From NCBI RefSeq assembly GCF_028421645.1, contig NZ_CP116887.1, positions 1,304,001 through 1,368,000 of the forward strand: 64,000 nucleotides of DNA, given 5' to 3'. A program made the translations under genes and the position numbers. Source of the stretch: Aneurinibacillus sp. Ricciae_BoGa-3. GTDB taxonomy: Bacteria; Bacillota; Bacilli; Aneurinibacillales; Aneurinibacillaceae. Numbering within the stretch: the first letter of the stretch is position 1; every line of letters starts with the position of its first letter. The notes below the pieces were generated by a model. That model did not search any database. It was not told the origin of the DNA and was given only the letters and a program-made list of their open reading frames with translations. Below are positions 1 to 64,000 of the stretch, piece by piece.

Positions 1-1548
1 GCAGTGGATCGCAGCAGTTTGAAATGGCTCTTGTTGGCAGCTGCTCTAGTTGGCTTGGGATTCAACATTAAAATGATGGAAGCATTCCTGGTTCTTCCAG
101 CTTTTTATGTTTTTTATGTGATTTCACCGCGCTTAAGCTGGACAAAGAAGATTGTTCACTTAGTTTGCGCTACAGTCGTGCTCGCTGTGGTTTCATTTTC
201 CTGGTCGTTTATTGTGGATTCGACCCCTCCCGACCAGCGTCCATATGTAGGCAGTACGCAAAATAACTCCATGGTGGAACTGGCGATTGGATATAACGGC
301 ATCAATCGATTGGTTGGGCAGCAGCGTGGTGTTGGCGGGTTTTCCGGTATGCGGCCCCAGCAAAACCATCGGGCAGGCGGACAAGGGGATGCAGGAGGAG
401 AGCACAGAGGTGCGGATGCCAACTACCAATCATCCATGGGGCCACACGGGAACGGCCATGGTTCTAATTTGAACGCAACGATGCAGCATAATGTAAGAGG
501 AGCTTTTAATGGGGGCGGACAAACGGGCAGGCCGGGACTGCTGCGGCTGTTTACGACCCCGCAACTGGCCGGGCAGCTAAGCTGGCTATTGCCAGGCGTC
601 TTATTTAGTGCCTTGTCCTTACTCTGGGGTATTCGGCTTAGAGAACCCCTCGATCGAAAGCGTCAGACGGCCATTTTTTGGACGGTATGGGTCTTAACGA
701 TGTTCATTTTCTTCAGTGTTGCAAACAGATTTAGCAGCTATTACATGGTTATGCTGGCTCCCGGTATTGCTGCGCTCGCTGCAGCAGGTTTTAAAGAGAT
801 GTGGAATCAATGGCACGCTTCAGCCACAGGAAAAGCCTGGTTATTGCCTCCTGCACTCGTATGTACGGCAGGCTTTGCAATATCTGTTGTATGGAAATAT
901 CCGGGATTAGGCACAATGGTTTCGCTGGTGATTGGCGTACTGGCATTAATTGCCCTCATTAGTATGCTCGCTGTGCGGAAGGAAAATGGCACAGGAAAGA
1001 AGGGCATTACAGCTCTTGCGGTCAGCGCGAGTATTCTCTCTCTCATCTTAGCTCCAGCGGTATGGGCTGTGACGCCGGTTCAATACGGAGGATCGGTGTC
1101 CAAACCATTTGCGGGTCCAGAGCTTAAGATGCAGAAAGAAAGGGATGGAATGGTATCAAACCCTAAACTTGAAAGCTATTTAAAGGCCAATTATCGGCAA
1201 GGCACATACTTCCTTGCTACGTTAAACGCGATGTCGGCAGCACCTATCATGATTGATACCAATCTGCCAGTCATGGCGATGGGTGGATTTATGGGAGCGG
1301 ATCCGGTTCTTACAGTTGAGAAACTGCAAAAACTGGCAAAGGACGGCCAGGTGCGATATTTCTTGCTCCAGGGACAAGGAGATTCTTTTGGAAACCGGCA
1401 AACTGCGGTGGCCAACTGGATCCGGACCAACTGCCGTATCGTACCGGCTGACAAGTGGATGGAACCACAATCTAGAAAAGCCAGCGGCCAGGGCTGGATG
1501 GGATTTGGGCATTCCTCTGAAACCCTCTATGAATATGTGCAAAAATAA
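1..1548 (+). CDS. Glycosyltransferase family 39-like membrane protein (YkcB type), 5'-truncated by the window edge
   Basis: The frame is open from base 1, so the gene starts outside the window; 515 codons are visible. The visible part is hydrophobic, with several membrane segments, then a long Gly/His/Asn-rich extracytoplasmic loop (about residues 85-180 of the visible part) with GGQGDAGG- and GNGHGSN-like stretches, then more membrane helices and a soluble C-terminal domain. This layout, including the 'GFNIKMMEAFLVLPAF' segment, is typical of YkcB-like proteins of the ArnT/PMT_2 superfamily, which take sugar from a polyprenyl-phosphate donor on the outer face of the membrane. Full-length members are about 700 residues, so roughly the first 200, including the first catalytic loop, are missing. 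It is followed 36 bp later by a GT2 enzyme and a GtrA protein, the usual partners in this pathway. The sugar and the acceptor cannot be told from sequence. Confidence 0.85.
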   Translation, partial: AVDRSSLKWLLLAAALVGLGFNIKMMEAFLVLPAFYVFYVISPRLSWTKKIVHLVCATVVLAVVSFSWSFIVDSTPPDQRPYVGSTQNNSMVELAIGYNGINRLVGQQRGVGGFSGMRPQQNHRAGGQGDAGGEHRGADANYQSSMGPHGNGHGSNLNATMQHNVRGAFNGGGQTGRPGLLRLFTTPQLAGQLSWLLPGVLFSALSLLWGIRLREPLDRKRQTAIFWTVWVLTMFIFFSVANRFSSYYMVMLAPGIAALAAAGFKEMWNQWHASATGKAWLLPPALVCTAGFAISVVWKYPGLGTMVSLVIGVLALIALISMLAVRKENGTGKKGITALAVSASILSLILAPAVWAVTPVQYGGSVSKPFAGPELKMQKERDGMVSNPKLESYLKANYRQGTYFLATLNAMSAAPIMIDTNLPVMAMGGFMGADPVLTVEKLQKLAKDGQVRYFLLQGQGDSFGNRQTAVANWIRTNCRIVPADKWMEPQSRKASGQGWMGFGHSSETLYEYVQK

Positions 1549-1584
1549 CATGATAAAGATCATGATGAAGCAAGGGGTCTAACT

Positions 1585-2562
1585 ATGAAAAAAGCGATTC
1601 GTTATTCTATTATTGTTCCGGTTTATAACGAAGAGGCTGTCATAAACGAAACGTATCAGCGGCTCACGAAAGTTATGGAATCAATGGGAGAGCCGTACGA
1701 ATTATTATTTATCAACGATGGAAGCCGGGACAAAACAGCACAAATTATTGAACAATTGGCAGAAGCGGATGACAGTGTTAAACTTCTGGACTTTTCACGT
1801 AATTTTGGCCACCAAATAGCCATAACCGCGGGCATGGACTATGCCTGCGGGGAAGCTGTTGTGATTATCGATGCAGATTTACAGGATCCGCCGGAACTTA
1901 TCCCGCAAATGGCGGCAAAATGGCAGGAAGGCTTTGAGGTTGTATATGCAAAACGAACAAAGCGAAAAGGCGAAACGCTGTTTAAAAAATGGACAGCGGC
2001 TCTCTTCTACCGTACTTTGCGTGCCGCGGCCGAAATCGATATCCCGCTTGATACGGGTGATTTTCGGCTAATGGATCGTAAAGTATGTGAGGCGATGCGA
2101 AGCATTCGGGAAAAGAACCGTTTCGTTCGGGGCCTGGTGAGTTGGGTAGGATTCCGTCAAACCGCTATTGAATACACCCGGGATGAACGTTTTGCTGGCG
2201 AAACGAAATATCCGCTCAAGAAAATGCTTCGATTCTCAATGGACGGCATTACATCCTTTTCCTATAAACCGTTAAAATTAGCCGGCTATCTGGGGTTTGT
2301 CGTTTCCTTTTCCAGCTTCGTCTATTTGATTGTTACGCTATTTCTGCGGTTATTTACTGCCGATACCATTCCGGGTTGGTCATCCGTTATGGCATGTGTG
2401 CTTCTCTTAAACGGTGTAGTCCTCATTATTCTGGGGATTCTGGGCGAATACGTTGGCAGAATTTACGATGAAACGAAAAATCGGCCGCTTTATATTCTAC
2501 GTAATAAGGAACATGCAGGGCGCCCGCAGCCGGATGAGGTGAACTGGCGTGTTAAACAATAA
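1585..2562 (+). CDS. Polyprenyl-phosphate glycosyltransferase, GT2 family (GtrB/YkcC/DPM1-like)
   Basis: A 325-residue protein with an N-terminal GT-A domain: nucleotide-binding 'VPVYNEE' near residues 11-17, 'NDGSRD' at 44-49 and the metal-binding 'DADLQDPPE' at 96-104. Two membrane helices (about 230-255 and 265-290) anchor the C-terminus, as in bactoprenol glucosyl or mannosyl transferases. The family transfers a sugar from a nucleotide donor to undecaprenyl phosphate on the cytoplasmic face. Its position between a GT39-like transferase and a GtrA-like protein fits a three-step module: charge the lipid, flip it, transfer the sugar outside. Start ATG lies about 8 bp after AAGGGG. The 3' end overlaps the next gene by 14 bp, which suggests translational coupling. 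Donor sugar not determined; GalU nearby makes UDP-glucose plausible. Confidence 0.93.
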   Translation: MKKAIRYSIIVPVYNEEAVINETYQRLTKVMESMGEPYELLFINDGSRDKTAQIIEQLAEADDSVKLLDFSRNFGHQIAITAGMDYACGEAVVIIDADLQDPPELIPQMAAKWQEGFEVVYAKRTKRKGETLFKKWTAALFYRTLRAAAEIDIPLDTGDFRLMDRKVCEAMRSIREKNRFVRGLVSWVGFRQTAIEYTRDERFAGETKYPLKKMLRFSMDGITSFSYKPLKLAGYLGFVVSFSSFVYLIVTLFLRLFTADTIPGWSSVMACVLLLNGVVLIILGILGEYVGRIYDETKNRPLYILRNKEHAGRPQPDEVNWRVKQ

Positions 2563-2971
2563 ACGGGATGCTGTTCAAATTCTGCGTTTTTCCATTGTGG
2601 GCACAGCTAATGCCACCATTGATTTTACAGTCTTTTTCTTTTTGACAGTTATTGGGCTGCCGTATCTCCTTTCACAAATCGGATCGTATTCAGCCGGCGT
2701 GTTAAACAGCTTTTTTCTCAACCGGAAATGGACATTCAAGGTTGGATATTCGGCCAATCCATCAGAAATTATGAAGTTTATGATTATAAATGCCGCTTCC
2801 TTATCCCTGTCCTTTGGGCTTCTCTATTTGCTGCATGATCGGCTAATGCTGGGTCTCTTGCTTAGTAAGATAGGAGCCACAGGATGTGGTACGGTTGTAA
2901 ATTTCATGGGAAGCCGGTTGTGGGTATTTACCGAAAACAAGACGATAGGGGGAAGACCACGTGAAAGTTAA
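2549..2971 (+). CDS. GtrA-like membrane protein
   Basis: 140 residues with four predicted membrane helices and the GtrA family pattern near the N-terminus ('LRFSIVGTANATIDF', about residues 9-23) and 'FLNRKWTF' near residue 56. GtrA proteins are thought to flip polyprenyl-phosphate-linked sugar across the membrane. The start is a GTG inside the 3' end of the GT2 gene, reading MLNNKRD; the overlap and the GGATGAGGTG just upstream support it. The 3' end overlaps galU by 11 bp, so GT39, GT2, gtrA and galU look like one transcription unit. Confidence 0.9.
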   Translation: MLNNKRDAVQILRFSIVGTANATIDFTVFFFLTVIGLPYLLSQIGSYSAGVLNSFFLNRKWTFKVGYSANPSEIMKFMIINAASLSLSFGLLYLLHDRLMLGLLLSKIGATGCGTVVNFMGSRLWVFTENKTIGGRPRES

Positions 2972-3854
2972 AAAAGCAGTCATTCCAGCAGCAGGACTCG
3001 GTACGCGATTTCTCCCGGCTACGAAGGCACTGCCGAAAGAAATGCTGCCTATCGTGGATAAACCTGCAATTCAATATATTATAGAGGAAGCGATCGAGTC
3101 GGGGATTGAAAGTATTATTGTGGTGACGGGTCGCAATAAGCGGGCGATCGAGGACCATTTTGACAAGTCTATAGAACTTGAGAATGCTCTCGCGCAAAGT
3201 GGAAAAGAAGACATGCTAAAAATGGTGGAAGGTATTTCAAAAATGGCGGATATCCATTATATTCGCCAGAAAGAACCGAAGGGCCTTGGGCATGCCGTTC
3301 TTTGTGCACGCCATTTTATTGGTGAGGAGCCGTTTGCTGTACTTCTTGGTGACGATATAATGATAGCGGAAAAACCTGCGCTCCGGCAGATGATAGATAT
3401 GTATGAGACGTTTGATACAGAAATAGTCGGGGTACAGCCTGTACCGCTGCCGGATGTTCGAAAATACGGCATTGTATCCCCTCAGCAGGATGTGTCATGG
3501 AAAGGGATGGAAGCGCATTGGGTACAAGATTTAGTGGAAAAGCCTTCACCAGAAGAAGCCCCGTCTCAATTGGCCGTCATGGGGAGGTATATTTTAAGTC
3601 CCTCAATTTTTCCCATTCTCGAGCGCATTAAACCGGGAAAAGGAGCAGAGATTCAATTAACGGATGCATTGAAGGAAGCATGTCAAGATCACCCTTTGCT
3701 GGCACTTCCACTTAAGGGTAAACGCTACGACGTCGGGGATAAATTTGGCTACATTCAAGCTACGATAGAATTAGCGATTGCGCGGCCGGAACTGCGCTCC
3801 AACATACTTTCCTATATGGAGGCACTGTTGGCAGCTGAAAAACAGGCTCGTTGA
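2961..3854 (+). CDS. galU: UTP--glucose-1-phosphate uridylyltransferase
   Basis: 297 residues, full length for bacterial GalU. It makes UDP-glucose from UTP and glucose-1-phosphate in the cytoplasm. The N-terminus carries the nucleotidyltransferase signature 'AAGLGTRFLPATKALPKEML' (about residues 10-29), followed by the metal-binding 'LLGDDI' near residue 130 and 'VEKPS' near 193, which holds a conserved lysine. The start is GTG, preceded by GGGGGAAGA. UDP-glucose would feed the glycosyltransferases upstream, teichoic acid decoration or glycolipid synthesis. No clear terminator follows; after about 50 bp the sequence becomes a patchwork of remnants. Confidence 0.97.
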   Translation: MKVKKAVIPAAGLGTRFLPATKALPKEMLPIVDKPAIQYIIEEAIESGIESIIVVTGRNKRAIEDHFDKSIELENALAQSGKEDMLKMVEGISKMADIHYIRQKEPKGLGHAVLCARHFIGEEPFAVLLGDDIMIAEKPALRQMIDMYETFDTEIVGVQPVPLPDVRKYGIVSPQQDVSWKGMEAHWVQDLVEKPSPEEAPSQLAVMGRYILSPSIFPILERIKPGKGAEIQLTDALKEACQDHPLLALPLKGKRYDVGDKFGYIQATIELAIARPELRSNILSYMEALLAAEKQAR

Positions 3855-3905
3855 AAAATAGGCAGGAACTAACGCTCCCTTGCTTCTAAATGCACTGATA
3901 GTTTT

Positions 3906-3930
3906 GATGGGGCTGTCTAAAAAGTCCCTT
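3906..3930. mobile_element. Possible insertion-sequence terminus (remnant)
   Basis: The sequence starting GGGGCTGTCTAAAAAGTCCC resembles the terminal inverted repeats of several DDE insertion sequences (GGGGCTGTCnnAAAA type). No transposase or second end is visible nearby. It sits just before a decayed SGNH-hydrolase gene, so an old IS insertion and deletion may explain the loss of that gene's 5' end. Resemblance only. Confidence 0.3.
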
Positions 3931-3979
3931 TAAGAGTAAAATGCACACAAAGCAAAAACCGAGTCGGTAAAGAGGTGTT

Positions 3980-4553
3980 CAGTGATCCGATCCCATTCCT
4001 CGTTAAATATAGTGATAATTTAGCGATTAGCGTTTACGTACCAGAAAATAGTGGCCCAACGTCTTTGTCACTCTGGGTGATTCTATTACGGATGGTGACC
4101 GCTCTACATTAAATGCAAACCATCGCTATCCTGATTACCTCGCTAATCGTTTGTAGAGTATTTCCCAATCAAGCGGTTTCTGTCTTAAACGCTGGCATTT
4201 CAGAAGACAGAATATTACAAGATTTACCGATGAACGGGGTGAAAGCGCTTGATCGGCTAAATCGAGATGTTTTCTCTCAAACCGGTGTCATTGATGTTAT
4301 CCTATTGGAAGGTACTAATGATATTGCAAAGTCCCCCCATAATTATGATGCAAATCAAATTATTGCAGGTATGAAACAAATTGCTACACAAGCACATGAA
4401 AAAGGGTTACGCATTTATATGGGAACTCTAACTCCATTCCGAGATGCAGCGTATCCGCAATACGATTGGACTTTTGCAGAACAAGGAGATAAAACTAGAA
4501 AACAAATTAATGAATGGATTCGCTCAACTAAGGTTGATGTTAATTTTTAGCAA
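3980..4553 (+). pseudogene. Decayed SGNH/GDSL-family hydrolase gene
   Basis: Three reading frames together resemble an SGNH hydrolase. Frame pieces read about 'SDPIPFLVKYSDNLAISVY' then 'VPENSGPTT' (3980-4062), then 'VTLGDSITDGDRSTLNANHR' and 'YPDYLANRL' (about 4065-4155) with the GDSITDG block-I motif, then, after a frameshift near 4155, 'VSVLNAGISEDRIL', 'LLEGTNDIA' (block III GxND) and 'MGTLTPF' up to a stop at about 4550. The section before GDSITDG is shortened, the block V DxxH histidine is missing, and the last piece stops about 60 residues early. The gene is therefore non-functional. The open frame 4113-4550 alone is not a real gene: it starts inside the domain, in a frame that is wrong for its first residues. 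Confidence 0.75.
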
Positions 4554-4558
4554 CAGCT

Positions 4559-4606
4559 AATAAAACCCGAAATTCGGCCATATTCAGCCGTCTTCCGGGT
4601 TTTATT
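4559..4606. terminator. Bidirectional-looking terminator hairpin
   Basis: Inverted repeat with arms AATAAAACCCG and CGGGTTTTATT around a 26-nt loop that can pair further. T-rich on one side and A-rich on the other. It separates the SGNH remnant from the nitrile island. Confidence 0.7.
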
Positions 4607-4676
4607 ATGTTTGGCGATTCTGAATAATATGTTAGAAAATATTACATATTCATTTAATATCAAAATAATAAAAAAG

Positions 4677-4777
4677 TATAATCAAATTGTAAGTGAGACG
4701 AACTCAAAAAATAATATGAAAGGAGAGGCAACATATGTAATACACAGGAGGATAGGTTTATGAACAAAAGGAAATGA
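4677..4777 (+). promoter_or_regulatory. Leader of the nitrile island with tandem minimal ORFs
   Basis: A TATAAT box at 4677-4682 has only a weak -35 upstream. After it come a strong Shine-Dalgarno AAAGGAGAGG (4719-4728) placed before ATG-TAA at 4735-4740, which is a start codon directly followed by a stop; then CAGGAGGAT (4746-4754) before ATG AAC AAA AGG AAA TGA (4760-4777, peptide MNKRK). A 15-codon frame 4716-4763 overlaps the MNKRK start by ATGA. A third AAGGAGG lies at 4831-4837. This many ribosome sites without a real gene suggests a translated leader or the remains of a degraded gene. Confidence 0.45.
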
Positions 4778-4872
4778 GCGTTAAATTTCAAAAAGAACAT
4801 TCGCATTGAACATGTCGCTTGATCAAAATAAGGAGGCAGTTTCGTAGATTTGTTGTAAAAGGGAGGTCTATG

Positions 4873-6357
4873 ATGAGCAAGTTTAGAGAATGGTTTCAAG
4901 GCCCAGAAGATATCACGAAGGCCGAGGCTGTTGAAGATTATGCGGTTGGTCGTGTACCGGGTCGATATCGTTGGCCAATACCAGCCATAATTCTTGTTCT
5001 TTTAGGGAATTCCACAGCTATGTTTTTTTTTAGCTTTGGTGCGGATTTGAGTTATCAGGTAGGGTGGCCAACGGTTATCTGGCCGATTTTGTACATGTTA
5101 GTTGGGGCAACGATCATTGGATCGTGTACGATGAAGATTGCAAGTAAAGAAGGGTTATCATTAAGCCTGCTTACTCGAGGACTAGGCTTTGGATACATGG
5201 GTTCCGCTGTTACATCGTTGATTTATGCGGTTAACTACATTTTCTATTTCTTATTTGAAGGAACGATCGTTTCTCATGCTATTGCAAATTATGCTGGGAT
5301 CCAGATCAATTCTCCCGCTGGTGTTGCAATCTTTGCTGCTATTGGTTTAATCACGATATGGTTTGTTTGGAAAGGGATGACTTCCATGCAGTTTTTACAA
5401 ACATGGGGTGTTCCAATTTTCCTACTCCTTTTCCTCATTGGTCTTTATGAATTATCAGTAAACTATTCAATTATGGGTCCTGTATCTTGGATGCCCAAAA
5501 ATGGGGTAACTGCTGCCTCTATTTGGACAGTTATGAACATGGCGAATGGCCAAGTTGCCTTCCAAGGGCTGATGGCGACCGATTATGGTCGTTTTGCTAA
5601 GCCAAACATCACGTACAAGGGGACTACAACAATTATGTTGGGTATGCTGGTTCCGGCTATTCTTATCATGTTGTTTGGAGCCATGTTGGCTTATACGTTG
5701 ATTCCGCATCTTGGCAAGACAAATGCTTACTCTTTAGCCTCCGATCCAGGGTTTGCATTTCCTTTCGTAATGGGTTTTATTGGAATGGTATTCGCTGTTA
5801 TCACCCAGATTCGAATTAATGTAATGAATCTTTATTCTGGTTCACTTGCTTTATCAAATACGATGGATATGGCATTTAACTATCGTCCTGGACGTCAATG
5901 GTGGATGTTATTAGTTTGGCTGATAGGGGTTATTTTCTACGCATTTAACGTCCTGCAATATACAGGTACATTTTTATCTATTACCGGAATATTGACCAAT
6001 ACTTGGGTATTCATAATCTTGACAGATTACTATGTTTGCCGAAAACTAATGAATTTAGCTCCATCTGACTTTGTGGAATATCGCCGTGAATATCTTCGCT
6101 CTTGGAATCCGGCTGGTATTCTCTCCTTGTTGATTGCTGTAATCGTTGGTGCAATGGGGGTATTTGAGGTATACCCTATTTATTACGCTTCCTTTATATC
6201 GATGATTATTGGTTCAATTTTACACATTTCGATTACTGCAGGAACCAGAGGACGCTATTATTTTAGAAAATTCCCAACGGATATGAAGACAAGCTGGGTT
6301 CCACCTTATTCTTATGAAGGTCCTCAACCCAAAAATTTGCTATCAGAGGTCAAATAG
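4873..6357 (+). CDS. NCS1-family permease (cytosine/purine/allantoin/hydantoin transporter family)
   Basis: 494 residues with about twelve hydrophobic helices. The N-terminus, 'VEDYAVGRVPGRYRWP' followed by 'LGNSTAMFFFSFGADLSYQVG', and the helix-3 region 'LSLLTRGLGFGYMGSA' match bacterial NCS1 proton or sodium symporters. Frame is open further upstream, but GGGAGG at 4861-4866 sets the start at ATG 4873 (or the adjacent ATG 4870). NCS1 proteins carry nucleobases, hydantoins, allantoin and similar amide-ring compounds. As first gene of the island it probably imports the nitrile or amide substrate; that is inferred from position. The next gene follows after 82 bp containing a hairpin (arms GATAACTA/TAGTTATC, 6378-6407). 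Confidence 0.88.
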   Translation: MSKFREWFQGPEDITKAEAVEDYAVGRVPGRYRWPIPAIILVLLGNSTAMFFFSFGADLSYQVGWPTVIWPILYMLVGATIIGSCTMKIASKEGLSLSLLTRGLGFGYMGSAVTSLIYAVNYIFYFLFEGTIVSHAIANYAGIQINSPAGVAIFAAIGLITIWFVWKGMTSMQFLQTWGVPIFLLLFLIGLYELSVNYSIMGPVSWMPKNGVTAASIWTVMNMANGQVAFQGLMATDYGRFAKPNITYKGTTTIMLGMLVPAILIMLFGAMLAYTLIPHLGKTNAYSLASDPGFAFPFVMGFIGMVFAVITQIRINVMNLYSGSLALSNTMDMAFNYRPGRQWWMLLVWLIGVIFYAFNVLQYTGTFLSITGILTNTWVFIILTDYYVCRKLMNLAPSDFVEYRREYLRSWNPAGILSLLIAVIVGAMGVFEVYPIYYASFISMIIGSILHISITAGTRGRYYFRKFPTDMKTSWVPPYSYEGPQPKNLLSEVK

Positions 6358-6439
6358 TCTAATAAACCATTTGTAATGATAACTAAAAATTTAGATGATT
6401 AGTTATCTTAAACTATAAAAATTAATCAGGAGGAAAAAA

Positions 6440-7372
6440 ATGAGCAAAATTGAAACGATTCGAGAGTTAAAGCAGACAGGTTCTTATAACTATGCTGTCG
6501 GACCTTATTCTAAACCTATTGCGGAAATTGAACCGGGAGAGATCTTTAAGGTTTATACAGAAGATGCTTTTGAAAGTCAAATCACAAAAACGACGGATGT
6601 ACCGAGTGAAATATTGAATATGCCTTATTTAAATCCGATGACAGGTCCTTTTTATATAAAAGGGGCAGAAAAAGGGGATACGATTGTCGTTGAAATCATT
6701 GATATTCAGCCTACTAGAGACTTTGCCGTTAGTGCACTAATTAAGGATTTTGGAGGGTTAACAGGAACCGATGTAACAGCTCTATTAAATGAATCACTTC
6801 CAGAAAAGGTTTGGGTTTATCCAATTCAGGACGGAAAGGTTTGGTATAACGATAAGATCGGTATTCCATACAAACCGTTTTACGGTAGCATTGCAACTGC
6901 TCCTGAAATTGAACAAATTGCTGCACTAGCTCCAGGTAATTATGGGGGAAATATGGATTGCCCTGATGTTTGTGTTGGAAACAAACTTTGGTTGCCAGTG
7001 AACGTTGAAGGTGCTTATTTTTACGTCGGAGATGCTCATGCAAATCAGGGAGACGGTGAGCTTTGTGGAGTTGCTCTAGAGCATACAGCTGTAGGGACAT
7101 TCCGCATTGAATTAATCAAAGGGAAAAAAGTAGCCTGGCCTCGCGTTGAATCAAAGGATGAGATTATGGTCATCGGCAGCGCTCGCCCAATGGAAGATGC
7201 AGCAAGAATAGCTTACAAGGAGTTAATCCTCTGGATGGAGGAAGATTATGGATTTGATCCTATTGAAGCCTATCAACTGTTAACTCAGGTAGGAAAACTT
7301 CACGTTGGAAATATGGTAGATACTCAATATTCATTAGTTGCCAAGTGTTCCAAGGAGTATTTAATAAGATAA
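6440..7372 (+). CDS. Acetamidase/formamidase (FmdA/AmdA family)
   Basis: 310 residues, the usual size for the family. It hydrolyses short aliphatic amides such as formamide or acetamide to the acid and ammonia in the cytoplasm. The glycine- and histidine-containing stretch 'GDAHANQGDGELCG' (about residues 197-210) is the family hallmark, and 'YLNPMTGPFYI' and 'PGNYGGNMDC' also fit. Start ATG sits 7 bp after AGGAGG. It lies 66 bp before the nitrile hydratase genes. Short-chain amides are products of nitrile hydration, so this enzyme and the amidase at 10725 may cover different chain lengths; the specificity cannot be read from sequence. Confidence 0.93.
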   Translation: MSKIETIRELKQTGSYNYAVGPYSKPIAEIEPGEIFKVYTEDAFESQITKTTDVPSEILNMPYLNPMTGPFYIKGAEKGDTIVVEIIDIQPTRDFAVSALIKDFGGLTGTDVTALLNESLPEKVWVYPIQDGKVWYNDKIGIPYKPFYGSIATAPEIEQIAALAPGNYGGNMDCPDVCVGNKLWLPVNVEGAYFYVGDAHANQGDGELCGVALEHTAVGTFRIELIKGKKVAWPRVESKDEIMVIGSARPMEDAARIAYKELILWMEEDYGFDPIEAYQLLTQVGKLHVGNMVDTQYSLVAKCSKEYLIR

Positions 7373-7438
7373 ATTCTTCCGAAACTATCTCTTGAGTGAA
7401 CCAATTCCTATTAAATTACGCATATAGGGGGTATACCA

Positions 7439-8116
7439 ATGAACGGTATCCATGATGTTGGAGGTATGGATGGATTAGGGGAAATTATTCGAGTAGAAAA
7501 CGAGCCTTACTTCTATGAAGATTGGGAAAGGCGTGCTTTCGGGCTTATGGTTGGAACGACGGGTCAAGGATTATTTAACATTGATGAATTCAGACATGGC
7601 ATTGAACGAATGAATCCAGTGGATTATCTGACCTCAGGATATTATAGTCACTGGATTGCGACCATCGCAACAAACTTAGTAGAAAAGGGAGTACTGGACG
7701 CAGAAGAACTCGATACTCGAACGCAAACTTTCCTCATGGAACCTGATACTAAAATACCGTGGCGAGAGAATCCAGAATTAGTAAATCTTTTAGAACAAGT
7801 GATGAAAGTTGGCGCGACTCCAGTCCGCAAAGTATCGTCTTCTCCCAAGTTCCAGGTGGGGGAAAGAATAAAGACAAAAAATCTTAATCCATCTGGTCAT
7901 ACAAGATTCCCTCGTTATACGCGTGATAAGTATGGTGTCATCGATACGGTGTTTGATGCCCATGTTTTCCCTGATGATAACGCTCATGGGAGAGGAGAAA
8001 ACCCGCAGTATCTCTATCGCGTACGTTTTGATGCCACCGAATTATGGGGAGTAAAGCGGAGTGAAACAGTGTATGTCGATCTTTGGGAAAGTTACTTGAA
8101 ACCTGCTTCAAACTAA
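7439..8116 (+). CDS. nthB: Nitrile hydratase beta subunit
   Basis: 225 residues. The N-terminus '[14 protein letters not shown]' is diagnostic of the beta subunit, as are '[13 protein letters not shown]' and the C-terminal SH3-like domain ending '[12 protein letters not shown]'. The beta subunit caps the metal site of the alpha subunit; arginines of the family contact the oxidised cysteines. The order beta then alpha then activator is the one found for cobalt-type enzymes. Start ATG follows TAGGGGGTA by 5 bp. The alpha subunit begins 23 bp downstream. Confidence 0.97.
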
Positions 8117-8139
8117 TATTTTTACGAGGAGGAGTTACT

Positions 8140-8796
8140 ATGACTGAGAAATTTATGACGACTGATGATCACAAAAAGCATGATCATTCCCATCACCATC
8201 CACATCCGGAATCATTTTGGTCGGCTCGAGCAAAAGCTCTCGAATCACTGCTTATCGAGAAAGGCATCCTTTCTTCTGATGCGATTGACAGCGTTGTACA
8301 ACATTACGAACATGATCTTGGGCCTATGCATGGAGCCAAGGTCGTTGCTAAGGCTTGGTCAGATCCTGTTTTCAAACAAAGATTGCTGGAGGAATCAGAG
8401 GCTGTATTACAGGGATTGGGATATTTTGGTCTGCAGGGAGAACATATCAAGGTAGTGGAAAATACGGATACTGTACATAATGTGGTAGTTTGCACACTAT
8501 GTTCATGCTATCCTTGGCCCCTGCTTGGTTTATCGCCGGCATGGTACAAAGAACCAGCCTACCGGTCCCGGGTTGTTAAAGAGCCAAGGGAGGTACTTCG
8601 AGAATTCGGTTTAGACTTGCCCGATACAGTAGAAATCAGGGTATGGGACAGCAGTTCTGAATTGCGATATATGGTATTGCCGCAAAGACCTGAGGGTACT
8701 GAAGGAATGACAGAGGAGGAACTTGCCCAAATCGTTACGCGAGACTCCATGATTGGGGTCGTCAAAGTACAGCCGCCTACGGCTACAGTGAGATGA
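8140..8796 (+). CDS. nthA: Nitrile hydratase alpha subunit, cobalt type
   Basis: 218 residues. It hydrates nitriles to amides. The metal motif C118-T-L-C121-S-C123 (in '[12 protein letters not shown]') has Thr after the first Cys, the signature of cobalt enzymes; iron enzymes have Ser there. In the mature family enzyme the second and third Cys become sulfinic and sulfenic acids. AGGAGGAG at 8128-8135 fixes the start at ATG 8140, although the frame is open upstream. The N-terminus has a histidine-rich stretch, [13 protein letters not shown], at about residues 11-23. That could bind metal, but an 'HHHP' run is also common in related alpha subunits. The stop overlaps the first possible start of the activator gene. 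Confidence 0.97.
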
Positions 8797-8807
8797 GGAG
8801 GAAACCT

Positions 8808-9182
8808 ATGAAAAATTGCGAGACTAAATCTGTTGAATCAGTGCTTGCGTATATGCCCGAGGAAGCTGCACCGCCCAGAAAAAACGGAGAATTACAATTC
8901 GAAGAGCCGTGGGAAAGCAGATCTTTTGGTATGGCCCTTGCGTTGTACGAGCAAAAGCGTTATACCTCATGGGATGATTTCCGAACTCGCTTAATTCACG
9001 AGATTGCGGTGTGGGAGAAGGAGAACAAGGGGCATAAGGATAACCCTGCCTGGAACTACTATGAGCATTGGTTAGCAGCTTTGGAGAAACTTGTAATGGA
9101 AACAGGTATGGTGGAAAAGCACGACGTTGATCTCCGTACCAATGAATTTCTGACTGGAGAACGAGAAGAGGTTTTTTATTAA
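8808..9182 (+). CDS. Nitrile hydratase accessory (activator) protein, P14K/NhlE-like
   Basis: 124 residues. It resembles the N-terminal half of nitrile hydratase beta subunits ('FEEPWESRSFGMALALYEQ', 'YYEHWLAALEKLV', 'TNEFLTG'), as cobalt-type activators do. In that family the activator forms a complex with the alpha subunit and exchanges it into the apoenzyme, delivering cobalt ('self-subunit swapping'). An upstream ATG at 8793 is in frame, but GAGGAGG at 8795-8801 lies after it, so ATG 8808 is preferred. Starts 11 bp after nthA. Confidence 0.92.
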   Translation: MKNCETKSVESVLAYMPEEAAPPRKNGELQFEEPWESRSFGMALALYEQKRYTSWDDFRTRLIHEIAVWEKENKGHKDNPAWNYYEHWLAALEKLVMETGMVEKHDVDLRTNEFLTGEREEVFY

Positions 9183-9199
9183 CGATAAAAATATGTAAC

Positions 9200-9228
9200 G
9201 TATGGGACAACAATACGTTGTCCCATAC
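9200..9228. promoter_or_regulatory. Strong 12-bp-stem hairpin between activator and ferredoxin genes
   Basis: Perfect inverted repeat: GTATGGGACAAC, 5-nt loop AATAC, GTTGTCCCATAC. No T-tract follows directly, so it is not a standard terminator. It may be an mRNA processing or stability element dividing the operon, or an operator. Confidence 0.6.
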
Positions 9229-9286
9229 CAAGAAAGAAGCCGTTATTTTTAGGAAAGTTTTTACCTGGAAGAGGAGGGGAAAGCGA

Positions 9287-9661
9287 ATGACTACATGGAA
9301 TTTACAGGGTATGAAGCACCATCTTCTGATATGCAACGGGTCAAGCTGTCTAAAACGTGGAGGAGAAGAGGTAACGCAGGTCATACGGGAACAAATTGCC
9401 AATCTTGATGCTGATGCCTTCATTCATACAACACGTACACGCTGTAATGGAAGATGTGAAGATGCATGTGTCGTTATTCATTATCCAGAAGGAATATGGT
9501 ACAAGGATATGACCCCAGAGATAGGGAAACAGCTTATAAGCAGCATTTTGAACGGACAAGTGGTTCCGGACTCTAACATAATCTATAGATATCAAGATGG
9601 ACACTTTCTTTCCACTTCCAAAGCGGCAATAGGAATTTCAAAAGCTAAATCATTCCAATAG
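9287..9661 (+). CDS. Thioredoxin-like [2Fe-2S] ferredoxin
   Basis: 124 residues. Two pairs of cysteines are visible: C-x4-C in 'LLICNGSSCLKRGGEEV' near the N-terminus, and 'RTRCNGRCEDACVVIHYPEG' with C-x3-C about 40 residues later, followed by 'GIWYKDMTPEIGKQLI'. This is the pattern of the thioredoxin-like (2Fe-2S) ferredoxins also seen as domains in NuoE and some CbiX proteins. GAGGAGGGG at 9271-9279 fixes ATG 9287 as start. It lies between the nitrile hydratase activator and the cobalt transporter. A role in cobalt handling or in oxidising the metal-site cysteines is inferred from position only. Confidence 0.85.
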   Translation: MTTWNLQGMKHHLLICNGSSCLKRGGEEVTQVIREQIANLDADAFIHTTRTRCNGRCEDACVVIHYPEGIWYKDMTPEIGKQLISSILNGQVVPDSNIIYRYQDGHFLSTSKAAIGISKAKSFQ

Positions 9662-9693
9662 ATACCGTATAATTACACAGGAGGGAATGATTC

Positions 9694-10497
9694 ATGGAAA
9701 ATATATCGCTGATCTTTGTTGTGTTCGTATTAGGACTTCGTCATGGAGTAGACGCCGATCATCTAGCCTTTATTGACGGACAAATTCGCCACAATTGGCG
9801 TGTTGGCAGTCCAATTGCTCGTTGGGTAGGTGCGTTGTTTTCGTTTGGGCATGGCTTAGTTGTAGCAGGCGTAGCCGTCATTCTTGGGATCTTCGTCAAG
9901 AACTTTAGATTTCCGCAGTACTTTGATACCGTTTCGACTTGGGTATCTATTCTTTCATTATTTCTTGTCGGTACATTGAATATTTACAATCTCCTGCGTA
10001 CAAAGTCTAGCAAACAAGAATTTCAGCTTAACGGAATTAAAGGGAAGTTTATTCCGCAGTTTGCAAAAGGCACAGCGAATCCCTTCCTTATTATCCTAAT
10101 TGGAGGTATATTTGCACTTGCTGCTGACACAGTGACTCAAACGTCTGCATGGGCTCTTGTAGCGGCTCATTCAGGAGGTTATATGTCGATAATTGTGGGG
10201 GTAATCTTTATGTTCGGTATGATGTTGACCGATACGATTGATTCCCTATTCTCGTATCAAATGATCAACAAATCTGGCAAGATAGGACACTCAGCTTCCA
10301 GAGCAATAGGATGGGTGATTGTAGTTCTGGCATACGGGGTTTCCTTTTATGACGCCATTACGTTCTTCTATCCTGTGGTGAATATTGATTTCGAGATGGT
10401 AGGAGTATCCAGCTTCTTATTTCTAGTTCTTTGTTTTACTATAGTAAGTCTACGAGCCAGGTCATATTCATCAAAACCACAAATAAAAAATCAATAA
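9694..10497 (+). CDS. NiCoT-family nickel/cobalt transporter (HoxN/NixA/NhlF-like)
   Basis: 267 residues, shorter than the usual 330-370. The family signature in helix II is present as 'RHGVDADHLAFID' (about residues 17-29), with the metal-binding His-x4-Asp-His. 'GFSFGHG'-type and 'MFGMMLTDTIDS' motifs are present in the forms 'LFSFGHGLVVAG' and 'FMFGMMLTDTIDS'. NiCoT permeases take up Co2+ or Ni2+. Next to a cobalt-type nitrile hydratase, cobalt import is the natural reading, as for NhlF of Rhodococcus. Start ATG follows CAGGAGGG. A 227-bp gap with a possible promoter separates it from the amidase. Confidence 0.92.
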   Translation: MENISLIFVVFVLGLRHGVDADHLAFIDGQIRHNWRVGSPIARWVGALFSFGHGLVVAGVAVILGIFVKNFRFPQYFDTVSTWVSILSLFLVGTLNIYNLLRTKSSKQEFQLNGIKGKFIPQFAKGTANPFLIILIGGIFALAADTVTQTSAWALVAAHSGGYMSIIVGVIFMFGMMLTDTIDSLFSYQMINKSGKIGHSASRAIGWVIVVLAYGVSFYDAITFFYPVVNIDFEMVGVSSFLFLVLCFTIVSLRARSYSSKPQIKNQ

Positions 10498-10724
10498 ACG
10501 CACAAATTGAAAATATCTCATAATGGAACCCGGTGATTAGCACCTCTTATGGTTGAGGAAAACCAATTAATCACGTGTTGGAAGAGGATACTATCAACTT
10601 CTAGTGACAATTATCAGAACTGTCGAACGATTTTGCTCAATAAAGATCTTATTTGCTTTATAATAAACAATAAGAGATCGTAAGCGTGTACTCTTAAAAT
10701 TCACTTTATTTAGGAGGAGAATAT
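10498..10724. other. Intergenic leader of the amidase gene
   Basis: Holds an interrupted hairpin (GTGATTA 10533-10539 with TAATCAC 10568-10574, and inner CCTC/GAGG) and a TATAAT-like box near 10660. No small gene seen. The amidase may have its own promoter here. Confidence 0.35.
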
Positions 10725-12254
10725 ATGGCTGTTAAAAAACCAACGATGGAACAATTAAAAAAGATTGCAGAGGGATTTAATCTTAATCTCACAGATGAGG
10801 ATTTATCTTCATTTCAAGAAATGATGAAAGCTCCACTTGAATCTTATAATCGTTTAAATCAGCTGGTTGAACCGAGTCTTCCGGTAAAATATCCACGCAC
10901 TCCGGGGTATCGCCCGAGTATCGAAGAAAATCCATACAATGCATGGTATCGGAAAACGAGCGTACAAGGAAAGAGTACGGGAAAATTAGCTGGAAAAACT
11001 GTTGTTCTCAAAGATAATATAAGTCTAGCAGGTGTTCCTATGATGAATGGTTCAGCTATTCTAGAAGGTTTTGTACCTGATGAAGACGCTACAATTGTAA
11101 CCAGGATATTGGACGCTGGTGGGGAAATTGTAGGCAAGGCCGTTTGCGAAGATTTGTGCCTATCTGGAGGCAGTCACACTTCTGCTACAGGGCCTGTTTT
11201 AAATCCACACGATCTTACTCGATCAACAGGTGGTTCCTCTAGTGGATGTGCAGCGTTGGTTGCTGCGGGTGAAGTTGACATGGCAATAGGTGGTGATCAG
11301 GGAGGGTCGATTCGGATGCCCAGCTCATGGTCTGGTTTGTATGGTTTAAAACCTACATATGGACTTGTTCCTTATACAGGCATTTTTCCCATTGAGCAAA
11401 CGATCGATCACACCGGCCCTATTGCGAGAACGGTTGAGGATGTCGCATTGTTGCTTGAAGTCCTAGCAGGTGACGATGGCTTAGATCCAAGGCAGTCGGG
11501 TTTAGAAGTTAAGCGATACACAGATTCACTTGTTGGTAATGCTGAGGGCATTAAAGTTGGAATCGTAACGGAAGGCTTTGGCTGGGATGGACTGTCCGAG
11601 GAGGATGTAGACCATCTGGTCAGACAAGCTGCCTACTCTTTAGAAGATAGTGGAGCAGCGGTAAAAGAAGTCTCTATTCCCATGCATCGTGATGGTGTTC
11701 ACATATGGAACGGGATTGGTATAGAGGGTCTTACGTCCTTAATGGTCAAAGAAAATGGCATGGGAACGAATTGGAAGGGACACTATAGCACTAAACTTCT
11801 AGATGCCTATGGAAAGGCACGCAAAACAAGAGCAGATGAGTATTCAGAAACAGTGAAGATGACCATGTTACTTGGGCAATATATGCAGGATCAATATAAC
11901 GGAAAGTATTATGCTATCGCACAAAATGTTGCTCGGAAATTAAAACAAGCCTATGATAACGCACTGCAAGAATTTGACGTGCTGATTATGCCTACTACGC
12001 CTATGAAGGCAACAAAAATACCTTCATCAGATGCCTCACGAGAGGAAATTGTCACCAGAGCATTAGAAACGATTTATAATACTGCACCATTCAATATTAC
12101 AGGACACCCAGCAATAAGTGTTCCTTGTGCAAAATCAGAGGGTTTGCCTGTTGGGATGATGATTGTTGGAAGACATGGCGAGGATGACATTGTTTTGCGT
12201 GCTGCTCATGCCTTCCAGTCTATACATGAAACTGTTACTGTAAGTATATTATAG
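10725..12254 (+). CDS. Amidase of the amidase-signature family (nitrile-pathway type)
   Basis: 509 residues. It hydrolyses amides to carboxylic acid and ammonia. The Ser-cisSer-Lys triad is visible: Lys96 in 'VVLKDNI', Ser171 in 'STGGSSSGC' and nucleophile Ser195 in 'GGDQGGSIRMP'. These positions equal those known for the Rhodococcus nitrile-pathway amidase, and 'TIDHTGPIARTVEDVALLL' and 'NTAPFNITGHPAISVP' also match that subgroup. An N-terminal alpha-helical domain (about 1-70) precedes the catalytic domain. Start ATG follows TAGGAGGAG. It would take the amide made by nitrile hydratase to the acid. Length and motifs are intact. Confidence 0.95.
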   Translation: MAVKKPTMEQLKKIAEGFNLNLTDEDLSSFQEMMKAPLESYNRLNQLVEPSLPVKYPRTPGYRPSIEENPYNAWYRKTSVQGKSTGKLAGKTVVLKDNISLAGVPMMNGSAILEGFVPDEDATIVTRILDAGGEIVGKAVCEDLCLSGGSHTSATGPVLNPHDLTRSTGGSSSGCAALVAAGEVDMAIGGDQGGSIRMPSSWSGLYGLKPTYGLVPYTGIFPIEQTIDHTGPIARTVEDVALLLEVLAGDDGLDPRQSGLEVKRYTDSLVGNAEGIKVGIVTEGFGWDGLSEEDVDHLVRQAAYSLEDSGAAVKEVSIPMHRDGVHIWNGIGIEGLTSLMVKENGMGTNWKGHYSTKLLDAYGKARKTRADEYSETVKMTMLLGQYMQDQYNGKYYAIAQNVARKLKQAYDNALQEFDVLIMPTTPMKATKIPSSDASREEIVTRALETIYNTAPFNITGHPAISVPCAKSEGLPVGMMIVGRHGEDDIVLRAAHAFQSIHETVTVSIL

Positions 12255-12384
12255 ATTCGGTATTGTTTGGTAGAATGCCTCCTTATGTTCTTCTAACCGA
12301 TGAATATTTTGTTGACCTTGCTGGCATATCAGGAGGGTCTTTTTCTTGGCTTCAGGATTTAAAAAATTAAATTTCGCTGGCCGT

Positions 12385-13446
12385 CTAATAAAGACTCTTC
12401 AATGATTCTTCATAAGACCCGGCTGCATCCGGGCGAAGAATCCCTTTTTCCGTAATAATGGCTGTTACCAGGGAATGAGGCGTGATATCGAAAGCCGGGT
12501 TGTATACCTTAATCCCCTCAGGAGCGGTCCGCTTGCCGAATCCTTGTGTGATTTCTTCGTCTGGCCGTTCTTCAATCGGGATCTCCTTACCTGTAGCTGT
12601 GCTCAAGTCAATAGAAGACAGGGGTGCAGCTACATAGAAAGGGATGTCGTGCGCTTTCGCCAGCAGGGCAACGCTGTACGTGCCGATTTTGTTCGCCACA
12701 TCACCATTGGCGGCTACGCGGTCCGTCCCCACGATAACCGCCTGCACCCATCCGTTTGCCATGACCATTCCGGCCATATTGTCACAGATGAGCGTGACAT
12801 CGATTCCCGCCTGCTGGAGTTCCCAGGCGGTAAGGCGGGCGCCCTGCAGTACCGGCCGGGTTTCATCCGCGTAAATTTTTAGATCCCAGCCTTTTTCTTT
12901 CGCTAAATAAAAGGGAGCTGTAGCCGTTCCATATTTGGCAGTTGCTAGGCTGCCCGGGTTGCAGTGTGTGAGAATGCCCATGCCATCTTGAAATAGGGTC
13001 AGCGCATGCTCGCCGATCTGCCTGCACACCTCTTCGTCCTCTTGCTGAATCGCAATCGCTTCATTTAAGAGCGCCTGTTTAAGCTCAGTTACGTTCAATC
13101 CAAGCGGCTGTTTAGCTGTAACAACTTGCTTGAGTCTGTTGAGTGCCCAGAACAAATTGACTGCAGTCGGCCGGGAAGTAGCCAGATACGCAGCCTGTTC
13201 TTCGACGTGGGCAGCGAAAGCAGCGGAATTGCTGCCGTCAAACGTCCGCGCGCCCAAATAGAGACCATAGGCTGCAGCGATGCCAATTGCGGGTGCACCG
13301 CGCACCTGGAGGAAGCGGATAGCCTCCCATACCTGCTCAATGGTTGATAAAGATAGATATGTGGTTTTCTCCGGCAGCTGGGTCTGATCCAGTAGGCGGA
13401 CAGTATCATCGCGCCATTCTACGGGTGTGATAAATGTTTGGCTCAT
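12385..13446 (-). CDS. mtnA: S-methyl-5-thioribose-1-phosphate isomerase
   Basis: 353 residues, full length. It converts methylthioribose-1-phosphate to methylthioribulose-1-phosphate in methionine salvage. The catalytic Cys is at residue 162 ('[11 protein letters not shown]') and the catalytic Asp at 242 ('[19 protein letters not shown]'), close to Cys160 and Asp240 of the B. subtilis enzyme. '[13 protein letters not shown]' (49-61) binds the substrate phosphate region. It starts 3 bp after the mtnK stop, with GCAGGAGG lying inside the end of mtnK. It is co-transcribed with mtnK under the minus-strand SAM riboswitch. No convincing terminator found between it and the amidase end at 12254. Confidence 0.98.
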
Positions 13447-13449
13447 TTT

Positions 13450-14667
13450 TTAGGCCTCCTGCAGTTGAATGCGACGCACAAGATCGGTGATGTCGTGGAT
13501 GCTGTTTATGGAAGTTCGTTCGAGCACCAGGTTTTGCCCAATGGAAAGCGCGAGCGTTTCTGCGTCGGCACGCAGCTGTAAGTCTTCAATGCTATCCAGG
13601 TCTGCCACATGAGCCAGCCCAATAACGCGGCGCATCATTTTGCACCCGGCAAATCCCGCCGTGTCCTGCAGCAGGCGGCTAATGTAATCATCCGCATAGC
13701 CAGGCACATGTGAACTCGGTTCAATGGATTTCTCCTGCCATAAATCCCGGAATTCCTGTTCAAAAACGGCCCACAGCTCCTCAATTGTTTGCAGCAGATA
13801 AGCCTGGTACGATGCGCGTGCCTCGCTGTTCTGAATATGCCCTTCCTGGGAGGCGAAGCTTAACAGCAAGTTGGCAATAACTGCCCCGATATCAAAACCC
13901 ATCGGCCCATAATAAGCGAATTCCGGGTCGATAATTTTGGTGTCATCCTTTGTTATCATGATGCTTCCTGTGTGAAGATCACCATGCAGAAGCGCCTGGG
14001 CCTGCGTTAGGAATTTCTCCTTTAACTTAGCAATCTCCAGTTTCAGTTTGCCGCTGTTCCATATCTTTTCTACTGCATCCCGAATCAGCGGGTTAAATTC
14101 ATTTGTTTCCGCATCAAAGTAAGGGTCGGTGAACACGAGATCCTCTGTAATTTTGCATAGTTCAGGGTTCAGGAATTGCTTTACTCTGCGTTTTTTCTCC
14201 AGTGGGTTAAGGGCCAGATCGGATGTCAGGAAAAGAATGCGTGCCAGAAAGGTTCCAATATGGCGGGCAAATTCCGGATAACGCTCACCAACAATCAGCC
14301 CTCTGCGCATAATGACATGGCTTGACAGATCCTCCATGACGGTTAAAGCGAGATCGGTATCATAATGGTAAACTTCGGGAACAAAACCCGGGCACAGCTC
14401 ATTTTGCAGAATCAGCGCTTCGCTTTCAATGCGCGCCCTGTCCAGTGTCAGAGGCCAGGATTCCCCAACAACGCGGGCATATGGCAGTGCCTGCTTAAAA
14501 ATAATGCTTTTTCCAGACGGACCGCGATCTGTAATATGAAAAACAAGGTTAAGGTTGCCGTCGCCAATTTCGCGGCTTACGAGATCGGCGTCCTCTGGGA
14601 ATAAATTAGGGATATTGCGTGCATAGGCGATGGCTTCTTCCTCTGTGAGGGAACGGTAAGCTGTCAT
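13450..14667 (-). CDS. mtnK: S-methyl-5-thioribose kinase
   Basis: 405 residues. It phosphorylates 5-methylthioribose with ATP, the entry step of the MTR branch of methionine salvage. The kinase signature 'HGDLHTGSIMI' (about residue 230), followed by 'KIIDPEFAYYGPMGFDIGA', is that of MtnK in the aminoglycoside-phosphotransferase-like fold. 'GDGNLNLVFHI' near residue 33 is the nucleotide-loop region. The first gene after the riboswitch at 14771-14900, so expected to be expressed when SAM is low. RBS GAGGAG lies 9 bp upstream. Confidence 0.97.
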   Translation of the reverse strand: MTAYRSLTEEEAIAYARNIPNLFPEDADLVSREIGDGNLNLVFHITDRGPSGKSIIFKQALPYARVVGESWPLTLDRARIESEALILQNELCPGFVPEVYHYDTDLALTVMEDLSSHVIMRRGLIVGERYPEFARHIGTFLARILFLTSDLALNPLEKKRRVKQFLNPELCKITEDLVFTDPYFDAETNEFNPLIRDAVEKIWNSGKLKLEIAKLKEKFLTQAQALLHGDLHTGSIMITKDDTKIIDPEFAYYGPMGFDIGAVIANLLLSFASQEGHIQNSEARASYQAYLLQTIEELWAVFEQEFRDLWQEKSIEPSSHVPGYADDYISRLLQDTAGFAGCKMMRRVIGLAHVADLDSIEDLQLRADAETLALSIGQNLVLERTSINSIHDITDLVRRIQLQEA

Positions 14668-14717
14668 ATAATCCTCTCCTCGCGTGCTCGTTTAATTTAT
14701 TTGAGGACTTACGAAAT

Positions 14718-14750
14718 CAAAAAGCCCTCTTCCATACTGAAAGAGGGCTT
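14718..14750 (-). terminator. Riboswitch-controlled terminator before mtnK
   Basis: On the minus strand AAGCCCTCTT and AAGAGGGCTT flank a 9-nt loop and are followed by TTTGATTT. The 5' arm and loop (CTCTTTCAG) can pair instead with CTGAAAG at the end of the aptamer, forming the antiterminator. Confidence 0.85.
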
Positions 14751-14770
14751 ACGAAAATCATTCATAAATC

Positions 14771-14900
14771 CTTATCTTTCAGAACAAAAGTGTTCTGTTG
14801 GAGTTAGCACCTTACCATATCGGGAGCGTTACCGCTTTACGTATCATGGCAGGTTGCCGGGCGTCATTGGGCCAAATCCCTCAGCCTTCTCTTGATAAGA
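14771..14900 (-). promoter_or_regulatory. SAM-I (S-box) riboswitch controlling mtnKA
   Basis: Minus strand: P1 strands CTTATC (14894-14899) and GATAAG (14771-14776), 'GAGGGA', 'CCCGGCAACCTGCC', 'GGTAAGGTGCTAACTCC' in the S-box order. Binding of SAM stabilises P1 and lets the downstream terminator form. Confidence 0.95.
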
Positions 14901-14948
14901 GCAAGTTGATTTGAAATTGATTGCATGTTATCGTTGCGTATACTTCAA

Positions 14949-14977
14949 AATTTATGATGAATTTTTGATTTTGTCAA
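14949..14977 (-). promoter_or_regulatory. Sigma-A-type promoter for mtnKA
   Basis: Minus strand TTGACA (14972-14977), 17-bp spacer, TAAATT (14949-14954), about 50 bp before the aptamer. Confidence 0.6.
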
Positions 14978-15002
14978 TAAAAATTATCAAATGCAAATGT
15001 TC

Positions 15003-15032
15003 TTGACATCTTCCTTTTGTTCACGCTATGAT
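15003..15032 (+). promoter_or_regulatory. Sigma-A-type promoter for mtnWXBD
   Basis: TTGACA (15003-15008), 18-bp spacer, TATGAT (15027-15032), about 50 bp before the plus-strand aptamer. Confidence 0.7.
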
Positions 15033-15080
15033 TGCTTCAGTTAGCAACAACGGAAAAATTCCACACGAATAAATGACATA

Positions 15081-15200
15081 CTTATCCAGAGTCGGCGGAG
15101 GGATAGGCCCGATGATGCCCGGCAACCTGCTATTTTTTATTTAAAAAATAGTAAGGTGCTAACTCCTACAGGACGTGAAGTGAACGTTCTGAAAGATAAG
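15081..15200 (+). promoter_or_regulatory. SAM-I (S-box) riboswitch controlling mtnWXBD
   Basis: P1 CTTATC (15081-15086) with GATAAG (15195-15200); 'GGAGGGATAGGCCCGATGA', 'CCCGGCAACCTGC', an A/T-only P3 hairpin (CTATTTTTTA...AAAAAATAG), then 'AAGGTGCTAACTCC'. All S-box landmarks are in order. It is head-to-head with the mtnK riboswitch, and the two share their 3' halves and terminators. Confidence 0.96.
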
Positions 15201-15220
15201 GATATACACAAGACGTGATA

Positions 15221-15258
15221 TGCCCTCTTTCAGAATGAACTGAAAAGAGGGCTTTTTG
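15221..15258 (+). terminator. Riboswitch-controlled terminator before mtnWXBD
   Basis: GCCCTCTTTTCAG-type hairpin (GCCCTCTT ... AAGAGGGC) followed by TTTTTGAT. CTTTCAG in its 5' part can pair with CTGAAAG (15190-15196) to form the antiterminator. Confidence 0.85.
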
Positions 15259-15267
15259 ATCGTATAA

Positions 15268-15543
15268 GAAAGTATAATTCGCTTTAACGTGTTGAAGTGC
15301 CTTGAGCGATTTTTTAAATGGGACCTCCGGTCCCGAAACACCTCAGGAAAACATCGTGAGGCGCATGTCCGCACCTTTCTTTCCCCTGTGGAGCGTGTGG
15401 AACAGAGGGCGAAAAAGACCGGCAACAGTCTCCATCATTGAGATACCCAGATGTTTTGCCGGTCCGCCCGTTGGTTCACAAAGCGGCCGTAAAAACTTCT
15501 ATGCGGGGAAAGGAGAGAGCGGCATGGCCCGCGATGTTTTTCT
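15268..15543. repeat. Dispersed MITE-like hairpin element, copy 1
   Basis: Core 15345-15543 (199 bp). Left end AGGAAAACATCGTGAGG...CTTTCTTTCCCC and right end GGGGAAAGGAGAGAGC...CGATGTTTTTCT are imperfect inverted repeats of about 40 bp. A nested pair lies inside: GAACAGAGGGCG...GACCGGCAA against TTGCCGGTCCGCCC...GGTTC. Upstream, 15268-15343 is also shared with copy 2 and carries a GGGACctccgGTCCC hairpin. Compared with copy 3 it lacks about 70 bp in the middle (after GATGTT). It lies between the riboswitch terminator and mtnW, so it is transcribed in the mtnWXBD leader. Confidence 0.85.
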
Positions 15544-15558
15544 CAGTATACAGCAAGG

Positions 15559-16806
15559 ATGGTGAAAGCATTGAAGGCTATAAACCTGAATGAGGAGTAT
15601 ATTACGGCTTCTTATCTCGTACATGGGAAGCAGGATTATCATAAAAAAGCCCAGGCAATTGCGTACGGCCTCACAGTTGGTACGTGGACTGAGCTCGCCC
15701 CTGAGAAGCAGAAGGCGCTGGCGCCACATCTCGGGCATGTAGTAGAAGTGCGGGAAGTTGAGCCGGGTGATGACGGAGTCGAGCGGGCCATTATCCGGAT
15801 CGGGTATCCTGTGGTTAACTTCACAGCGGATATTCCCGCCATTCTGACAACGGTTTTCGGCAAGCTGTCGATGGACGGAAAAATCAGGCTCATTGATCTG
15901 GAGCTTCCAGAACCCATACTTCAACAGTTTCCAGGACCTCGGTTCGGGATTATAGGGCTGAGAAATCTGCTTGGAGCCCCGAATCGCCCGCTTCTGATGA
16001 GCATTTTTAAGCAGTGCATTGGCCTTCCACTGGATGACCTTCAGGCGGAATATGAAAAGCAGGTAAACGGCGGCGTTGATCTGGTGAAAGATGATGAAAT
16101 TTACTTCCGTGATGACAATGCACCGATCTTTGATAGGATTAAGGCTTTTGAAGCGTATAACAGAAAACATGAAGAGAAAACGGGACGCAAAGTTCTGTAT
16201 GCGCCAAATTTAACCGGCCCTGTGACCGAACTTGTTGAACGCGCTAAGCGGATGGTAGAAGCCGGCGCATCCTGCCTGCTGCTGAACGTAGCACCCTACG
16301 GATTTGACATTCTGCACCGACTGGCAGCGGATCCGGATGTATCGGTTCCGATCATGGCCCATCCGGCATTTACAGGCGCGATGTACGCATCACCTGAATA
16401 CGGTACAGCAGCGCCGCTTTTGCTGGGGAAACTAATGCGCTGGGCCGGAGCGGATATTGTACTTTATCCTTCTCCATACGGCTCAGTAGCAATGCCTAAA
16501 GATGAAGCGCTGCAGGTGGCTTCCAACCTGCGGGAGGAAAACGGGGTGCACGAACCCGCACTGCCTGCGCCTGCTGCCGGCATCCACCCGGGATTAGTAC
16601 CGCTGCTGTACCGCGATTTTGGATCGGATCTGCTTGTAAACGCTGGAGGCGGCGTACATGGCCACCCGGGTGGTGCAGAAGCTGGCGGAAAAGCCTTCAC
16701 GGCTGCGATTTCTGCGGTGGTTTCCGGCAAATCGCTGGCAGAAGCGGCACAATCCTCGCCTGAACTTAGGGCAGCCATTGAAAAGTGGGGAGGGCACGAG
16801 GTATGA
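15559..16806 (+). CDS. mtnW: 2,3-diketo-5-methylthiopentyl-1-phosphate enolase (RuBisCO-like protein)
   Basis: Up to 415 residues. This form IV RuBisCO-like enzyme enolises the diketone intermediate of methionine salvage. 'GGVDLVKDDEIYF' (about 171-183) contains the KDDE metal site with the lysine that is carbamylated in the family; 'GKLSMDGKIRLIDLELP', 'MAHPAFTGA' and 'NAGGGVHGHPGGAEAGG' are further family blocks. Start is uncertain: ATG 15559 is within the AAGGATGGTG that could itself serve as ribosome site for TTG 15571 (reading LKAINLNEEY). Expression is set by the upstream riboswitch and perhaps by the hairpin element in the leader. Its stop overlaps mtnX by ATGA. Confidence 0.96.
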   Translation: MVKALKAINLNEEYITASYLVHGKQDYHKKAQAIAYGLTVGTWTELAPEKQKALAPHLGHVVEVREVEPGDDGVERAIIRIGYPVVNFTADIPAILTTVFGKLSMDGKIRLIDLELPEPILQQFPGPRFGIIGLRNLLGAPNRPLLMSIFKQCIGLPLDDLQAEYEKQVNGGVDLVKDDEIYFRDDNAPIFDRIKAFEAYNRKHEEKTGRKVLYAPNLTGPVTELVERAKRMVEAGASCLLLNVAPYGFDILHRLAADPDVSVPIMAHPAFTGAMYASPEYGTAAPLLLGKLMRWAGADIVLYPSPYGSVAMPKDEALQVASNLREENGVHEPALPAPAAGIHPGLVPLLYRDFGSDLLVNAGGGVHGHPGGAEAGGKAFTAAISAVVSGKSLAEAAQSSPELRAAIEKWGGHEV

Positions 16807-17489
16807 GCAGCGCCAGAAAGCGTGTCATCTTCTGTGATTTTGACGGCACGATTACAGCGAACGACAACATTATCAGCATCATGAAACATTTCCACCCTCC
16901 AGGCTGGGAAGCGATAAAAGACGACATACTCGGGCAGCGCATCAGCGTCCGGGAAGGGGTTGGCCGGATGTTTTCTCTCCTGCCAGCCTCACAGAAAGAA
17001 GAGATTGTCCGCTTCTCCATTGATCAAGTGCGCATTCGCGAAGGATTTTCTGACTTTATTGACTTCTGTAGTCGGGAAAACATCCGGCTGCTTGTAACAA
17101 GCGGCGGCATTGACTTCTTTGTTTACCCGATACTGCAGAAGTGCGGCATTCCCGAAGACCATATATACTGCAACGGAAGCGACTTTACGGGTGAGATCGT
17201 AAAGATTTTATGGCCGCATGCATGCGATGAACACTGTGATGTGGACTGCGGCATGTGCAAAACCACTATTATCCGCACCTTTGATCCGGCGGAGTACGAA
17301 CGCATTGTCATTGGAGACAGCATTACCGACTTGGCCGGGGCACGGCTTGCCGACTGGACCATTGCCCGGGATTTTCTTCTACAGAAGTGCAAGGAATTAC
17401 ACCTGCCGCACCGGCCGTTTGAGACGTTCCATGATGTCATTACGATACTTCAACATACAGAACAGGCGGCGAGGGGGGAGATAAAATGA
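16803..17489 (+). CDS. mtnX: 2-hydroxy-3-keto-5-methylthiopentenyl-1-phosphate phosphatase
   Basis: 228 residues, HAD superfamily. It dephosphorylates the MtnW product. 'VIFCDFDGTITANDN' has the DxDGT nucleophile motif at about residues 12-16, 'VTSGGIDFFV' is motif II, and 'IVIGDSITDLAGA' motif IV. Paired CxxxC/CxxC-like cysteines around 'HACDEHCDVDCGMCK' match the B. subtilis protein. The ATG overlaps the mtnW stop (ATGA), with GGGAGG ahead of it; an in-frame GTG 18 bp earlier has no ribosome site. Its own stop overlaps mtnB by ATGA. Confidence 0.96.
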   Translation: MSSARKRVIFCDFDGTITANDNIISIMKHFHPPGWEAIKDDILGQRISVREGVGRMFSLLPASQKEEIVRFSIDQVRIREGFSDFIDFCSRENIRLLVTSGGIDFFVYPILQKCGIPEDHIYCNGSDFTGEIVKILWPHACDEHCDVDCGMCKTTIIRTFDPAEYERIVIGDSITDLAGARLADWTIARDFLLQKCKELHLPHRPFETFHDVITILQHTEQAARGEIK

Positions 17490-18100
17490 GAATTGAATCC
17501 ATTCAACAGGCGTTTGACACGCTGCGCAACGTAAAATCTGACTTTGCGCGGAGAGACTGGTTTCCGGGGACAAGTGGAAATCTATCGGTTCGTGTGGAAG
17601 AAGCGGTAGCCATCACCGCAAGCGGTAAGGATAAGGCGGCGAGTACGCCGGAGGATTTTCTGCTGGTTGATTTAACAGGCAGACCTGTAACACCGACCCA
17701 TTTAAAACCATCCGCAGAAACGCTTGTTCATACCGTTATTTATAACAAAGTGCTGGAAAGCCAGGCCGTGTTTCATGTCCACACAGTAGCTAACAACTTG
17801 GTATCAGAGCTGTATGGCGACGATAGAGGCGTGACCTTCCAGGGCCAGGAGCTAATCAAGGCTTTTAATATATGGGAAGAAAATGCGTCTATTACAATTC
17901 CAATTGTGGAGAATTTTGCCCATATTCCTACGCTGGCAGAAGAAATCGGCAAGGTGCTGGACCCGCGCGTCCCCGGCGTGTTAATCCGCAATCATGGCAT
18001 TTATGTGTGGGGGGACAGCGCTTTTGCGGCTAAACGGCACCTTGAAGCATTCGAGTTCTTGTTTGATTACCATATAAAACTTCAGCTATTACGCAAATAA
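17486..18100 (+). CDS. mtnB: Methylthioribulose-1-phosphate dehydratase
   Basis: 204 residues, class II aldolase/AraD fold. It dehydrates methylthioribulose-1-phosphate to the diketo compound used by MtnW. Zinc ligands are visible in 'AVFHVHTVANN' (about residue 95) and 'LIRNHGIYVWG' (about 171). 'GTSGNLSVR' near residue 29 is the phosphate-binding loop. Start ATG overlaps the mtnX stop by 4 bp; GAGGGGGGAG precedes it. Intact. Confidence 0.96.
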   Translation: MRIESIQQAFDTLRNVKSDFARRDWFPGTSGNLSVRVEEAVAITASGKDKAASTPEDFLLVDLTGRPVTPTHLKPSAETLVHTVIYNKVLESQAVFHVHTVANNLVSELYGDDRGVTFQGQELIKAFNIWEENASITIPIVENFAHIPTLAEEIGKVLDPRVPGVLIRNHGIYVWGDSAFAAKRHLEAFEFLFDYHIKLQLLRK

Positions 18101-18117
18101 GAAAGGATGGGAGAAAC

Positions 18118-18657
18118 ATGGCGGTTATTAAAGTGCGCAACACAAATGAAGTGATTTCAGGAGAGGAAAATGTTAAGCAGTTTCTTGACCAATTCGAAGT
18201 GCTCTATGAACATTGGGACAGCAGCAAGCTGCCGAAGCACCTGGAAGGCAAATTTGTCCTGACAGATGATGACAAAGCGGAAGTACTTAACGCGTTTGAC
18301 GAGGACATTAAATCGCTGGCCGCGCGCCGCGGGTACGTTCAGTGGGATGTGATTTCACTTTCCGACGCTACGCCTAATATTGAAGAACTTCTCGCTAAAT
18401 TTAAAGATATACACACGCATTCAGAAGATGAAGTGCGCGCTATCGCAGCCGGTAACGGAATTTTCGTTATTAAAGGCAATGAGCAAACAGGCTATTTCGA
18501 TGTGGAATTAGAAGCGGGCGATGTCATCTCCGTACCTGAAAATACCCCGCACTTCTTTACGCTAATGGACAATCGGCAGGTTGTGGCTGTTCGCCTGTTT
18601 ATTGAACCGGCCGGCTGGGTAGCGAAGCCGTTTCATGACCCGGCGTTTACTGAATAA
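18118..18657 (+). CDS. mtnD: Acireductone dioxygenase
   Basis: 179 residues, cupin fold. It oxidises the acireductone to 2-keto-4-methylthiobutyrate and formate when it holds Fe2+, or off-pathway with Ni2+. The metal ligands are visible: His99, His101 and Glu105 in 'IHTHSEDEVRAI' and His145 in 'VPENTPHFFTL'. Start ATG 17 bp after mtnB, behind GAAAGGATGGGAG. It ends the first plus-strand salvage operon; the next riboswitch begins about 30 bp later. Confidence 0.97.
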   Translation: MAVIKVRNTNEVISGEENVKQFLDQFEVLYEHWDSSKLPKHLEGKFVLTDDDKAEVLNAFDEDIKSLAARRGYVQWDVISLSDATPNIEELLAKFKDIHTHSEDEVRAIAAGNGIFVIKGNEQTGYFDVELEAGDVISVPENTPHFFTLMDNRQVVAVRLFIEPAGWVAKPFHDPAFTE

Positions 18658-18688
18658 ATCGGTGACCAGTAAATTAAATAGATTGAAA

Positions 18689-18795
18689 CTCTCATTAAGA
18701 GAAGGTGGAGGGACTGGTCCGATGAAGCCTTAGCAACCTGCCGCAACCTGCGCGGTAAGGTGCTACTTCCTGCAGGGATTCCTGGGAGATGAGAG
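18689..18795 (+). promoter_or_regulatory. SAM-I (S-box) riboswitch controlling the ABC transporter-mtnE operon
   Basis: P1 CTCTCAT (18689-18695) with ATGAGAG (18789-18795); 'GGTGGAGGGACTGGTCCGATGA', 'AGCAACCTGCC', 'GGTAAGGTGCTACTTCCTGCAG'. Full S-box layout. No clear promoter could be placed in the short gap after mtnD, so part of the transcription may come through from mtnWXBD. Confidence 0.96.
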
Positions 18796-18818
18796 GCCAT
18801 GGTTTCTTTCGTTAGATA

Positions 18819-18851
18819 GGCCTCTCCTGCTTTTTTAGGAGAGGTTTTTTC
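18819..18851 (+). terminator. Riboswitch-controlled terminator before the ABC transporter
   Basis: CCTCTCCT, 8-nt loop, AGGAGAGG, then TTTTTT. GGCCTCTC (18819-18826) can instead pair with GAGAGGCC at the end of the aptamer. Confidence 0.88.
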
Positions 18852-18877
18852 ATATATAAAAGGGGGACTTATACAAG

Positions 18878-19930
18878 ATGAAGAAAAAAACGTTGCTTAT
18901 TTTAAGTAGCCTGCTGCTTCTAGCAGGAATGGTAGTAGCGGGGTGCGGCAGGCCGTCAGGCTCTGCGACCGCGTCAGCCGGAGCAGGTGGACCACTGGCC
19001 GGTAAACGGATTGCACTCGTCATGCAGATGAATCTTGGCACCTTTTCTGCGCAATATATCAGCGGTGTAAAAGAAGAGGTGAACAAACTCGGGGGCCAGG
19101 TAACGGTATTTGCTTCTGATGGCGATCTGGCTAAAATGGCGGCCAACCTTGATCAAGCCGTTGCCCAGCATTTTGACGGCATTTTAACAGACCATGGCAC
19201 GCCAGAAGCCCTGCAAAAAGGGGTGCAGGATGCAGTTTCTAAAGGTATCCCGGTTGTGGCGTTTGATGCGGACCTGAAAGTGCCGGGTGTTACGGTTCTT
19301 GAACAGGGCGATAAGCAGATGGCTACTTCCGTACTTGAGAAATTGGCGAAAGACTCAGGGGATAAAGGTAACATCGTGAAAATTTGGGTAGCTGGCTTTG
19401 CGCCAATGGAGCGGCGCCAGATTGCTTATAAACAATTCCAGCAGAAACATCCAAACATTAAAGAAGTAGCTGCATTCGGCACAGCCTCTAATAATACCGC
19501 GCTTGATACGCAGTCCCAAATGGAAGCGATTCTCAAGAAATATCCGAAGAAGGGCCAGATCACTGCAGTGTTCGCGGCATGGGATGAATTTGCCAAAGGC
19601 GCTTCACGTGCGATTCAGCAGGCAGGGCGCAATGAAATCAAAGTGTATGGGATTGACATGAGTGATGAAGACTTGCAGATGATTCAGGATCCGAAAAATC
19701 CGTGGGTAGCTTCCGCTGCTGTCGACCCAAAAGATATCGGGCGGGTACAGGTTCGCTATGTTTACCAGAAAATCCACAAGGATCAAACGCCTCAAACCAT
19801 TGTGCTTAAACCATCACTTATAACACGAGAACAGCTGCCGAAGCAAAAAGTAACGACCGATCAGCTTCACAACTACATTAAAGACTGGGGCAGCAGCCAG
19901 CAGGGGATCGCTAGCTGGATGAAAAAGTAG
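18878..19930 (+). CDS. Sugar-type ABC transporter substrate-binding lipoprotein (probable methylthioribose binding)
   Basis: 350 residues. A lipoprotein signal peptide ends at Cys23 ('LLAGMVVAGCGRP'). The rest is a periplasmic-binding-protein fold of the RbsB/LacI type ('GKRIALVMQMNLGTFSAQYI', 'DGILTDHGTPEALQKGVQDA', 'IPVVAFDADLKVPGV'). A SAM riboswitch upstream and mtnE downstream suggest the ligand is 5-methylthioribose, a ribose analogue, rather than ribose. That is inference. Start ATG is about 20 bp after the terminator U-tract, with AAAGGGGG upstream. Confidence 0.88.
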   Translation: MKKKTLLILSSLLLLAGMVVAGCGRPSGSATASAGAGGPLAGKRIALVMQMNLGTFSAQYISGVKEEVNKLGGQVTVFASDGDLAKMAANLDQAVAQHFDGILTDHGTPEALQKGVQDAVSKGIPVVAFDADLKVPGVTVLEQGDKQMATSVLEKLAKDSGDKGNIVKIWVAGFAPMERRQIAYKQFQQKHPNIKEVAAFGTASNNTALDTQSQMEAILKKYPKKGQITAVFAAWDEFAKGASRAIQQAGRNEIKVYGIDMSDEDLQMIQDPKNPWVASAAVDPKDIGRVQVRYVYQKIHKDQTPQTIVLKPSLITREQLPKQKVTTDQLHNYIKDWGSSQQGIASWMKK

Positions 19931-19940
19931 GAGGTACACC

Positions 19941-21443
19941 ATGGCCACGTTAACGATGAATGAAATCAATAAATCGTTCAACGGTGTTGCGGCTCTGAAA
20001 AATGCCCATTTTGAAATCCGGGGAGGGGAGATACACGCCCTCCTCGGTGCTAATGGAGCAGGCAAGAGTACGCTGATGAAAATACTTTCTGGCGCCTATC
20101 AGGCAGACTCGGGTTCCTTAGATATAGATGGCCAGCCTATTGTGATTAAGTCGCCGGCTGAAGCGAAGCGTTACGGGATACAGTGTGTGTATCAGGAGGT
20201 TGATATAGCCCTTGTCCCATCGCTGACGGTTGCCGAGAATATCCTGCTGGATCAACAGGCTGGACCGCATGGAAAGAAGTGGATAGGTTGGGGTTCCCTC
20301 TACAATGAGGCTGAAAAAGTACTTGAATCCATTGGCTATCCACTGCCGGTTCGAAAAAAGGCCGAACAGCTTACTTTATCCGAGAAACAGATGGTTCTCA
20401 TCGCCCGGGCCGCAGCCCAGAATGCCAAATTTGTTATATTTGATGAACCCACTGCTCCGCTAAGTATCGAGGAGACTGACCTCTTATTTTCCGTAATACG
20501 GAGGCTGAAAGAGGATGGGGTGGGTTGTATTTTTATTTCACACCGTTTGCCCGAGGTGTTTGCACTGTGTGATCGGATAACCGTTATGCGGGATGGAAGC
20601 CGGGTCCAAAATGATTTGGCCGATAATTTTACGATGGATGCTATTATTGAAGCCATGCTTGGGATAGCACTGGGTGAAGAAATCCCCAAAAAGAAAGTCA
20701 TGTTAGGCGAATCTCTCCTTGTAGCAAAAAATGTGCGTCGCGGTACGCGTGTCCGAGGGGCCAATCTAACGGTCCGCCGGGGAGAAATTCTCGGAGTTGT
20801 CGGCCTCGTAGGTGCGGGAAAGAGTGAACTGTCCCGAATATTGTTTGCGGCGGATCGCATGGAAAGCGGTGAAGTTTACCTGCATGGAAAAAAGATCGCG
20901 CTTAAAAATCCCCAGGATGCGATTGAGAAAGGCATTGTGCTGGTTCCGGAAGAAAGGCGCAAGGAAGGGCTGCTTGTTGAAGAATCCGTGCGTACCAATA
21001 CCACGCTTGCTACTTTAAAGAGATTTACGAGACTTGGATTTGTTAACCGAAAAAAGGAACAGGAACACACCCGGCACATGGTGCAGGATTTAGGCATTAA
21101 AACGCCCACTACAGATGAGAAAGTAGGTTTTTTAAGCGGAGGGAACCAGCAAAAAGTTGTCATCAGCAAGTGGCTGGACGCTGCCGCTGATGTATTTCTT
21201 CTAGATGAGCCGACCAAGGGAGTCGATGTTGGCGCCAAACAGGACATTTTCAATCTGATTGGCCGGCTGGCGCAGGAAGGTAAGGGAGTCGTTTATTTCT
21301 CCTGCGAACTTAATGAGATTTTGGGAATTTCGGATCGTATTGCTGTCATGTACGACGGGCGCATTGTAAGAGAGCTATCCCGGGAGGAAGCAACAGCTGA
21401 GAGAATTCTACTATACGCCAGCGGGGGAAGTGAACAACTTTGA
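19941..21443 (+). CDS. Sugar ABC transporter ATP-binding protein (RbsA/MglA-like, two NBDs)
   Basis: 500 residues with two nucleotide-binding domains. NBD1: Walker A 'GANGAGKST' near residue 34, Walker B 'FVIFDEPTAPL' near 164, with a degenerate signature 'LTLSEKQMV'. NBD2: 'GLVGAGKSEL' near 291, signature 'LSGGNQQKVV' near 395, Walker B 'VFLLDEPTKGVDV' near 415. The degenerate first signature is typical of RbsA-type proteins. It powers import by the lipoprotein and permease around it. Start ATG follows AGGAGG by 7 bp. It overlaps the permease by TTGA. Confidence 0.95.
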   Translation: MATLTMNEINKSFNGVAALKNAHFEIRGGEIHALLGANGAGKSTLMKILSGAYQADSGSLDIDGQPIVIKSPAEAKRYGIQCVYQEVDIALVPSLTVAENILLDQQAGPHGKKWIGWGSLYNEAEKVLESIGYPLPVRKKAEQLTLSEKQMVLIARAAAQNAKFVIFDEPTAPLSIEETDLLFSVIRRLKEDGVGCIFISHRLPEVFALCDRITVMRDGSRVQNDLADNFTMDAIIEAMLGIALGEEIPKKKVMLGESLLVAKNVRRGTRVRGANLTVRRGEILGVVGLVGAGKSELSRILFAADRMESGEVYLHGKKIALKNPQDAIEKGIVLVPEERRKEGLLVEESVRTNTTLATLKRFTRLGFVNRKKEQEHTRHMVQDLGIKTPTTDEKVGFLSGGNQQKVVISKWLDAAADVFLLDEPTKGVDVGAKQDIFNLIGRLAQEGKGVVYFSCELNEILGISDRIAVMYDGRIVRELSREEATAERILLYASGGSEQL

Positions 21444-22426
21444 AAACACGCATTTTGGATGCATCCTATAAATATGGCGCGCTTGCTGTTATCATTGCCG
21501 TCATTCTATTTTTTACAATTGTTGATCCGTATTTTTTTACCTACGATAACTTAACAGATATCCTTCGGTCTATTTCTATTGTTACGCTCGTTGCGATTGG
21601 TGTTACTTTTTCGCTCATCGTCGATGGGTTTGATTTATCAGTTGGATCTACGGTATCACTGACGACCGTCATTACGGCGTCCCTTATGGTATGGTTTCAA
21701 TTGCCGCTTGTTTGGGTGATTGTGATTCCCATTGTAGTTGGTATCGTAATCGGATTATTAAACTCGTTCTTGATTGTGAACATCCGGATACCTGACCTGC
21801 TAGCTACATTAGGCACGATGTACATCATTGGCGGTGTGCATAAAACCTATACGCAGGGCTTTTCCGTTTATAACCACATGCCTTTGCCTGACGGTACAAC
21901 GGCACCGGGAACACTCAACGTATCCTTTCTCTGGCTTGGACAGGGAAAATTAGCGGGGATTCCCGTACCGGTCATTATCATGATTCTGGCGGTTGCCGCC
22001 GTTCATATTTTCCTCAATTACACCCGGTGGGGCCGGTTTCTTTATGTAACAGGCGGGAACCAGGAAGCAGCCCGGCTTTCGGGTGTTCCTGTCCGCAAAG
22101 TAAAAACCGCCGCCTATATACTGGCTGGAGCCTTCTCAGCATTGGCTGGTATCCTGTATACAGCGCGTGTCGGTTCAGGCCAGATTGATGCGGGATCACC
22201 CCTGCTCATGGAAGCCGTGGCTGCCGTCTTCGTCGGATTTTCTGTGTTCGGCGCGGGAAAACCGAACGTAATCGGCACATTCTTTGGCGCGGTGTTAATC
22301 GGTATCCTTCTTAACGGATTGACGATGCTCAACTTGCCGTATTATGCTTTCGATATTATTAAAGGCGTTGTTCTTGTGTTTGCCTTAGCTATCACGTTTA
22401 TCCATCTTTACCGTCGGAAAGGTTGA
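21440..22426 (+). CDS. Sugar ABC transporter permease (RbsC-like)
   Basis: 328 residues, about 8-10 membrane helices, with the RbsC family blocks 'DGFDLSVGSTVSLTTV' near 56 and 'GNQEAARLSGVPVRKVKTAAYILAG' (shown here in parts) near 203. Start is TTG overlapping the ATPase stop; GGGGGAAGTG provides the ribosome site. Only one permease gene is present, so the channel is presumably a homodimer. Together with the two genes before it, this is a complete importer, probably for methylthioribose. Confidence 0.93.
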   Translation: MKTRILDASYKYGALAVIIAVILFFTIVDPYFFTYDNLTDILRSISIVTLVAIGVTFSLIVDGFDLSVGSTVSLTTVITASLMVWFQLPLVWVIVIPIVVGIVIGLLNSFLIVNIRIPDLLATLGTMYIIGGVHKTYTQGFSVYNHMPLPDGTTAPGTLNVSFLWLGQGKLAGIPVPVIIMILAVAAVHIFLNYTRWGRFLYVTGGNQEAARLSGVPVRKVKTAAYILAGAFSALAGILYTARVGSGQIDAGSPLLMEAVAAVFVGFSVFGAGKPNVIGTFFGAVLIGILLNGLTMLNLPYYAFDIIKGVVLVFALAITFIHLYRRKG

Positions 22427-22433
22427 ATGTATC

Positions 22434-23612
22434 ATGCCAGTAAAAGTAACACCTTCATCATTGATGGATCGGCTGCCGGTCCAGTTTTTCTCTACGCTTG
22501 TCGGAAAGGTGCAGCAGAGTGTCGCACAGGGACACGATGTCATTAACCTTGGACAGGGAAATCCTGACCAGCCGACCCCGCCCCACATTGTAGAGCGGCT
22601 TCGGGAAGAAGCGCTTAAGCCTGAACACCATCGCTATTCGCCATTTTCCGGGCGGATTGAACTTAAGCAGGCCATCGCTCACTGGTACAAACAAGAGTAT
22701 AATGTTGACCTTGATCCAGAGACAGAAGTCGCGATTCTTTTTGGAGCCAAGACAGGTTTAGTTGAAATCAGCCCTTGCCTGTTAAACCCGGGCGATATCG
22801 CACTTGTCCCGGATCCCGGATATCCTGACTACTGGTCAGGCATGGCTATTTCAGGCGGGGAAATGGTTACGATGCCGCTTTTGGCGGAGCACGATTTCCT
22901 GCCTGACTATGATGCCATTCCAACTACCACGTTTGATAAAGCGAAGCTCATGTTTCTAAACTACCCGAATAATCCCACCGGTGCCGTTGCCAATCACGCC
23001 TTTTTTAAGCAGACAATCGCGGTGGCTGAACGGCATAATATCGTCGTTGCCCATGATTTTGCTTATGGCGCAATTGGGTTTGACGGCCATAAGCCGATTA
23101 GCTTCCTAGAGCTTCCGGGCGCCAAGGAGGTTGGCGTCGAGTTCTGCACGCTGTCCAAAACATACAACATGGCAGGCTGGCGGGTTGGTTTTGCGGCGGG
23201 GAATAAGGATGTAATCCGCCTGCTAAATGAAATCCAGGACCACTACTATGTGTCGTTGTACGGCGGCATCCAGATGGCCGCGGTAACGGCCCTTACGTCT
23301 TCACAGGATTGCGTGCGCGAGCTTGCCCAGCTTTATGAACGCAGGCGCAATAGACTGTACGACGGCCTCGCCTCCATCGGTTGGGAAGCACAGCGTTCCC
23401 AGGGGTCATTCTTCTGCTGGCTGCCCATTCCCAAAGGATTCGATTCCGTCTCCTTTTCCGATTATCTGCTGGATAAAGCGCATGTCGTCATGGCTGCCGG
23501 GCGGGGATTTGGCGTACACGGCGAAGGTTATGTAAGAGTTGGGCTTCTGGTAGACGAACCGCGGATCGATGAGATGATCGATCGCCTTCGGGGTCTGCCG
23601 TTATCCTTCTAA
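22434..23612 (+). CDS. mtnE: PLP-dependent aminotransferase of methionine salvage
   Basis: 392 residues, fold-type I aminotransferase. It aminates 2-keto-4-methylthiobutyrate to methionine, the last salvage step. 'DVINLGQGNPDQPTP' near residue 35, 'PDPGYPDYWSG', 'NYPNNPTGAVA' near 181 and 'TLSKTYNMAGWRVGFA' (PLP lysine about 241) closely follow B. subtilis MtnE (YkrV). Starts 8 bp after the permease. Its presence in the same unit supports assigning the transporter to this pathway. Confidence 0.95.
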   Translation: MPVKVTPSSLMDRLPVQFFSTLVGKVQQSVAQGHDVINLGQGNPDQPTPPHIVERLREEALKPEHHRYSPFSGRIELKQAIAHWYKQEYNVDLDPETEVAILFGAKTGLVEISPCLLNPGDIALVPDPGYPDYWSGMAISGGEMVTMPLLAEHDFLPDYDAIPTTTFDKAKLMFLNYPNNPTGAVANHAFFKQTIAVAERHNIVVAHDFAYGAIGFDGHKPISFLELPGAKEVGVEFCTLSKTYNMAGWRVGFAAGNKDVIRLLNEIQDHYYVSLYGGIQMAAVTALTSSQDCVRELAQLYERRRNRLYDGLASIGWEAQRSQGSFFCWLPIPKGFDSVSFSDYLLDKAHVVMAAGRGFGVHGEGYVRVGLLVDEPRIDEMIDRLRGLPLSF

Positions 23613-23673
23613 TCGGATAAATCATTGTCGTTACAATAAGATAGCGGGGTAACCTGCATAAGTTAGGGCAAAA

Positions 23674-23726
23674 GCTGAAATGAGTAAGGCGGCCTTGCAG
23701 GCCGCCATGAAAGTTTCAGTTTTTTT
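23674..23726 (+). terminator. Terminator after mtnE
   Basis: Nested hairpin: CTGAAA ... TTTCAG outside and GGCGGCC/GGCCGCC inside, followed by TTTTTTT. Confidence 0.85.
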
Positions 23727-23737
23727 GTCGTGACCAG

Positions 23738-24112
23738 AAAGTATATTTCGCGCTTTAGTATGAATGTGATTTTCTGCTGGGACCGATAGGTCCCTTTCGC
23801 TTTGTTATATGTAAAGTTGATGTGCTTCACAGTGTTGAAGTGCCTTGAGCGATTTTTTAAAAGGGACCTCCGGTTCCGAAACACCCAAGAAAAACATCGT
23901 GAGGCGCATGTCCGTACCTTTCTTTCCCCCAGTCCGAAAGGTGTTTAGATTTTACCTCTCGGCATGAGTGCGACTTAGGTTCGCTGCCTGCGCTACAGCT
24001 TGGCCGCAACCTAGTTTTCTAATGGAGCGTGTGGAACAGAGGGCGAAAAAGACCGGCAATTGTCTCCATCACCCCGATACCTAGATGTTGCACCTAAATG
24101 GTATAAAGGAAT
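23738..24112. repeat. Dispersed MITE-like hairpin element, copy 2 (3'-truncated, with inserts)
   Basis: Shares AGAAAGTATA...TTCGC and GTGTTGAAGTGCCTTGAGCG with copy 1, but with about 70 extra bases between them. The core begins at 23888 (AAGAAAAACATCGTGAGG). After CTTTCTTTCCCC it carries about 90 bp not found in the other copies, including a hairpin with arms TTAGGTTCGC/GCAACCTAG and loop CTGCCTGCGCTACAGCTTGG. It then resumes at ATGGAGCGTGTGGAACAGAG (24022) and stops after TATAAAGGAATCTA. The whole right half is missing, and the mcp stop codon lies at the junction. Confidence 0.82.
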
Positions 24113-25858
24113 CTATAGTTTAAATTTATTAATGGATGCATCTAACTGTTGCGCCATGGCGGATAAGGCGATTGCCGATGAGGATATCTCCTCCATGGAA
24201 GCCAATTGTTCTTCTGTTGAGGCTGATACAGTTTGCACCCCATCCACACTTTGCTCCGTTGCCTTCGTGACGATATCAATGGAATGGACAATTTGTTCCG
24301 TACTCGCAGTCATTTGTTGTACGGATGCGGATACCTCAGAAATTTGCACGGCAACATCTTCAACCGCAGCCTGAATTTTTTCAAATGACTCGCCTGTTAA
24401 ATAGACATCGTGCATGCCGGTAGCTACTTCATGTGTTCCGGTTTCCATGGAGGCCATGGATTTTTGGATTTCTGATTGTATCGATTTTGTGTATTCTCCA
24501 ATTTGCTTAGCTGATACAGAAGATTGTTCGGCAAGTTTTCGCACTTCATCAGCCACTACAGCAAAACCCCGTCCATGCTCGCCCGCCCTGGCTGCCTCAA
24601 TCGCTGCGTTTAAAGCTAATAAATTGGTCTGGTTAGAGATACCCGTAATGACCTCAACGATATTATCAATTGTTTTGGCATGCTCACCTAACGTGCGAAT
24701 GGCCTGTGCTGAGTCGTTCACTGTGGTCCGGATTGACTCCATTTGCTGTACAACCTTCTGGATTAATAGATGACCTTCTTTTGCTGTATCAGATGCCTGA
24801 ACGGCCGAAGTTGAAACGGCCTCGGATTTTGCAGATATGTGCTGGGCACCCGCCGCTAATTCTTTAATGGTTACATTCGTTTGATTAATGCCGGCAGCTT
24901 GATTTTCAGTTCCAGCCGCTAATTCCTGCATCGTATAAGCTACTTGTTCTGTCGCTTTGCTGGATTGCTCTGCGCTAGCTGACAATTGCTCCGATGAAGA
25001 GGATAGAAGAATAGCGGAATCATTTACCTCTGTTACAATGGATCGCAAAGAATCAATCATCCGGTTAAAGCTCATACTTAGGCGGCCAATCTCATCTTTG
25101 CTTTTTAACTCAAGATGTTCGATCGTCAAATCACCATTGGCAACGCTCTCCGCTTGTACGCTTATTTGCTTAATAGGCTGTGTAATCTTGCGGGCAATCC
25201 ACCATATAATGAAAGCTCCAATAAGAAGGGAAATTCCAAGTGCAATCATCAGAAAATATAATACAAGGTTAGCCCCGCTATTAAAGTCTTGCAGATAGGA
25301 ACCTGCCACAACAACCCACCCCCAATGGGGATCTACTTCTGAATACGTAATTTTTGAGGCTGAGCTATTGGGGTTATTTGGCAAGGGCCAATCATATATC
25401 GTGTATCCTCCACCTTGCTGGGCGGCTTTGATAACGTTTTGCATCACATATGTACCGTCTTTTGCTGTCACGTTCCAAAGATTCTTTCCCTCAGAAGTAG
25501 GGCTTGCCAGTGATTGTCCATGCTGGTCAAGTACATAAAAGAACCCGTTTTTCCCGAGGTCATATCTGGCATTAACCGGACGCAGCCCATTGGCCTGCTT
25601 CTTTCCCAGAATTTCCTGTTTAATCTTTTCCTGGGCGTCCTGCATGGTCAACTGCCCATTTGCAACCTGTTCCTGCAATGAATCAATCATTGCTATAACC
25701 AGGCGAGTATCATTTTTAAGCTGTGTTTCTCCTGCGGCAGTGAGCTGCTGTTTGGAGATTTGAAAACTGACCGAGCCGATTATAATACTAGGGATAGCTA
25801 AGATTAGTAAACTAATGATAATTAACTTTGTTTGTAATGATTTAGAAAATAATGACAT
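24113..25858 (-). CDS. Methyl-accepting chemotaxis protein
   Basis: 581 residues. Membrane helix about 10-32, an extracytoplasmic single-Cache-like sensor domain about 33-195 ('[21 protein letters not shown]', shown in part; '[11 protein letters not shown]'), second helix about 198-220, HAMP about 220-275, then a long coiled-coil signalling domain with the conserved hairpin tip '[19 protein letters not shown]' near residue 440. It senses a small extracellular ligand and controls CheA; the ligand is unknown. The TAG stop and the final LAC of the coding strand coincide with the edge of repeat copy 2. RBS AAAGGAATG. Confidence 0.96.
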
Positions 25859-25937
25859 TTTTCACTTCATTCCTTTGTCTGATTGTAATTGTCCCCAGGT
25901 CATGCAATGCATCCGTTTACAAGATTCCTTGTGTTGA

Positions 25938-25966
25938 TTGATAATTCAGCTCAAAGCATTTGTCAA
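25938..25966 (-). promoter_or_regulatory. Candidate promoter of the chemoreceptor gene
   Basis: Minus strand TTGACA (25961-25966), 17-bp spacer, TATCAA (25938-25943). No sigma-D box (TAAA-N15-GCCGATAT) noticed. Confidence 0.45.
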
Positions 25967-26113
25967 TGTGTCAAAGAATAGGTTCCACCTCCTATTACAA
26001 AGGGATTAATTTTCTTTTAACAAACAGTTTACCATCTGTACCAAATGAAGGTAATAGGTAATTTTATCTAAACACGTTGTATATGTTGTTAAATTAGCAC
26101 AAGGAATTGTGTA

Positions 26114-26166
26114 AAGTGAAGGTTCACTTGCCGATTTTTATAACTTGCGTATGACGTTACGTCATG
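26114..26166 (+). promoter_or_regulatory. Two palindromes before the MerR gene
   Basis: AAGTGAAGGTTCACTT (26114-26129) is a perfect palindrome of the kind bound by MerR-family activators inside long-spacer promoters. ATGACGTTACGTCAT (about 26151-26165) is a second one, centred 37 bp later. Both precede a TTG-started MerR gene, suggesting autoregulation. Confidence 0.5.
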
Positions 26167-26197
26167 CTCTATTCTGTTTTTGAAAGGAGGAAATACC

Positions 26198-26959
26198 TTG
26201 GATGAAGCAAGAACGCAGTTTTACCAGACGGGTGAATTTGCACAAAAAGCAGGGGTAACAGTTCGGACACTTCGATATTATGACCAGGCCGGGCTGCTTG
26301 TACCCTCTCATTACACAGAAGCCGGACACCGGCTTTACAGTCAAGAGGATTTTGTTCTTCTTCAGCAAATCCTCACACTTAAATTTATCGGCTTATCGTT
26401 GGAGCAAATTCGGATAATTTTTCAGGAAGAGGACTTCGATGTTGCAGCAGCGCTAAAGATGCAGCGTGAAGTTATAGAAGAAAAAAAGCGGCAACTGGAG
26501 CTTGTGATTAAAGCCATTAACGAAGCGGAAGATAGTGTGCGGCACGAATTGAAATCCAACAAGGAAAAATTTATTAAAATTATTGAGGTGATTCAAATGG
26601 AAAAGAATATAGACTGGATTAAAAGGTATTATTCGGAGGAACAGCTGGAAGCGCTCGCTAAGCGGGAATATTCACCTGAACAGCAGAAAGCGGATACGAA
26701 AAGGTGGCAGGACTTAATTGAAGAGGTTAAACAAGCTGTGAACAGCGACCCGGCAAGCCCTCAGGCACAGGACCTTGCTGTACGCTGGCTTGCTTTAATT
26801 GAGGAGTTTACGCAGGGGGATCCAGGTTTGCTTGCAAGCCTGCAAAATATGTATGCAGATCGTGAGCAAATGCCGACTGAATTCAAGCCTTATGATGATG
26901 AAGTCCAAACCTTTATCCAGAAAGCGTTGAACATTTATAAAGAAAGAAGCAGTAAATAA
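26198..26959 (+). CDS. MerR-family regulator with TipAS-like C-terminal domain
   Basis: 253 residues. Winged-helix MerR domain about residues 5-75 ('YQTGEFAQKAGVTVRTLRYY' and 'DQAGLLVPS'), a coiled coil about 80-120, then a helical domain ('IKRYYSEEQLEALAKREYS') resembling the antibiotic-binding TAS domain of TipAL. Such proteins bind varied drugs and activate efflux or self genes. Start TTG 26198 is set by AAAGGAGG at 26183-26190; the TTG at 26180 lies before the ribosome site. Neighbouring drug-export genes fit a resistance role; the ligand is unknown. Confidence 0.9.
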   Translation: MDEARTQFYQTGEFAQKAGVTVRTLRYYDQAGLLVPSHYTEAGHRLYSQEDFVLLQQILTLKFIGLSLEQIRIIFQEEDFDVAAALKMQREVIEEKKRQLELVIKAINEAEDSVRHELKSNKEKFIKIIEVIQMEKNIDWIKRYYSEEQLEALAKREYSPEQQKADTKRWQDLIEEVKQAVNSDPASPQAQDLAVRWLALIEEFTQGDPGLLASLQNMYADREQMPTEFKPYDDEVQTFIQKALNIYKERSSK

Positions 26960-26965
26960 AAGTAC

Positions 26966-27005
26966 AAAACCGATTTTCCACTAAAATTGGGAAATCGGTT
27001 CTTTG
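26966..27005 (+). terminator. Terminator after the MerR gene
   Basis: AAAACCGATTTTCC and GGGAAATCGGTT arms around ACTAAAATT, then CTTTGT. It ends just before the marR promoter. Confidence 0.65.
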
Positions 27006-27007
27006 TA

Positions 27008-27047
27008 TTGACAGACATTTCCCATTGTCATATTATTAGCATGCAAA
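27008..27047 (+). promoter_or_regulatory. marR promoter with operator
   Basis: TTGACA (27008-27013), 17-bp spacer, TATTAT (27031-27036). TTAGCATGCAAA (27036-27047) overlaps the -10 box and matches the TTAGCATGCTAA palindrome before the next gene. Confidence 0.75.
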
Positions 27048-27085
27048 GCAAGTTAAAAGAAACAAATTTAAGAAGGATGATGTAA

Positions 27086-27508
27086 ATGGATTTGTTCGAA
27101 AGCCCTGGCTTTCTTGTGAACAGGCTGGCGCACGTTATGGCCAATGAACTGGAGAGAAGATTTAAAGTGCATGGAATTACACCTTCTCAGTGGTCCATCT
27201 TAGCTGTACTTTGGCAACGTGAAGGTATACCGCAAGTAGAACTTCAGCAAAGACTGAGGCTGGAAGGGGCCACGGTGACCGGAATCTTACAACGGATGGA
27301 AAAAGCCGGGCTCATCCAAAGACAAGTTGATAAGGCCGATAAACGAGCCATGCTTGTGTATCTGACGGAACAAGGTAAAAGTCTTGAAGAAATATTGATT
27401 CCAGAGGCAAAGGCTGTCAATGAGCTGGCACTTAAAGATTTTACGGAAGATGAGCGCTTATTTTTAGTCCGGTTGTTAACACGTGCATTACACAACATGA
27501 ATTTTTAA
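27086..27508 (+). CDS. MarR-family transcriptional regulator
   Basis: 140 residues, typical MarR length. The winged helix-turn-helix covers about residues 35-100 ('HGITPSQWSILAVLWQREG', 'GATVTGILQRMEKAGLIQRQ', then 'DKRAMLVYLTEQG'), ending with the dimerisation helix 'FLVRLLTRALHNM'. Start ATG after GAAGGATGATG. It probably represses itself and the monooxygenase gene through the shared TTAGCATGC sites and is released by a small aromatic or drug-like ligand; the last part is family knowledge. Confidence 0.93.
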   Translation: MDLFESPGFLVNRLAHVMANELERRFKVHGITPSQWSILAVLWQREGIPQVELQQRLRLEGATVTGILQRMEKAGLIQRQVDKADKRAMLVYLTEQGKSLEEILIPEAKAVNELALKDFTEDERLFLVRLLTRALHNMNF

Positions 27509-27538
27509 AACACCGAAAAATTTTTTAGCGTTATTTGG

Positions 27539-27550
27539 TTAGCATGCTAA
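27539..27550 (+). promoter_or_regulatory. MarR operator before the monooxygenase
   Basis: TTAGCATGCTAA, a perfect 12-bp palindrome, directly followed by TAATAT, a plausible -10 box. Confidence 0.7.
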
Positions 27551-27573
27551 TAATATAAGGAGGAATGAATAGG

Positions 27574-28791
27574 ATGGATCAAGTCATGTATACCGATGTT
27601 TGTATCGTAGGTGGGGGCCCAGCAGGGATGATTCTTGGACTTTTGTTGGCAAGTCAGGGAGTGGATGTAACAGTTCTAGAGAAAAGTGCGAATTTTGATC
27701 GGCAATACAGAGGAGAGATTATGCATCCACGATTTGTACAGATGATGGAACAGATTGGGTTGCGGACGTTTCTTGAACAGTATCCTCATCTCAAGCTTGA
27801 TGAAGGCGGGCTGTACCACAAGGATAAAGTGCTGGTGCCCATCCGTTTTTCAGATTTAGTACCGGAGTTTCCTTATGCCTTTTGGATGCCGCAGCCTATC
27901 TTGTTGAATGCACTATACGATAAAGGGAAAATGTACCCTTCTTTTCATTTACAGTTTCACTCTTCGGTAAAGGAGCTGTTGAAAGAAGAAGGACGCATTG
28001 TAGGAGTCAAAGCTGAAACAAAAGAGGGAGAGATGCTAATCCACGCAAAAGTTACAGTCGGTGCCGATGGAAGGTTTTCGTTAATCCGGAAGCTCGGTCA
28101 ATTTGAAATGGAATATGAGCACTACAATCACGATGTAGCCTGGTTTACTACTCAGCTGCCCCAAGGAATGCCAAAGCAAATTCAACTGGTAATGACAGAT
28201 TCTCACTTCTGCCTCGTTTTACCGAAGTACCCCGATTCCATTCAAGGAGGCATTACCTTTAAAAAAGGGGAATGGAAACAAATACAGGATAAAGGAATTG
28301 CCCATTTTCGCAAGGAATTAGCTGAAGCGAGTCCCGCATTTAAAGAATTTACTGATTCTTTGAGGGATTTTAAATCATTTACAATTTTGCAGGCAAAAAC
28401 GATGTTTGTGAGGGAGTGGGCCAAAGATGGCTGCTTATTAATTGGAGATGCTGCACATTGCGCGTCCCCTGCAGGAGGAATCGGGGTTTCCTTATCTACT
28501 GCTACGGCGATTGTTGCTGCGGATGTCATTTACGAAGGATTACAAAAAGGAGATCTCTCTTTGAATCAGCTAGGGAAAGTACAAGACATTCGTTGTGAGG
28601 ATGTTCGTACTGTTCATCAATTACAACTCAAGCAAGAGGCTATGCAGATGTCTCAAAGCCCTTTCATGAAAAAAATCCGCCCTTATCTTATTTCTATGAT
28701 GTCAAAGATGTCCATCATTAAGTCTGTACAAAAAAAGGTCTTTGTCATGAGTGAAACGTTACCGATTAACGCAAGATTTAACCTCCGTTAA
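27574..28791 (+). CDS. FAD-dependent monooxygenase (aromatic hydroxylase/PHBH fold)
   Basis: 405 residues. FAD motifs in order: GxGxxG as 'CIVGGGPAGMILGLLL' near residue 10, the DG motif 'VGADGRFSLIRKLG' near 165, and the GD motif 'LIGDAAHCASPAGGIGVSL' near 290. These mark class A flavin monooxygenases, which hydroxylate phenols, polyketides or some antibiotics. AAGGAGG at 27557-27563 favours ATG 27574 over the ATG at 27565, which is too close. Sits between a MarR regulator and an exporter (now broken), which fits detoxification. Substrate unknown. Confidence 0.9.
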   Translation: MDQVMYTDVCIVGGGPAGMILGLLLASQGVDVTVLEKSANFDRQYRGEIMHPRFVQMMEQIGLRTFLEQYPHLKLDEGGLYHKDKVLVPIRFSDLVPEFPYAFWMPQPILLNALYDKGKMYPSFHLQFHSSVKELLKEEGRIVGVKAETKEGEMLIHAKVTVGADGRFSLIRKLGQFEMEYEHYNHDVAWFTTQLPQGMPKQIQLVMTDSHFCLVLPKYPDSIQGGITFKKGEWKQIQDKGIAHFRKELAEASPAFKEFTDSLRDFKSFTILQAKTMFVREWAKDGCLLIGDAAHCASPAGGIGVSLSTATAIVAADVIYEGLQKGDLSLNQLGKVQDIRCEDVRTVHQLQLKQEAMQMSQSPFMKKIRPYLISMMSKMSIIKSVQKKVFVMSETLPINARFNLR

Positions 28792-28814
28792 TAAATGAGA
28801 AAGGAAAGATGAAA

Positions 28815-30138
28815 ATGAAGAATGCCAACAGGCGGACGGTTACGATTGCTATGATGGTTGCAACCGTACTAGCTGCTATTGAAAGTACGATTGTCAGCAC
28901 GGCGATGCCGACCATTGTGAGTGAACTTGGCGGATTACAATTAATTAGTTGGGTAGTAGCGGTGTATCTGTTAACATCCGCTGTAACAACCCCTATCTAT
29001 GGAAAGTTGGCCGATCTTTTTGGACGTAAAATCATATTTACGGTAGGTACGATGCTTTTCTTACTTGGTTCCATGCTTTCTGGATTGTCCCACAGCATGA
29101 CACAGCTTATCTGGTTTCGAGCATTTCAAGGAATCGGCGCAGGAGCGATTCTTCCGATTACCTTCACGATTATCGGGGACATCTGAAACGTTTGAGATAA
29201 AAAGAAAGCATATCGATTACCCTGGAGTTCTATCGTTTACTCTTGGAATAACGGCATTACTCTACGCACTATTAACCGGTGGCACCCAATATCCTTGGAG
29301 TTCAAGCATAATCGTAAGTTTGTTTCTATTTTCAGCCATCTTTCTTAGCCTGTTTATCTAAATACAAACGAAATCTCCTGACCCGATGCTGCCGCTCTCT
29401 CTATTTCGTATCCGCGTGATCGCCATATGCAATCTTGCTGGTTTTGTAGTCAGTGGCATTCTTATCGCGATTACGGTTTATCTGCCTCTTTGGATACAGG
29501 GCATACATGGGCAAGGAGCGACTAGCTCGGGATTAACGCTCATCCCTCTTTCAATAGGGTGGCCCTTGGGAGCTGCCATTGGAGGGAGGATTATGCTGAA
29601 GCTGGGAGAAAAGATGACATCATTTATCGGAATATCAGCTCTGTTCATCGGCTCCCTTATGCTAGGCTTTATAGGGAATCATACGCCGTATTGGATGCTT
29701 ACAAGCGTAATGTTCGTGATGGGGCTTGGCTTTGGATTTGCCATTACCACGTTTACGGTATGTATCCAATCTGCCGTTGGATGGCAACTGAGGGGTGCTG
29801 CTACAGCCTCAAGCACATTTTTGCGTACATTAGGGCAAACCGTTGGAATTGCTGTGTTTGGTACCTTATTTAATCACAACATAAACGATTATCTAGCTGC
29901 CCACCATAATGTATTGAAACAGAGTGTGGATATAAATAAGCTTTTCAATCCTCACTTTTCTAGAAGTATTTCTGAAAGAACTTTTGAAGTCATGCGAGAA
30001 GCCGTTGCTGTAGGATTACATCAAATATTTCTTTTGGTTTTGGGTCTCTCCATCCTTGCATTGTTAGTATGTATGGCACTCCCTGGAAAACGCTCCGTTG
30101 CGGTGGGAAATAAAACCGATAAAAGTGAGGGGGTTTAA
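28815..30138 (+). pseudogene. Disrupted DHA2-family MFS drug exporter
   Basis: The first piece (28815-29186) encodes helices 1-4 with motif A ('GKLADLFGRK') and ends at TGA after 'FTIIGDI'. In the intact paralogue at 30224-31720 the sequence continues for about 65 more residues before 'NHIDYAG'; here 'KRKHIDYPGV' follows within 30 bp, so about 190 bp are deleted with a frame change. A second lesion, TAA near 29359, replaces the Trp codon seen in the paralogue ('FVWIEAKSP'). The last frame runs 29386-30138 to a normal C-terminus. Not functional as one transporter. Confidence 0.92.
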
Positions 30139-30174
30139 TAGGAGCACAAATGAGTATAGCAACAAGGTTAATGA

Positions 30175-30220
30175 AAAAAAGCCCGCTAGGCTCGTTGATG
30201 AGCATGTGGGCTTTATTTCG
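30175..30220. terminator. Bidirectional terminator between the convergent MFS genes
   Basis: AAAGCCC (30178-30184) and GGGCTTT (30208-30214) with an inner CTC/GAG, A-rich on the left and T-rich on the right. Confidence 0.75.
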
Positions 30221-30223
30221 TAT

Positions 30224-31720
30224 CTATTTTGCATGTGCTGTTTCTTCCTGTTTCCCTTGCCGGGCTAAAAAGAGAACCACTAGCAGAGCGGCTATCGCAA
30301 TGAAGATAAGTCCGTAAAAAATAGTTTGCAGGCTTGAAGCAAGGCCCGTGCGCATCAGTTCCAGAAGTGCTTTCGGCATATGCTGCACATTTTCAGGATT
30401 TAACAGCTGATTCATATCCTGGCTCTGTGAACCGGCGTTACCGTGTATATGAGCGGACATGAACTTCGCCATCGAGCTGTTGAAGATCGTCCCAAATACC
30501 GCAATGCCAAATGTCTGCCCCAGCGTTCTTACAAAGGAGTTAGAAGCGGTGGCGGCACCGCGAAGATTCCAGTCAACAGCGGACTGAACGACGACAGTAA
30601 ACACGGTTGTCGCCAAACCAAAACCTAATCCAGACACAAACATAATGATTACAATCATTACATGCGGCATTGACGGGCTTATAAATGCAAGCCAGACTGA
30701 ACTCAGCAGGAGAATGATGGTTCCGAGCAGTGAGGTGGTGCGGGCACCAAGCCTCAGCAACAAACGCCCACTCAATACAGCGCCGAGTGGCCAGCCAATG
30801 GACATGGGAGCCATAATTAATCCTGAGTTTGTCGCTCCCTCGCCATAAACGCCTTGTACCCACATGGGAATATAAGCATTAATCGCAATCAGCAGAGCGC
30901 TCACTAAAAAGGAAGCAATGTTCGAGATGGAAATAATTCTTATTTTAAATAGGGAAAGGGGCAGCATTGGCTCCGGTGACTTTGCCTCAATCCAGACAAA
31001 AAGTGCACCAAAAATTACGACCAAGGCAAACAGTCCAAGGATAAACGAGGAGCTCCAGGCAAACTGTTGACCGCCCGTGAGCAGCGCATATAAGAGCGAA
31101 GTCGTCGCAATTGTGAAAGCTGCGGCTCCCGCATAATCAATATGATTCTTTTTCTTCTCAAACTTTTCATCTAGGTTGATCCACACCATGATGAGGGCAA
31201 TGACCCCAAAGGGAACATTAATATAGAAAATCCAATGCCAGGAAATTTGATCCACGAAGAATCCTCCGACGAGAGGGCCCACAATCCCTGCAATCCCCCA
31301 GATCGAGCTGAAGAAGCCTTGAATTTTAGCGCGTTCCTCAAAAGAGTAAATATCCCCGATAATGGTAAATGTCGCAGGAAGAACGGCTCCTGCACCAATT
31401 CCCTGAATTGCGCGGAACCAGATTAACTGTTGCATCGATTGGGATAAGCCGCAGAGCATCGAGCCAACGAGAAAAAGGATCGTCCCAATCGCAAAGATAA
31501 TCTTGCGTCCGAATAAGTCTGATAATTTTCCGTAAATCGGAGTTGTGACAGATGTTGTAAGCAGATACACGGCGAATACCCAGCTAATTAACTTAATACC
31601 GCCCAGGTCGCTGACAATTCTGGGCATAGCTGTACTCACAATCGTTACTTCAATGGCGGCCAGAAAAGTGGCGACCATCATAGCGATAGTTACATTTCTT
31701 CTATTTGTTTTGCCTTGCAT
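30224..31720 (-). CDS. DHA2-family MFS drug exporter (EmrB/QacA type, 14 TM)
   Basis: 498 residues, about 14 membrane helices. Motif A 'GKLSDLFGRKIIF' near 67 and antiporter motif C 'GIAGIVGPLVGGFF' near 150 are present. Exports drugs by proton antiport. AAAGGAG 8-14 bp upstream fixes ATG 31720; frame is open upstream to 31783. Clearly a paralogue of the broken gene 28815-30138, arranged convergently with it, and apparently intact. The promoter region holds two strong palindromes. Confidence 0.94.
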   Translation of the reverse strand: MQGKTNRRNVTIAMMVATFLAAIEVTIVSTAMPRIVSDLGGIKLISWVFAVYLLTTSVTTPIYGKLSDLFGRKIIFAIGTILFLVGSMLCGLSQSMQQLIWFRAIQGIGAGAVLPATFTIIGDIYSFEERAKIQGFFSSIWGIAGIVGPLVGGFFVDQISWHWIFYINVPFGVIALIMVWINLDEKFEKKKNHIDYAGAAAFTIATTSLLYALLTGGQQFAWSSSFILGLFALVVIFGALFVWIEAKSPEPMLPLSLFKIRIISISNIASFLVSALLIAINAYIPMWVQGVYGEGATNSGLIMAPMSIGWPLGAVLSGRLLLRLGARTTSLLGTIILLLSSVWLAFISPSMPHVMIVIIMFVSGLGFGLATTVFTVVVQSAVDWNLRGAATASNSFVRTLGQTFGIAVFGTIFNSSMAKFMSAHIHGNAGSQSQDMNQLLNPENVQHMPKALLELMRTGLASSLQTIFYGLIFIAIAALLVVLFLARQGKQEETAHAK

Positions 31721-31758
31721 TGCGTATCTCCTTTCCTGAAATCTTGCAGGGTTAAATG

Positions 31759-31797
31759 ACCGATAATATCGGATGAAATCCATCTGTATATACAGAT
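31759..31797 (-). promoter_or_regulatory. Operator palindromes before the MFS exporter
   Basis: ATCTGTATATACAGAT (31782-31797) is a perfect 16-bp palindrome and CCGATAATATCGG (about 31760-31772) a second one. Typical of TetR/PadR-family sites; no regulator gene is adjacent. Confidence 0.6.
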
Positions 31798-32051
31798 TTC
31801 TTATGTATCTCTACCCCAATTTATTATGACTTGACTATTTTAATGGAAGCAATGCAGCAAGGTCAATAAGGAAAGGTTTATAACTGTTGCATAAAGGGTA
31901 TGTAACTCTGATTTATTTTCTTAGTAAAGGGTTATACTCCTTCATAGAAATGATACATAAAAAAATAAAACTATACCCACCAATATATGATATATTCTAA
32001 ATGTGCTTAATTTTGAGACCTTAGTTTTAAATGAGAGAGGTTTGATTAAGA

Positions 32052-33161
32052 GTGGCAGGTACGGTAATTGAAAGGTTTGCTGATTATTTGGAGAAGAATC
32101 AGGTTACTCAGGTCTCGGAATGGCGGCGGAAAGTAAAAATCTCTGAGTCCGATAGATTTAAGAATGAAGTATACCATAATGGCAATATGCTGTATCAGCT
32201 TATCATTCAGTACCTTCGTTCTCAGATTTCACTTGACCAGGTAAAAACACTTGCTGAAAAGGTAGGGATCGAACGCCTTCTGGCAGATGTAAACATAGGG
32301 GAGTTTATCTATAACATTAACCTGGGCAGAAGTGAGATTTTTAATAATCTTAGCCGTTCCGAATTTTCGCTGCAGGAGCTCCAGATTGTCATCGAAAAAA
32401 TAAATGAGTGTTTTGACTGCTTTATAAGCAATGCGCTTTCCAGATATATTAATTTGAAGAACGCAGATTTAGAAGAAATGAAAGTATTTGTTGAGCAAAC
32501 CCATAAAGAAAGATTAACGATTCTTAGCCAAATATCATCAAGCTTTGTGCATGAATTTAGAAATCCGTTGACAGCGGTTATTGGGTTTACCAAGCTGCTG
32601 ATGGAGAAGTACCCGGACTTAGACTACTTTGATATTATCATGCACGAGCTTCAACAGCTTAATTATAGGATTACACAATTTTTGCTCGTTTCCAGAAAGG
32701 GTGTACTAGAAGAGGAGAAAGAACAGTTCCTGCTGAGCGATATTCTAAGTGAAATCATCGCGTTTATTTCACCCGGCTTAGCAGATTGGGACGTTAAAGT
32801 TGTATCAGAAATTGAACCGGATATTTACTTTTATGGATACAAGAATGAACTGCGCCAGGTTTTTATCAATCTGATGGTTAATTCTCTTGAATCTTTGCAG
32901 ACGAAAAGCCTTGAGCGAAAAATTTTTCTAAAAGCAGCTGAGAAAGAAACGGGCATACAAATAGAGATAATAAACAACGGGCCGCCTATCCCCGCAAGTC
33001 TTCTTCCGATTATCTTTGAACCCTTCGTGACAACGAAAGAACTCGGAACGGGGATCGGTTTATATATCTGCAAGAAAATCATCGAGCGGCAAAATGGCAC
33101 GATCTTGTGCAGCTCTGATGAATTAAGAACGGCCTTTACGATTTTTTTGCCAAATAAGTAG
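32052..33161 (+). CDS. Soluble sensor histidine kinase, sporulation-kinase-like
   Basis: 369 residues, no membrane helix. Residues 1-150 are a helical domain resembling the RsbRD N-terminal or globin-sensor-like helical domains ('VTQVSEWRRKVKISESDRF'). The H-box 'SSFVHEFRNPLTAVIGF' lies near residue 170, N-box 'INLMVNSLESL' near 278, G-boxes 'NNGPPI' and 'GTGIGLYICKKI' near 315-345. The usual DxG is NNG here, which may lower ATP affinity. No response regulator is adjacent, as for Kin kinases of the sporulation phosphorelay. Start GTG after GAGAGAGG. What it senses is unknown. Confidence 0.88.
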   Translation: MAGTVIERFADYLEKNQVTQVSEWRRKVKISESDRFKNEVYHNGNMLYQLIIQYLRSQISLDQVKTLAEKVGIERLLADVNIGEFIYNINLGRSEIFNNLSRSEFSLQELQIVIEKINECFDCFISNALSRYINLKNADLEEMKVFVEQTHKERLTILSQISSSFVHEFRNPLTAVIGFTKLLMEKYPDLDYFDIIMHELQQLNYRITQFLLVSRKGVLEEEKEQFLLSDILSEIIAFISPGLADWDVKVVSEIEPDIYFYGYKNELRQVFINLMVNSLESLQTKSLERKIFLKAAEKETGIQIEIINNGPPIPASLLPIIFEPFVTTKELGTGIGLYICKKIIERQNGTILCSSDELRTAFTIFLPNK

Positions 33162-33212
33162 TTGTACATGTTAAGGAGGGCTGGCAGCCCCCCGTTGACA
33201 ACCTCTAAACCC

Positions 33213-33243
33213 GATCCCGGCAGCACCTAGCCGGGATCTTTTC
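33213..33243 (+). terminator. Terminator after the kinase gene
   Basis: GATCCCGG, CAGCACCTAG loop, CCGGGATC, then TTTTC. Confidence 0.85.
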
Positions 33244-33360
33244 ATTCATACAAAGTCATATGAGTTTTTTGTTCCTTTTAGTAGGCCAGCCTCTCTTCTA
33301 GGGAGCCGCAATGAAACGCAAATGTATGCCGGTCCGGGTCGGTAAAATAAATCGATTGGT
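33242..33360 (-). pseudogene. C-terminal remnant of a FosB-like metallothiol transferase (VOC family)
   Basis: On the minus strand a frame reads 'NHQSIYFTDPDRHTFAFHCG' then 'SLEERLAY', stop, 'KEQKTHMTLYE', stop. This matches the end of FosB-type fosfomycin resistance proteins (QSIYFTDPDGHKFE..., LxxRLxYY, HMTFY). The TAC-to-TAA change interrupts it, and everything upstream is gone. About 40 of roughly 140 residues remain. Confidence 0.8.
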
Positions 33361-33478
33361 GATTACGGAATTATGGTTTACCAAATTTTAAGCGTAAGAG
33401 AGAGCGAATAGATTTAATCGCCGGTAAAAAAAATAAACTGGAGCTAAAATGCGGCAAGGAACAGAAGGAGAGGGCGCA

Positions 33479-34873
33479 ATGAGCAGCATAAAAAGCGGTG
33501 AAAAAGCGGAGAAACCGCTAAAGTGGTGGCAGCTGTCCCTGCTGGGTGTAGCCTGTACGATAGGCACCGGATATTTTCTGGGGACAGGACTGGCCATTGA
33601 AATGGGAGGACCTGCTGTACTCATATCATTTATGTTAGCGGCTTTTGGCACCTACGTGGTATTTGATGTGCTGGCGAGAATGACGGCAGAGGAGCCAATC
33701 AAAGGTTCCTTTCGCTCTTACGCGAAGAAGGCGTATGGTGGCTGGGCGGGCTTCAGCAGTGGCTGGGTTTATTGGAGTTCCGAACTTTTAATTATGGGCA
33801 GCCAGCTCACCGCACTGTCGTTGTTCACCCGCTTCTGGTTTGCAAATGTTCCGATGTGGATATTTGCGACAGGTTATGCCATTCTGGGGCTGCTTGTGCT
33901 ACTAGCGGGAACCAAAGGTTTTGATAGGTTGGAAAACCTTTTTGCGGTCCTTAAAATTGCGGCCATTTTGATGTTTCTTGCTATTGCTGCGCTGGCATTG
34001 TTCGGAGTGCTGGAGGGCCGGACGCACCAGCCGCGGCTTCCGGTTGAAGCTTTTTTCCCAACAGGTGTTTTGGGTTTATGGTCTTCTCTTATTTATGCTT
34101 TTTATGCGTTTGGCGGGATTGAGATTATTGGATTGATGGCGATTCGCCTGCGCAGACCTGAAGAAGCGCCAATGGCGGGTAAGGTGATGCTTGGGCTTCT
34201 GACAACTGTATATGTCCTCTCCATTGGCCTGGCTCTCACGCTTCTCCCGTGGAAGGCGTTTCATTCGAATAAAAGCCCGTTTATTAGTGCTTTAGAGAAC
34301 TATCATGTACCGTACATGACCCAAATTTTTAATGGGGTATTGATCATTGCTGGTTTTTCAACCATGGTTGCCTCCTTGTTTGCAATAACAACAATGCTTG
34401 TGACATTGGCCGAAGATCAGGACGCTCCCCCTTTCTTCGCCAGAAGAATGATGGGAAACCGGCCCATTCCTGCCCTTGGGCTTACCGCAGCAGGCATGGT
34501 TATGTCCATTATGCTGGCTTTATTCATGCCCGGCAGCATTTATGAGTATTTCACCACAGCGGCCGGCTTACTTCTTATGTACAACTGGCTGTTTATACTT
34601 GTCACTTCCGGCCGGTTGCTGGATCTAACAGGGTGGGGGCAATTTAAACGTTACTTGGGCATGGCGCTTCTATTGCTTGCAGTAATTGGGACACTTGCAC
34701 ATCGTACAAGCCGGCCTGGATTTTATGTAAGCTTTATTTTTGTTGTTTTAATCGGCGTTTTGACGTTTATCATGCAGTTTATTCGCAGAAAAGGCAACCC
34801 TAAAGATCCGTCACCTGCTAACGAACAGGGCTTTAAAAGCTTCCCAGCCAAAATAAAATCCAAAGCCGATTAG
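33479..34873 (+). CDS. Amino-acid permease (APC superfamily)
   Basis: 464 residues, 12 predicted membrane helices. 'LSLLGVACTIGTGYFLGTGLAIEMGGPAVLIS' (given in part) near residue 20 is the helix-1 unwound substrate loop of the family, and 'EPIKGSFRSYAKKAYGGWAGF' near 75 belongs to helix 3. Imports an amino acid by proton symport; substrate unknown. Start ATG 33479 follows AAGGAGAGGG; an in-frame ATG 30 bp upstream lacks a site. Its last 63 bp overlap the convergent LysE-type exporter gene. Confidence 0.92.
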   Translation: MSSIKSGEKAEKPLKWWQLSLLGVACTIGTGYFLGTGLAIEMGGPAVLISFMLAAFGTYVVFDVLARMTAEEPIKGSFRSYAKKAYGGWAGFSSGWVYWSSELLIMGSQLTALSLFTRFWFANVPMWIFATGYAILGLLVLLAGTKGFDRLENLFAVLKIAAILMFLAIAALALFGVLEGRTHQPRLPVEAFFPTGVLGLWSSLIYAFYAFGGIEIIGLMAIRLRRPEEAPMAGKVMLGLLTTVYVLSIGLALTLLPWKAFHSNKSPFISALENYHVPYMTQIFNGVLIIAGFSTMVASLFAITTMLVTLAEDQDAPPFFARRMMGNRPIPALGLTAAGMVMSIMLALFMPGSIYEYFTTAAGLLLMYNWLFILVTSGRLLDLTGWGQFKRYLGMALLLLAVIGTLAHRTSRPGFYVSFIFVVLIGVLTFIMQFIRRKGNPKDPSPANEQGFKSFPAKIKSKAD

Positions 34874-35443
34874 GGATAAACCGGATACGATGGAAATCCA
34901 GGAGAGGACATGCTTGGTCAAAAATCGTTTAAAGCTGCTGGCTAGCGCCGCCATTGCAATATCCCAAATTGAAATGCCCAGGATAATGGCGGCACTGTAC
35001 ATCATTAATTCGGATGAATCATACGATTGAGCGGTTTCAGCGAGAACAGAACCATAAATGCCGATCCAGAAAAGAATGGTAAGGGGATTCGATAAAGACA
35101 TAATAAAACCGGAAAGAAACGATTTCCATGGGGATTCCTCTTTACTTTTATGGCTGGCCATGATTTTACCGGCGCCTGCCAGACTTTCTATACCTGTATA
35201 GAGTAGAATAAAACAGCCGAAAGACCACATTAAAACTTGCATGAATGTACTGTGCAGAAAACGAACCTCCACAAAATAAACAAGCATCATATAAAGGGTG
35301 TCAGCCACCATAGCCCCGACCCCGACAAGCCACGAGTGCAGGAATCCATTTTTAATTCCTTTATCAATTTGTGCTGCATTGATAGGGCCGATGGGCGCGG
35401 CCAGAGACAGTCCCAAAAATATGTAGCTAATTAGTGCACTCAT
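34811..35443 (-). CDS. LysE-family amino-acid exporter
   Basis: 210 residues with about six helices. The N-terminal 'LGLSLAAPIGPINAAQI' is the LysE/RhtB signature, and 'MSLSNPLTILFWIGIYG' near 115 is a second family block. Exports amino acids. GGGGGAGG precedes the ATG. The C-terminus overlaps tail-to-tail with the importer gene on the other strand, so the two transcripts are complementary over 63 bp. Confidence 0.92.
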   Translation of the reverse strand: MSALISYIFLGLSLAAPIGPINAAQIDKGIKNGFLHSWLVGVGAMVADTLYMMLVYFVEVRFLHSTFMQVLMWSFGCFILLYTGIESLAGAGKIMASHKSKEESPWKSFLSGFIMSLSNPLTILFWIGIYGSVLAETAQSYDSSELMMYSAAIILGISIWDIAMAALASSFKRFLTKHVLSWISIVSGLSLIGFGFYFGWEAFKALFVSR

Positions 35444-35577
35444 TTTGCAATCCTCCCCCGATGTTTGGGCATATTTTTTATGCCTGTACCATCCTATTCC
35501 CTGAGTTTTCTGTTTAACACTTTTTTAACATGATCGCGAGAAGTCCCCTTCCTCAACGCTATTAGCATAGTTAGGGG

Positions 35578-36194
35578 ATGAAAGAAATCGAGTTGGTCTA
35601 TGATCGCGGTTTGAAACTTGCGATTTCCTACGATGACGGAAAACAGGAAGCGGAACCGACAGGTTCTAACGTCTGTGCCATTGATCCCGGTGAGATTCAC
35701 TCAATTGCGGCAGTGGTGACAAGCGGCCAAAGTTTGATTGTTACCGGACGCAAACTCCGAAGTATGAAGCTTTGCATAAAACAACCAAGCAGTTCGTAAA
35801 CTGGGCACTCGCACAAGATATAAAACATGTCACCTTCGGTGATGTAGAAGGTGTTCAGCGCAATACATCGGCTCGCAAGAAAAAATCATCTAAGAAACAG
35901 CCGCGTTCCCGTAAGCATAACCGGCGTATGAGCCAGTGGACGTTTGGAAGAATGTACGCCTACCTCGCCTACAAACTGGCGGCGCATGGCATTAAACTAT
36001 CTAAGCAAGATGAACGGTTTACTTCGCAAACCTGCCCGGTTTGCGGCCCGCGAACCGATGGTTCGTGTTGCTGATCGCTTCTGCGGGTGGGATTGGCACA
36101 CTGCAAGGTGTGAGAAGAAAGGCAACCCTTTCTTCGACCCAAACCATTCGTCTTGTGAGATCAGAAACCCCGACTTCGAGGTCCGAAGGAACTA
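35578..36194 (+). pseudogene. IS1341-type (IS200/IS605 family) TnpB remnant
   Basis: Frame pieces match TnpB: 'CAIDPGEIHSIA' (RuvC-I Asp), a gap where about 50 residues (KLRS... to ALHKTT) are deleted near 35765, 'HKTTKQFVNWALAQDIKHVT' and 'FGDVEGVQRNT' (RuvC-II region), then 'ERFTSQTCPVCG' from the zinc ribbon. The frame shifts near 35765 and breaks after CPVCG; the N-terminal third is absent. No tnpA is present. The gene cannot make an active nuclease. Confidence 0.85.
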
Positions 36195-36212
36195 AGTGGG
36201 GGAGTGTTCATC
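36160..36212 (+). mobile_element. Right-end hairpin of the IS1341-type element
   Basis: CCCCGACTTC...AAGTGGGGGAGTGTTCA at about 36167-36211 is the stem-loop and terminal tetranucleotide context found at the right end of IS605/IS1341 elements, where the omega RNA scaffold of TnpB ends. It survives although the tnpB is broken. Confidence 0.65.
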
Positions 36213-36350
36213 AAAAACAAGAAGTGCCTTCTCGAAGCCAATGAAAGCGTTTCTCTAAAAGTATGTGCTTTGACGCTATCATCTTTATCGGGTTTTGACG
36301 ATACCTATAAGAAGAAAAGGAACAAGGACACAGGAGAATCGAAAAAAATT

Positions 36351-37631
36351 ATGAAAGAATTGCTTATAAATACCTTAATCATTTTTATTTGCATCTTGTT
36401 TTATCAGGTGTTTTGGCTGGACAGAGATGGGAAAGAAACGCGCAATGAACGATTGATCACGTTATTGGCCGCTGTTTGCGTTGTACTGTGCATGACGTTC
36501 CCACTGCGCACGTTGTCAGGAGGGTACATCTATGACCTCCGATTTGTGCCTACAATTTTGTGCTTTTTGTATGGTGGATATCGGAGTTTGATTTTCGTTA
36601 GTTTGACTTACCTTGTGTACCGCTGCTACCTTGGTGGAGCTGGTTTTTACCCCGCTACTCTTCAATATGTACTTTTAATTTTTATCATTGTTTGCTTGTA
36701 TTTCAGATGCCCCAACTTACTAAAGAAACGAAAAATGATGGCTGGAATACTGCTGGCTTTTTTGGCTTCTGTTATTTTTGTTGTTGTTTTAACATGCCAT
36801 CAGATCATCCACAAACATACTACCGATGCTTCTCTTATACAATTCATCCTGTACGTCATCATTAATCTCTTAACGATGTGGTGCTCTCTGTATTTAATTA
36901 AGAGCATGCTTGAGAAGAAGGAATTAAAAAAGGAGAGAAACCGTTCAGATAAAATGCACATCCTAAGTGAATTAGCTGCTTCGGTGGCGCATGAGATTCG
37001 AAATCCGCTTACGGTAGTACATGGGTTTATGCAGTTGTTCAGTGAGGGTGAAATTGAGGAAAACAAGCGGAAAGAGTACGCGAAAATTATGTTAACGGAA
37101 TTAGAACGGGCGCAATCTATTATTACTGATTATTTATCTTTTGCTAAGCCCGAAGTGGAGGGCCGGGAGCAGGTTCATGTAATAGATATTATCGATCAAG
37201 TTGCCAATATAATGTCACCATTTGCCCTGTTAAGTCATGTACAGATCTCCACCTCATTAACGCTAAGGGAATCAACATACCTGACGGCAAACCCTTCAAA
37301 AGTAAAGCAGTGTCTGATCAATATAATAAAAAATGGTATCGAATCGATGGATAACGGCGGAACGTTACACATTAATGCCAGCGAGGAAAATGGGGAACTC
37401 ATCATTGAAATCATTGATACGGGCAAAGGGATGACGGCTGAAGAGGTGGAGCGGATTGGATTTCCGTTTTATTCCACGAAAGAAAAAGGAACCGGATTAG
37501 GCACCATGGTTTCTTACAGCATCGTAAAGGGATTAAACGGGAAAATTATCGTAAAAAGTGAAAAAGGCAGGGGAACCCGTTTTTCCATTATTTTGCCAGT
37601 TTCTTATATTGGTAGAACTGCGCAAAGATAA
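36351..37631 (+). CDS. Membrane sensor histidine kinase, KinB-like
   Basis: 426 residues, close to B. subtilis KinB (428). About six membrane helices in residues 5-190, with 'TFPLRTLSGGYIYDLRFVPT' resembling 5TM-Lyt sensor domains. Then the kinase core: H-box 'LAASVAHEIRNPLTVVHGFM' near 215, N-box 'INIIKNGIESM' near 332, 'IDTGKGMTAEEVERIGFPFY' and 'GTGLGTMVSY' near 380. KinB proteins feed the Spo0F/Spo0A phosphorelay. The frame is open back to 36204 next to the IS right end, but ATG 36351 starts the first helix and has CAGGAG upstream. The insertion may have replaced the native promoter. Confidence 0.88.
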   Translation: MKELLINTLIIFICILFYQVFWLDRDGKETRNERLITLLAAVCVVLCMTFPLRTLSGGYIYDLRFVPTILCFLYGGYRSLIFVSLTYLVYRCYLGGAGFYPATLQYVLLIFIIVCLYFRCPNLLKKRKMMAGILLAFLASVIFVVVLTCHQIIHKHTTDASLIQFILYVIINLLTMWCSLYLIKSMLEKKELKKERNRSDKMHILSELAASVAHEIRNPLTVVHGFMQLFSEGEIEENKRKEYAKIMLTELERAQSIITDYLSFAKPEVEGREQVHVIDIIDQVANIMSPFALLSHVQISTSLTLRESTYLTANPSKVKQCLINIIKNGIESMDNGGTLHINASEENGELIIEIIDTGKGMTAEEVERIGFPFYSTKEKGTGLGTMVSYSIVKGLNGKIIVKSEKGRGTRFSIILPVSYIGRTAQR

Positions 37632-37743
37632 GAGAGCCATTCATGATTTTATCGCTGGGACGTATGTTGCAGCTGAAAGAATCCATGGGAACGTATAATG
37701 TATAATCGAGAAGAAAGATTTCATATGAAGAGGAGGTTGTTCG

Positions 37744-38628
37744 TTGGAATACATAGAAGAGCACAGAAAAAAACATAGAAGGCTCACAAAGACCAAGTTT
37801 GCCAAGCGGGTTTTGTTTATCCTGATGGGTGCGATCCTCGTATCTGTAGGATTGGAAATCTTTCTTGTGCCAAACAACATTATCGATGGAGGCATTACCG
37901 GAATTTCCATTATTCTTTCCCATCTTACCGGATTCAATTTAGGACTTCTTCTATTTCTACTGAACCTGCCTTTTTTAATTATCGGCTACAAGCAGATTGG
38001 AAAAACATTTGCCTTTTCAACGCTGTTTGGGGTTATCGTCATGTCTGTCGGTACCGTGTTTCTAAAACCGGTTCCCGGGCTTACGGCTGATCCGCTGCTG
38101 GCGGCCGTGTTTGGGGGCATTATCTTAGGTATTGGTGTAGGCATGGTTATCCGCTTCGGGGGTTCGCTTGATGGAACAGAAATTGTGGCCATTTTGTTTA
38201 ACAAACAGATCCCTTTTTCCGTTGGCGAAACCGTCATGTTCTTTAATATTTTTATACTTGGAAGCGCCGGGTTTGTTTTTGGCTGGGATCATGCGATGTA
38301 TTCGCTTATCGCCTACTACATTGCGTTTAAAATGATTGACGTAACCATTCAGGGATTGGATGAGTCGCGTGCTGTGTGGATTATAACAGACCAGCATCAG
38401 GAGATAGGGGACGCTCTGCTTGCGCGGCTGGGCAGGGGGGTTACCTATTTGAACGGAGAAGGAGCCTATACGGGAGAGGATAAAAAAGTGATTTTTTGCG
38501 TCATTACCCGTCTGGAGGAAGCCAAGCTTCGCTCCATTATCGATGAAATTGATGATTCCGCTTTTCTGGCGGTTGGCTCAATTAATAATGTAAAGGGTGG
38601 AAACTTTAAAAAGAAGAATATCCACTAA
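37744..38628 (+). CDS. YitT-family membrane protein with DUF2179 domain
   Basis: 294 residues: about five to six helices (35-190) with 'FLVPNNIIDGGITGISIIL' near 42 and 'GGIILGIGVGMVIRFGGSLDG' near 128 (in parts), both YitT hallmarks, then a soluble C-terminal DUF2179 domain ('GRGVTYLNGEGAYTGEDKKV'). Function of the family is unknown. Start TTG with GAGGAGG 8 bp upstream. Confidence 0.93.
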   Translation: MEYIEEHRKKHRRLTKTKFAKRVLFILMGAILVSVGLEIFLVPNNIIDGGITGISIILSHLTGFNLGLLLFLLNLPFLIIGYKQIGKTFAFSTLFGVIVMSVGTVFLKPVPGLTADPLLAAVFGGIILGIGVGMVIRFGGSLDGTEIVAILFNKQIPFSVGETVMFFNIFILGSAGFVFGWDHAMYSLIAYYIAFKMIDVTIQGLDESRAVWIITDQHQEIGDALLARLGRGVTYLNGEGAYTGEDKKVIFCVITRLEEAKLRSIIDEIDDSAFLAVGSINNVKGGNFKKKNIH

Positions 38629-38656
38629 GAGGGAGAGCCTGCTCCCTCTTTTTTTG
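38627..38656 (+). terminator. Terminator after the YitT gene
   Basis: AAGAGGGAG, AGCCTG-like loop, CTCCCTCTT followed by TTTTTT; overlaps the stop codon. Confidence 0.88.
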
Positions 38657-38706
38657 TCATTCATTCATAATCCATCACCGTCTTACCCTGTAAGCTATGT
38701 ATGAGA

Positions 38707-39426
38707 TTAATTCGTACCTGCTGTTTTCAAACGCTGGATTTGAGCAACTTTGTCCACAGGATTTTCTTTTGATTCGTATGCATGTGTATACCTGCGGAGC
38801 AATTCCGCATTGGGGTGTTCTGCGAGCGATACATATTGATCGAAATCGAGCCCTTTAGCCACGCGCCCTCTTTTATCAGCGGTTGTTGCCTTAATAAACC
38901 AGTCCAACCCTACGTTTTCTTTAATTTTTCTAATTAAATCCGCAACTTTCTTTGCCCCTATCACATGCAAAATGTGCATATGCATGTGATACTTTGTGAT
39001 AAACGCAGCTTCTTTCTTCCAGTCTTCTAATCCCAATCGATCACACATTTTATGGACAATCGGCACCCCTGCTGCTTCATGGCCGTGGTGCGTGGCTTCT
39101 CCGGTTTTCTCATTGTACTTGAGGGTAACGGCTTTGCCCACATCATGAACGAGCGCTGAAAAAAGAAATTTATCCCGCTTGTTTTGTGCCATGCCACCGC
39201 TAAGGAGGGAAGCGACATCAAGCACCTGCATGGTATGCTCAAAGGCCGTTCCTTCTTTATGGTGTACAGAGTTCTGCGGCATGTCAACCAGCGCAAAAAT
39301 CTCCGGAAATTTGTCTTCTAACTCACCATTAGCTTTAAGTCTACGAAAGCAAAGCGAGGGTTTATCGCTTACGAACGCCTGTTTTAATTGTTCAATGATG
39401 CGAAGCTGTTCTGCCTGTTTAGTCAT
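38707..39426 (-). CDS. HD-domain protein resembling the C-terminal part of CCA-adding enzymes
   Basis: 239 residues. 'AFEHTMQVLDVASLL' (about 62-76) and 'FLFSALVHDVGKAVTL' (about 87-102) give the His...HD metal motif, followed by 'HHGHEAAGVPIV'. The arrangement is that of the HD domain of multifunctional tRNA nucleotidyltransferases, without the nucleotidyltransferase head. Phosphohydrolase or phosphodiesterase activity is likely; substrate unknown. RBS AGGAGG and AAAGGAT upstream. Confidence 0.85.
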   Translation of the reverse strand: MTKQAEQLRIIEQLKQAFVSDKPSLCFRRLKANGELEDKFPEIFALVDMPQNSVHHKEGTAFEHTMQVLDVASLLSGGMAQNKRDKFLFSALVHDVGKAVTLKYNEKTGEATHHGHEAAGVPIVHKMCDRLGLEDWKKEAAFITKYHMHMHILHVIGAKKVADLIRKIKENVGLDWFIKATTADKRGRVAKGLDFDQYVSLAEHPNAELLRRYTHAYESKENPVDKVAQIQRLKTAGTN

Positions 39427-39642
39427 TTTTATATCCTTTATATCCTCCTATGGTTATTTTACCTCCAGCATTCCAAACTCCTCTCTTCATTGTTTGAATC
39501 AACTCCCCGTCGCATACTGAGGCTGCCCTATCAAGTCCAGTTAACGTCTCAATAACCTGTTCTGGAATTCCCTTGTGTACAACTTAAATATCGGATGATA
39601 TATTCAGAATAGGTAGAAAAGTGGATAGAGAGGGGAGATTAA

Positions 39643-40038
39643 ATGGAAATGAAGAGTTATGAAGATACAATTGCCGGGGTGCTCGGGATCAAAATGGGGG
39701 AGATAACAGCAGACAGGGTTACGGCAACCATGCCGGTTCACGCCGCCACCCACCAGCCGTTTGGACTTCTGCACGGGGGCGCCTCGGTCGTACTTGCTGA
39801 AACAGTGGCCAGCATCGGTACCTGGAATTTGATTGACCAGGAAAATGAAGCAGCGGTTGGGCTTGAAATCAATGCTAATCACATACGGGGCAAGCGGGAT
39901 GGGATTGTTACAGCTGTGGCAACACCCCTGCATAAAGGCCGCACAACAATGGTGTGGGATATCAAAATTGTAGACGAAGAGGATAAACTGATTTGTGTTT
40001 CCCGCTGTACCGTTGCCATTATCAAACAGAAAAAATAG
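39643..40038 (+). CDS. Hotdog-fold thioesterase, PaaI/MenI type
   Basis: 131 residues. 'PFGLLHGGASVVLAETVAS' (about 43-61) is the active-site helix of the EntH/YdiI/MenI group, in which Glu58 is catalytic. Hydrolyses an acyl-CoA, possibly 1,4-dihydroxy-2-naphthoyl-CoA; specificity not certain. Start ATG after GAGGGGAG. Followed 22 bp later by a second hotdog gene. Confidence 0.9.
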   Translation: MEMKSYEDTIAGVLGIKMGEITADRVTATMPVHAATHQPFGLLHGGASVVLAETVASIGTWNLIDQENEAAVGLEINANHIRGKRDGIVTAVATPLHKGRTTMVWDIKIVDEEDKLICVSRCTVAIIKQKK

Positions 40039-40060
40039 ATTTCTTCGAGGAGGAGTGGAG

Positions 40061-40432
40061 TTGTTTATAAAACAGCCTTTTGATGAATTCATGGCCTTGC
40101 AGTACGAAAGAATAACGGAAAACCAAGTACATATTTATCTCCCGGTAAAACCTTTATTCCTAAATAGTCTAGGTGTGGTTCATGGGGGAATCATATCTTC
40201 GCTGGCTGATGTCGCGATGTGTAATGTGCCTGAGGGTGATGGCAGCGGTGTTCAAACGGTGGTGACCGTAGATCTTAAAGTGTCCTTTCTGCGCGCAGCT
40301 ATAGGGGAGTACCTGGTGGCCCACGCAACGACGGTGAAAGAAGGGAAAAACCTCGTTCACGCTGAATGCCAGATTTTCAATGATCAACAGGTATTAGTTG
40401 CAAAGGCCTCTGCTATTCTTTTTGCCAAATAA
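40061..40432 (+). CDS. Hotdog-fold thioesterase, PaaI family (second copy type)
   Basis: 123 residues. 'LGVVHGGIISSLADVAMCN' (about 35-53) is the PaaI active-site segment; Asp replaces the Glu of its neighbour, as is usual in PaaI. The two proteins are related in fold but not close duplicates. TTG 40061 lies 8 bp after GAGGAGGAG; earlier in-frame starts lie inside the previous gene. Acyl-CoA substrate unknown. Confidence 0.87.
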   Translation: MFIKQPFDEFMALQYERITENQVHIYLPVKPLFLNSLGVVHGGIISSLADVAMCNVPEGDGSGVQTVVTVDLKVSFLRAAIGEYLVAHATTVKEGKNLVHAECQIFNDQQVLVAKASAILFAK

Positions 40433-40555
40433 ACTCAGAAGCTATCGTAAAGCCAAAGGCTCTATACGCTGGTTACCATAATGTACCCGTATCCCGGCTT
40501 TTCTCTATTATAGTAAACTATCCTAGTAATTGATCAAGGTTACTAGGAGGATAAA

Positions 40556-42070
40556 GTGAAAAAGTTCTACCTGTGTATCGCTGCCTTATGCCTTGTTTTT
40601 CTGGGGCTAAATCCCACAGCCGCACATGCGGCAAGCAATAGTTTGTCTGTTGCAACGGTGCAGGCAAACACGGCAAATGTCTATGCGCTGCCCAATTCAG
40701 GCTCTCAAGTCGTACATATCCTTAACAAGGGAGAAGAATATCCACTTCTGACATCGAGTGCCGGGGATGCTACTTCCCCTGTCACGCACACCGTAGACTC
40801 CGGTGACACATTATGGATCATAGCGAATCAATATGGGGTCAGCATACAAGAGATCAACAGCTGCAACAAGTTAAAAACCACGAGTATTTATCCTGGACAG
40901 AAGATTGCCATTCCGCAGCATATGACGATATATACTGTAAAATCCGGTGATACATTGTGGAAGGTTAGCCAGCAGTATAATGTTAATGTCAATGATGTTG
41001 TGAAAGCGAATAACCTTCGTTCAACCCAGCTTTCACCCGGCCAAAAAATTAAGATTCCAGATTACTACTATCAGATTCAGTTATTGAATGGTGAAAAAGG
41101 CTGGATTAAAAAATCTTGTATCCAAATTAAAAACGAAAAACGGATGATGATGGGATGGAACTATGGCGGGACAACAGACACTTATATTGGTCAGAATAGG
41201 AGCCCGAATTTAAAGGTCGTATCGCCTAGCTGGTTTGTGTTGGATAGTCAGCGTGTGCTATCTGCCTCAATTGATGCGCGCTATGTTTCGGCTGCCCACG
41301 CACAGGGCAAAAAAGTATGGCCGCTGTTGGCAAACAGGTTTGATCCGGTTTTAACAGATGTAATCATTGGCAACCCGCAGAAACGCCAGCAACTAGTGAC
41401 AGCCCTGCGCGATTCTCTCGTAAAGAGTAAGAGTGATGGTATTAATGTTGATTTTGAAAACATCGACATGAAAGATAAGCAGAATTTTGTCCTTTTCATT
41501 AGTGAACTCAAGCAGGCACTTCAGCCCTATAAAATTCTTGTTTCGGTGGATGTTACCCGTGAAAATGGGGATCCGTTCTGGTCTGGCAGCTATGATAGGC
41601 ACCAATTGGGTATGATTGCTGATTACATCATTATGATGGGGTATGACGAGCACTGGGATGGCGACCCTACCCCCGGTTCAGTTGCTTCTCTGTCTTGGAC
41701 TGCTCAAGGGATACAATTATTGATGAAAGACGTCCCAGCCCAAAAAATTATGCTTGCCGTACCTTTCTACACAAGAGAATGGATAACCAATCAGTCCACC
41801 AACAAAGTCACAAGCTACGATCGTACCATGGCTGAAGCCGAAAAAATTATAGCAAATAAAGGGCTTCACAAAGTATGGGACGATAAAGCTTGCCAGAACT
41901 ATGTAGAATACACTGCGAATGGGCAGAAGCATCAAATCTGGTTAGAAGACAATCAATCTATGCAGCTTCGGCAAAACATCGTCAACCAGTATCATCTGGG
42001 TGGAATAGCAGCCTGGTACATCGGTGCAGAAACCCCCGCAATCTGGACTACATTTGATCTATACAGGTAA
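40556..42070 (+). CDS. Secreted LysM and glycoside hydrolase family 18 protein
   Basis: 504 residues. Signal peptide ends about 'AAHAASN' (residue 26). An SH3-like segment (about 30-70) is followed by two LysM domains (about 80-122 and 124-168), then a GH18 barrel from about 195. The catalytic DxxDxDxE is present as 'DGINVDFENID' near residue 293 (Glu is the acid). Similar Bacillus proteins (YaaH/YdhD/YvbX type) act on spore cortex or cell-wall glycans. Start GTG after AGGAGG. Not near a sporulation operon other than the germination locus 1.4 kb away. Confidence 0.92.
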   Translation: MKKFYLCIAALCLVFLGLNPTAAHAASNSLSVATVQANTANVYALPNSGSQVVHILNKGEEYPLLTSSAGDATSPVTHTVDSGDTLWIIANQYGVSIQEINSCNKLKTTSIYPGQKIAIPQHMTIYTVKSGDTLWKVSQQYNVNVNDVVKANNLRSTQLSPGQKIKIPDYYYQIQLLNGEKGWIKKSCIQIKNEKRMMMGWNYGGTTDTYIGQNRSPNLKVVSPSWFVLDSQRVLSASIDARYVSAAHAQGKKVWPLLANRFDPVLTDVIIGNPQKRQQLVTALRDSLVKSKSDGINVDFENIDMKDKQNFVLFISELKQALQPYKILVSVDVTRENGDPFWSGSYDRHQLGMIADYIIMMGYDEHWDGDPTPGSVASLSWTAQGIQLLMKDVPAQKIMLAVPFYTREWITNQSTNKVTSYDRTMAEAEKIIANKGLHKVWDDKACQNYVEYTANGQKHQIWLEDNQSMQLRQNIVNQYHLGGIAAWYIGAETPAIWTTFDLYR

Positions 42071-42084
42071 TATGCTGGTAAAGC

Positions 42085-42121
42085 AAGAAAGCCGATCTGA
42101 TTATCAGGTCGGCTTTCTTCA
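42085..42121. terminator. Terminator after the GH18 gene
   Basis: GAAAGCCGATCTG, ATTAT, CAGGTCGGCTTTC, then TTC; purine-rich on the left, so it could act in both directions. Confidence 0.8.
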
Positions 42122-42264
42122 TGAATATGTTTTACCCCGCCATTCTTATTTAACCTGAACGTGTTATTATAAAACTGCATGATTCAAAATTTTTTGATAA
42201 AATTGTGCTACAATAAAAGCGATATGGAAAATTGCCTTATAATCAAAAAGACAGGGAGTGGAAC

Positions 42265-43152
42265 ATGAACCCACTTGTTGCTGGAATACTAGTCATCCTG
42301 ACCACCTCACTGATGGGGTCATCTTTTGCTGTTGGGAAAATTGGTTTAGCTTATATGTCTCCGCTTCTTCTTATCGGGCTTCGATTTACCCTGGCAGGTG
42401 TATTGATGGCTCTGGTCGTCATTAAAAAACCTTTTCCAAAACAGCCGCTGGATTGGGGCAAAATATTCCTCATTGGTCTTTTTCAGACTGCGGGTGTAAT
42501 GGGGTGTATCTTCCTAAGCTTGCGGACCATACCAGCAGGTGAATCGTCCATATTAACGTTTAGCAATCCATTGCTTGTGGTGATACTGAGCAGTTTATTC
42601 CTTGGATCCAGGTATCAATTTTCGCATTGGCTGGGCGTTCTTATTGGATTCATGGGTGTATTCATTACACTGGGACTTCATTTACAATTGAGAATCGGAA
42701 CTCTGCTTGGGCTTGGAGCAGCGATTTCGTGGTCTATTGCCACGATACTGATTAAGAAATGGGGTATGCGTTTTAATATCTGGGTGCTAACCGCGTATCA
42801 GATGTTTTTTGGTGGCATTCTTTTGTTATTATTTAGTGCGGCCATGGAGACGCCTAAGCTGATCATTAATCCCACTTCGGTTTTTATTGTGCTGTGGCTT
42901 GCGATTATGGCCTCAATTGTACAGTTTGCCATCTGGTTTTATTTGTTGAATCAAGGAGACCCCGGCAAAACGAGCGCATTTCTATTCTTGGCTCCTTTTT
43001 TCGGAGTATTATCTGGATGGCTGTTACTGGATGAAGTAGTAGAATGGTATGTTTATGTAGGAGGGCTTCTGATTTTTATCGGGATTTTTCTTGTGAATTG
43101 GACATTTTCAAAAAAAGAACAAGCCAACCGCATAACGGCTAAGTCTATATAA
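42265..43152 (+). CDS. EamA/DMT-family transporter
   Basis: 295 residues, ten predicted helices in two EamA repeats (about 8-140 and 155-290). 'TSLMGSSFAVGKIGLAYMSP' near residue 10 and 'ESSILTFSNPLLVVILSSLF' near 92 are typical. Probably exports a metabolite or amino acid. CAGGGAGTGG sets ATG 42265. An extended -10 TGCTACAAT (about 42207-42215) lies upstream. Confidence 0.9.
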   Translation: MNPLVAGILVILTTSLMGSSFAVGKIGLAYMSPLLLIGLRFTLAGVLMALVVIKKPFPKQPLDWGKIFLIGLFQTAGVMGCIFLSLRTIPAGESSILTFSNPLLVVILSSLFLGSRYQFSHWLGVLIGFMGVFITLGLHLQLRIGTLLGLGAAISWSIATILIKKWGMRFNIWVLTAYQMFFGGILLLLFSAAMETPKLIINPTSVFIVLWLAIMASIVQFAIWFYLLNQGDPGKTSAFLFLAPFFGVLSGWLLLDEVVEWYVYVGGLLIFIGIFLVNWTFSKKEQANRITAKSI

Positions 43153-43153
43153 C

Positions 43154-43183
43154 AAAAAGAACCCTCCAAAAAAGGGTTCTTTT
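43154..43183 (+). terminator. Terminator after the EamA gene
   Basis: AAGAACCC, TCCAAAAAA loop, GGGTTCTTTT. Confidence 0.85.
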
Positions 43184-43476
43184 CTTCATTACGTCCATTC
43201 AGGCTCCACAACCCGATTGCAATAGACGTAGCGCAAATATCGGCTCAGACCGTTATTATAACACATTGTGTGTGTCAAAACAACTACGCTGTCGACCTTC
43301 GTTTGCGGCTTCGGGCAGCCAAGTTTTTAATAGAAGATTCCTATTTTTTGGTTAGGAAATATATAGTTAACTTATCTTTTTTCGCCTTTTTAGAGAATAA
43401 AATTTACCTTCGATGAGAAATAATAACAATACTTAATAAAGGGCATAAAATCCAGTTCAGCAAGAAGGGGGCAATT
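43184..43476. other. Intergenic region before the germination locus
   Basis: No gene, repeat or clear riboswitch seen. A sigma-G promoter would be expected; CAATACTTA near 43430 resembles its -10 box, but no convincing -35 partner was found. Confidence 0.3.
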
Positions 43477-45102
43477 ATGTTCTTTTTGAATGGATTTACT
43501 CAAAAAACCGACAGCAAAGGACCCGGTAATAATGAAGAACGGCCATCTGTTTCAGGCAAGCTTCCCCTTCATGGCGCTTTAAAGGATAACCTTCATCAGA
43601 TTAAGCAGGAGTTTGGAAACAGTCCAGATATCGTTATCCATCAATTTAAGATTGGAAAATCTCAGGTTGAAGTTGCGGCCGTTTATACGGATGGTCTGGC
43701 CGACAAGAAAATGGTCGGGGATTTTGTCATGCATTCCTTGATGATCGATTCGGCTGAAGTGGAACTTCAAGACATGGTTCCCGATAAAAATTTATTTGAC
43801 TTCGTCAAAGATAATGCGCTAACCACTGGAGAAGTAAAAGTCATCAAGGATTGGAATGGGCTTATTCTGTCCATCTTATCTGGAGAAACAGTCATCTTGC
43901 TTGACGGTTGGACGGAAGCAATCAGCGGCAGCACGAGAGGTTTGGAATCGCGGGGAGTCGCGGAACCAACAACACAAGTGGTAATTAGAGGCCCTAAAGA
44001 TAGCTTTAACGAGTCCATCGGAACAAATATATCACTTGTTCGTCGCCGAATTAAAAGTCCTAATCTATGGCTGGAGATGATGAAGATCGGCAATGTCACG
44101 CAAACGGACGTAGCCATTCTCTACATCAAAGGGATTGCCAACGATAAACTAATCCAGGAGGTAAAGCGAAGACTTATCGCTATTGAAATTGATGGTATTC
44201 TTGAATCCGGTTACATCGAGGAATTGATTCAAGATAAAACATTTACCCCGTTTCCAACGATTTATAATACCGAACGTCCGGATGTGGTAGCTGGGAACCT
44301 GTTAGAAGGCCGAGTGGCCATTTTTGTAGATGGAACGCCGTTCGTCCTCATTGCGCCCACTACATTCTTTCAATATTTCCAGTCTGCAGAAGATTATTAC
44401 CATCGATATGACATTGTTATAGCGATTCGATTGTTACGGTATTTGGCTTTTCTTATATCTTTATTGGGCCCTTCCATTTATGTCGCCGCGGTTACCTTTC
44501 ATCAGGAGATGATCCCCACCCCTCTCCTCATTAGTTTGGCGGCCCAGCGGGAAGCTGTTCCTTTCCCCGCGTTTGTTGAAGCTTTGTTAATGGAGACAAG
44601 CTTTGAGATATTGCGTGAAGCGGGGATTCGTTTGCCTCGGGCGGTTGGTCAATCTGTGTCGATCGTCGGGGCGCTTGTCCTCGGTCAGGCAGCGGTGCAG
44701 GCGGGGATTGTATCGGCAGCGATGGTGATCGTGGTCGCTATTACCGGAATCGCCAGTTTTGCCACCCCTGCTTTCAATATGGCGATTTCCATTCGTTTAT
44801 TCCGATTTTTGATCATGGTGTTTGCGGCCACATTTGGTTTTTATGGAATTGCAATCAGTAATATTATGCTGATCGGGCATTTGTGCAGCCTGCGTTCTTT
44901 TGGAATTCCTTATATGGCGCCATTAGCTCCGTTTATTCCTGAAGATCATAAGGATGCCGTGCTTCGTCTGCCCTTTTGGTCATTGCTCACACGTCCGCGC
45001 TTAGTTAGCCAAAATAATATGATTCGGCTGAAGCCAAATCCACCGCGTCCTCCTTCGGATCAAAATGCAGAAAAAGAACAGGGTGGAAAAAATGAGAACT
45101 AA
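43477..45102 (+). CDS. Spore germination receptor A subunit (GerA family)
   Basis: 541 residues. Large N-terminal soluble domain (about 25-300) with 'SGETVILLDGWTEAISGSTR' near 145 and 'RGPKDSFNESIGTNISLVRR' near 171, then about five to six helices from 310 containing 'PTPLLISLAAQREAVPFPAF' near 346. These are strongly conserved blocks of GerAA/GerBA/GerKA. Sits in the inner spore membrane and responds to germinants with the B and C subunits. ATG after AGAAGGGGG. The last 11 bp overlap the C-subunit gene. Confidence 0.97.
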   Translation: MFFLNGFTQKTDSKGPGNNEERPSVSGKLPLHGALKDNLHQIKQEFGNSPDIVIHQFKIGKSQVEVAAVYTDGLADKKMVGDFVMHSLMIDSAEVELQDMVPDKNLFDFVKDNALTTGEVKVIKDWNGLILSILSGETVILLDGWTEAISGSTRGLESRGVAEPTTQVVIRGPKDSFNESIGTNISLVRRRIKSPNLWLEMMKIGNVTQTDVAILYIKGIANDKLIQEVKRRLIAIEIDGILESGYIEELIQDKTFTPFPTIYNTERPDVVAGNLLEGRVAIFVDGTPFVLIAPTTFFQYFQSAEDYYHRYDIVIAIRLLRYLAFLISLLGPSIYVAAVTFHQEMIPTPLLISLAAQREAVPFPAFVEALLMETSFEILREAGIRLPRAVGQSVSIVGALVLGQAAVQAGIVSAAMVIVVAITGIASFATPAFNMAISIRLFRFLIMVFAATFGFYGIAISNIMLIGHLCSLRSFGIPYMAPLAPFIPEDHKDAVLRLPFWSLLTRPRLVSQNNMIRLKPNPPRPPSDQNAEKEQGGKNEN

Positions 45103-46315
45103 ATGGGTTATCCCGACTGTTCTACTTGTTGGGATGGTTTTGCTGTTGCCAGGGTGCTGGGATAGCAGAGATCTTAAAGAATTGGCAGTTGTTGTGGCAA
45201 TGGGGGTAGACCAGGCGCCAAAAACAAACGAGTATCGCGTCTCTTTTCAAGTTGTCAATCCTAGTGCTGTAGCGCCTTCATCGATAGGAGGAGGGACAGG
45301 CGGAAATGTTACAGCGGTAACGGTCTTTACGGGAACAGGAAAAAATTTATTCGAAGCGATTCGCAAAACATCGCAAAAGGTGCCACGGCGGCTTTTCTTT
45401 GCACATATTCAAATATTAGTCATTGGTGAAAACCTGGCAAGGAAAGGAATCAATGAATTGTTCGATTTGTTTGATAGGAACCATGAAGCCCGTTCCACTG
45501 CCATGGTGCTGGTGGCAAGAGGCGCTAATGCGGAGTCGATTTTAAGCACCCTTACTTCGGTGGAAAAAATCCCAGCAAATGCGCTGATTGGAAAAATCAA
45601 TAGGACTTCAGAAGTGTGGTCGGAGAGTGCGAACATCAAAATTGACGATGTCGTGAAAGCCTTAACAAGCAAGGGAAGTCAGCCCATTATTAGCGGGGTT
45701 AAACTTGTCGGCGATCCGAAAAAAGGCAGAAGTAAATCCAATGTAGAAAAAACGGAGCTGCCAACCCTGTTAGAAATCAAAGGAATTGCGCTTTTTAAGA
45801 ACGGAAAGCTAAAGCGCTGGCTGGATGGAGAGAAAGCCCGCGGGACGTTATGGATTCAAAATAAAATGAAAAGCACAGTTGTAAATGTAGATTGTAAAGA
45901 TAAAAAAGATGCCATTGGCATTCAACTGATTCGATCCAAAACGGGCGTCACTGCGGAAGTCCAAGCGATGAAACCCATCATCCATATCCATATACGGGAA
46001 GAAGGCAATGTGGGGGAGGTTAAATGTCCAATCGATATCAGTAAGCCAGAAGAAATCACGAAGCTGGAAAAGGAGTGGGAAAGGGAGACCATGAAAGAAG
46101 TAATGAAGGCTGTCGATGTTGCGCAGCGTGAGAAAAGCGATATCTTCGGTTTTGGGGATGAAGTAAGACGTGCAGACCCAAAAGCCTGGGGGAAAATGAA
46201 GAATAAATGGAGCGAGGTATTTGCCCAAAGTAAAGTGGACGTGCATGTGGATGCATTCATCCGGCTTCCAGGGATGCAGACGAAACCAAGTATGCTAACC
46301 CAAAGGCAAGATTAA
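45092..46315 (+). CDS. Spore germination receptor C subunit, Ger(x)C lipoprotein
   Basis: 407 residues. Signal peptide and lipobox 'LLPGCWDSRDL' (Cys about 22) are followed by the family opening 'KELAVVVAMGVDQAPKTNEY' and 'KTSQKVPRRLFFAHIQILVI'. The three-domain C-terminal part ends at about 395. Lipid-anchored on the outer side of the inner spore membrane. ATG 45092 has AGGGTGG upstream and lies within the end of the A-subunit gene. Order is A-C-B, as in gerK-type operons. Confidence 0.96.
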   Translation: MRTKWVIPTVLLVGMVLLLPGCWDSRDLKELAVVVAMGVDQAPKTNEYRVSFQVVNPSAVAPSSIGGGTGGNVTAVTVFTGTGKNLFEAIRKTSQKVPRRLFFAHIQILVIGENLARKGINELFDLFDRNHEARSTAMVLVARGANAESILSTLTSVEKIPANALIGKINRTSEVWSESANIKIDDVVKALTSKGSQPIISGVKLVGDPKKGRSKSNVEKTELPTLLEIKGIALFKNGKLKRWLDGEKARGTLWIQNKMKSTVVNVDCKDKKDAIGIQLIRSKTGVTAEVQAMKPIIHIHIREEGNVGEVKCPIDISKPEEITKLEKEWERETMKEVMKAVDVAQREKSDIFGFGDEVRRADPKAWGKMKNKWSEVFAQSKVDVHVDAFIRLPGMQTKPSMLTQRQD

Positions 46316-46339
46316 CACTAGGGAGGTTTACTGCGAGAA

Positions 46340-47464
46340 ATGGAAAAAGAACGAATTAGCGCAAGTCAATTGTTTGCCTTGATCTTCTTGTTTGAAATGG
46401 GTACCGCACTTGTTATACCCATTGGATTTTCGGGACAACAGGGTGTATGGCTGTCGATACTACTTGCTTTATTTGGGGGTATCCTGTTGTTTCTCGTTTA
46501 TGATTATCTTTTTCGTCAATATCCCGACCTTCCTTTAAGCGGCTATGCCCAAAAGATTCTTGGCAAATACATCGGATGGCCATTGAGTTTGTTATATGTG
46601 CCCTTTTTCATTTATATTGCTGCAAGAGACTTGCGGGAAGCCGGAGACCTGTTGGTAACCACTGCATATAACCAGACGCCGACCATTGCGATCGTCGCCT
46701 TAATGATCGTTGCGGTTGTTTACGTACTGCGTAAAGGGATTGAAGTATTGGCAAGAACGGGAGAAATATACCTGCTGATTCTGATTATTTTAGGTACGTT
46801 AGGCAATATCTTTCTACTGTTTTCCGGTGTAATCGATGTTAAAAATCTGCTCCCTTTATTAGAAAAAGGGTGGAAACCAATTTTAAGCACAGCCTATCCA
46901 AAAATATTCATGTTTCCATTCGGTGAAATGATTTGTTTTACAACGATTTTTCCTTACTTAAATAAACACCAATCGGGGAGGAAAACCGGGATGGCCGCCT
47001 TAGTGTTCAGTGCTGTTGTATTAAGTTTAACGCATGCTGTTCAAATCTGTGTTCTTGGGGCAGATATGTACGGCAGGTCTACCTTTCCATTATTCACAAC
47101 CATCACAAAGGTGAACATAGCCAATTTCCTGCAGCGTCTGGATGCCATTGCACTCCTCACGCTAATTATTGGAGACTTTTTTAAAATATCGATCTATTGT
47201 TATGCTGCAATAATTGTGGCATCGAATTTATTTAAGGTGCAGAAAAATCAAAATTTGCTGTGGCCGATTGGAATCATCGTCCTTTTCTCTTCGATGATGA
47301 TAGCAAACAACTTGCCAGAGCACATGCAAGAAGGGAAGCTTGTTCTGCATTTTCTCTTACCTCTTTTTTCTGTTGCATTTCCCTTACTGCTTCTCGTAGT
47401 TCAGCTGATCCGGAAACGATTTGGCCTTTTTACATCAACTATCTCTGCGGATGATAAAGGGTAG
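46340..47464 (+). CDS. Spore germination receptor B subunit (GerAB/YndE family permease), copy 1
   Basis: 374 residues, ten predicted helices, APC-like fold. 'ISASQLFALIFLFEMGTALV' at the N-terminus and 'PLSGYAQKILGKYIGWPLSL' near 66 are typical of GerAB-type permeases, which carry the germinant-binding site. Start ATG follows AGGGAGG by about 15 bp. Very similar along its whole length to the next gene, so it is one half of a tandem duplication. Confidence 0.95.
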   Translation: MEKERISASQLFALIFLFEMGTALVIPIGFSGQQGVWLSILLALFGGILLFLVYDYLFRQYPDLPLSGYAQKILGKYIGWPLSLLYVPFFIYIAARDLREAGDLLVTTAYNQTPTIAIVALMIVAVVYVLRKGIEVLARTGEIYLLILIILGTLGNIFLLFSGVIDVKNLLPLLEKGWKPILSTAYPKIFMFPFGEMICFTTIFPYLNKHQSGRKTGMAALVFSAVVLSLTHAVQICVLGADMYGRSTFPLFTTITKVNIANFLQRLDAIALLTLIIGDFFKISIYCYAAIIVASNLFKVQKNQNLLWPIGIIVLFSSMMIANNLPEHMQEGKLVLHFLLPLFSVAFPLLLLVVQLIRKRFGLFTSTISADDKG

Positions 47465-47568
47465 GTTTGCTGCAAGCAAGGAGTCGTCGAGGTGAATGCA
47501 TTCGGCTTCCCGGCAGATGAAACCACACTTATTGGACAAAAGAAACAGTAGAGGGTGGACAGCGACAA
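47465..47568 (+). pseudogene. Remnant of a GerC 3' end between the two B-subunit genes
   Basis: TTTGCTGCAAGCAAGGAG...GTGAATGCATTC...CTTCCCGGCAGATGAAACC matches the end of the GerC gene at 46219-46315 (TTTGCCCAAAGTAAAGTG...GTGGATGCATTC...CTTCCAGGGATGCAGACGAAACC), with small deletions and frame changes. It ends at a TAG where the GerC gene ends. Confidence 0.7.
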
Positions 47569-48693
47569 ATGGAAAAAGAGAGGATTAGTGCAGGTCAATT
47601 GTTTGCTTTGATCGTTTTGTTTGAAATGGGTACCGCGGTTGTTGTACCAATCGGATTAACCGCAGAACAAGGAACCTGGCTGTCGATACTCATTGCCTCC
47701 ATTGGAGGGATTCTGTTATTTCTCGTTTATGATTATCTTTTTCGTCAATATCCCGATCTCCCTTTAAGCGGCTATGCCCAGAAGATTCTTGGCAAATACA
47801 TTGGATGGCCATTGAGTTTGTTATATATTCCTTTTTTCATGTATACCGCTGCAAGAGATCTGCGGGAAACCGGTGACCTGCTCATCACAACAGCTTATAC
47901 CCAGACGCCGATCTTGGCGGTCGCTGGCTTAATGACCCTGGCGGTTGTTTATATATTGTTTAAAGGTATAGAAGTGTTGGCGAGAATGGCAGAAATCTAC
48001 CTGATGATTCTGATCGTATTAGGTGCGTTAGGGAATATTTTTCTGGTTTTTTCCGGCGTAATCGAAGTTAAAAATCTGCTTCCTATATTGGAAAAAGGAT
48101 GGAAGCCCATTTTAAGTACAGCTTATCCAAATATATTGATGTTTCCATTCGGTGAAATGATTTGTTTTACGATGGTTTTTCCCTATTTAAATAAGCGAAA
48201 ATCGGGGAGAAAGACAGGCATAGCCGCTTTAGCCGTTAGCGCCATCATTTTAAGTTTCACGCATGCTGTTGAAGTCTCTGTGCTAGGAGCTGATATGTAC
48301 GGCCGGTCTACCTTTCCAATATTCACCACGATCACAAAAGTCAACATAGCCAATTTCCTGCAGCGTCTCGATGCTATTGCCCTGCTCACTTTAATTATAG
48401 GCGCTTTTTTTAAAATATCCATCTACTGTCATGCGGCAGCGACCGTGGCATCGGATTTATTCAAGGTGCAGAAGAAACAAAATCTGTTGTGGCCGATTGG
48501 AATTACGGTCCTTTTTTCATCGCTATCCATAGCAAGCAATTTCTTAGAGCACCTGGAGGAAGGGAAACTTACACTGTATTCCTATTTGCCCCTTTTTGCT
48601 GTAGCGTTTCCTCTATTGTTGCTCACCGTTCATCTAATTCGTAAACGATTTGGCTATTCCTCATCTAATGTCAGCACGGATGATAAAGGTTAA
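47569..48693 (+). CDS. Spore germination receptor B subunit, copy 2
   Basis: 374 residues, same length as copy 1, starting 'MEKERISAGQLFALIVLFEMG'. About four fifths of residues agree by eye. Differences cluster around helices 1, 3-4 and 6 ('IPIGFSGQQGVW' against 'VPIGLTAEQGTW'), the region where GerAB-type proteins bind ligand, so the two may give receptors of different specificity with shared A and C subunits. ATG is preceded by AGGGTGG. Intact. Confidence 0.94.
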   Translation: MEKERISAGQLFALIVLFEMGTAVVVPIGLTAEQGTWLSILIASIGGILLFLVYDYLFRQYPDLPLSGYAQKILGKYIGWPLSLLYIPFFMYTAARDLRETGDLLITTAYTQTPILAVAGLMTLAVVYILFKGIEVLARMAEIYLMILIVLGALGNIFLVFSGVIEVKNLLPILEKGWKPILSTAYPNILMFPFGEMICFTMVFPYLNKRKSGRKTGIAALAVSAIILSFTHAVEVSVLGADMYGRSTFPIFTTITKVNIANFLQRLDAIALLTLIIGAFFKISIYCHAAATVASDLFKVQKKQNLLWPIGITVLFSSLSIASNFLEHLEEGKLTLYSYLPLFAVAFPLLLLTVHLIRKRFGYSSSNVSTDDKG

Positions 48694-48694
48694 A

Positions 48695-48934
48695 TCAGGA
48701 CTTTACACCCGTTTTTCTTTTTATCAGTTGTTTAACGAAAGAAACAACCGGTGGAATAAACACGGTGGATAGCAAGGCAAAAGCGATAACGTATTCCGGT
48801 GCCGTCATGACCCAGAATGGATTTTGGATTTTTCTTAGAGACATGGCAAGTGTGGTTCCCATCATCAGATCCAACATCATAGTAAAAGATATAGTTAATA
48901 ATAAAAACAAGAAAAAAAGAAACAATATTTTCAT
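48695..48934 (-). CDS. Small two-helix membrane protein next to the germination locus
   Basis: 79 residues: helix about 2-27, short polar loop, helix about 46-68, basic tail 'KQLIKRKTGVKS'. AAGGAGATG lies 12 bp before its ATG. Size and topology are like the D subunits found with many germinant receptors, but those are usually on the same strand; here it is convergent. D-subunit identity is a guess. Confidence 0.7.
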   Translation of the reverse strand: MKILFLFFLFLLLTISFTMMLDLMMGTTLAMSLRKIQNPFWVMTAPEYVIAFALLSTVFIPPVVSFVKQLIKRKTGVKS

Positions 48935-49085
48935 CTGGAAAACATCTCCTTAACTTATTTGTAAAATTATCACAATTTTACAAAACCACTTTGTTCATAG
49001 TGTCTCCAAATTTTTTTTTAAATAACGACATTAATGTTTAACTTGATAAAGTGCTACAATAAAACTAACTTTATTAAGGAAAAGA

Positions 49086-49877
49086 GTGAAAGTAGTGCAG
49101 ATTGGATTTTTTGACTCTGGCATAGGTGGCATCACGGTACTTCATCAAGCGTTGAAGTTTTTGCCAAATGAAGACTATATTTTTTATGCTGATACAGCGC
49201 ATGTTCCATATGGGGAAAAACCGAAAGAACAGGTAAAACAATATATTTTTGATTCAGTTGATTTTATTGTTAATGAAGGGGTAAAGGCGGTAGTGATTGC
49301 CTGTAATACTGCAACAAGTGTGGCAGTGGAGGATCTGCGGAAAAAATACAGGCTGCCCATCATTGGTATAGAACCAGCCGTAAAACCAGCGGTGGAAATC
49401 ACAGAAGGCAGGAGTAAGCGGGTTTTAGTCCTTGCCACTCGTTTAACTCTCAATGAAACAAAGTTTCAAAATCTGGTGCATAGAATAGACGATCGTGATA
49501 TTGTCGACACGTTGCCTCTACCCGGTCTTGTAGAATTTGCCGAGAAATTTGAATTCCGCAAAGAGGCCGTAGCGTCTTATTTAACTCAACAGCTGGCTTC
49601 TTTTGACTTAAAACAGTATGGAACCATCGTTCTCGGCTGTACGCATTTTCCATACTTCAAAGATTCCTTAAAAGAAGTATTTCCCGGGCACATTGATATC
49701 ATAGATGGAGGTGTTGGGACAGCTAAAAATTTAAAGCGAATTCTGGAAGAGAGGAACAGCGTAAATGAAGGCACCGGGCAAGTTACCTATTATAAATCGG
49801 GCTGCAAGGTTGAAGATGAGGATACCCTGCTGAAATATCGGCGGTTGCTTAGGAGGTTAACGAACATAGAGAGCTGA
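49086..49877 (+). CDS. murI: Glutamate racemase
   Basis: 263 residues. It makes D-glutamate for peptidoglycan. Catalytic cysteines are in 'VIACNTATSVA' (about residue 75) and 'VLGCTHFPYF' (about 187); substrate-binding 'FFDSGIGGITVL' starts at 8. GTG 49086 has AAGGAAAAGA directly upstream; a second GTG at 49095 is possible. An extended -10 box, TGCTACAAT, lies about 35 bp upstream (near 49051-49059). Confidence 0.95.
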   Translation: MKVVQIGFFDSGIGGITVLHQALKFLPNEDYIFYADTAHVPYGEKPKEQVKQYIFDSVDFIVNEGVKAVVIACNTATSVAVEDLRKKYRLPIIGIEPAVKPAVEITEGRSKRVLVLATRLTLNETKFQNLVHRIDDRDIVDTLPLPGLVEFAEKFEFRKEAVASYLTQQLASFDLKQYGTIVLGCTHFPYFKDSLKEVFPGHIDIIDGGVGTAKNLKRILEERNSVNEGTGQVTYYKSGCKVEDEDTLLKYRRLLRRLTNIES

Positions 49878-49943
49878 AATAATGATCTGCAATATTAAAG
49901 TATCCTGTCTAGAAATTTTAGACCGGATATTTATTTGGCGGGG

Positions 49944-50042
49944 ATGTTTGGATTTAAGTTTTACTGGCAATACCGTGAAGACAAGGAAGTGGAGTATCTG
50001 TATAATAGATTAAAAGAAGTCTACTTTGCTCCTCAGCCCTGA
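49944..50042 (+). CDS. Possible small protein, 32 residues
   Basis: Starts MFGFKFYWQYR and ends YFAPQP. Rich in aromatic and charged residues. The only ribosome-site candidate, GGCGGGG, touches the ATG, so translation is uncertain. No recognised family. Confidence 0.35.
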   Translation: MFGFKFYWQYREDKEVEYLYNRLKEVYFAPQP

Positions 50043-50099
50043 AAACGTTCAGTAAAGGTAAACCGGCTCTCTAAAGTCAAATAAGGGTGGTGACTTCCC

Positions 50100-50228
50100 A
50101 TGAAGAATCGTAATACAAGGCAAAAAAAGAAACGTGACCTTTTAAAGGATTACTTGAAAAACAAGCTAAAAAATTTAATACCTAAGCCCGGCAAAAAACC
50201 TATATCTAATTATAAAACACCGGCATAG
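50100..50228 (+). CDS. Small basic protein, 42 residues
   Basis: MKNRNTRQKKKRDLLKDYLK at the N-terminus, then KNKLKNLIPKPGKKP, ending NYKTPA; about 40% Lys/Arg. AAGGGTGGTGA lies 7 bp before ATG, and a clear terminator follows 14 bp after the stop, so this is probably a real gene. It has the composition of nucleic-acid-binding or small acid-soluble-like spore proteins, but no family is recognised. Confidence 0.6.
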   Translation: MKNRNTRQKKKRDLLKDYLKNKLKNLIPKPGKKPISNYKTPA

Positions 50229-50241
50229 AAGAATGGAAGAT

Positions 50242-50270
50242 AAGAGAGGCGATTAAGCCTCTCTTTTTTA
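50242..50270 (+). terminator. Terminator between the small basic gene and the convergent gene
   Basis: AAGAGAGGC, GATTAA, GCCTCTCTTTTTT. Confidence 0.88.
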
Positions 50271-50287
50271 CTTTTCGGTATCCAGAA

Positions 50288-50584
50288 TTATCGAGTGAGT
50301 TGTGAGAGAATATGTTTACTTCGTTCGATTTGTTCCCTATCTCCGTGCTGTATGGCATGATGAAGGACCATTAGCTGGTAGTCGATCTCAAGGTGTCGGG
50401 TAGTGTCGTCTACATCTGGTTCCAATATTTCATATTCAGAATGAGCAAAGGATAAGACGGTATTTACATGGATGCAGCCGTTTACGCAATATGACACGGT
50501 GAAAGTTTTTCCGAAATACGGTGACATTGAGTTTGTAATGATGATTGTTTCACCTTTTTCAGCTTCCCGGCGTACCTGTTTCAT
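50288..50584 (-). CDS. Conserved-looking hypothetical protein with IDEAL-like C-terminus
   Basis: 98 residues. The C-terminal stretch 'LEIDYQLMVLHHAIQHGDRE' then 'QIERSKHILSQL' resembles the short IDEAL domain of Bacillus proteins; the N-terminal half is beta-rich. GAGGGGATG precedes the ATG. Function unknown. Confidence 0.6.
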   Translation of the reverse strand: MKQVRREAEKGETIIITNSMSPYFGKTFTVSYCVNGCIHVNTVLSFAHSEYEILEPDVDDTTRHLEIDYQLMVLHHAIQHGDREQIERSKHILSQLTR

Positions 50585-50950
50585 AAGTTCATCCCCTCAT
50601 CATTTTTTACACATGACGATCAACCTTCAACGATAAGCCCACCCTCTCCAAGACGATCCAGGGATGAATTATTTCGGCAAAACGAAGTGGATATCCTCTC
50701 TCCTCGGTCAAACTATTTTTCTACCAGCGTTATGTCATAAGGTATTGTTAAATTATTGGAGTCCTAATTTGATATGGAAAAGTTAATATTCAATAGCGCA
50801 AGCAAATGGGACCGGGGTATCGTCTTAGCAAAAAGTAATCCAAACAATTCCTTACAAAAGTCCGGTCGAGGTAAGAACCAAGTCGCCTGATAGCTATCAG
50901 GCAACTGGTGGAGAGATAAAGTAGGAGTTATACGGAGCTGTATTAACGTA
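50585..50950. other. Intergenic region with a long palindrome
   Basis: No gene recognised. GCCTGATAGCTATCAGGC (50884-50901) is a perfect 18-bp palindrome that extends imperfectly to about 30 bp (CCAAGTC.../...ACTGG). Short direct similarities GGGACCGGGG / GTCCGGTCG flank it. Confidence 0.5.
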
Positions 50951-52333
50951 TCATACCCACCGCAACCCTTTTGGATAGTGGTTTTTGAGCTGGCCGTTGA
51001 CGATTTTGCCCCACCCAAGCGGGTAACCGTCCACCGTTACAACGGTCCAGCCATTTTCGCTGCTGTCGACCATTAACGATTCTCCCCGGAGGTAGCGGAG
51101 TATGTCATCGTTATCTGCTGAAAAATCGGCGCTTCGTTTCCACTCCCCGGGTGTTAGGGAGAGGGCCAGCGCGTGGGAAGGCTCGAATCGGCCTTTCTTT
51201 AAGGTTCCAAGATGCCACCCTGCCCTTTTCACTTTGAGCCGGTTAAGGGAAGGCATTCCATCAGGGAGGATGTACAGCTGATCCCCAAACAACTCAAACC
51301 GGCCATCCGGAAGAATGGTGAGGGCATCGTTACAGAAGGCTTCAAACAACTTCTGTACGTCAGCTGTCAGCTTTTTATCTTTTTGTGCAGGGACGGCTGT
51401 TTCTGTGTCACCCGCGCTTTTGCGCATGCGGGCGATATAGTGGCCCTCTCCCTTTAAGCGGTGCGGCCACAGCCGCATCGTTTCCACAAGCTCAGACGGG
51501 TTAACAGTATTTGCGTCGCTCCATTCAGGCACGCCGTGCGCAAAGAAAGCAGACAGTGGTGATTCTTCCAGCGTAAAATCCTTCCGCCGGTTAAGGAATG
51601 CAGCTATCTGGCTTTCATTTTCCGAGGGTGCAAACGTACAGGTGGAATAGACAAGTACTCCCCCGGGCTTTAGCATGTCTGCCGCCTGATCAAGTATGTC
51701 TTTTTGCATGGCGGCACACTGTGCGACTTTGTTTTCGGACCAATCTTCCACCGCTTCACTGAGCTTCCTGAACATACCTTCTCCGGAGCATGGCGCATCG
51801 ACGACAATTTTGTCAAAATAGGAGGGGAAGCGTTCAGCCAGTTTATCCGGGGGTTCGTTGGTGACCAGGATATTGCGCGCGCCCCATCTTTCTACATTTT
51901 CCGATAGGATTTTTGCCCGGGCAGGGTGAATTTCATTAGAGAGCAACATTCCCGTGTTACCGAGATAGCCGGATATTTGGGTCGTTTTGCCTCCTGGTGC
52001 CGCGCACAAATCCAGCACCCGATCACCGGGTTCAGGTACGAGCACTTCTACCACAGCCATGGCGCTTGGTTCCTGCATGTAATAAAGCCCCGCCGCATGG
52101 TACGGGTGTTTTCCTGGGCGGTCATCTTCGCCGTAATAAAAGCCGGTTGGACACCAGGGAACAGGCTCCAGGCGGAAAGGCAGATGTACCGTAAAATTTT
52201 CCTGCGCAACTTTTTGCGGATTCAACCGTAAACCTTGTACAGATTCATTTTCATAACTCGCCATAAAAGCTGTAAAATCTTCAGGAGACAACATTTTTCT
52301 CATTCGTTCCATAAATGAATGGGGTAACAGCAT
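50951..52333 (-). CDS. rsmF: 16S rRNA (cytosine-C5)-methyltransferase, RsmF/YebU-like
   Basis: 460 residues. SAM-binding 'VLDLCAAPGGKTTQISGYLG' near residue 108, 'DKIVVDAPCSGEGMFRK' near 173 (first catalytic Cys) and 'LVYSTCTFAPSENE' near 225 (second Cys) mark the NOL1/NOP2/Sun family. The C-terminal extension of about 170 residues is the RsmF-type RNA-binding region. Methylates C5 of cytosine in rRNA; the exact position is not known from sequence. AAAGGACTG precedes the ATG. Confidence 0.93.
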   Translation of the reverse strand: MLLPHSFMERMRKMLSPEDFTAFMASYENESVQGLRLNPQKVAQENFTVHLPFRLEPVPWCPTGFYYGEDDRPGKHPYHAAGLYYMQEPSAMAVVEVLVPEPGDRVLDLCAAPGGKTTQISGYLGNTGMLLSNEIHPARAKILSENVERWGARNILVTNEPPDKLAERFPSYFDKIVVDAPCSGEGMFRKLSEAVEDWSENKVAQCAAMQKDILDQAADMLKPGGVLVYSTCTFAPSENESQIAAFLNRRKDFTLEESPLSAFFAHGVPEWSDANTVNPSELVETMRLWPHRLKGEGHYIARMRKSAGDTETAVPAQKDKKLTADVQKLFEAFCNDALTILPDGRFELFGDQLYILPDGMPSLNRLKVKRAGWHLGTLKKGRFEPSHALALSLTPGEWKRSADFSADNDDILRYLRGESLMVDSSENGWTVVTVDGYPLGWGKIVNGQLKNHYPKGLRWV

Positions 52334-52460
52334 GTGCGTTCAGTCCTTTATCATTGCTTGCAGATATCTTACCAAAAAAATAAAAAACAAGCATCTTATA
52401 CAGGAAAACGACGAAAATAATCGAAATAATGATAGGGAAGAAGATGGAGAAGGTGATGAA

Positions 52461-53267
52461 GTGAACACTCTTTCACGTGTCGACAAATACCGGAAGCGCA
52501 AAGATAAGCGGAAAGACGGGCGTATTTATTTTCGCATTGCTCTCGCAATCTTTTACATCGCTATCTTTTACATACTGGTAGATTATATCAAAGTTCCTTC
52601 CGAGTATTCGATACGCGTGGGGCTTGAAGTAGGGTTGTTTTTTATAAGTATTATCTTTCTGGATTTATATTTGCAGGCTTTCACTGTGATTTCAACAAAG
52701 CCTGTCAAGAAATTTGAAGGAAAAGCGCTCCGGGCAAATCCGCTGCTCATTACCTGCTGGGTTATTTCGCTGGTCTATCATATGGGTCTTGGGCTGTTGA
52801 GCTCGATGCAAATTCCGCTTCCTTATTACTTTAGCGGGCTGGTGTTTTCGATCGGCCTGCTGATCGTTACGCTGGGCCATTTCTTTAGCTATTTTGCCCA
52901 TGTCAAACTGGAGCGTAAGTGGGCTGTAGAGGAGATTTATGCAACGGATCAGCGGAATGCCTATGAAATGATCCGTGACTGCCAGTCCAGTTATTACTGG
53001 ATACAGGAAGCTATCAAGCATAATGATGAAGTGGCACAAATGATGAAGTGGAACAATTTTGACCGGACCATGGAAGAGCACATGTATGATTTGCAGCCCT
53101 ATTTTCAGCGTACGATTTTTACGAATAAGGATTTGGAACGTATTAGGAGTATTGGCGTATGGTTCGATAACATGCGCCGGGTTATCCAGGAACACCCGAA
53201 TTACCGCCCTGTGAAAACGCGGACAGCTGAAGAAATACCGCTTAGAAAAAGGAGAAAAGACTCATGA
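52461..53267 (+). CDS. Membrane protein of unknown function
   Basis: 268 residues. A basic N-terminus (KYRKRKDKRKDG) is followed by four helices (about 27-45, 55-78, 100-120, 130-150) and a soluble helical C-terminus rich in charged residues ('QSSYYWIQEAIKHNDEVAQM'). The frame is open to 52332, but the extra 43 residues are very acidic and polar, and AAGGTGATG before GTG 52461 makes that start likely. Its stop overlaps the aldolase gene by ATGA, so the two are co-translated. No family recognised. Confidence 0.75.
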   Translation: MNTLSRVDKYRKRKDKRKDGRIYFRIALAIFYIAIFYILVDYIKVPSEYSIRVGLEVGLFFISIIFLDLYLQAFTVISTKPVKKFEGKALRANPLLITCWVISLVYHMGLGLLSSMQIPLPYYFSGLVFSIGLLIVTLGHFFSYFAHVKLERKWAVEEIYATDQRNAYEMIRDCQSSYYWIQEAIKHNDEVAQMMKWNNFDRTMEEHMYDLQPYFQRTIFTNKDLERIRSIGVWFDNMRRVIQEHPNYRPVKTRTAEEIPLRKRRKDS

Positions 53268-54316
53268 AGATGATAGATTTTCGCAGCGATACACTGACCA
53301 AACCGACTGAGGAAATGCGCCGCCTGATGTATGAAGCGGAAGTCGGGGACGATGTATACGGTGAAGATCCCACCGTTCGCCGCCTTGAAGAACGGGCAGC
53401 GGAAATGCTGGGACATGAAGATGCTTTATTTGTGACGAGCGGTACGCAGGGAAACCAGGTAGCGCTGCTTACGCACTGTCGGGTGGGAGAGGAAATTATT
53501 TTAGAAGCTGATGCCCACATTTTTCTGTATGAAGGTGCAGGCCCTGCTGCGCTTGGCGGCATCCAGCTTCACACAGTTGCCGGAACAGCCGGTGTTTTGT
53601 CTGTAGATGATGTTCGAAAAGCCGTCCGTGATGAGAACGACATACACCAGCCCCGTACCCGCCTTATTTGCGTGGAGAATACCCACAATAAAGCAGGCGG
53701 CCGCGTGATTCCGGTGGAGAAACTGCGTGAACTTTACCTGTTGGCGAGGGAACGATCCATTCAGGTTCACATGGATGGAGCGCGCCTTTTTAATGCCGTT
53801 GTGGCATCAGGTACATCTGCGCAGGAGTATGGCGAGTATGTGGACTCGGCGCAAATCTGTCTTTCCAAGGGTTTAAGCGCACCGATTGGATCTGTGCTGA
53901 CCGGCTCCAAGGAATTTATAACTGAGGCCCGCAGATGGCGCAAACGGCTTGGCGGGGGCATGCGTCAGGCTGGTGTGATTGCGGCACCGGGGCTTTATGC
54001 ACTGGAACATATGGTGGACCGATTGGAAGATGACCATCACAATGCGAAGAAACTAGCACAATATCTGGGCAGCATTCCGGGCCTCCAAGTGAATGTGGAT
54101 GCGGTGGAAACCAACATTCTTATGTGCGATATTACGGCATCGGGTCTCTCCAATGACGCGTTTCAGGAGAAACTTACAGAGGCCGGCGTACGAGCTTCGA
54201 ACTTCGGCGAGGGTATTATCCGTTTTGTCACCCATCGCCACATTACCGCAGAAGATGTAGAAGAAACATACAGCCGTCTTTCCGGTGTCCTGAAAGGATT
54301 AACGGTAATTAAATAA
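53264..54316 (+). CDS. ltaE: Low-specificity L-threonine aldolase
   Basis: 350 residues, PLP fold-type I. Cleaves L-threonine or L-allo-threonine to glycine and acetaldehyde. 'DFRSDTLTKPTEEMR' at the N-terminus, 'GEDPTVRRLEERAAEMLG', 'HMDGARLFNA' near 168 and 'ICLSKGLSAPIGSVL' near 200 (PLP lysine) are family blocks. Start overlaps the previous stop; AAAGGAGAAAAG upstream. Confidence 0.95.
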   Translation: MKMIDFRSDTLTKPTEEMRRLMYEAEVGDDVYGEDPTVRRLEERAAEMLGHEDALFVTSGTQGNQVALLTHCRVGEEIILEADAHIFLYEGAGPAALGGIQLHTVAGTAGVLSVDDVRKAVRDENDIHQPRTRLICVENTHNKAGGRVIPVEKLRELYLLARERSIQVHMDGARLFNAVVASGTSAQEYGEYVDSAQICLSKGLSAPIGSVLTGSKEFITEARRWRKRLGGGMRQAGVIAAPGLYALEHMVDRLEDDHHNAKKLAQYLGSIPGLQVNVDAVETNILMCDITASGLSNDAFQEKLTEAGVRASNFGEGIIRFVTHRHITAEDVEETYSRLSGVLKGLTVIK

Positions 54317-54331
54317 AACTATTTTGTACAC

Positions 54332-54604
54332 AAGAAAAACATTGTGAGGCCCATGTCCGCACCTTTCTTTCCCCCTATGGAGCGTGTGGAACAGAGGGCG
54401 AAAAAGACCGGCAACCTGTCCCCATCATTGAGATACCCAGATGTTGCACCTAAACGGTATAAAGGAATCTAGGGCCATTGCCTGCGCTTACGCTTGCCAC
54501 TGACCAAGATTCCCTAATGCCGGTCCGTCCGACGTTCCACAAAGCGGCCGAAAAAACTTCTATGAGGGGAAAGGAGAGAGCGGCATGGCCCACGATGTTT
54601 TTCT
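54332..54604. repeat. Dispersed MITE-like hairpin element, copy 3 (most complete)
   Basis: 273 bp. Ends AAGAAAAACATTGTGAGG...CTTTCTTTCCCC and GGGGAAAGGAGAGAGC...CGATGTTTTTCT form the terminal inverted repeat. Inner arms TGGAACAGAGGGCG...GACCGGCA and TGCCGGTCCGTCCGACGTTCCA pair next. The centre holds a further hairpin, GGAATCT...AGATTCC (54464-54513), with loop GCCTGCGCTTACGCTTGCC, related to the loop in the copy 2 insert. The right end abuts the tetR promoter (TTGACA at 54610). Confidence 0.87.
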
Positions 54605-54609
54605 AACTC

Positions 54610-54650
54610 TTGACAAACCGACCGACGGTTTGTGTTCTAATGTTAGAACA
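54610..54650 (+). promoter_or_regulatory. tetR promoter and operators
   Basis: TTGACA (54610-54615) overlaps the inverted repeat CAAACCG-ACCGA-CGGTTTG (54614-54632). Directly after it is a perfect 18-bp palindrome, TGTTCTAATGTTAGAACA (54633-54650), containing a TCTAAT -10-like box. A variant of the first site, CAAACCGTTGGTCGGTATG, is at about 55340-55358 before the next gene. Confidence 0.7.
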
Positions 54651-54667
54651 TCGACAGGAGTTTAAAC

Positions 54668-55267
54668 ATGGTTATTCATAATGACAATCCCAGCTTTCAA
54701 TTGCTTGTATCTACAACAGAAGAACTTATTCAGGAAAAGGGGTGCCGTCAGACCACCCTGCAGGAAATTATCAACCGTTCCGGCCTTTCCAAGGGTGCTA
54801 TTTATCATTATGTACGCAGCAAGGACGAATTGTTTGCTTTAATTCTCCAGGAAAAAATTGAAGAGATTAACGCAAGTTTTCTGCAAACAGTGGAGAAAGC
54901 CCAGTGTGGTGATTTACTTAATCCGCTGAGTGCGATTTCAAGCGGCTTATTCCAGCAGGCAGCCAAAGCCCAAAGTGTTACCAACCAAATCTTTATTTAT
55001 CTGCTGAGCCAGCAGGATAAGCCGGAAATCAAAGAAATTCTGCACAACGTATTTGAATACTCTATCCAGACATCAATGAGATGGCTCAATATCGGTAAAC
55101 AGGGTGGCGCAATTTCGGAGAGTCTTGATGTCAAAAAAACCGCGATTTTTTTAATGGTGATGACGTACGGGTTGCGGGTCGTAAACAGTTTATCCTCCCT
55201 GTCGGAAGAGTTTGGGGAAGAAGACCTCTTGGCGATGATGGCCCGTGTAATTGGCGGCCTGGATTAA
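54668..55267 (+). CDS. TetR-family regulator
   Basis: 199 residues. N-terminal HTH about 10-58 ('TEELIQEKGCRQTTLQEIIN', 'SGLSKGAIYHYVRSKDELFA'), then an alpha-helical ligand domain. CGACAGGAG lies 6 bp before ATG. Probably represses itself and the oxidoreductase downstream by the shared CAAACCG-type sites. The long-chain or polyketide-like ligand cannot be deduced. Confidence 0.93.
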   Translation: MVIHNDNPSFQLLVSTTEELIQEKGCRQTTLQEIINRSGLSKGAIYHYVRSKDELFALILQEKIEEINASFLQTVEKAQCGDLLNPLSAISSGLFQQAAKAQSVTNQIFIYLLSQQDKPEIKEILHNVFEYSIQTSMRWLNIGKQGGAISESLDVKKTAIFLMVMTYGLRVVNSLSSLSEEFGEEDLLAMMARVIGGLD

Positions 55268-55338
55268 TATCCTCAATTTTTTATTCAGGCCCATATCTTC
55301 GCCTGACAAAAATGGGTGGACCTATTTTTTTATCGATT

Positions 55339-55359
55339 AACAAACCGTTGGTCGGTATG
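55339..55359 (+). promoter_or_regulatory. Second TetR site, before the oxidoreductase
   Basis: CAAACCG-TTGGT-CGGTATG: same half-sites and spacing as the operator before tetR, with two mismatches in the right arm. Confidence 0.6.
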
Positions 55360-55392
55360 TATGGACGGAACACATTTATAGGGGGAAGCAGA

Positions 55393-56544
55393 ATGGATAC
55401 GATGGGCAATGAGCAGGTGGAAAAAATTCAAGCGAATAAAATGTTTGATGTTATTGTGATTGGTTCGGGAATTGGCGGCCTGGCGGCTGCGGTTGAGTTA
55501 GCCGCTACCGGGCTTGCCGTGCTTGTTGTGGAGCAGCACTACCTGTATGGGGGCGCATGCACAACCTATACGCGCAGGGGTGGTTTTAAATTTGACGCGG
55601 GGGTTGAATCAATCAGCGGCCTGGGCCAGAACGGGCCGGTTCGCCATTTTTTACTAAAGCATAACCTATTCGATGATATCAAATGGGTCAGGAATACGTA
55701 TCAATTCCGCTGCGGCGACAACACCTATTCTATTCCAGCAGATTTTGGGCAGTGGCGGGATAGGCTCGCCTCGCTTTTTCCGGATGAAGCGGCTGGCATT
55801 CACAAATTGTTTCATGAACTAAAAAGCGCCTACTTCGAAATGTATGATGCTTTCGCAGCGGACAGAATAACCGTATTGGTTCCGCAGACGGAAGAAGAGA
55901 TACAGAACTATGCAGCCGCACACCCCCATTTCTTACGATGGAGACGATCTACATGGCGTGAGCTGCTGGATGCTTTTATAAAAGCTCCGCTTTTGCGAAG
56001 TATTCTTTCGATGCTGACTGGATATGTAGGTGACCTGGGTGAGGAAACGCCGGCCAGCAGCATGATCCCCATTATGGGCTACTTTATTGAAGGGGGATTT
56101 CGTCCGGAAGGTGGTTCCGGCGTGCTGGCGGCGAAGCTGGTAGAGCGCCTGCGGTCGTACGGTGGAGAAGTGGTCGGCTCCACGAAAGTGCAGTCTATAC
56201 TGATGCAAGGAGGGCGAGTAAAGGGAGTCCAGACAGACAAAGGCACCTTCTACGCACCAGTCATTATTTCGAATGCAGATCCGAGAGTTACGTATGAACA
56301 ATTGGTGGGGCTGGAAAATCTACCGGCAGTATATGGGCGCAAGGTCAAAGAGCTTACACCTTCCATGTCGTTTTTCGGATGGGCTGCGTCACTGGACCGT
56401 CCGTTCTATACCGCTGAGTTGATTTCTTATGTACTTCCAGAACCAGTGCGGCTTGAGAAGTCAGGCCAGCTCGTTTCGGCGCTGGGCATCCAGTCTGCTT
56501 CGGCTGCGGATCCGTCGCCGGTGCCGAAACTGCACAAATGGTGA
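55393..56544 (+). pseudogene. C-terminally truncated CrtI-like FAD oxidoreductase (phytoene desaturase / retinol saturase family)
   Basis: 383 residues from ATG 55393 (GGGGGAAG upstream; the frame is open from 55312). Rossmann motif 'VIVIGSGIGGLAAAVELAAT' near residue 20, 'VVEQHYLYGGACTTYTRRGG', 'GGSGVLAAKLVERLRSYGG' near 235 and 'VIISNADPRVTYEQL' are typical of the CrtI/NAD(P)-FAD family. Members have about 490-500 residues; the C-terminal 110 or so, holding the second FAD-binding segment with 'G-x-P/GxxxSG' motifs, are absent. Probably inactive. A short run in another frame (56478-56575) resembles a family C-terminus and may be what is left after a deletion. Confidence 0.75.
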
Positions 56545-56607
56545 AACGCTATATTGCGATGCCGGAGTCGTGTTAGCTGGCTAAGCCCCGTCAGCATAGT
56601 ACCAAAA

Positions 56608-56643
56608 GCAAAAGGCCAGCAGGTAATCCTTCTGGCCTTTATC
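56608..56643. terminator. Terminator shared by convergent genes
   Basis: AAAGGCCAG, 12-nt loop, CTGGCCTTT; A-rich left, T-rich right. It overlaps the last codons of the lipoprotein gene. Confidence 0.75.
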
Positions 56644-57184
56644 CATTGGCAACGCGCAACTGATCCACTTTTCCGCCCCGCGTCAGTGTGACGGTGATGG
56701 GTACCGGGTAAAGCTTTCCGGGCACAGTGGTGAAGACGCTCCCCGTCATACGGTACAGCATGCGTCCGTTATCCAATTCTGTTTTCTGATTGATGGCAAC
56801 AGATGATAAAGACGGTAAGTCTACGTTGTCAACTTTAAAAACCGTGTGCTGATTTTTGCCGCTGCGAAGCAGGCTCAGCAGCGCGTCTTTGTTGTTGGAT
56901 TGCCCGCTTATTTCATGAAAATTTTGCGCAAGAGCTTCAGCGATAAACTCCGCAATTTTTCGATCCTGCAGGGAGGCTTTTGAATTGGCGGCAGCACGCT
57001 TCCATTTCGCAATAGAGCTATTCTTTACCTTGATTTGCCCCTGGATCCATCTGCCCACCTGCGCTTTGGCCGGGCTTGACTGGATGGCACTTGCGGCGGG
57101 TGTAGAGGTTGTGGAACAGCCTGTAGTGCCCGTTAACAGGCATGTCCCCACCACTAGGGTTGCTGCTAGACGCTGGCCTTTCAT
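56639..57184 (-). CDS. Putative lipoprotein of unknown function
   Basis: 181 residues. Signal peptide followed by 'LLTGTTGCSTTSTPAASA' (Cys about 23); the lipobox is weak at -3. Then a low-complexity Ser/Thr/Ala linker and a mixed domain ('AKWKRAAANSKASLQDRKIA', 'GSVFTTVPGKLYPVPITVTL'). AAGGAAAC precedes ATG 57184; the longer frame to 57340 overlaps the neighbouring methyltransferase and is not used. No family recognised. Confidence 0.7.
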   Translation of the reverse strand: MKGQRLAATLVVGTCLLTGTTGCSTTSTPAASAIQSSPAKAQVGRWIQGQIKVKNSSIAKWKRAAANSKASLQDRKIAEFIAEALAQNFHEISGQSNNKDALLSLLRSGKNQHTVFKVDNVDLPSLSSVAINQKTELDNGRMLYRMTGSVFTTVPGKLYPVPITVTLTRGGKVDQLRVANG

Positions 57185-57285
57185 AGCGTGTTTCCTTTCT
57201 ATCTTTAAGAATGTGCTATAAAGTTTTACACGTACCAGCGAAGATAGTTGCGGAAATTTGTTAAAATTGACCGAAAGAAGAAATG

Positions 57286-57993
57286 TTATCCGATGGCAGG
57301 CCTGGCATAAAACATCCACAGAAAGCTTAAAGCCTGGCATAACTCCAGCGAAAGGCGGCTTGTCATATCGTCTGTGACTCCGCGCTTATAGACACCATCC
57401 TGATGGACAACTTCGAAACCTGTGTCACCGAGCAGCCTCGCGCATTCCCATGGCATGATGGTATTCATAATAACTTCTTTTCCATGCAGCCGTTTGTAAC
57501 TATGCTGGCGGGGAGCGGCGGTGGGCCCCAGTACACCAATCGCTAGTATGCCATCCGGCTTCAGATGGCGCTTTAATTCGAGCAGAACATTGTGTGGATA
57601 AGAAGTCCACTCCAGTACGTTTATCGCCATAATACTCTGGAAGTACTCCTTATCAAAAGGCAGGCTGGTTACATCCCCCTGCTGGAATGACAGGCGCATA
57701 TCCGGTGAAATCCGCGCGCTGGCTTTCTCAATCATTTGGCCAGCCAGGTCGATCCCTGTCACTTCAAAACCCTTCTGTGCCAGCAGCATGCTGCCATACC
57801 CATCCCCGCAGCCAGCATCCAGCACGGGTCCCTTTGCAGGCTGAATGTAGCGCGTCAAAACAGGAATAATATTTTTTCGGCTGCCCTCTTCCCACATCTC
57901 CCTGCTGTTTGCCTGCCAGTTATCAGACATCTTATTCCACTGCTCCTGGCAAGCCTGATGCCAATCGAATCCCATTTCCCAATCCTCCCCCAT
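57286..57993 (-). CDS. SAM-dependent methyltransferase (class I)
   Basis: 235 residues. Motif I 'VLDAGCGDGYGSMLLAQKG' near 54, 'VTGIDLAGQMIEKA' (acidic end of beta 2), 'FQQGDVTSLPF' near 100, 'SIMAINVLEWTSYP' motif IV. Small-molecule methyltransferase of the UbiE/Methyltransf_11 type; substrate unknown. GAGGATTGGG upstream of the ATG. Confidence 0.9.
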   Translation of the reverse strand: MGEDWEMGFDWHQACQEQWNKMSDNWQANSREMWEEGSRKNIIPVLTRYIQPAKGPVLDAGCGDGYGSMLLAQKGFEVTGIDLAGQMIEKASARISPDMRLSFQQGDVTSLPFDKEYFQSIMAINVLEWTSYPHNVLLELKRHLKPDGILAIGVLGPTAAPRQHSYKRLHGKEVIMNTIMPWECARLLGDTGFEVVHQDGVYKRGVTDDMTSRLSLELCQALSFLWMFYARPAIG

Positions 57994-58141
57994 GTTTTGT
58001 TACTTTAACTTTATTCGAAAAAGAAGCCCGCGCCAAGCAGATAACAAAAATGAGAATACTTAGGGCCAGCGTTAAAGTGGTTTTTTGGGTAAGATTTGTT
58101 TATGATAATACTAATTGAGACGAAAGTGTGAGGCGAGCGTA

Positions 58142-58948
58142 TTGCAAAACACGGAAAAAAAACAATGGGGCGTTTTGGCCAGGGACTGCGCTATTGAAGC
58201 GGGGAAGTTAATCAAACGCATGCTGGAAGAGCCGCTTGAAGTGATGTATAAAAGTTCTGCTTCGGATCTGGTTACCTCTGTAGATAGAGCGGTGGAGAAG
58301 TTTGTGATCAATACCGTGCTTGGAGCATATCCCGATCACGGGATTCTCGGAGAAGAGGGCCTCTTTACCGACGATATCTCCGGCATGGACACCATATGGG
58401 TAATCGATCCGATTGATGGGACAACCAATTTTGTTCACCAGAAGCTTAATTACTGTGTATCCATTGCTGTGTACCACAAAGGGGAGGCGCAGGTAGGTGT
58501 CGTTTATGACCCGACACGCGAAGAGCTTTTCTATGCGGAGAAAGGGAATGGCGCTTTCTTAAACGACGAGCCGCTGCCTAAGCCTCGTCAGATGGTGATG
58601 GAGGAATTGCTCCTGGCTAGCAGCGTAATTTGGAATAGGAGAGCAATGAAATCGGGGCTTGCCGCGAACATTCAGGACCTTGCCCTGCGTTCGAGAGGCA
58701 TGCGCGTGCTTGGCGTAGCGGCCCTGGAATTGGCGTACGTGGCGGCAGGCAGATTGGATGCTTATATTAGCCTGTCTCTCAATGCCTGGGACTATGGAGC
58801 AGGCAAATTGCTCGTTGAAGAAGCGGGTGGCACGATTACGAGGCTCGATGGCAAGGAAATTCCATTCGGTGAGAAGAGCAGCATACTGGCGGGCAATCCG
58901 CACATTTATCCAAAAGTACTTGAACTGTTAGGCACGAAGCGTGTATAA
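58142..58948 (+). CDS. Inositol monophosphatase family protein (SuhB/YktC-like)
   Basis: About 268 residues. Metal-binding motifs: 'GILGEEG' near 66, 'WVIDPIDGTTNFVHQ' near 88 (DPIDGTT signature) and 'LNAWDYGAGKLLVEEAGG' near 212 (WD motif). Hydrolyses inositol-1-phosphate or a similar sugar phosphate with Mg2+. TTG 58142 follows GTGAGGCGA; another TTG at 58115 is in frame but without a site. The end of the gene contains the promoter of the que operon. Confidence 0.92.
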   Translation: MQNTEKKQWGVLARDCAIEAGKLIKRMLEEPLEVMYKSSASDLVTSVDRAVEKFVINTVLGAYPDHGILGEEGLFTDDISGMDTIWVIDPIDGTTNFVHQKLNYCVSIAVYHKGEAQVGVVYDPTREELFYAEKGNGAFLNDEPLPKPRQMVMEELLLASSVIWNRRAMKSGLAANIQDLALRSRGMRVLGVAALELAYVAAGRLDAYISLSLNAWDYGAGKLLVEEAGGTITRLDGKEIPFGEKSSILAGNPHIYPKVLELLGTKRV

Positions 58949-58949
58949 T
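58920..58949 (+). promoter_or_regulatory. Sigma-A promoter of the que operon
   Basis: TTGAAC (58920-58925), 18-bp spacer, TATAAT (58944-58949); lies across the end of the IMPase gene. Confidence 0.75.
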
Positions 58950-58959
58950 ATCCGAGTTA

Positions 58960-59002
58960 GACGTTGTTGTGTGGAATAAACCAACGTTAAAAAGACCACC
59001 AG
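58960..59002 (+). promoter_or_regulatory. Candidate preQ1-I riboswitch
   Basis: P1 ACGTTG (58961-58966) with CAACGT (58982-58987); the loop begins TTG and ends with a C next to P1, the place of the preQ1-pairing C. The A-rich stretch TAAAAAGA follows, and CCAC (58996-58999) can pair with GTGG in the loop to make the pseudoknot. CACCAG (58997-59002) can instead pair with CTGGTG in the terminator. Position before queDECF supports it. Confidence 0.7.
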
Positions 59003-59019
59003 AGTCTTGTTATGTGAAT

Positions 59020-59048
59020 CCCCTGGTGCAGGGGATTTTTTTATTTTT
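59020..59048 (+). terminator. Riboswitch-controlled terminator before queD
   Basis: CCCCTG, GTG loop, CAGGGG, then ATTTTTTTATTTTT. Very strong; it needs antitermination for the que genes to be expressed. Confidence 0.9.
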
Positions 59049-59067
59049 ATAGACGGGAGTGAGTGGC

Positions 59068-59538
59068 ATGTCCGAATATACGATTCCGGAGAAAATCCAG
59101 CGCCTTCATGTGGATATTGCGCCAGAACAGCTCCGCTACCACAAGCGGCGTGTGGCTTTGACCAAGGAATTTACGTTTGACTCCGCACACCACCTTCATT
59201 TATATGAGGGCAAATGCAAAAGCCTTCATGGCCATACGTACAGGCTGATCGTCACCGTCAGCGGGTTTGTGAATGAGATTGGCATTTGTGTGGATTTCGC
59301 GGATATAAAAAAGATATACGAAGAGACGATCAAGCAAAAACTTGACCATAAATATTTAAATGAGGTTCTGCCGCCCATGAACACAACAGCGGAAAATATG
59401 ATTGTGTGGATTTGGGAACAAATCGCGGCAAGGCTGGATGAGCTGGGTTTAACCGACCTTGGAACCCGCCTGGAGGAATTGGTTCTGTATGAAACGCCGA
59501 CCAGCTATGCCACACTGAAAAGAGAGTGGATGCAATGA
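59068..59538 (+). CDS. queD: 6-carboxy-5,6,7,8-tetrahydropterin synthase
   Basis: 156 residues. It converts dihydroneopterin triphosphate to carboxytetrahydropterin in queuosine synthesis. Zinc ligands in 'FTFDSAHHLHLYEGKC' (about residue 38) and 'SLHGHTYRLIV' (about 55-57); Cys in 'KCKSLHGH' is the catalytic one. GGGAGTG sets ATG 59068. Overlaps queE by ATGA. Confidence 0.97.
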   Translation: MSEYTIPEKIQRLHVDIAPEQLRYHKRRVALTKEFTFDSAHHLHLYEGKCKSLHGHTYRLIVTVSGFVNEIGICVDFADIKKIYEETIKQKLDHKYLNEVLPPMNTTAENMIVWIWEQIAARLDELGLTDLGTRLEELVLYETPTSYATLKREWMQ

Positions 59539-60260
59539 AGGGTCGCTATTCGGAAATGCTTGATACGGTAAAACTGCCGATGGTGGAGATCTTCCAGACG
59601 GTTGAGGGAGAAGGGAAGATGGCCGGTTACCCTACAACGTTTGTCCGGGTGTACAACTGTAATCTTCGCTGTACCTGGTGTGATACACGGTACAGCTATG
59701 CCCCGGAGAAACCTGCTTTTACGGCAAGCATTCGGGAAATTGTAGACAGGGTGCAAGAGCTGGCGCATGGCGTGATTTGCCTGACAGGCGGGGAGCCGCT
59801 GATGCACGGCGATAAATCGCTTGCTTTGCTCTACCATTTGGCGCAAATCGAAGAGGTGTGGGATATCCACATCGAGACGAATGGTGCCATCGATCTTGAG
59901 CCATTCGCCCGGCTGCGCTCAGAGGATGAGAATGTAGGACGGAAGGCACGATTTGTGATGGACTACAAGCTGCCGGCCAGCGGAGAAACAGACAACATGT
60001 GCCTCCCCAATTTTGCTCGGCTCGAAGACAGGGACGAAGTGAAATTCGTTGTTGGCAGTGTGGAAGACTTCGAGCACGGCATTCACATTCTGGCGGACCA
60101 TCCGACGCAGGCAACTGCGCTATTCAGCCCGGTATGGGAAACCATGCCGCCTGATAAGCTGGTGAATCTCCTGCTGGAAGCCAGGCCGCAGAACGGACGG
60201 GCAAGACTGAATTTGCAAATTCATAAAGTGATCTGGGACCCTGAACTTCGGGGTGTATGA
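59535..60260 (+). CDS. queE: 7-carboxy-7-deazaguanine synthase (radical SAM)
   Basis: 241 residues. Radical-SAM cluster motif 'NCNLRCTWCDTRYSY' (CxxxCxxC, about 43-50), then 'LTGGEPLMH' near 85. 'EIFQTVEGEGKMAGYPTTFV' near 18 is the QueE N-terminal block. Converts carboxytetrahydropterin to CDG. ATG overlaps the queD stop. Confidence 0.97.
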   Translation: MKGRYSEMLDTVKLPMVEIFQTVEGEGKMAGYPTTFVRVYNCNLRCTWCDTRYSYAPEKPAFTASIREIVDRVQELAHGVICLTGGEPLMHGDKSLALLYHLAQIEEVWDIHIETNGAIDLEPFARLRSEDENVGRKARFVMDYKLPASGETDNMCLPNFARLEDRDEVKFVVGSVEDFEHGIHILADHPTQATALFSPVWETMPPDKLVNLLLEARPQNGRARLNLQIHKVIWDPELRGV

Positions 60261-60275
60261 ATAGGAGGAAGTGCG

Positions 60276-60959
60276 GTGAGCAAGAAGGCTGTTGTAATTT
60301 TAAGCGGCGGACTGGACAGTACAACCTGCATGGGTATTGCGAAAGATGCCGGGTATGAAATCTATCCGCTGACATTCGACTACGGTCAGCGCCACAACCG
60401 TGAAGTGGAGCAGGCGAAGAAAGTGGCCGCCTTTTTCAAGGTAAAAGAACACCGGGTTGTAAAACTCGACTTCTTAAAACAGATCGGCGGCAGTGCGCTG
60501 ACTGATGAAACCATTGAGGTGCCGACAGGCGATGATATTCCGGAGTCGGAAATTCCGGCAACGTATGTACCGGCCCGCAATCTAATATTTCTTTCACTGG
60601 CAGCAGCGTATGCCGAAGTCGTGGGAGCTGAAAAGATCTACATCGGGGTGAGCGCCGTTGATTACAGCGGATATCCCGACTGCCGACCGGAATTTATCCG
60701 TTCCATGAGCGATACCGTACAGCTGGCTACGAAAGCGGGAGTGGCCGGAAGTGGCATGACGATCGAAGCGCCGCTTCAGCACCTGTCGAAGAAGGAAACC
60801 ATCCAGCTCGGCCTTAAACTGGGCGTGCCGTATGAATTAAGCACGTCCTGCTACCAGGGCGGACAAGAGGCATGCGGCGAGTGCGACAGCTGCCGGCTGC
60901 GCCTTAAGGGGTTTGCAGATGCAGGGGCAGTAGATCCGATTCCTTATAAAACGAAATAA
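60276..60959 (+). CDS. queC: 7-cyano-7-deazaguanine synthase
   Basis: 227 residues. PP-loop 'LSGGLDSTTCMGIA' (about 9-22) binds ATP; the C-terminal zinc site is 'CYQGGQEACGECDSCRLRL' (four Cys, about 195-213). Makes preQ0 from CDG and ammonia. GTG start with AGGAGG 9 bp upstream. Confidence 0.97.
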   Translation: MSKKAVVILSGGLDSTTCMGIAKDAGYEIYPLTFDYGQRHNREVEQAKKVAAFFKVKEHRVVKLDFLKQIGGSALTDETIEVPTGDDIPESEIPATYVPARNLIFLSLAAAYAEVVGAEKIYIGVSAVDYSGYPDCRPEFIRSMSDTVQLATKAGVAGSGMTIEAPLQHLSKKETIQLGLKLGVPYELSTSCYQGGQEACGECDSCRLRLKGFADAGAVDPIPYKTK

Positions 60960-60983
60960 TAGCAGAAGAGAGGGAAAGTAAAA

Positions 60984-61412
60984 GTGAGCCATGTTGAACA
61001 TAACCATAATAAATATAATAAAATACGTTTTGACACCCAGGATGAAACAGCGATTATGGTCGATATTCTAGAAACCATTCCGTACGAATATGTAGGAAAG
61101 AAGACAGAAGTCATCATTCCTACCAGCGAGTTCACTTCCGTATGTCCGTGGTCTGGGCTGCCGGATTTTGCGGATATTCGAATTATCCTCATTCCGAATG
61201 AAAAGCTGATTGAAATGAAATCGTTGAAATTCTATCTTACATCTTACCGCAATGTAGGCATTTACCAGGAACATGCCACCAACCGCATACTCAATGACCT
61301 GGTCAATGTGTGTGATCCGCTTTATATGCGGATTGAAGCGACCTGGAATGCCCGGGGCGGCCTTGGTACCGATGTAGCGGTTGAATATCGCAAAGAAGGT
61401 TATGAAGGATAA
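60984..61412 (+). CDS. queF: NADPH-dependent 7-cyano-7-deazaguanine reductase
   Basis: 142 residues, the short unimodular type. Active-site Cys54 and Asp61 lie in 'TSEFTSVCPWSGLPDF'; 'EMKSLKFYLTSYRN' near 76 is the substrate-binding block. Reduces preQ0 to preQ1, the ligand of the upstream riboswitch, giving feedback on the operon. GTG after GAGAGGGAAAG. Confidence 0.96.
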   Translation: MSHVEHNHNKYNKIRFDTQDETAIMVDILETIPYEYVGKKTEVIIPTSEFTSVCPWSGLPDFADIRIILIPNEKLIEMKSLKFYLTSYRNVGIYQEHATNRILNDLVNVCDPLYMRIEATWNARGGLGTDVAVEYRKEGYEG

Positions 61413-61418
61413 TCTTGT

Positions 61419-61625
61419 ATGAGCGAGATTAAAAATATTTTGCAGGTGAGAGATCTGCTGCGTAGGTTTGGTATTGCAATCTATACCGGCGACCGGATGG
61501 GCGATTATGAAATGATGGAAGATGAAATCCGTGAACTCTACAAGGAAAAGCTTCTGGAAATACAGGAATTCAGTTCCGCTATGTCTGTTCTCAAACGCGA
61601 GAAAGAGTCATTTAAAAACAGGTAA
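61419..61625 (+). CDS. yqgQ: YqgQ-family small protein (DUF910)
   Basis: 68 residues. 'VRDLLRRFGIAIYTGDR', then 'DYEMMEDEIRELYKEKLLE', matches B. subtilis YqgQ in length and pattern. Helical, function unknown. Starts 6 bp after queF with GAAGGA upstream, so it may be expressed with the que genes. Confidence 0.88.
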   Translation: MSEIKNILQVRDLLRRFGIAIYTGDRMGDYEMMEDEIRELYKEKLLEIQEFSSAMSVLKREKESFKNR

Positions 61626-61633
61626 AAAGAAAA

Positions 61634-61658
61634 AAAGAGCCGGAATAAGGCTCTTTTC
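61634..61658 (+). terminator. Terminator after yqgQ
   Basis: AAGAGCC, GGAATAA, GGCTCTTTT. Confidence 0.87.
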
Positions 61659-61797
61659 TCTTTTTTCTCTCATAAAAAGCGGTTAAAATAGGCTAGTCAG
61701 TTGGGTACTATAATCTACCTGAACCTTTTCGGAGATTTTTTGGTAGTATTATTAAGTATGGATGTCTTTGCTGCAAAAACTAGGGGGTAAAAATAAA

Positions 61798-64000
61798 ATG
61801 GAAAAGAACACGCCAAGCAAGTCCGGCACCACAACCAGGAAAAGGCGTAAGAAAGGGCCATGGAAAATCATTTTCTTGTTTGTCGGCCTTTTTATCGTCC
61901 TGAGTATCGGTGGCTGCTCCGCAATGTATGTGGCGGGCAACTCCATGATCGATGAGAAAAAACTCGACCTCATGCAGGCGTCCACTGTATATTCTATTGA
62001 CGGAAAAGAAATAGCCAAACTGGCGACGCAGAACCGTGTGAAAGTTTCATATGATAAAATACCAAAGCAAGTCATTAATGCCTTTGTTGCGACAGAGGAT
62101 TCTCGTTTCTATGAGCATAACGGGGTGGATCCGCTCTCCATTGGGCGCGCGATTGTCAAGGATATCACAACGGGCAGCAAGGCAGAAGGGGCCAGTACCA
62201 TTACCCAGCAGCTTGCCCGTAACGTATTTTTGACCAATGACAAGACTTATATGCGCAAAACGAAAGAGATTATGATCGCGCTAAATCTCGAAAGAAAGTA
62301 TTCCAAGCAGCAGATTCTTGAAATGTACCTCAACGAGATTTATTTAGGACCAGGCATTTATGGAATCGAGACGGCTTCCGAGTATTATTTCGGCAAGCCT
62401 ATCGACAAAGTGTCTCTGGCTGAGGCTGCTTCGCTGGCTGCTCTGCCGAAAGCGCCTAACACGTATGCGCCTAAGGTCGGCGAAACAAACGCAAACCAGC
62501 AGCGCCGCAATATTGTACTTGGCCTGATGCAAAAGCAGGGATATATTACGGCGGATGAAATGGCCGCAGCTCAGAGGGAACCGGTTGATGTTGTAAAACC
62601 GACACAGGACAAAAATGACCCGGCTTATACCGCGTATCTCGATTATATTGGCCAGGAAGCCGCTAATAAGCTTGGCATTAATGAAAGTGATTTGTACAAA
62701 GGCGGATACAAAATTTATACGTACCTGGACCCAACTATGCAGCACGCCATGTACAATGAATACCAGAACCCGGATAACTTCCCGGCTGGGCAACCGGATC
62801 AGAAGGTACAGTCCTCCATGGTTATCATGGATTCGAAAACAGGCGGGATTACAGCGCTGGTTGGCGGTCGTGATTATGTAACCAAAGGGCTTAACCGCGC
62901 AACAACCCTGCGCCAGCCTGGTTCTTCGATTAAACCGCTGGTGGACTATGCGCCTGCGCTTGAAGAAGGCTGGACACCGGACAGCACGGTGTATGATGTG
63001 AAGAAGACGTATAAAGCCTACAACAATTACACGCCTAAGAACTTCAGGGATGAAGGATATGCGGGGCCCATCTCGATGTATAGGGCGCTGGTGGACTCAC
63101 GCAACGCGGCGGCGGTATGGACATTGGATAAAATCGGCTTGGATAAAGGGGTAAGCTACCTGAAGAAATTTGGCATTCCTGTTCAGCCCAACGAGGGAAA
63201 CAACCTGGCACTTGCAGTTGGCGGGATGCAGTACGGCGCCTCTGCCATCCAGATGGCGCAGGCCTACTCTGCCTTCCCTAACAACGGTAACATGTCGACT
63301 GGCCATGTAATTAAGCAGATCACGACCCAGGATGGCACGGTCATCGCTCAGGGAGATAAAGCTCCAACGCCTGTAGTGAGCCCGCAAACAGCGTACTACA
63401 TGACCCAAATGTTGCAGGGTGTTGTTCATGAAGGAACAGGCCAGGCCGCCTATTTTGGGCGTCCGTTAGCAGGTAAAACCGGAACCCACCAGGACCAGTT
63501 TGTCTGGTTTGTTGGGTATACACCTGATTATGTAGCGGCTGTGTGGATGGGATATGACAAGCCGGACGCGAACCATTATTTGACCACAACGGGTGGTGCC
63601 TACCCGGCCCGTCTGTTTAACAAAGTTATGTCACAGTCTCTTGCAGACAAACCTGTAACCGATTTTCAGCAGCCTGCTGGTATGGATACTGCGCCGGCAC
63701 CACAGCAGCCGCAGCAACAGAATACAGCGCCGGCTGCAAGCGGACTATCCGCGGTCTCTGACGGATCTACGGTTAGCCTTTCATGGTCCGGTTCCGGTTC
63801 TGGAAGCAATGTAACATACCGGATCTATAAGTTTGCGGGATCTATTGCGAATAAACAATTGGTCGGTGAGACTGGCGGAACCAGCTACTCCGATAGTTTT
63901 GACCCAAATCAAGCCTACTCTTATGTAGTGGTACCCGTTGATAAAACGACAGGCCAGGAAGGCACCATGTCTAACATCGCGACTGTCACAATGAGTAAAG
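61798..64000 (+). CDS. Class A penicillin-binding protein (PBP1A type), 3'-truncated by the window edge
   Basis: 734 codons visible without a stop. Basic cytoplasmic tail, membrane anchor about 24-47, glycosyltransferase domain about 60-235 with catalytic Glu100 in 'FVATEDSRFYEHNGVD' and 'EGASTITQQLARN', transpeptidase domain with Ser376-SIK379 ('PGSSIKPL'), SRN at 434-436 and KTG at 560-562. A Pro/Gln-rich linker (about 625-645) leads to a fibronectin type III domain (about 645-730). Polymerises and crosslinks peptidoglycan outside the membrane. ATG follows TAGGGGGTAAA. The stop and perhaps a further domain lie beyond the window. Confidence 0.96.
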   Translation, partial: MEKNTPSKSGTTTRKRRKKGPWKIIFLFVGLFIVLSIGGCSAMYVAGNSMIDEKKLDLMQASTVYSIDGKEIAKLATQNRVKVSYDKIPKQVINAFVATEDSRFYEHNGVDPLSIGRAIVKDITTGSKAEGASTITQQLARNVFLTNDKTYMRKTKEIMIALNLERKYSKQQILEMYLNEIYLGPGIYGIETASEYYFGKPIDKVSLAEAASLAALPKAPNTYAPKVGETNANQQRRNIVLGLMQKQGYITADEMAAAQREPVDVVKPTQDKNDPAYTAYLDYIGQEAANKLGINESDLYKGGYKIYTYLDPTMQHAMYNEYQNPDNFPAGQPDQKVQSSMVIMDSKTGGITALVGGRDYVTKGLNRATTLRQPGSSIKPLVDYAPALEEGWTPDSTVYDVKKTYKAYNNYTPKNFRDEGYAGPISMYRALVDSRNAAAVWTLDKIGLDKGVSYLKKFGIPVQPNEGNNLALAVGGMQYGASAIQMAQAYSAFPNNGNMSTGHVIKQITTQDGTVIAQGDKAPTPVVSPQTAYYMTQMLQGVVHEGTGQAAYFGRPLAGKTGTHQDQFVWFVGYTPDYVAAVWMGYDKPDANHYLTTTGGAYPARLFNKVMSQSLADKPVTDFQQPAGMDTAPAPQQPQQQNTAPAASGLSAVSDGSTVSLSWSGSGSGSNVTYRIYKFAGSIANKQLVGETGGTSYSDSFDPNQAYSYVVVPVDKTTGQEGTMSNIATVTMSK

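Follow-up and report, generated by a model that had tools for sequence, protein, structure and literature searches.

The genome of Aneurinibacillus sp. Ricciae_BoGa-3 (G000; 5.70 Mb in two contigs, C1 and C2) harbors a family of small elements that are very probably mobile, non-autonomous, dependent on their fold and targeted to intrinsic terminators. The family is multi-copy and mobile; its members are inserted precisely where a terminator T-tract ends, are co-directional with the upstream gene and share a covarying core. Three copies lie in the window, by which we mean the whole 64,000-nucleotide stretch analysed (C1:1304001-1368000), and a sequence-only reading had taken them for a three-copy element. 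A three-copy local repeat is rejected because many further copies exist in the genome: the right-end pattern matches at least 106 places, and the core pattern, at three mismatches or fewer, 82. The three copies themselves are related and lie where that reading had put them. R1, a covariance model built on the 103-nt core, matches 15387-15489 (E 1.5e-30), 24021-24114 (3.4e-8) and 54376-54550 (4.3e-19), all on the plus strand. The element had not been recognised as a known family; no Rfam family matches it in a covariance search (gathering threshold or E<=5), and no description of it was found in the open-access literature or Rfam. An Rfam match or a lack of further copies had been named as refuting the earlier reading; neither was observed. 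The copies and their neighbourhood comprise the following features:

15079-15202: SAM riboswitch of mtnW, 5' of the copy-1 terminator (Rfam match)
15221..15259, plus strand: intrinsic terminator directly 5' of copy 1, GCCCTCTTTCAG..CTGAAAAGAGGGC followed by TTTTTGA (sequence, terminator-like hairpin score)
15260..15545, plus strand: copy 1, whole element without the optional inserts (module alignment, sequence, R1 120 bits)
15260 to about 15286, plus strand: 5' module S of copy 1 (module alignment)
About 15288-15343, plus strand: module B of copy 1, a GGGACC/GGTCCC hairpin (module alignment)
About 15344-15345 to 15545, plus strand: rod of copy 1, ends GATGTTTTTCTCA (fold z = -6.9, compensatory changes)
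15387..15489, plus strand: conserved core of copy 1 (R1 match; covariation across four Bacilli families)
23674..23726, plus strand: terminator of the aminotransferase gene 22434-23612, CTGAAA..GGCGGCCTTGCAGGCCGCC..TTTCAG followed by T7 (sequence, gene family)
23728 to about 24112, plus strand: copy 2, truncated (sequence, R1 match 24021-24114, and module table, where L037 is the same place)
54332..54604, plus strand: copy 3, rod only, without 5' modules (sequence, R1 78 bits)
About 54446-54519, plus strand: insert I2, a 73-nt hairpin in the apical loop of copy 3, GCACCTAAACGGTATAAAGGAATCTA..GATTCCCTAATG (module table)

Read from 84 core-bearing copies, the full element consists of one or more 5' modules, a rod of about 200 nt and two optional hairpins within the rod, I1 (90 nt) and I2 (73 nt), and its ends are TCGTATAAGAAAG on the left and TTTTTCTCA on the right. 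Module S reads TCGTAT-AAGAAAGTATATTTCGCTTTAA on the plus strand, the optional module A contains a GGGACCGATAGGTCCC hairpin, module B contains a GGGACCTCCGGTCCC hairpin flanked by GTGTT and AACAC, and the rod is bounded by AAGAAAAACATCGTGAGGCG..CGCGATGTTTTTCTCA.

The shared blocks and nested pairing noticed earlier among the window copies are confirmed; their extents change in part. Copy 1 was located correctly, but it covers 15260-15545 (286 bp), of which 15260-15344 belong to 5' modules and only the part from about 15345 to the rod. The inverted repeats of about 40 bp described at its outer ends are in fact internal arms, and they form helices interrupted by bulges and internal loops. Its core reads GGAGCG..GGAAC.AGA.GGGCG-AAAAA-GACCGGCAAC, a loop (..GATACCCAGATGTT), then TTGCCGGTC-CGCCC..AAGCGGCCG. 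Copy 1 sits in the mtnW leader, between mtnW and the terminator of the SAM riboswitch, which is the target site of its insertion. Its rod is a hairpin followed by a T-tract, and this second terminator-like rod stops about 14 bp ahead of the mtnW ORF start; copy 1 may change the output of the SAM riboswitch. Copy 2, also rightly located, already starts at about 23728, directly 3' of the aminotransferase terminator, and holds in order S, A, B, the 5' arm of the rod, the 90-nt I1 (about 23931-24021), the core and a partial I2; it breaks off within I2, beside the convergent chemoreceptor gene 24113-25858 (minus strand), and lacks the right arm. Copy 3 keeps the extent proposed for it, as a rod only with a 73-nt hairpin in its apical loop. 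It matches itself at 100% and other places over its full length at 95%, and relatives align to it from 1 to 114 and then directly from 187 to 273; I2 is missing from copy 1 and from the copies of A. tyrosinisolvens and G009.

The copies are often internally deleted or truncated, and three (L149, L160, L162) have lost their centre by recombination between I1 and I2. Module S is a long separate hairpin in G001, G009 and G010, and in G010 it varies from copy to copy on both sides, AAACTAGATGTCGC..GCGACATCTAGTTT and AAACGATATGTCGC..GCGACATATCGTTT. Two block variants of the apical loop exist, CATCATTGAGATACC and CATCACCCCGATACC, which differ at several adjacent bases with intermediates mostly absent (window 24062-24085; L006, L009, L019, L020, L044, L053, L068, L100); this looks like block exchange, not point mutation. 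An I1-type hairpin, CAACTAAGG..GCCTGCGC..GCTTGGC..GCCAAGTTTTCTTT, is also found free-standing in other Aneurinibacillus-family genomes, beside terminators or within rods (L266, L269, L336, L176, L177, L182), and is probably a second small mobile hairpin family. In two genomes (G005, G007; L257, L260) two inverted cores lie about 150-200 bp apart, and in G001 a mini-hairpin of about 70 nt with the same apical motif is the terminator 5' of a full element (L268:849-894).

A search with R1 over 399 Bacilli genomes gave matches in 16, namely all 11 Aneurinibacillus-family genomes and five from three other families (G036, G054, G095, G096, G107). Several genomes other than G000 carry at least 10 copies. 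The sampled copies of A. terranovensis (G001, same genus group; A. tyrosinisolvens, G002, is of the same family) are nearly identical to one another, unlike those of G000, a species-specific burst. Within G000, all listed element places are on C1, the 4.98-Mb chromosome, and none of them is on the second contig, C2 (0.72 Mb); with the 106 copies distributed uniformly over the two contigs, C2 would be left without any with a probability of about 6e-7. C2 lacks elements yet carries reverse-transcriptase and Y1 transposase genes; it may have been acquired later or be contamination. No match was found in a plasmid collection for G000, G001, G036 or f23 elements, in a phage collection for G000 or f23 elements, or in IMG/VR for one element pattern, and a phage or plasmid origin is rejected on these results.

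Full-length copies start about 1 nt 3' of the T-tract of an intrinsic terminator. In 64 of 110 copies a terminator-like hairpin with a T-tract is found no more than 60 nt from the left end, compared with 6/110 and 8/110 control flanks, under a strict scan in which several unscored copies resemble terminators by eye. Among 45 copies with an intact 5' end, T occupies positions -7 to -2 in 69-89%, and position -1 is mixed (A16 T13 G9 C7). The upstream gene is co-directional with the element in 78 of 89 copies, whereas the downstream gene shows no bias (50/87). Orientation also follows the chromosome half (69/82), a bias that results from co-direction with the upstream gene; replication-strand targeting as its cause is therefore rejected. 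Each insertion in turn ends in its own rod, then a T-tract.

Related elements of about 340 bp in G054 and G096 (L317-L332) have a right end, GACTTTGTCTACACGCTGA, that often lies directly 5' of a hairpin or terminator; by strict count it abuts the 5' foot of a hairpin in 6/16, versus 9/80 controls. The arrangement is suggestive of a mirror image of the Aneurinibacillus target, and these elements may be another type with the rod in common.

Empty sites were sought by searching the flanks of the first six G010 loci (2641-nt query) in sister genomes. At L173 the corresponding locus of G006 (L239, ~92% identical) keeps the terminator but lacks the element: the empty site reads GGAAGGCTTTTTTATTTTTTGG, and G010 has GGAAGGCTTTTTTTA, the element ATGGATTAAG..GAGTTTTTCTTA, then TTTTTTAG. 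Read over a longer stretch, G006 has GGAAGGCTTTTTTATTTTTTGGAAAAC where G010 continues from GAGTTTTTCTTA into TTTTTTAGAAAAC. The insertion is precise, at T6A^T6, with no long target duplication between G010 and G006 (1-3 bases at most are ambiguous). At L175, G003 has CCCTGTTTT^AATGG, also read as CTCCTCCCCTGTTTT followed by AATGG, where G010 carries an element after the same terminator. The clean comparison thus comprises two sites, one at ~92% and one at ~82% identity; two further pairs (L169 vs L233, L171 vs L227) were rejected as deletion products. Since the sister species has the terminator without the element, the terminator is the older of the two, and the precise insertion into an empty site shows that the element is mobile, as do the lineage-specific bursts of near-identical copies.

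Complementary rod ends, high copy number, intergenic position and the lack of an ORF would also suit an ordinary MITE, that is, a deleted insertion sequence with terminal inverted repeats moved by a DDE transposase. We regard this as most improbable. The full element, with its 5' modules, extends beyond the rod arms, species differ in the ends but share an invariant centre, the empty site shows no long target-site duplication, and there is no longer copy with a transposase; the sole long copy has an IS110 fragment in I1. A target-site duplication and a transposase with matching ends had been proposed as checks, and neither a long duplication nor such a transposase was found; no autonomous relative sharing the ends is present among the left and right ends listed for G000. 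On these three grounds (duplication, unconserved ends, transposase) the classical MITE is rejected. What the element shares with MITEs is its non-autonomy, its high copy number and the absence of an ORF; it differs in its conserved interior and divergent ends as well as in lacking the duplication and the transposase. The earlier either/or of a MITE or a structured RNA is supported in part: the evidence points to a mobile element that is no classical MITE and that needs a conserved fold in order to spread. The IS110-type transposase gene fragment lies within the I1 hairpin loop of L148 (1509-2447; G000:C1:2173008-2173946).

One strand had been read as folding into a rod, and this holds: the minimum free energy is -96.7 kcal/mol for copy 1 (shuffles -63.2, sd 4.9) and -114.4 for copy 3 (shuffles -76.4, sd 4.4). 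Across the full rod of 40 diverse copies, 160 cells are double-changed, compared with 55.7 (sd 5.9) after shuffling; all slid controls are lower, the structure having been taken from one of the 40 sequences, which makes the slid control generous. Compensatory change, an earlier proposed check, extends across four Bacilli families. In the distant R1 matches, 93.2% of cells are paired and 144 are double-changed versus 39.5 (sd 4.9) shuffled, and the core covariation score is 0.72 versus 0.17 shuffled and at most 0.10 slid; because this alignment follows the model, pairing is overestimated, whereas the exchange of one Watson-Crick type for another is not. Most core pairs switch among up to four such types, and few pairs among these distant sequences are G-U. 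The conserved unpaired features are UGUCUC, ACCCAGAUGUUU, AGCGG towards the 3' side and a bulge ahead of the apical stem. Conservation within the rod is highest in the apical loop, and the rod ends differ between species (AACATCG / AACTCG / GGGAGG) around an invariant centre. Single changes on the plus strand yield G-U more often than A-C (57 vs 28, p 0.002, with no correction for common ancestry or mutational bias), which hints that the plus strand may be the folded one.

No ORF explains the element, as had been observed. A coding sequence (frame ..QLSPSLRYPDVL..; in G036 ..KLTPSLKYPDVF..) is rejected for G000 because many copies are frameshifted and the stems covary. At one G036 locus (L253) an element copy supplies the in-frame 3' end of an ORF (..LAVKLTPSLKYPDVFDGSVL and stop).

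Loop conservation had been attributed to recent spread or to selection on an RNA. In 76 G000 copies, private changes (found in at most two copies) affect 1.07% of invariant positions and 1.60% elsewhere (p 0.03), whereas changes shared by more copies affect 0.7% and 2.4%, respectively (p 1e-11). Since private mutations are nearly as common at invariant sites and shared changes are rarer there, selection acts on the spreading lineages and not strongly on each copy. After insertion the copies mostly drift, decaying in a nearly neutral way, and the spreading lineages retain the fold. The copies could instead be a functional non-coding RNA of the host, acting for instance in 3'-end formation or termination, which selection maintains at many loci and duplication has spread. 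Such a reading would be consistent with the deep conservation of fold and loop, with the terminator-like 3' rod and its TTTTTCT, and with co-direction with the upstream gene. It is nevertheless improbable, given the private mutations at invariant sites, the frequent internal deletion or truncation of copies, the locus that is filled in one sister species and empty in another, and the species-specific bursts.

To our knowledge, the rule of insertion at intrinsic terminators is otherwise known only from group IIC introns. Introns and element have in common the terminator hairpin, the T-tract, insertion about 7-8 nt after the stem and the same orientation; the element differs in having no ribozyme domains, GUGYG start or RT ORF. 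The resident group IIC introns of G000 sit after TTTTTTA, the element is inserted after an intrinsic terminator with an IBS-like TTTTTA^T, and at L208 a group IIC intron lies exactly between the terminator and the element start. According to PMC3898094, target recognition by group IIC introns involves short IBS sequences and a DNA hairpin, for which a terminator can serve, and the RTs of group II introns perform end-to-end template switching. The niche in common, together with template switching, makes RT-mediated spread attractive.

The elements, a non-autonomous family of about 200-500 bp, are probably inserted at the terminator T-tract as a folded single-stranded copy. A trans-acting enzyme would recognise the apical domain of this copy, which would be RNA or possibly single-stranded DNA, and would join it at the group IIC-intron position, 7-9 nt after the terminator stem. 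In the version that we prefer, though only tentatively, an RNA copy is moved by a group II-intron-type reverse transcriptase in the manner of a SINE. Bolder, and doubtful, is the proposal that these are bacterial SINEs, small structured RNAs of several Bacilli families that a group IIC-type RT copies in trans to terminators. Such copying could possibly involve end-to-end template switching, with the element RNA as the first template and the 3' end of a terminated mRNA as the second, and the apical UGUCUC..ACCCAGAUGUUU domain would serve as the handle for the enzyme.

Several results count against this preferred, RT-mediated version, and the analysis found no mobilising enzyme. A group II intron remnant is rejected because the element has no detectable sequence similarity to the resident IIC intron, and Rfam group II/domain V models, which do match the resident introns, have no match in the element (gathering threshold or E<=5). 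RVT_1 was not found in G005 and G007 (both single-contig), G095, G096 or G107, all carriers of the core; the copies in these genomes may be relics. The 5' truncation of copies is mixed with internal deletion and so leaves no clean signature of reverse transcription. The right ends in G054 and G096 that meet the 5' foot of a hairpin instead of following a T-tract also count against it, though they are only suggestive. As a separate observation, about eight composites of ~4.95 kb (L208-L215, e.g. G000:C1 1442700-1447642), 99.8-99.9% identical, carry an intron RT ORF split at one point by a three-recombinase insertion of ~3 kb. The tyrosine-recombinase proteins that this insertion encodes measure 637 and 348 aa in L208, and the insertion is similar to a recombinase-in-trio element.

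Alternatively, a Y1 (HUH) transposase, either IS200/IS605-like or TnpA-REP-like, could move the element as single-stranded DNA. Its 5' hairpin would then be the left-end hairpin, the rod the right-end hairpin, the host T-tract/TTTA the left target, the right tip CTTA/CTCA the right cleavage site and TAAG at the foot of the 5' hairpin the guide. PMC6006769 describes TnpA of IS200/IS605 as binding subterminal hairpins, where the guide immediately precedes the foot on the 5' side, and as having the lagging-strand template as its target. Strand-specific insertion without a long target duplication, a hairpin close to each end and the orientation by chromosome half all fit such a mechanism, and Y1 genes are present in G001, with its recent burst, and in G002, G005-G010, G036 and G095. 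We still consider it unlikely. Such elements need a conserved flanking tetranucleotide, and the base before the left end is unfixed; the upstream gene already explains the orientation bias; and the mechanism does not call for a conserved apical loop at such a distance from the ends. Moreover, G003, G054, G096 and G107 have no Y1 match (G096 and G107 having neither RVT_1 nor Y1), the one Y1 match of G000 is on the element-free C2, and no element-matching ends were seen at the Y1 genes inspected.

The family is undescribed and abundant, but its kind, small non-autonomous mobile repeats, is already known. REPs are 21-65 nt long and have a GTAG-type guide (PMC6006769). Like the element, REP/REPIN sequences with TnpA-REP (RAYT), grouped here with the end hairpins of IS200/IS605, are small hairpin elements with many intergenic copies and a candidate for single-strand mobilisation; the element is longer (~200-500 nt), has no linked TnpA-REP gene that we could find and no fixed flanking tetranucleotide. 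The modular BOX, the terminator-like SPRITE and RUP of pneumococci are also multi-copy, intergenic, RNA-foldable and non-autonomous as described in PMC3049150; there, terminal repeats and target duplications characterise BOX and RUP, and SPRITE consists of a duplex of 18 bp and a U-rich tract. As far as that description extends, they have neither insertion at the T-tract of a pre-existing terminator nor cross-family covariation of a core, and the element has both.

Where the element inserts, genes acquire a second terminator-like rod downstream, and in copy 1 such a rod comes to lie within a riboswitch leader. The covarying apical domain provides a handle with which to fish out the mobilising protein, and whether SINE-like parasites of retroelements exist in bacteria can be tested directly with this family.
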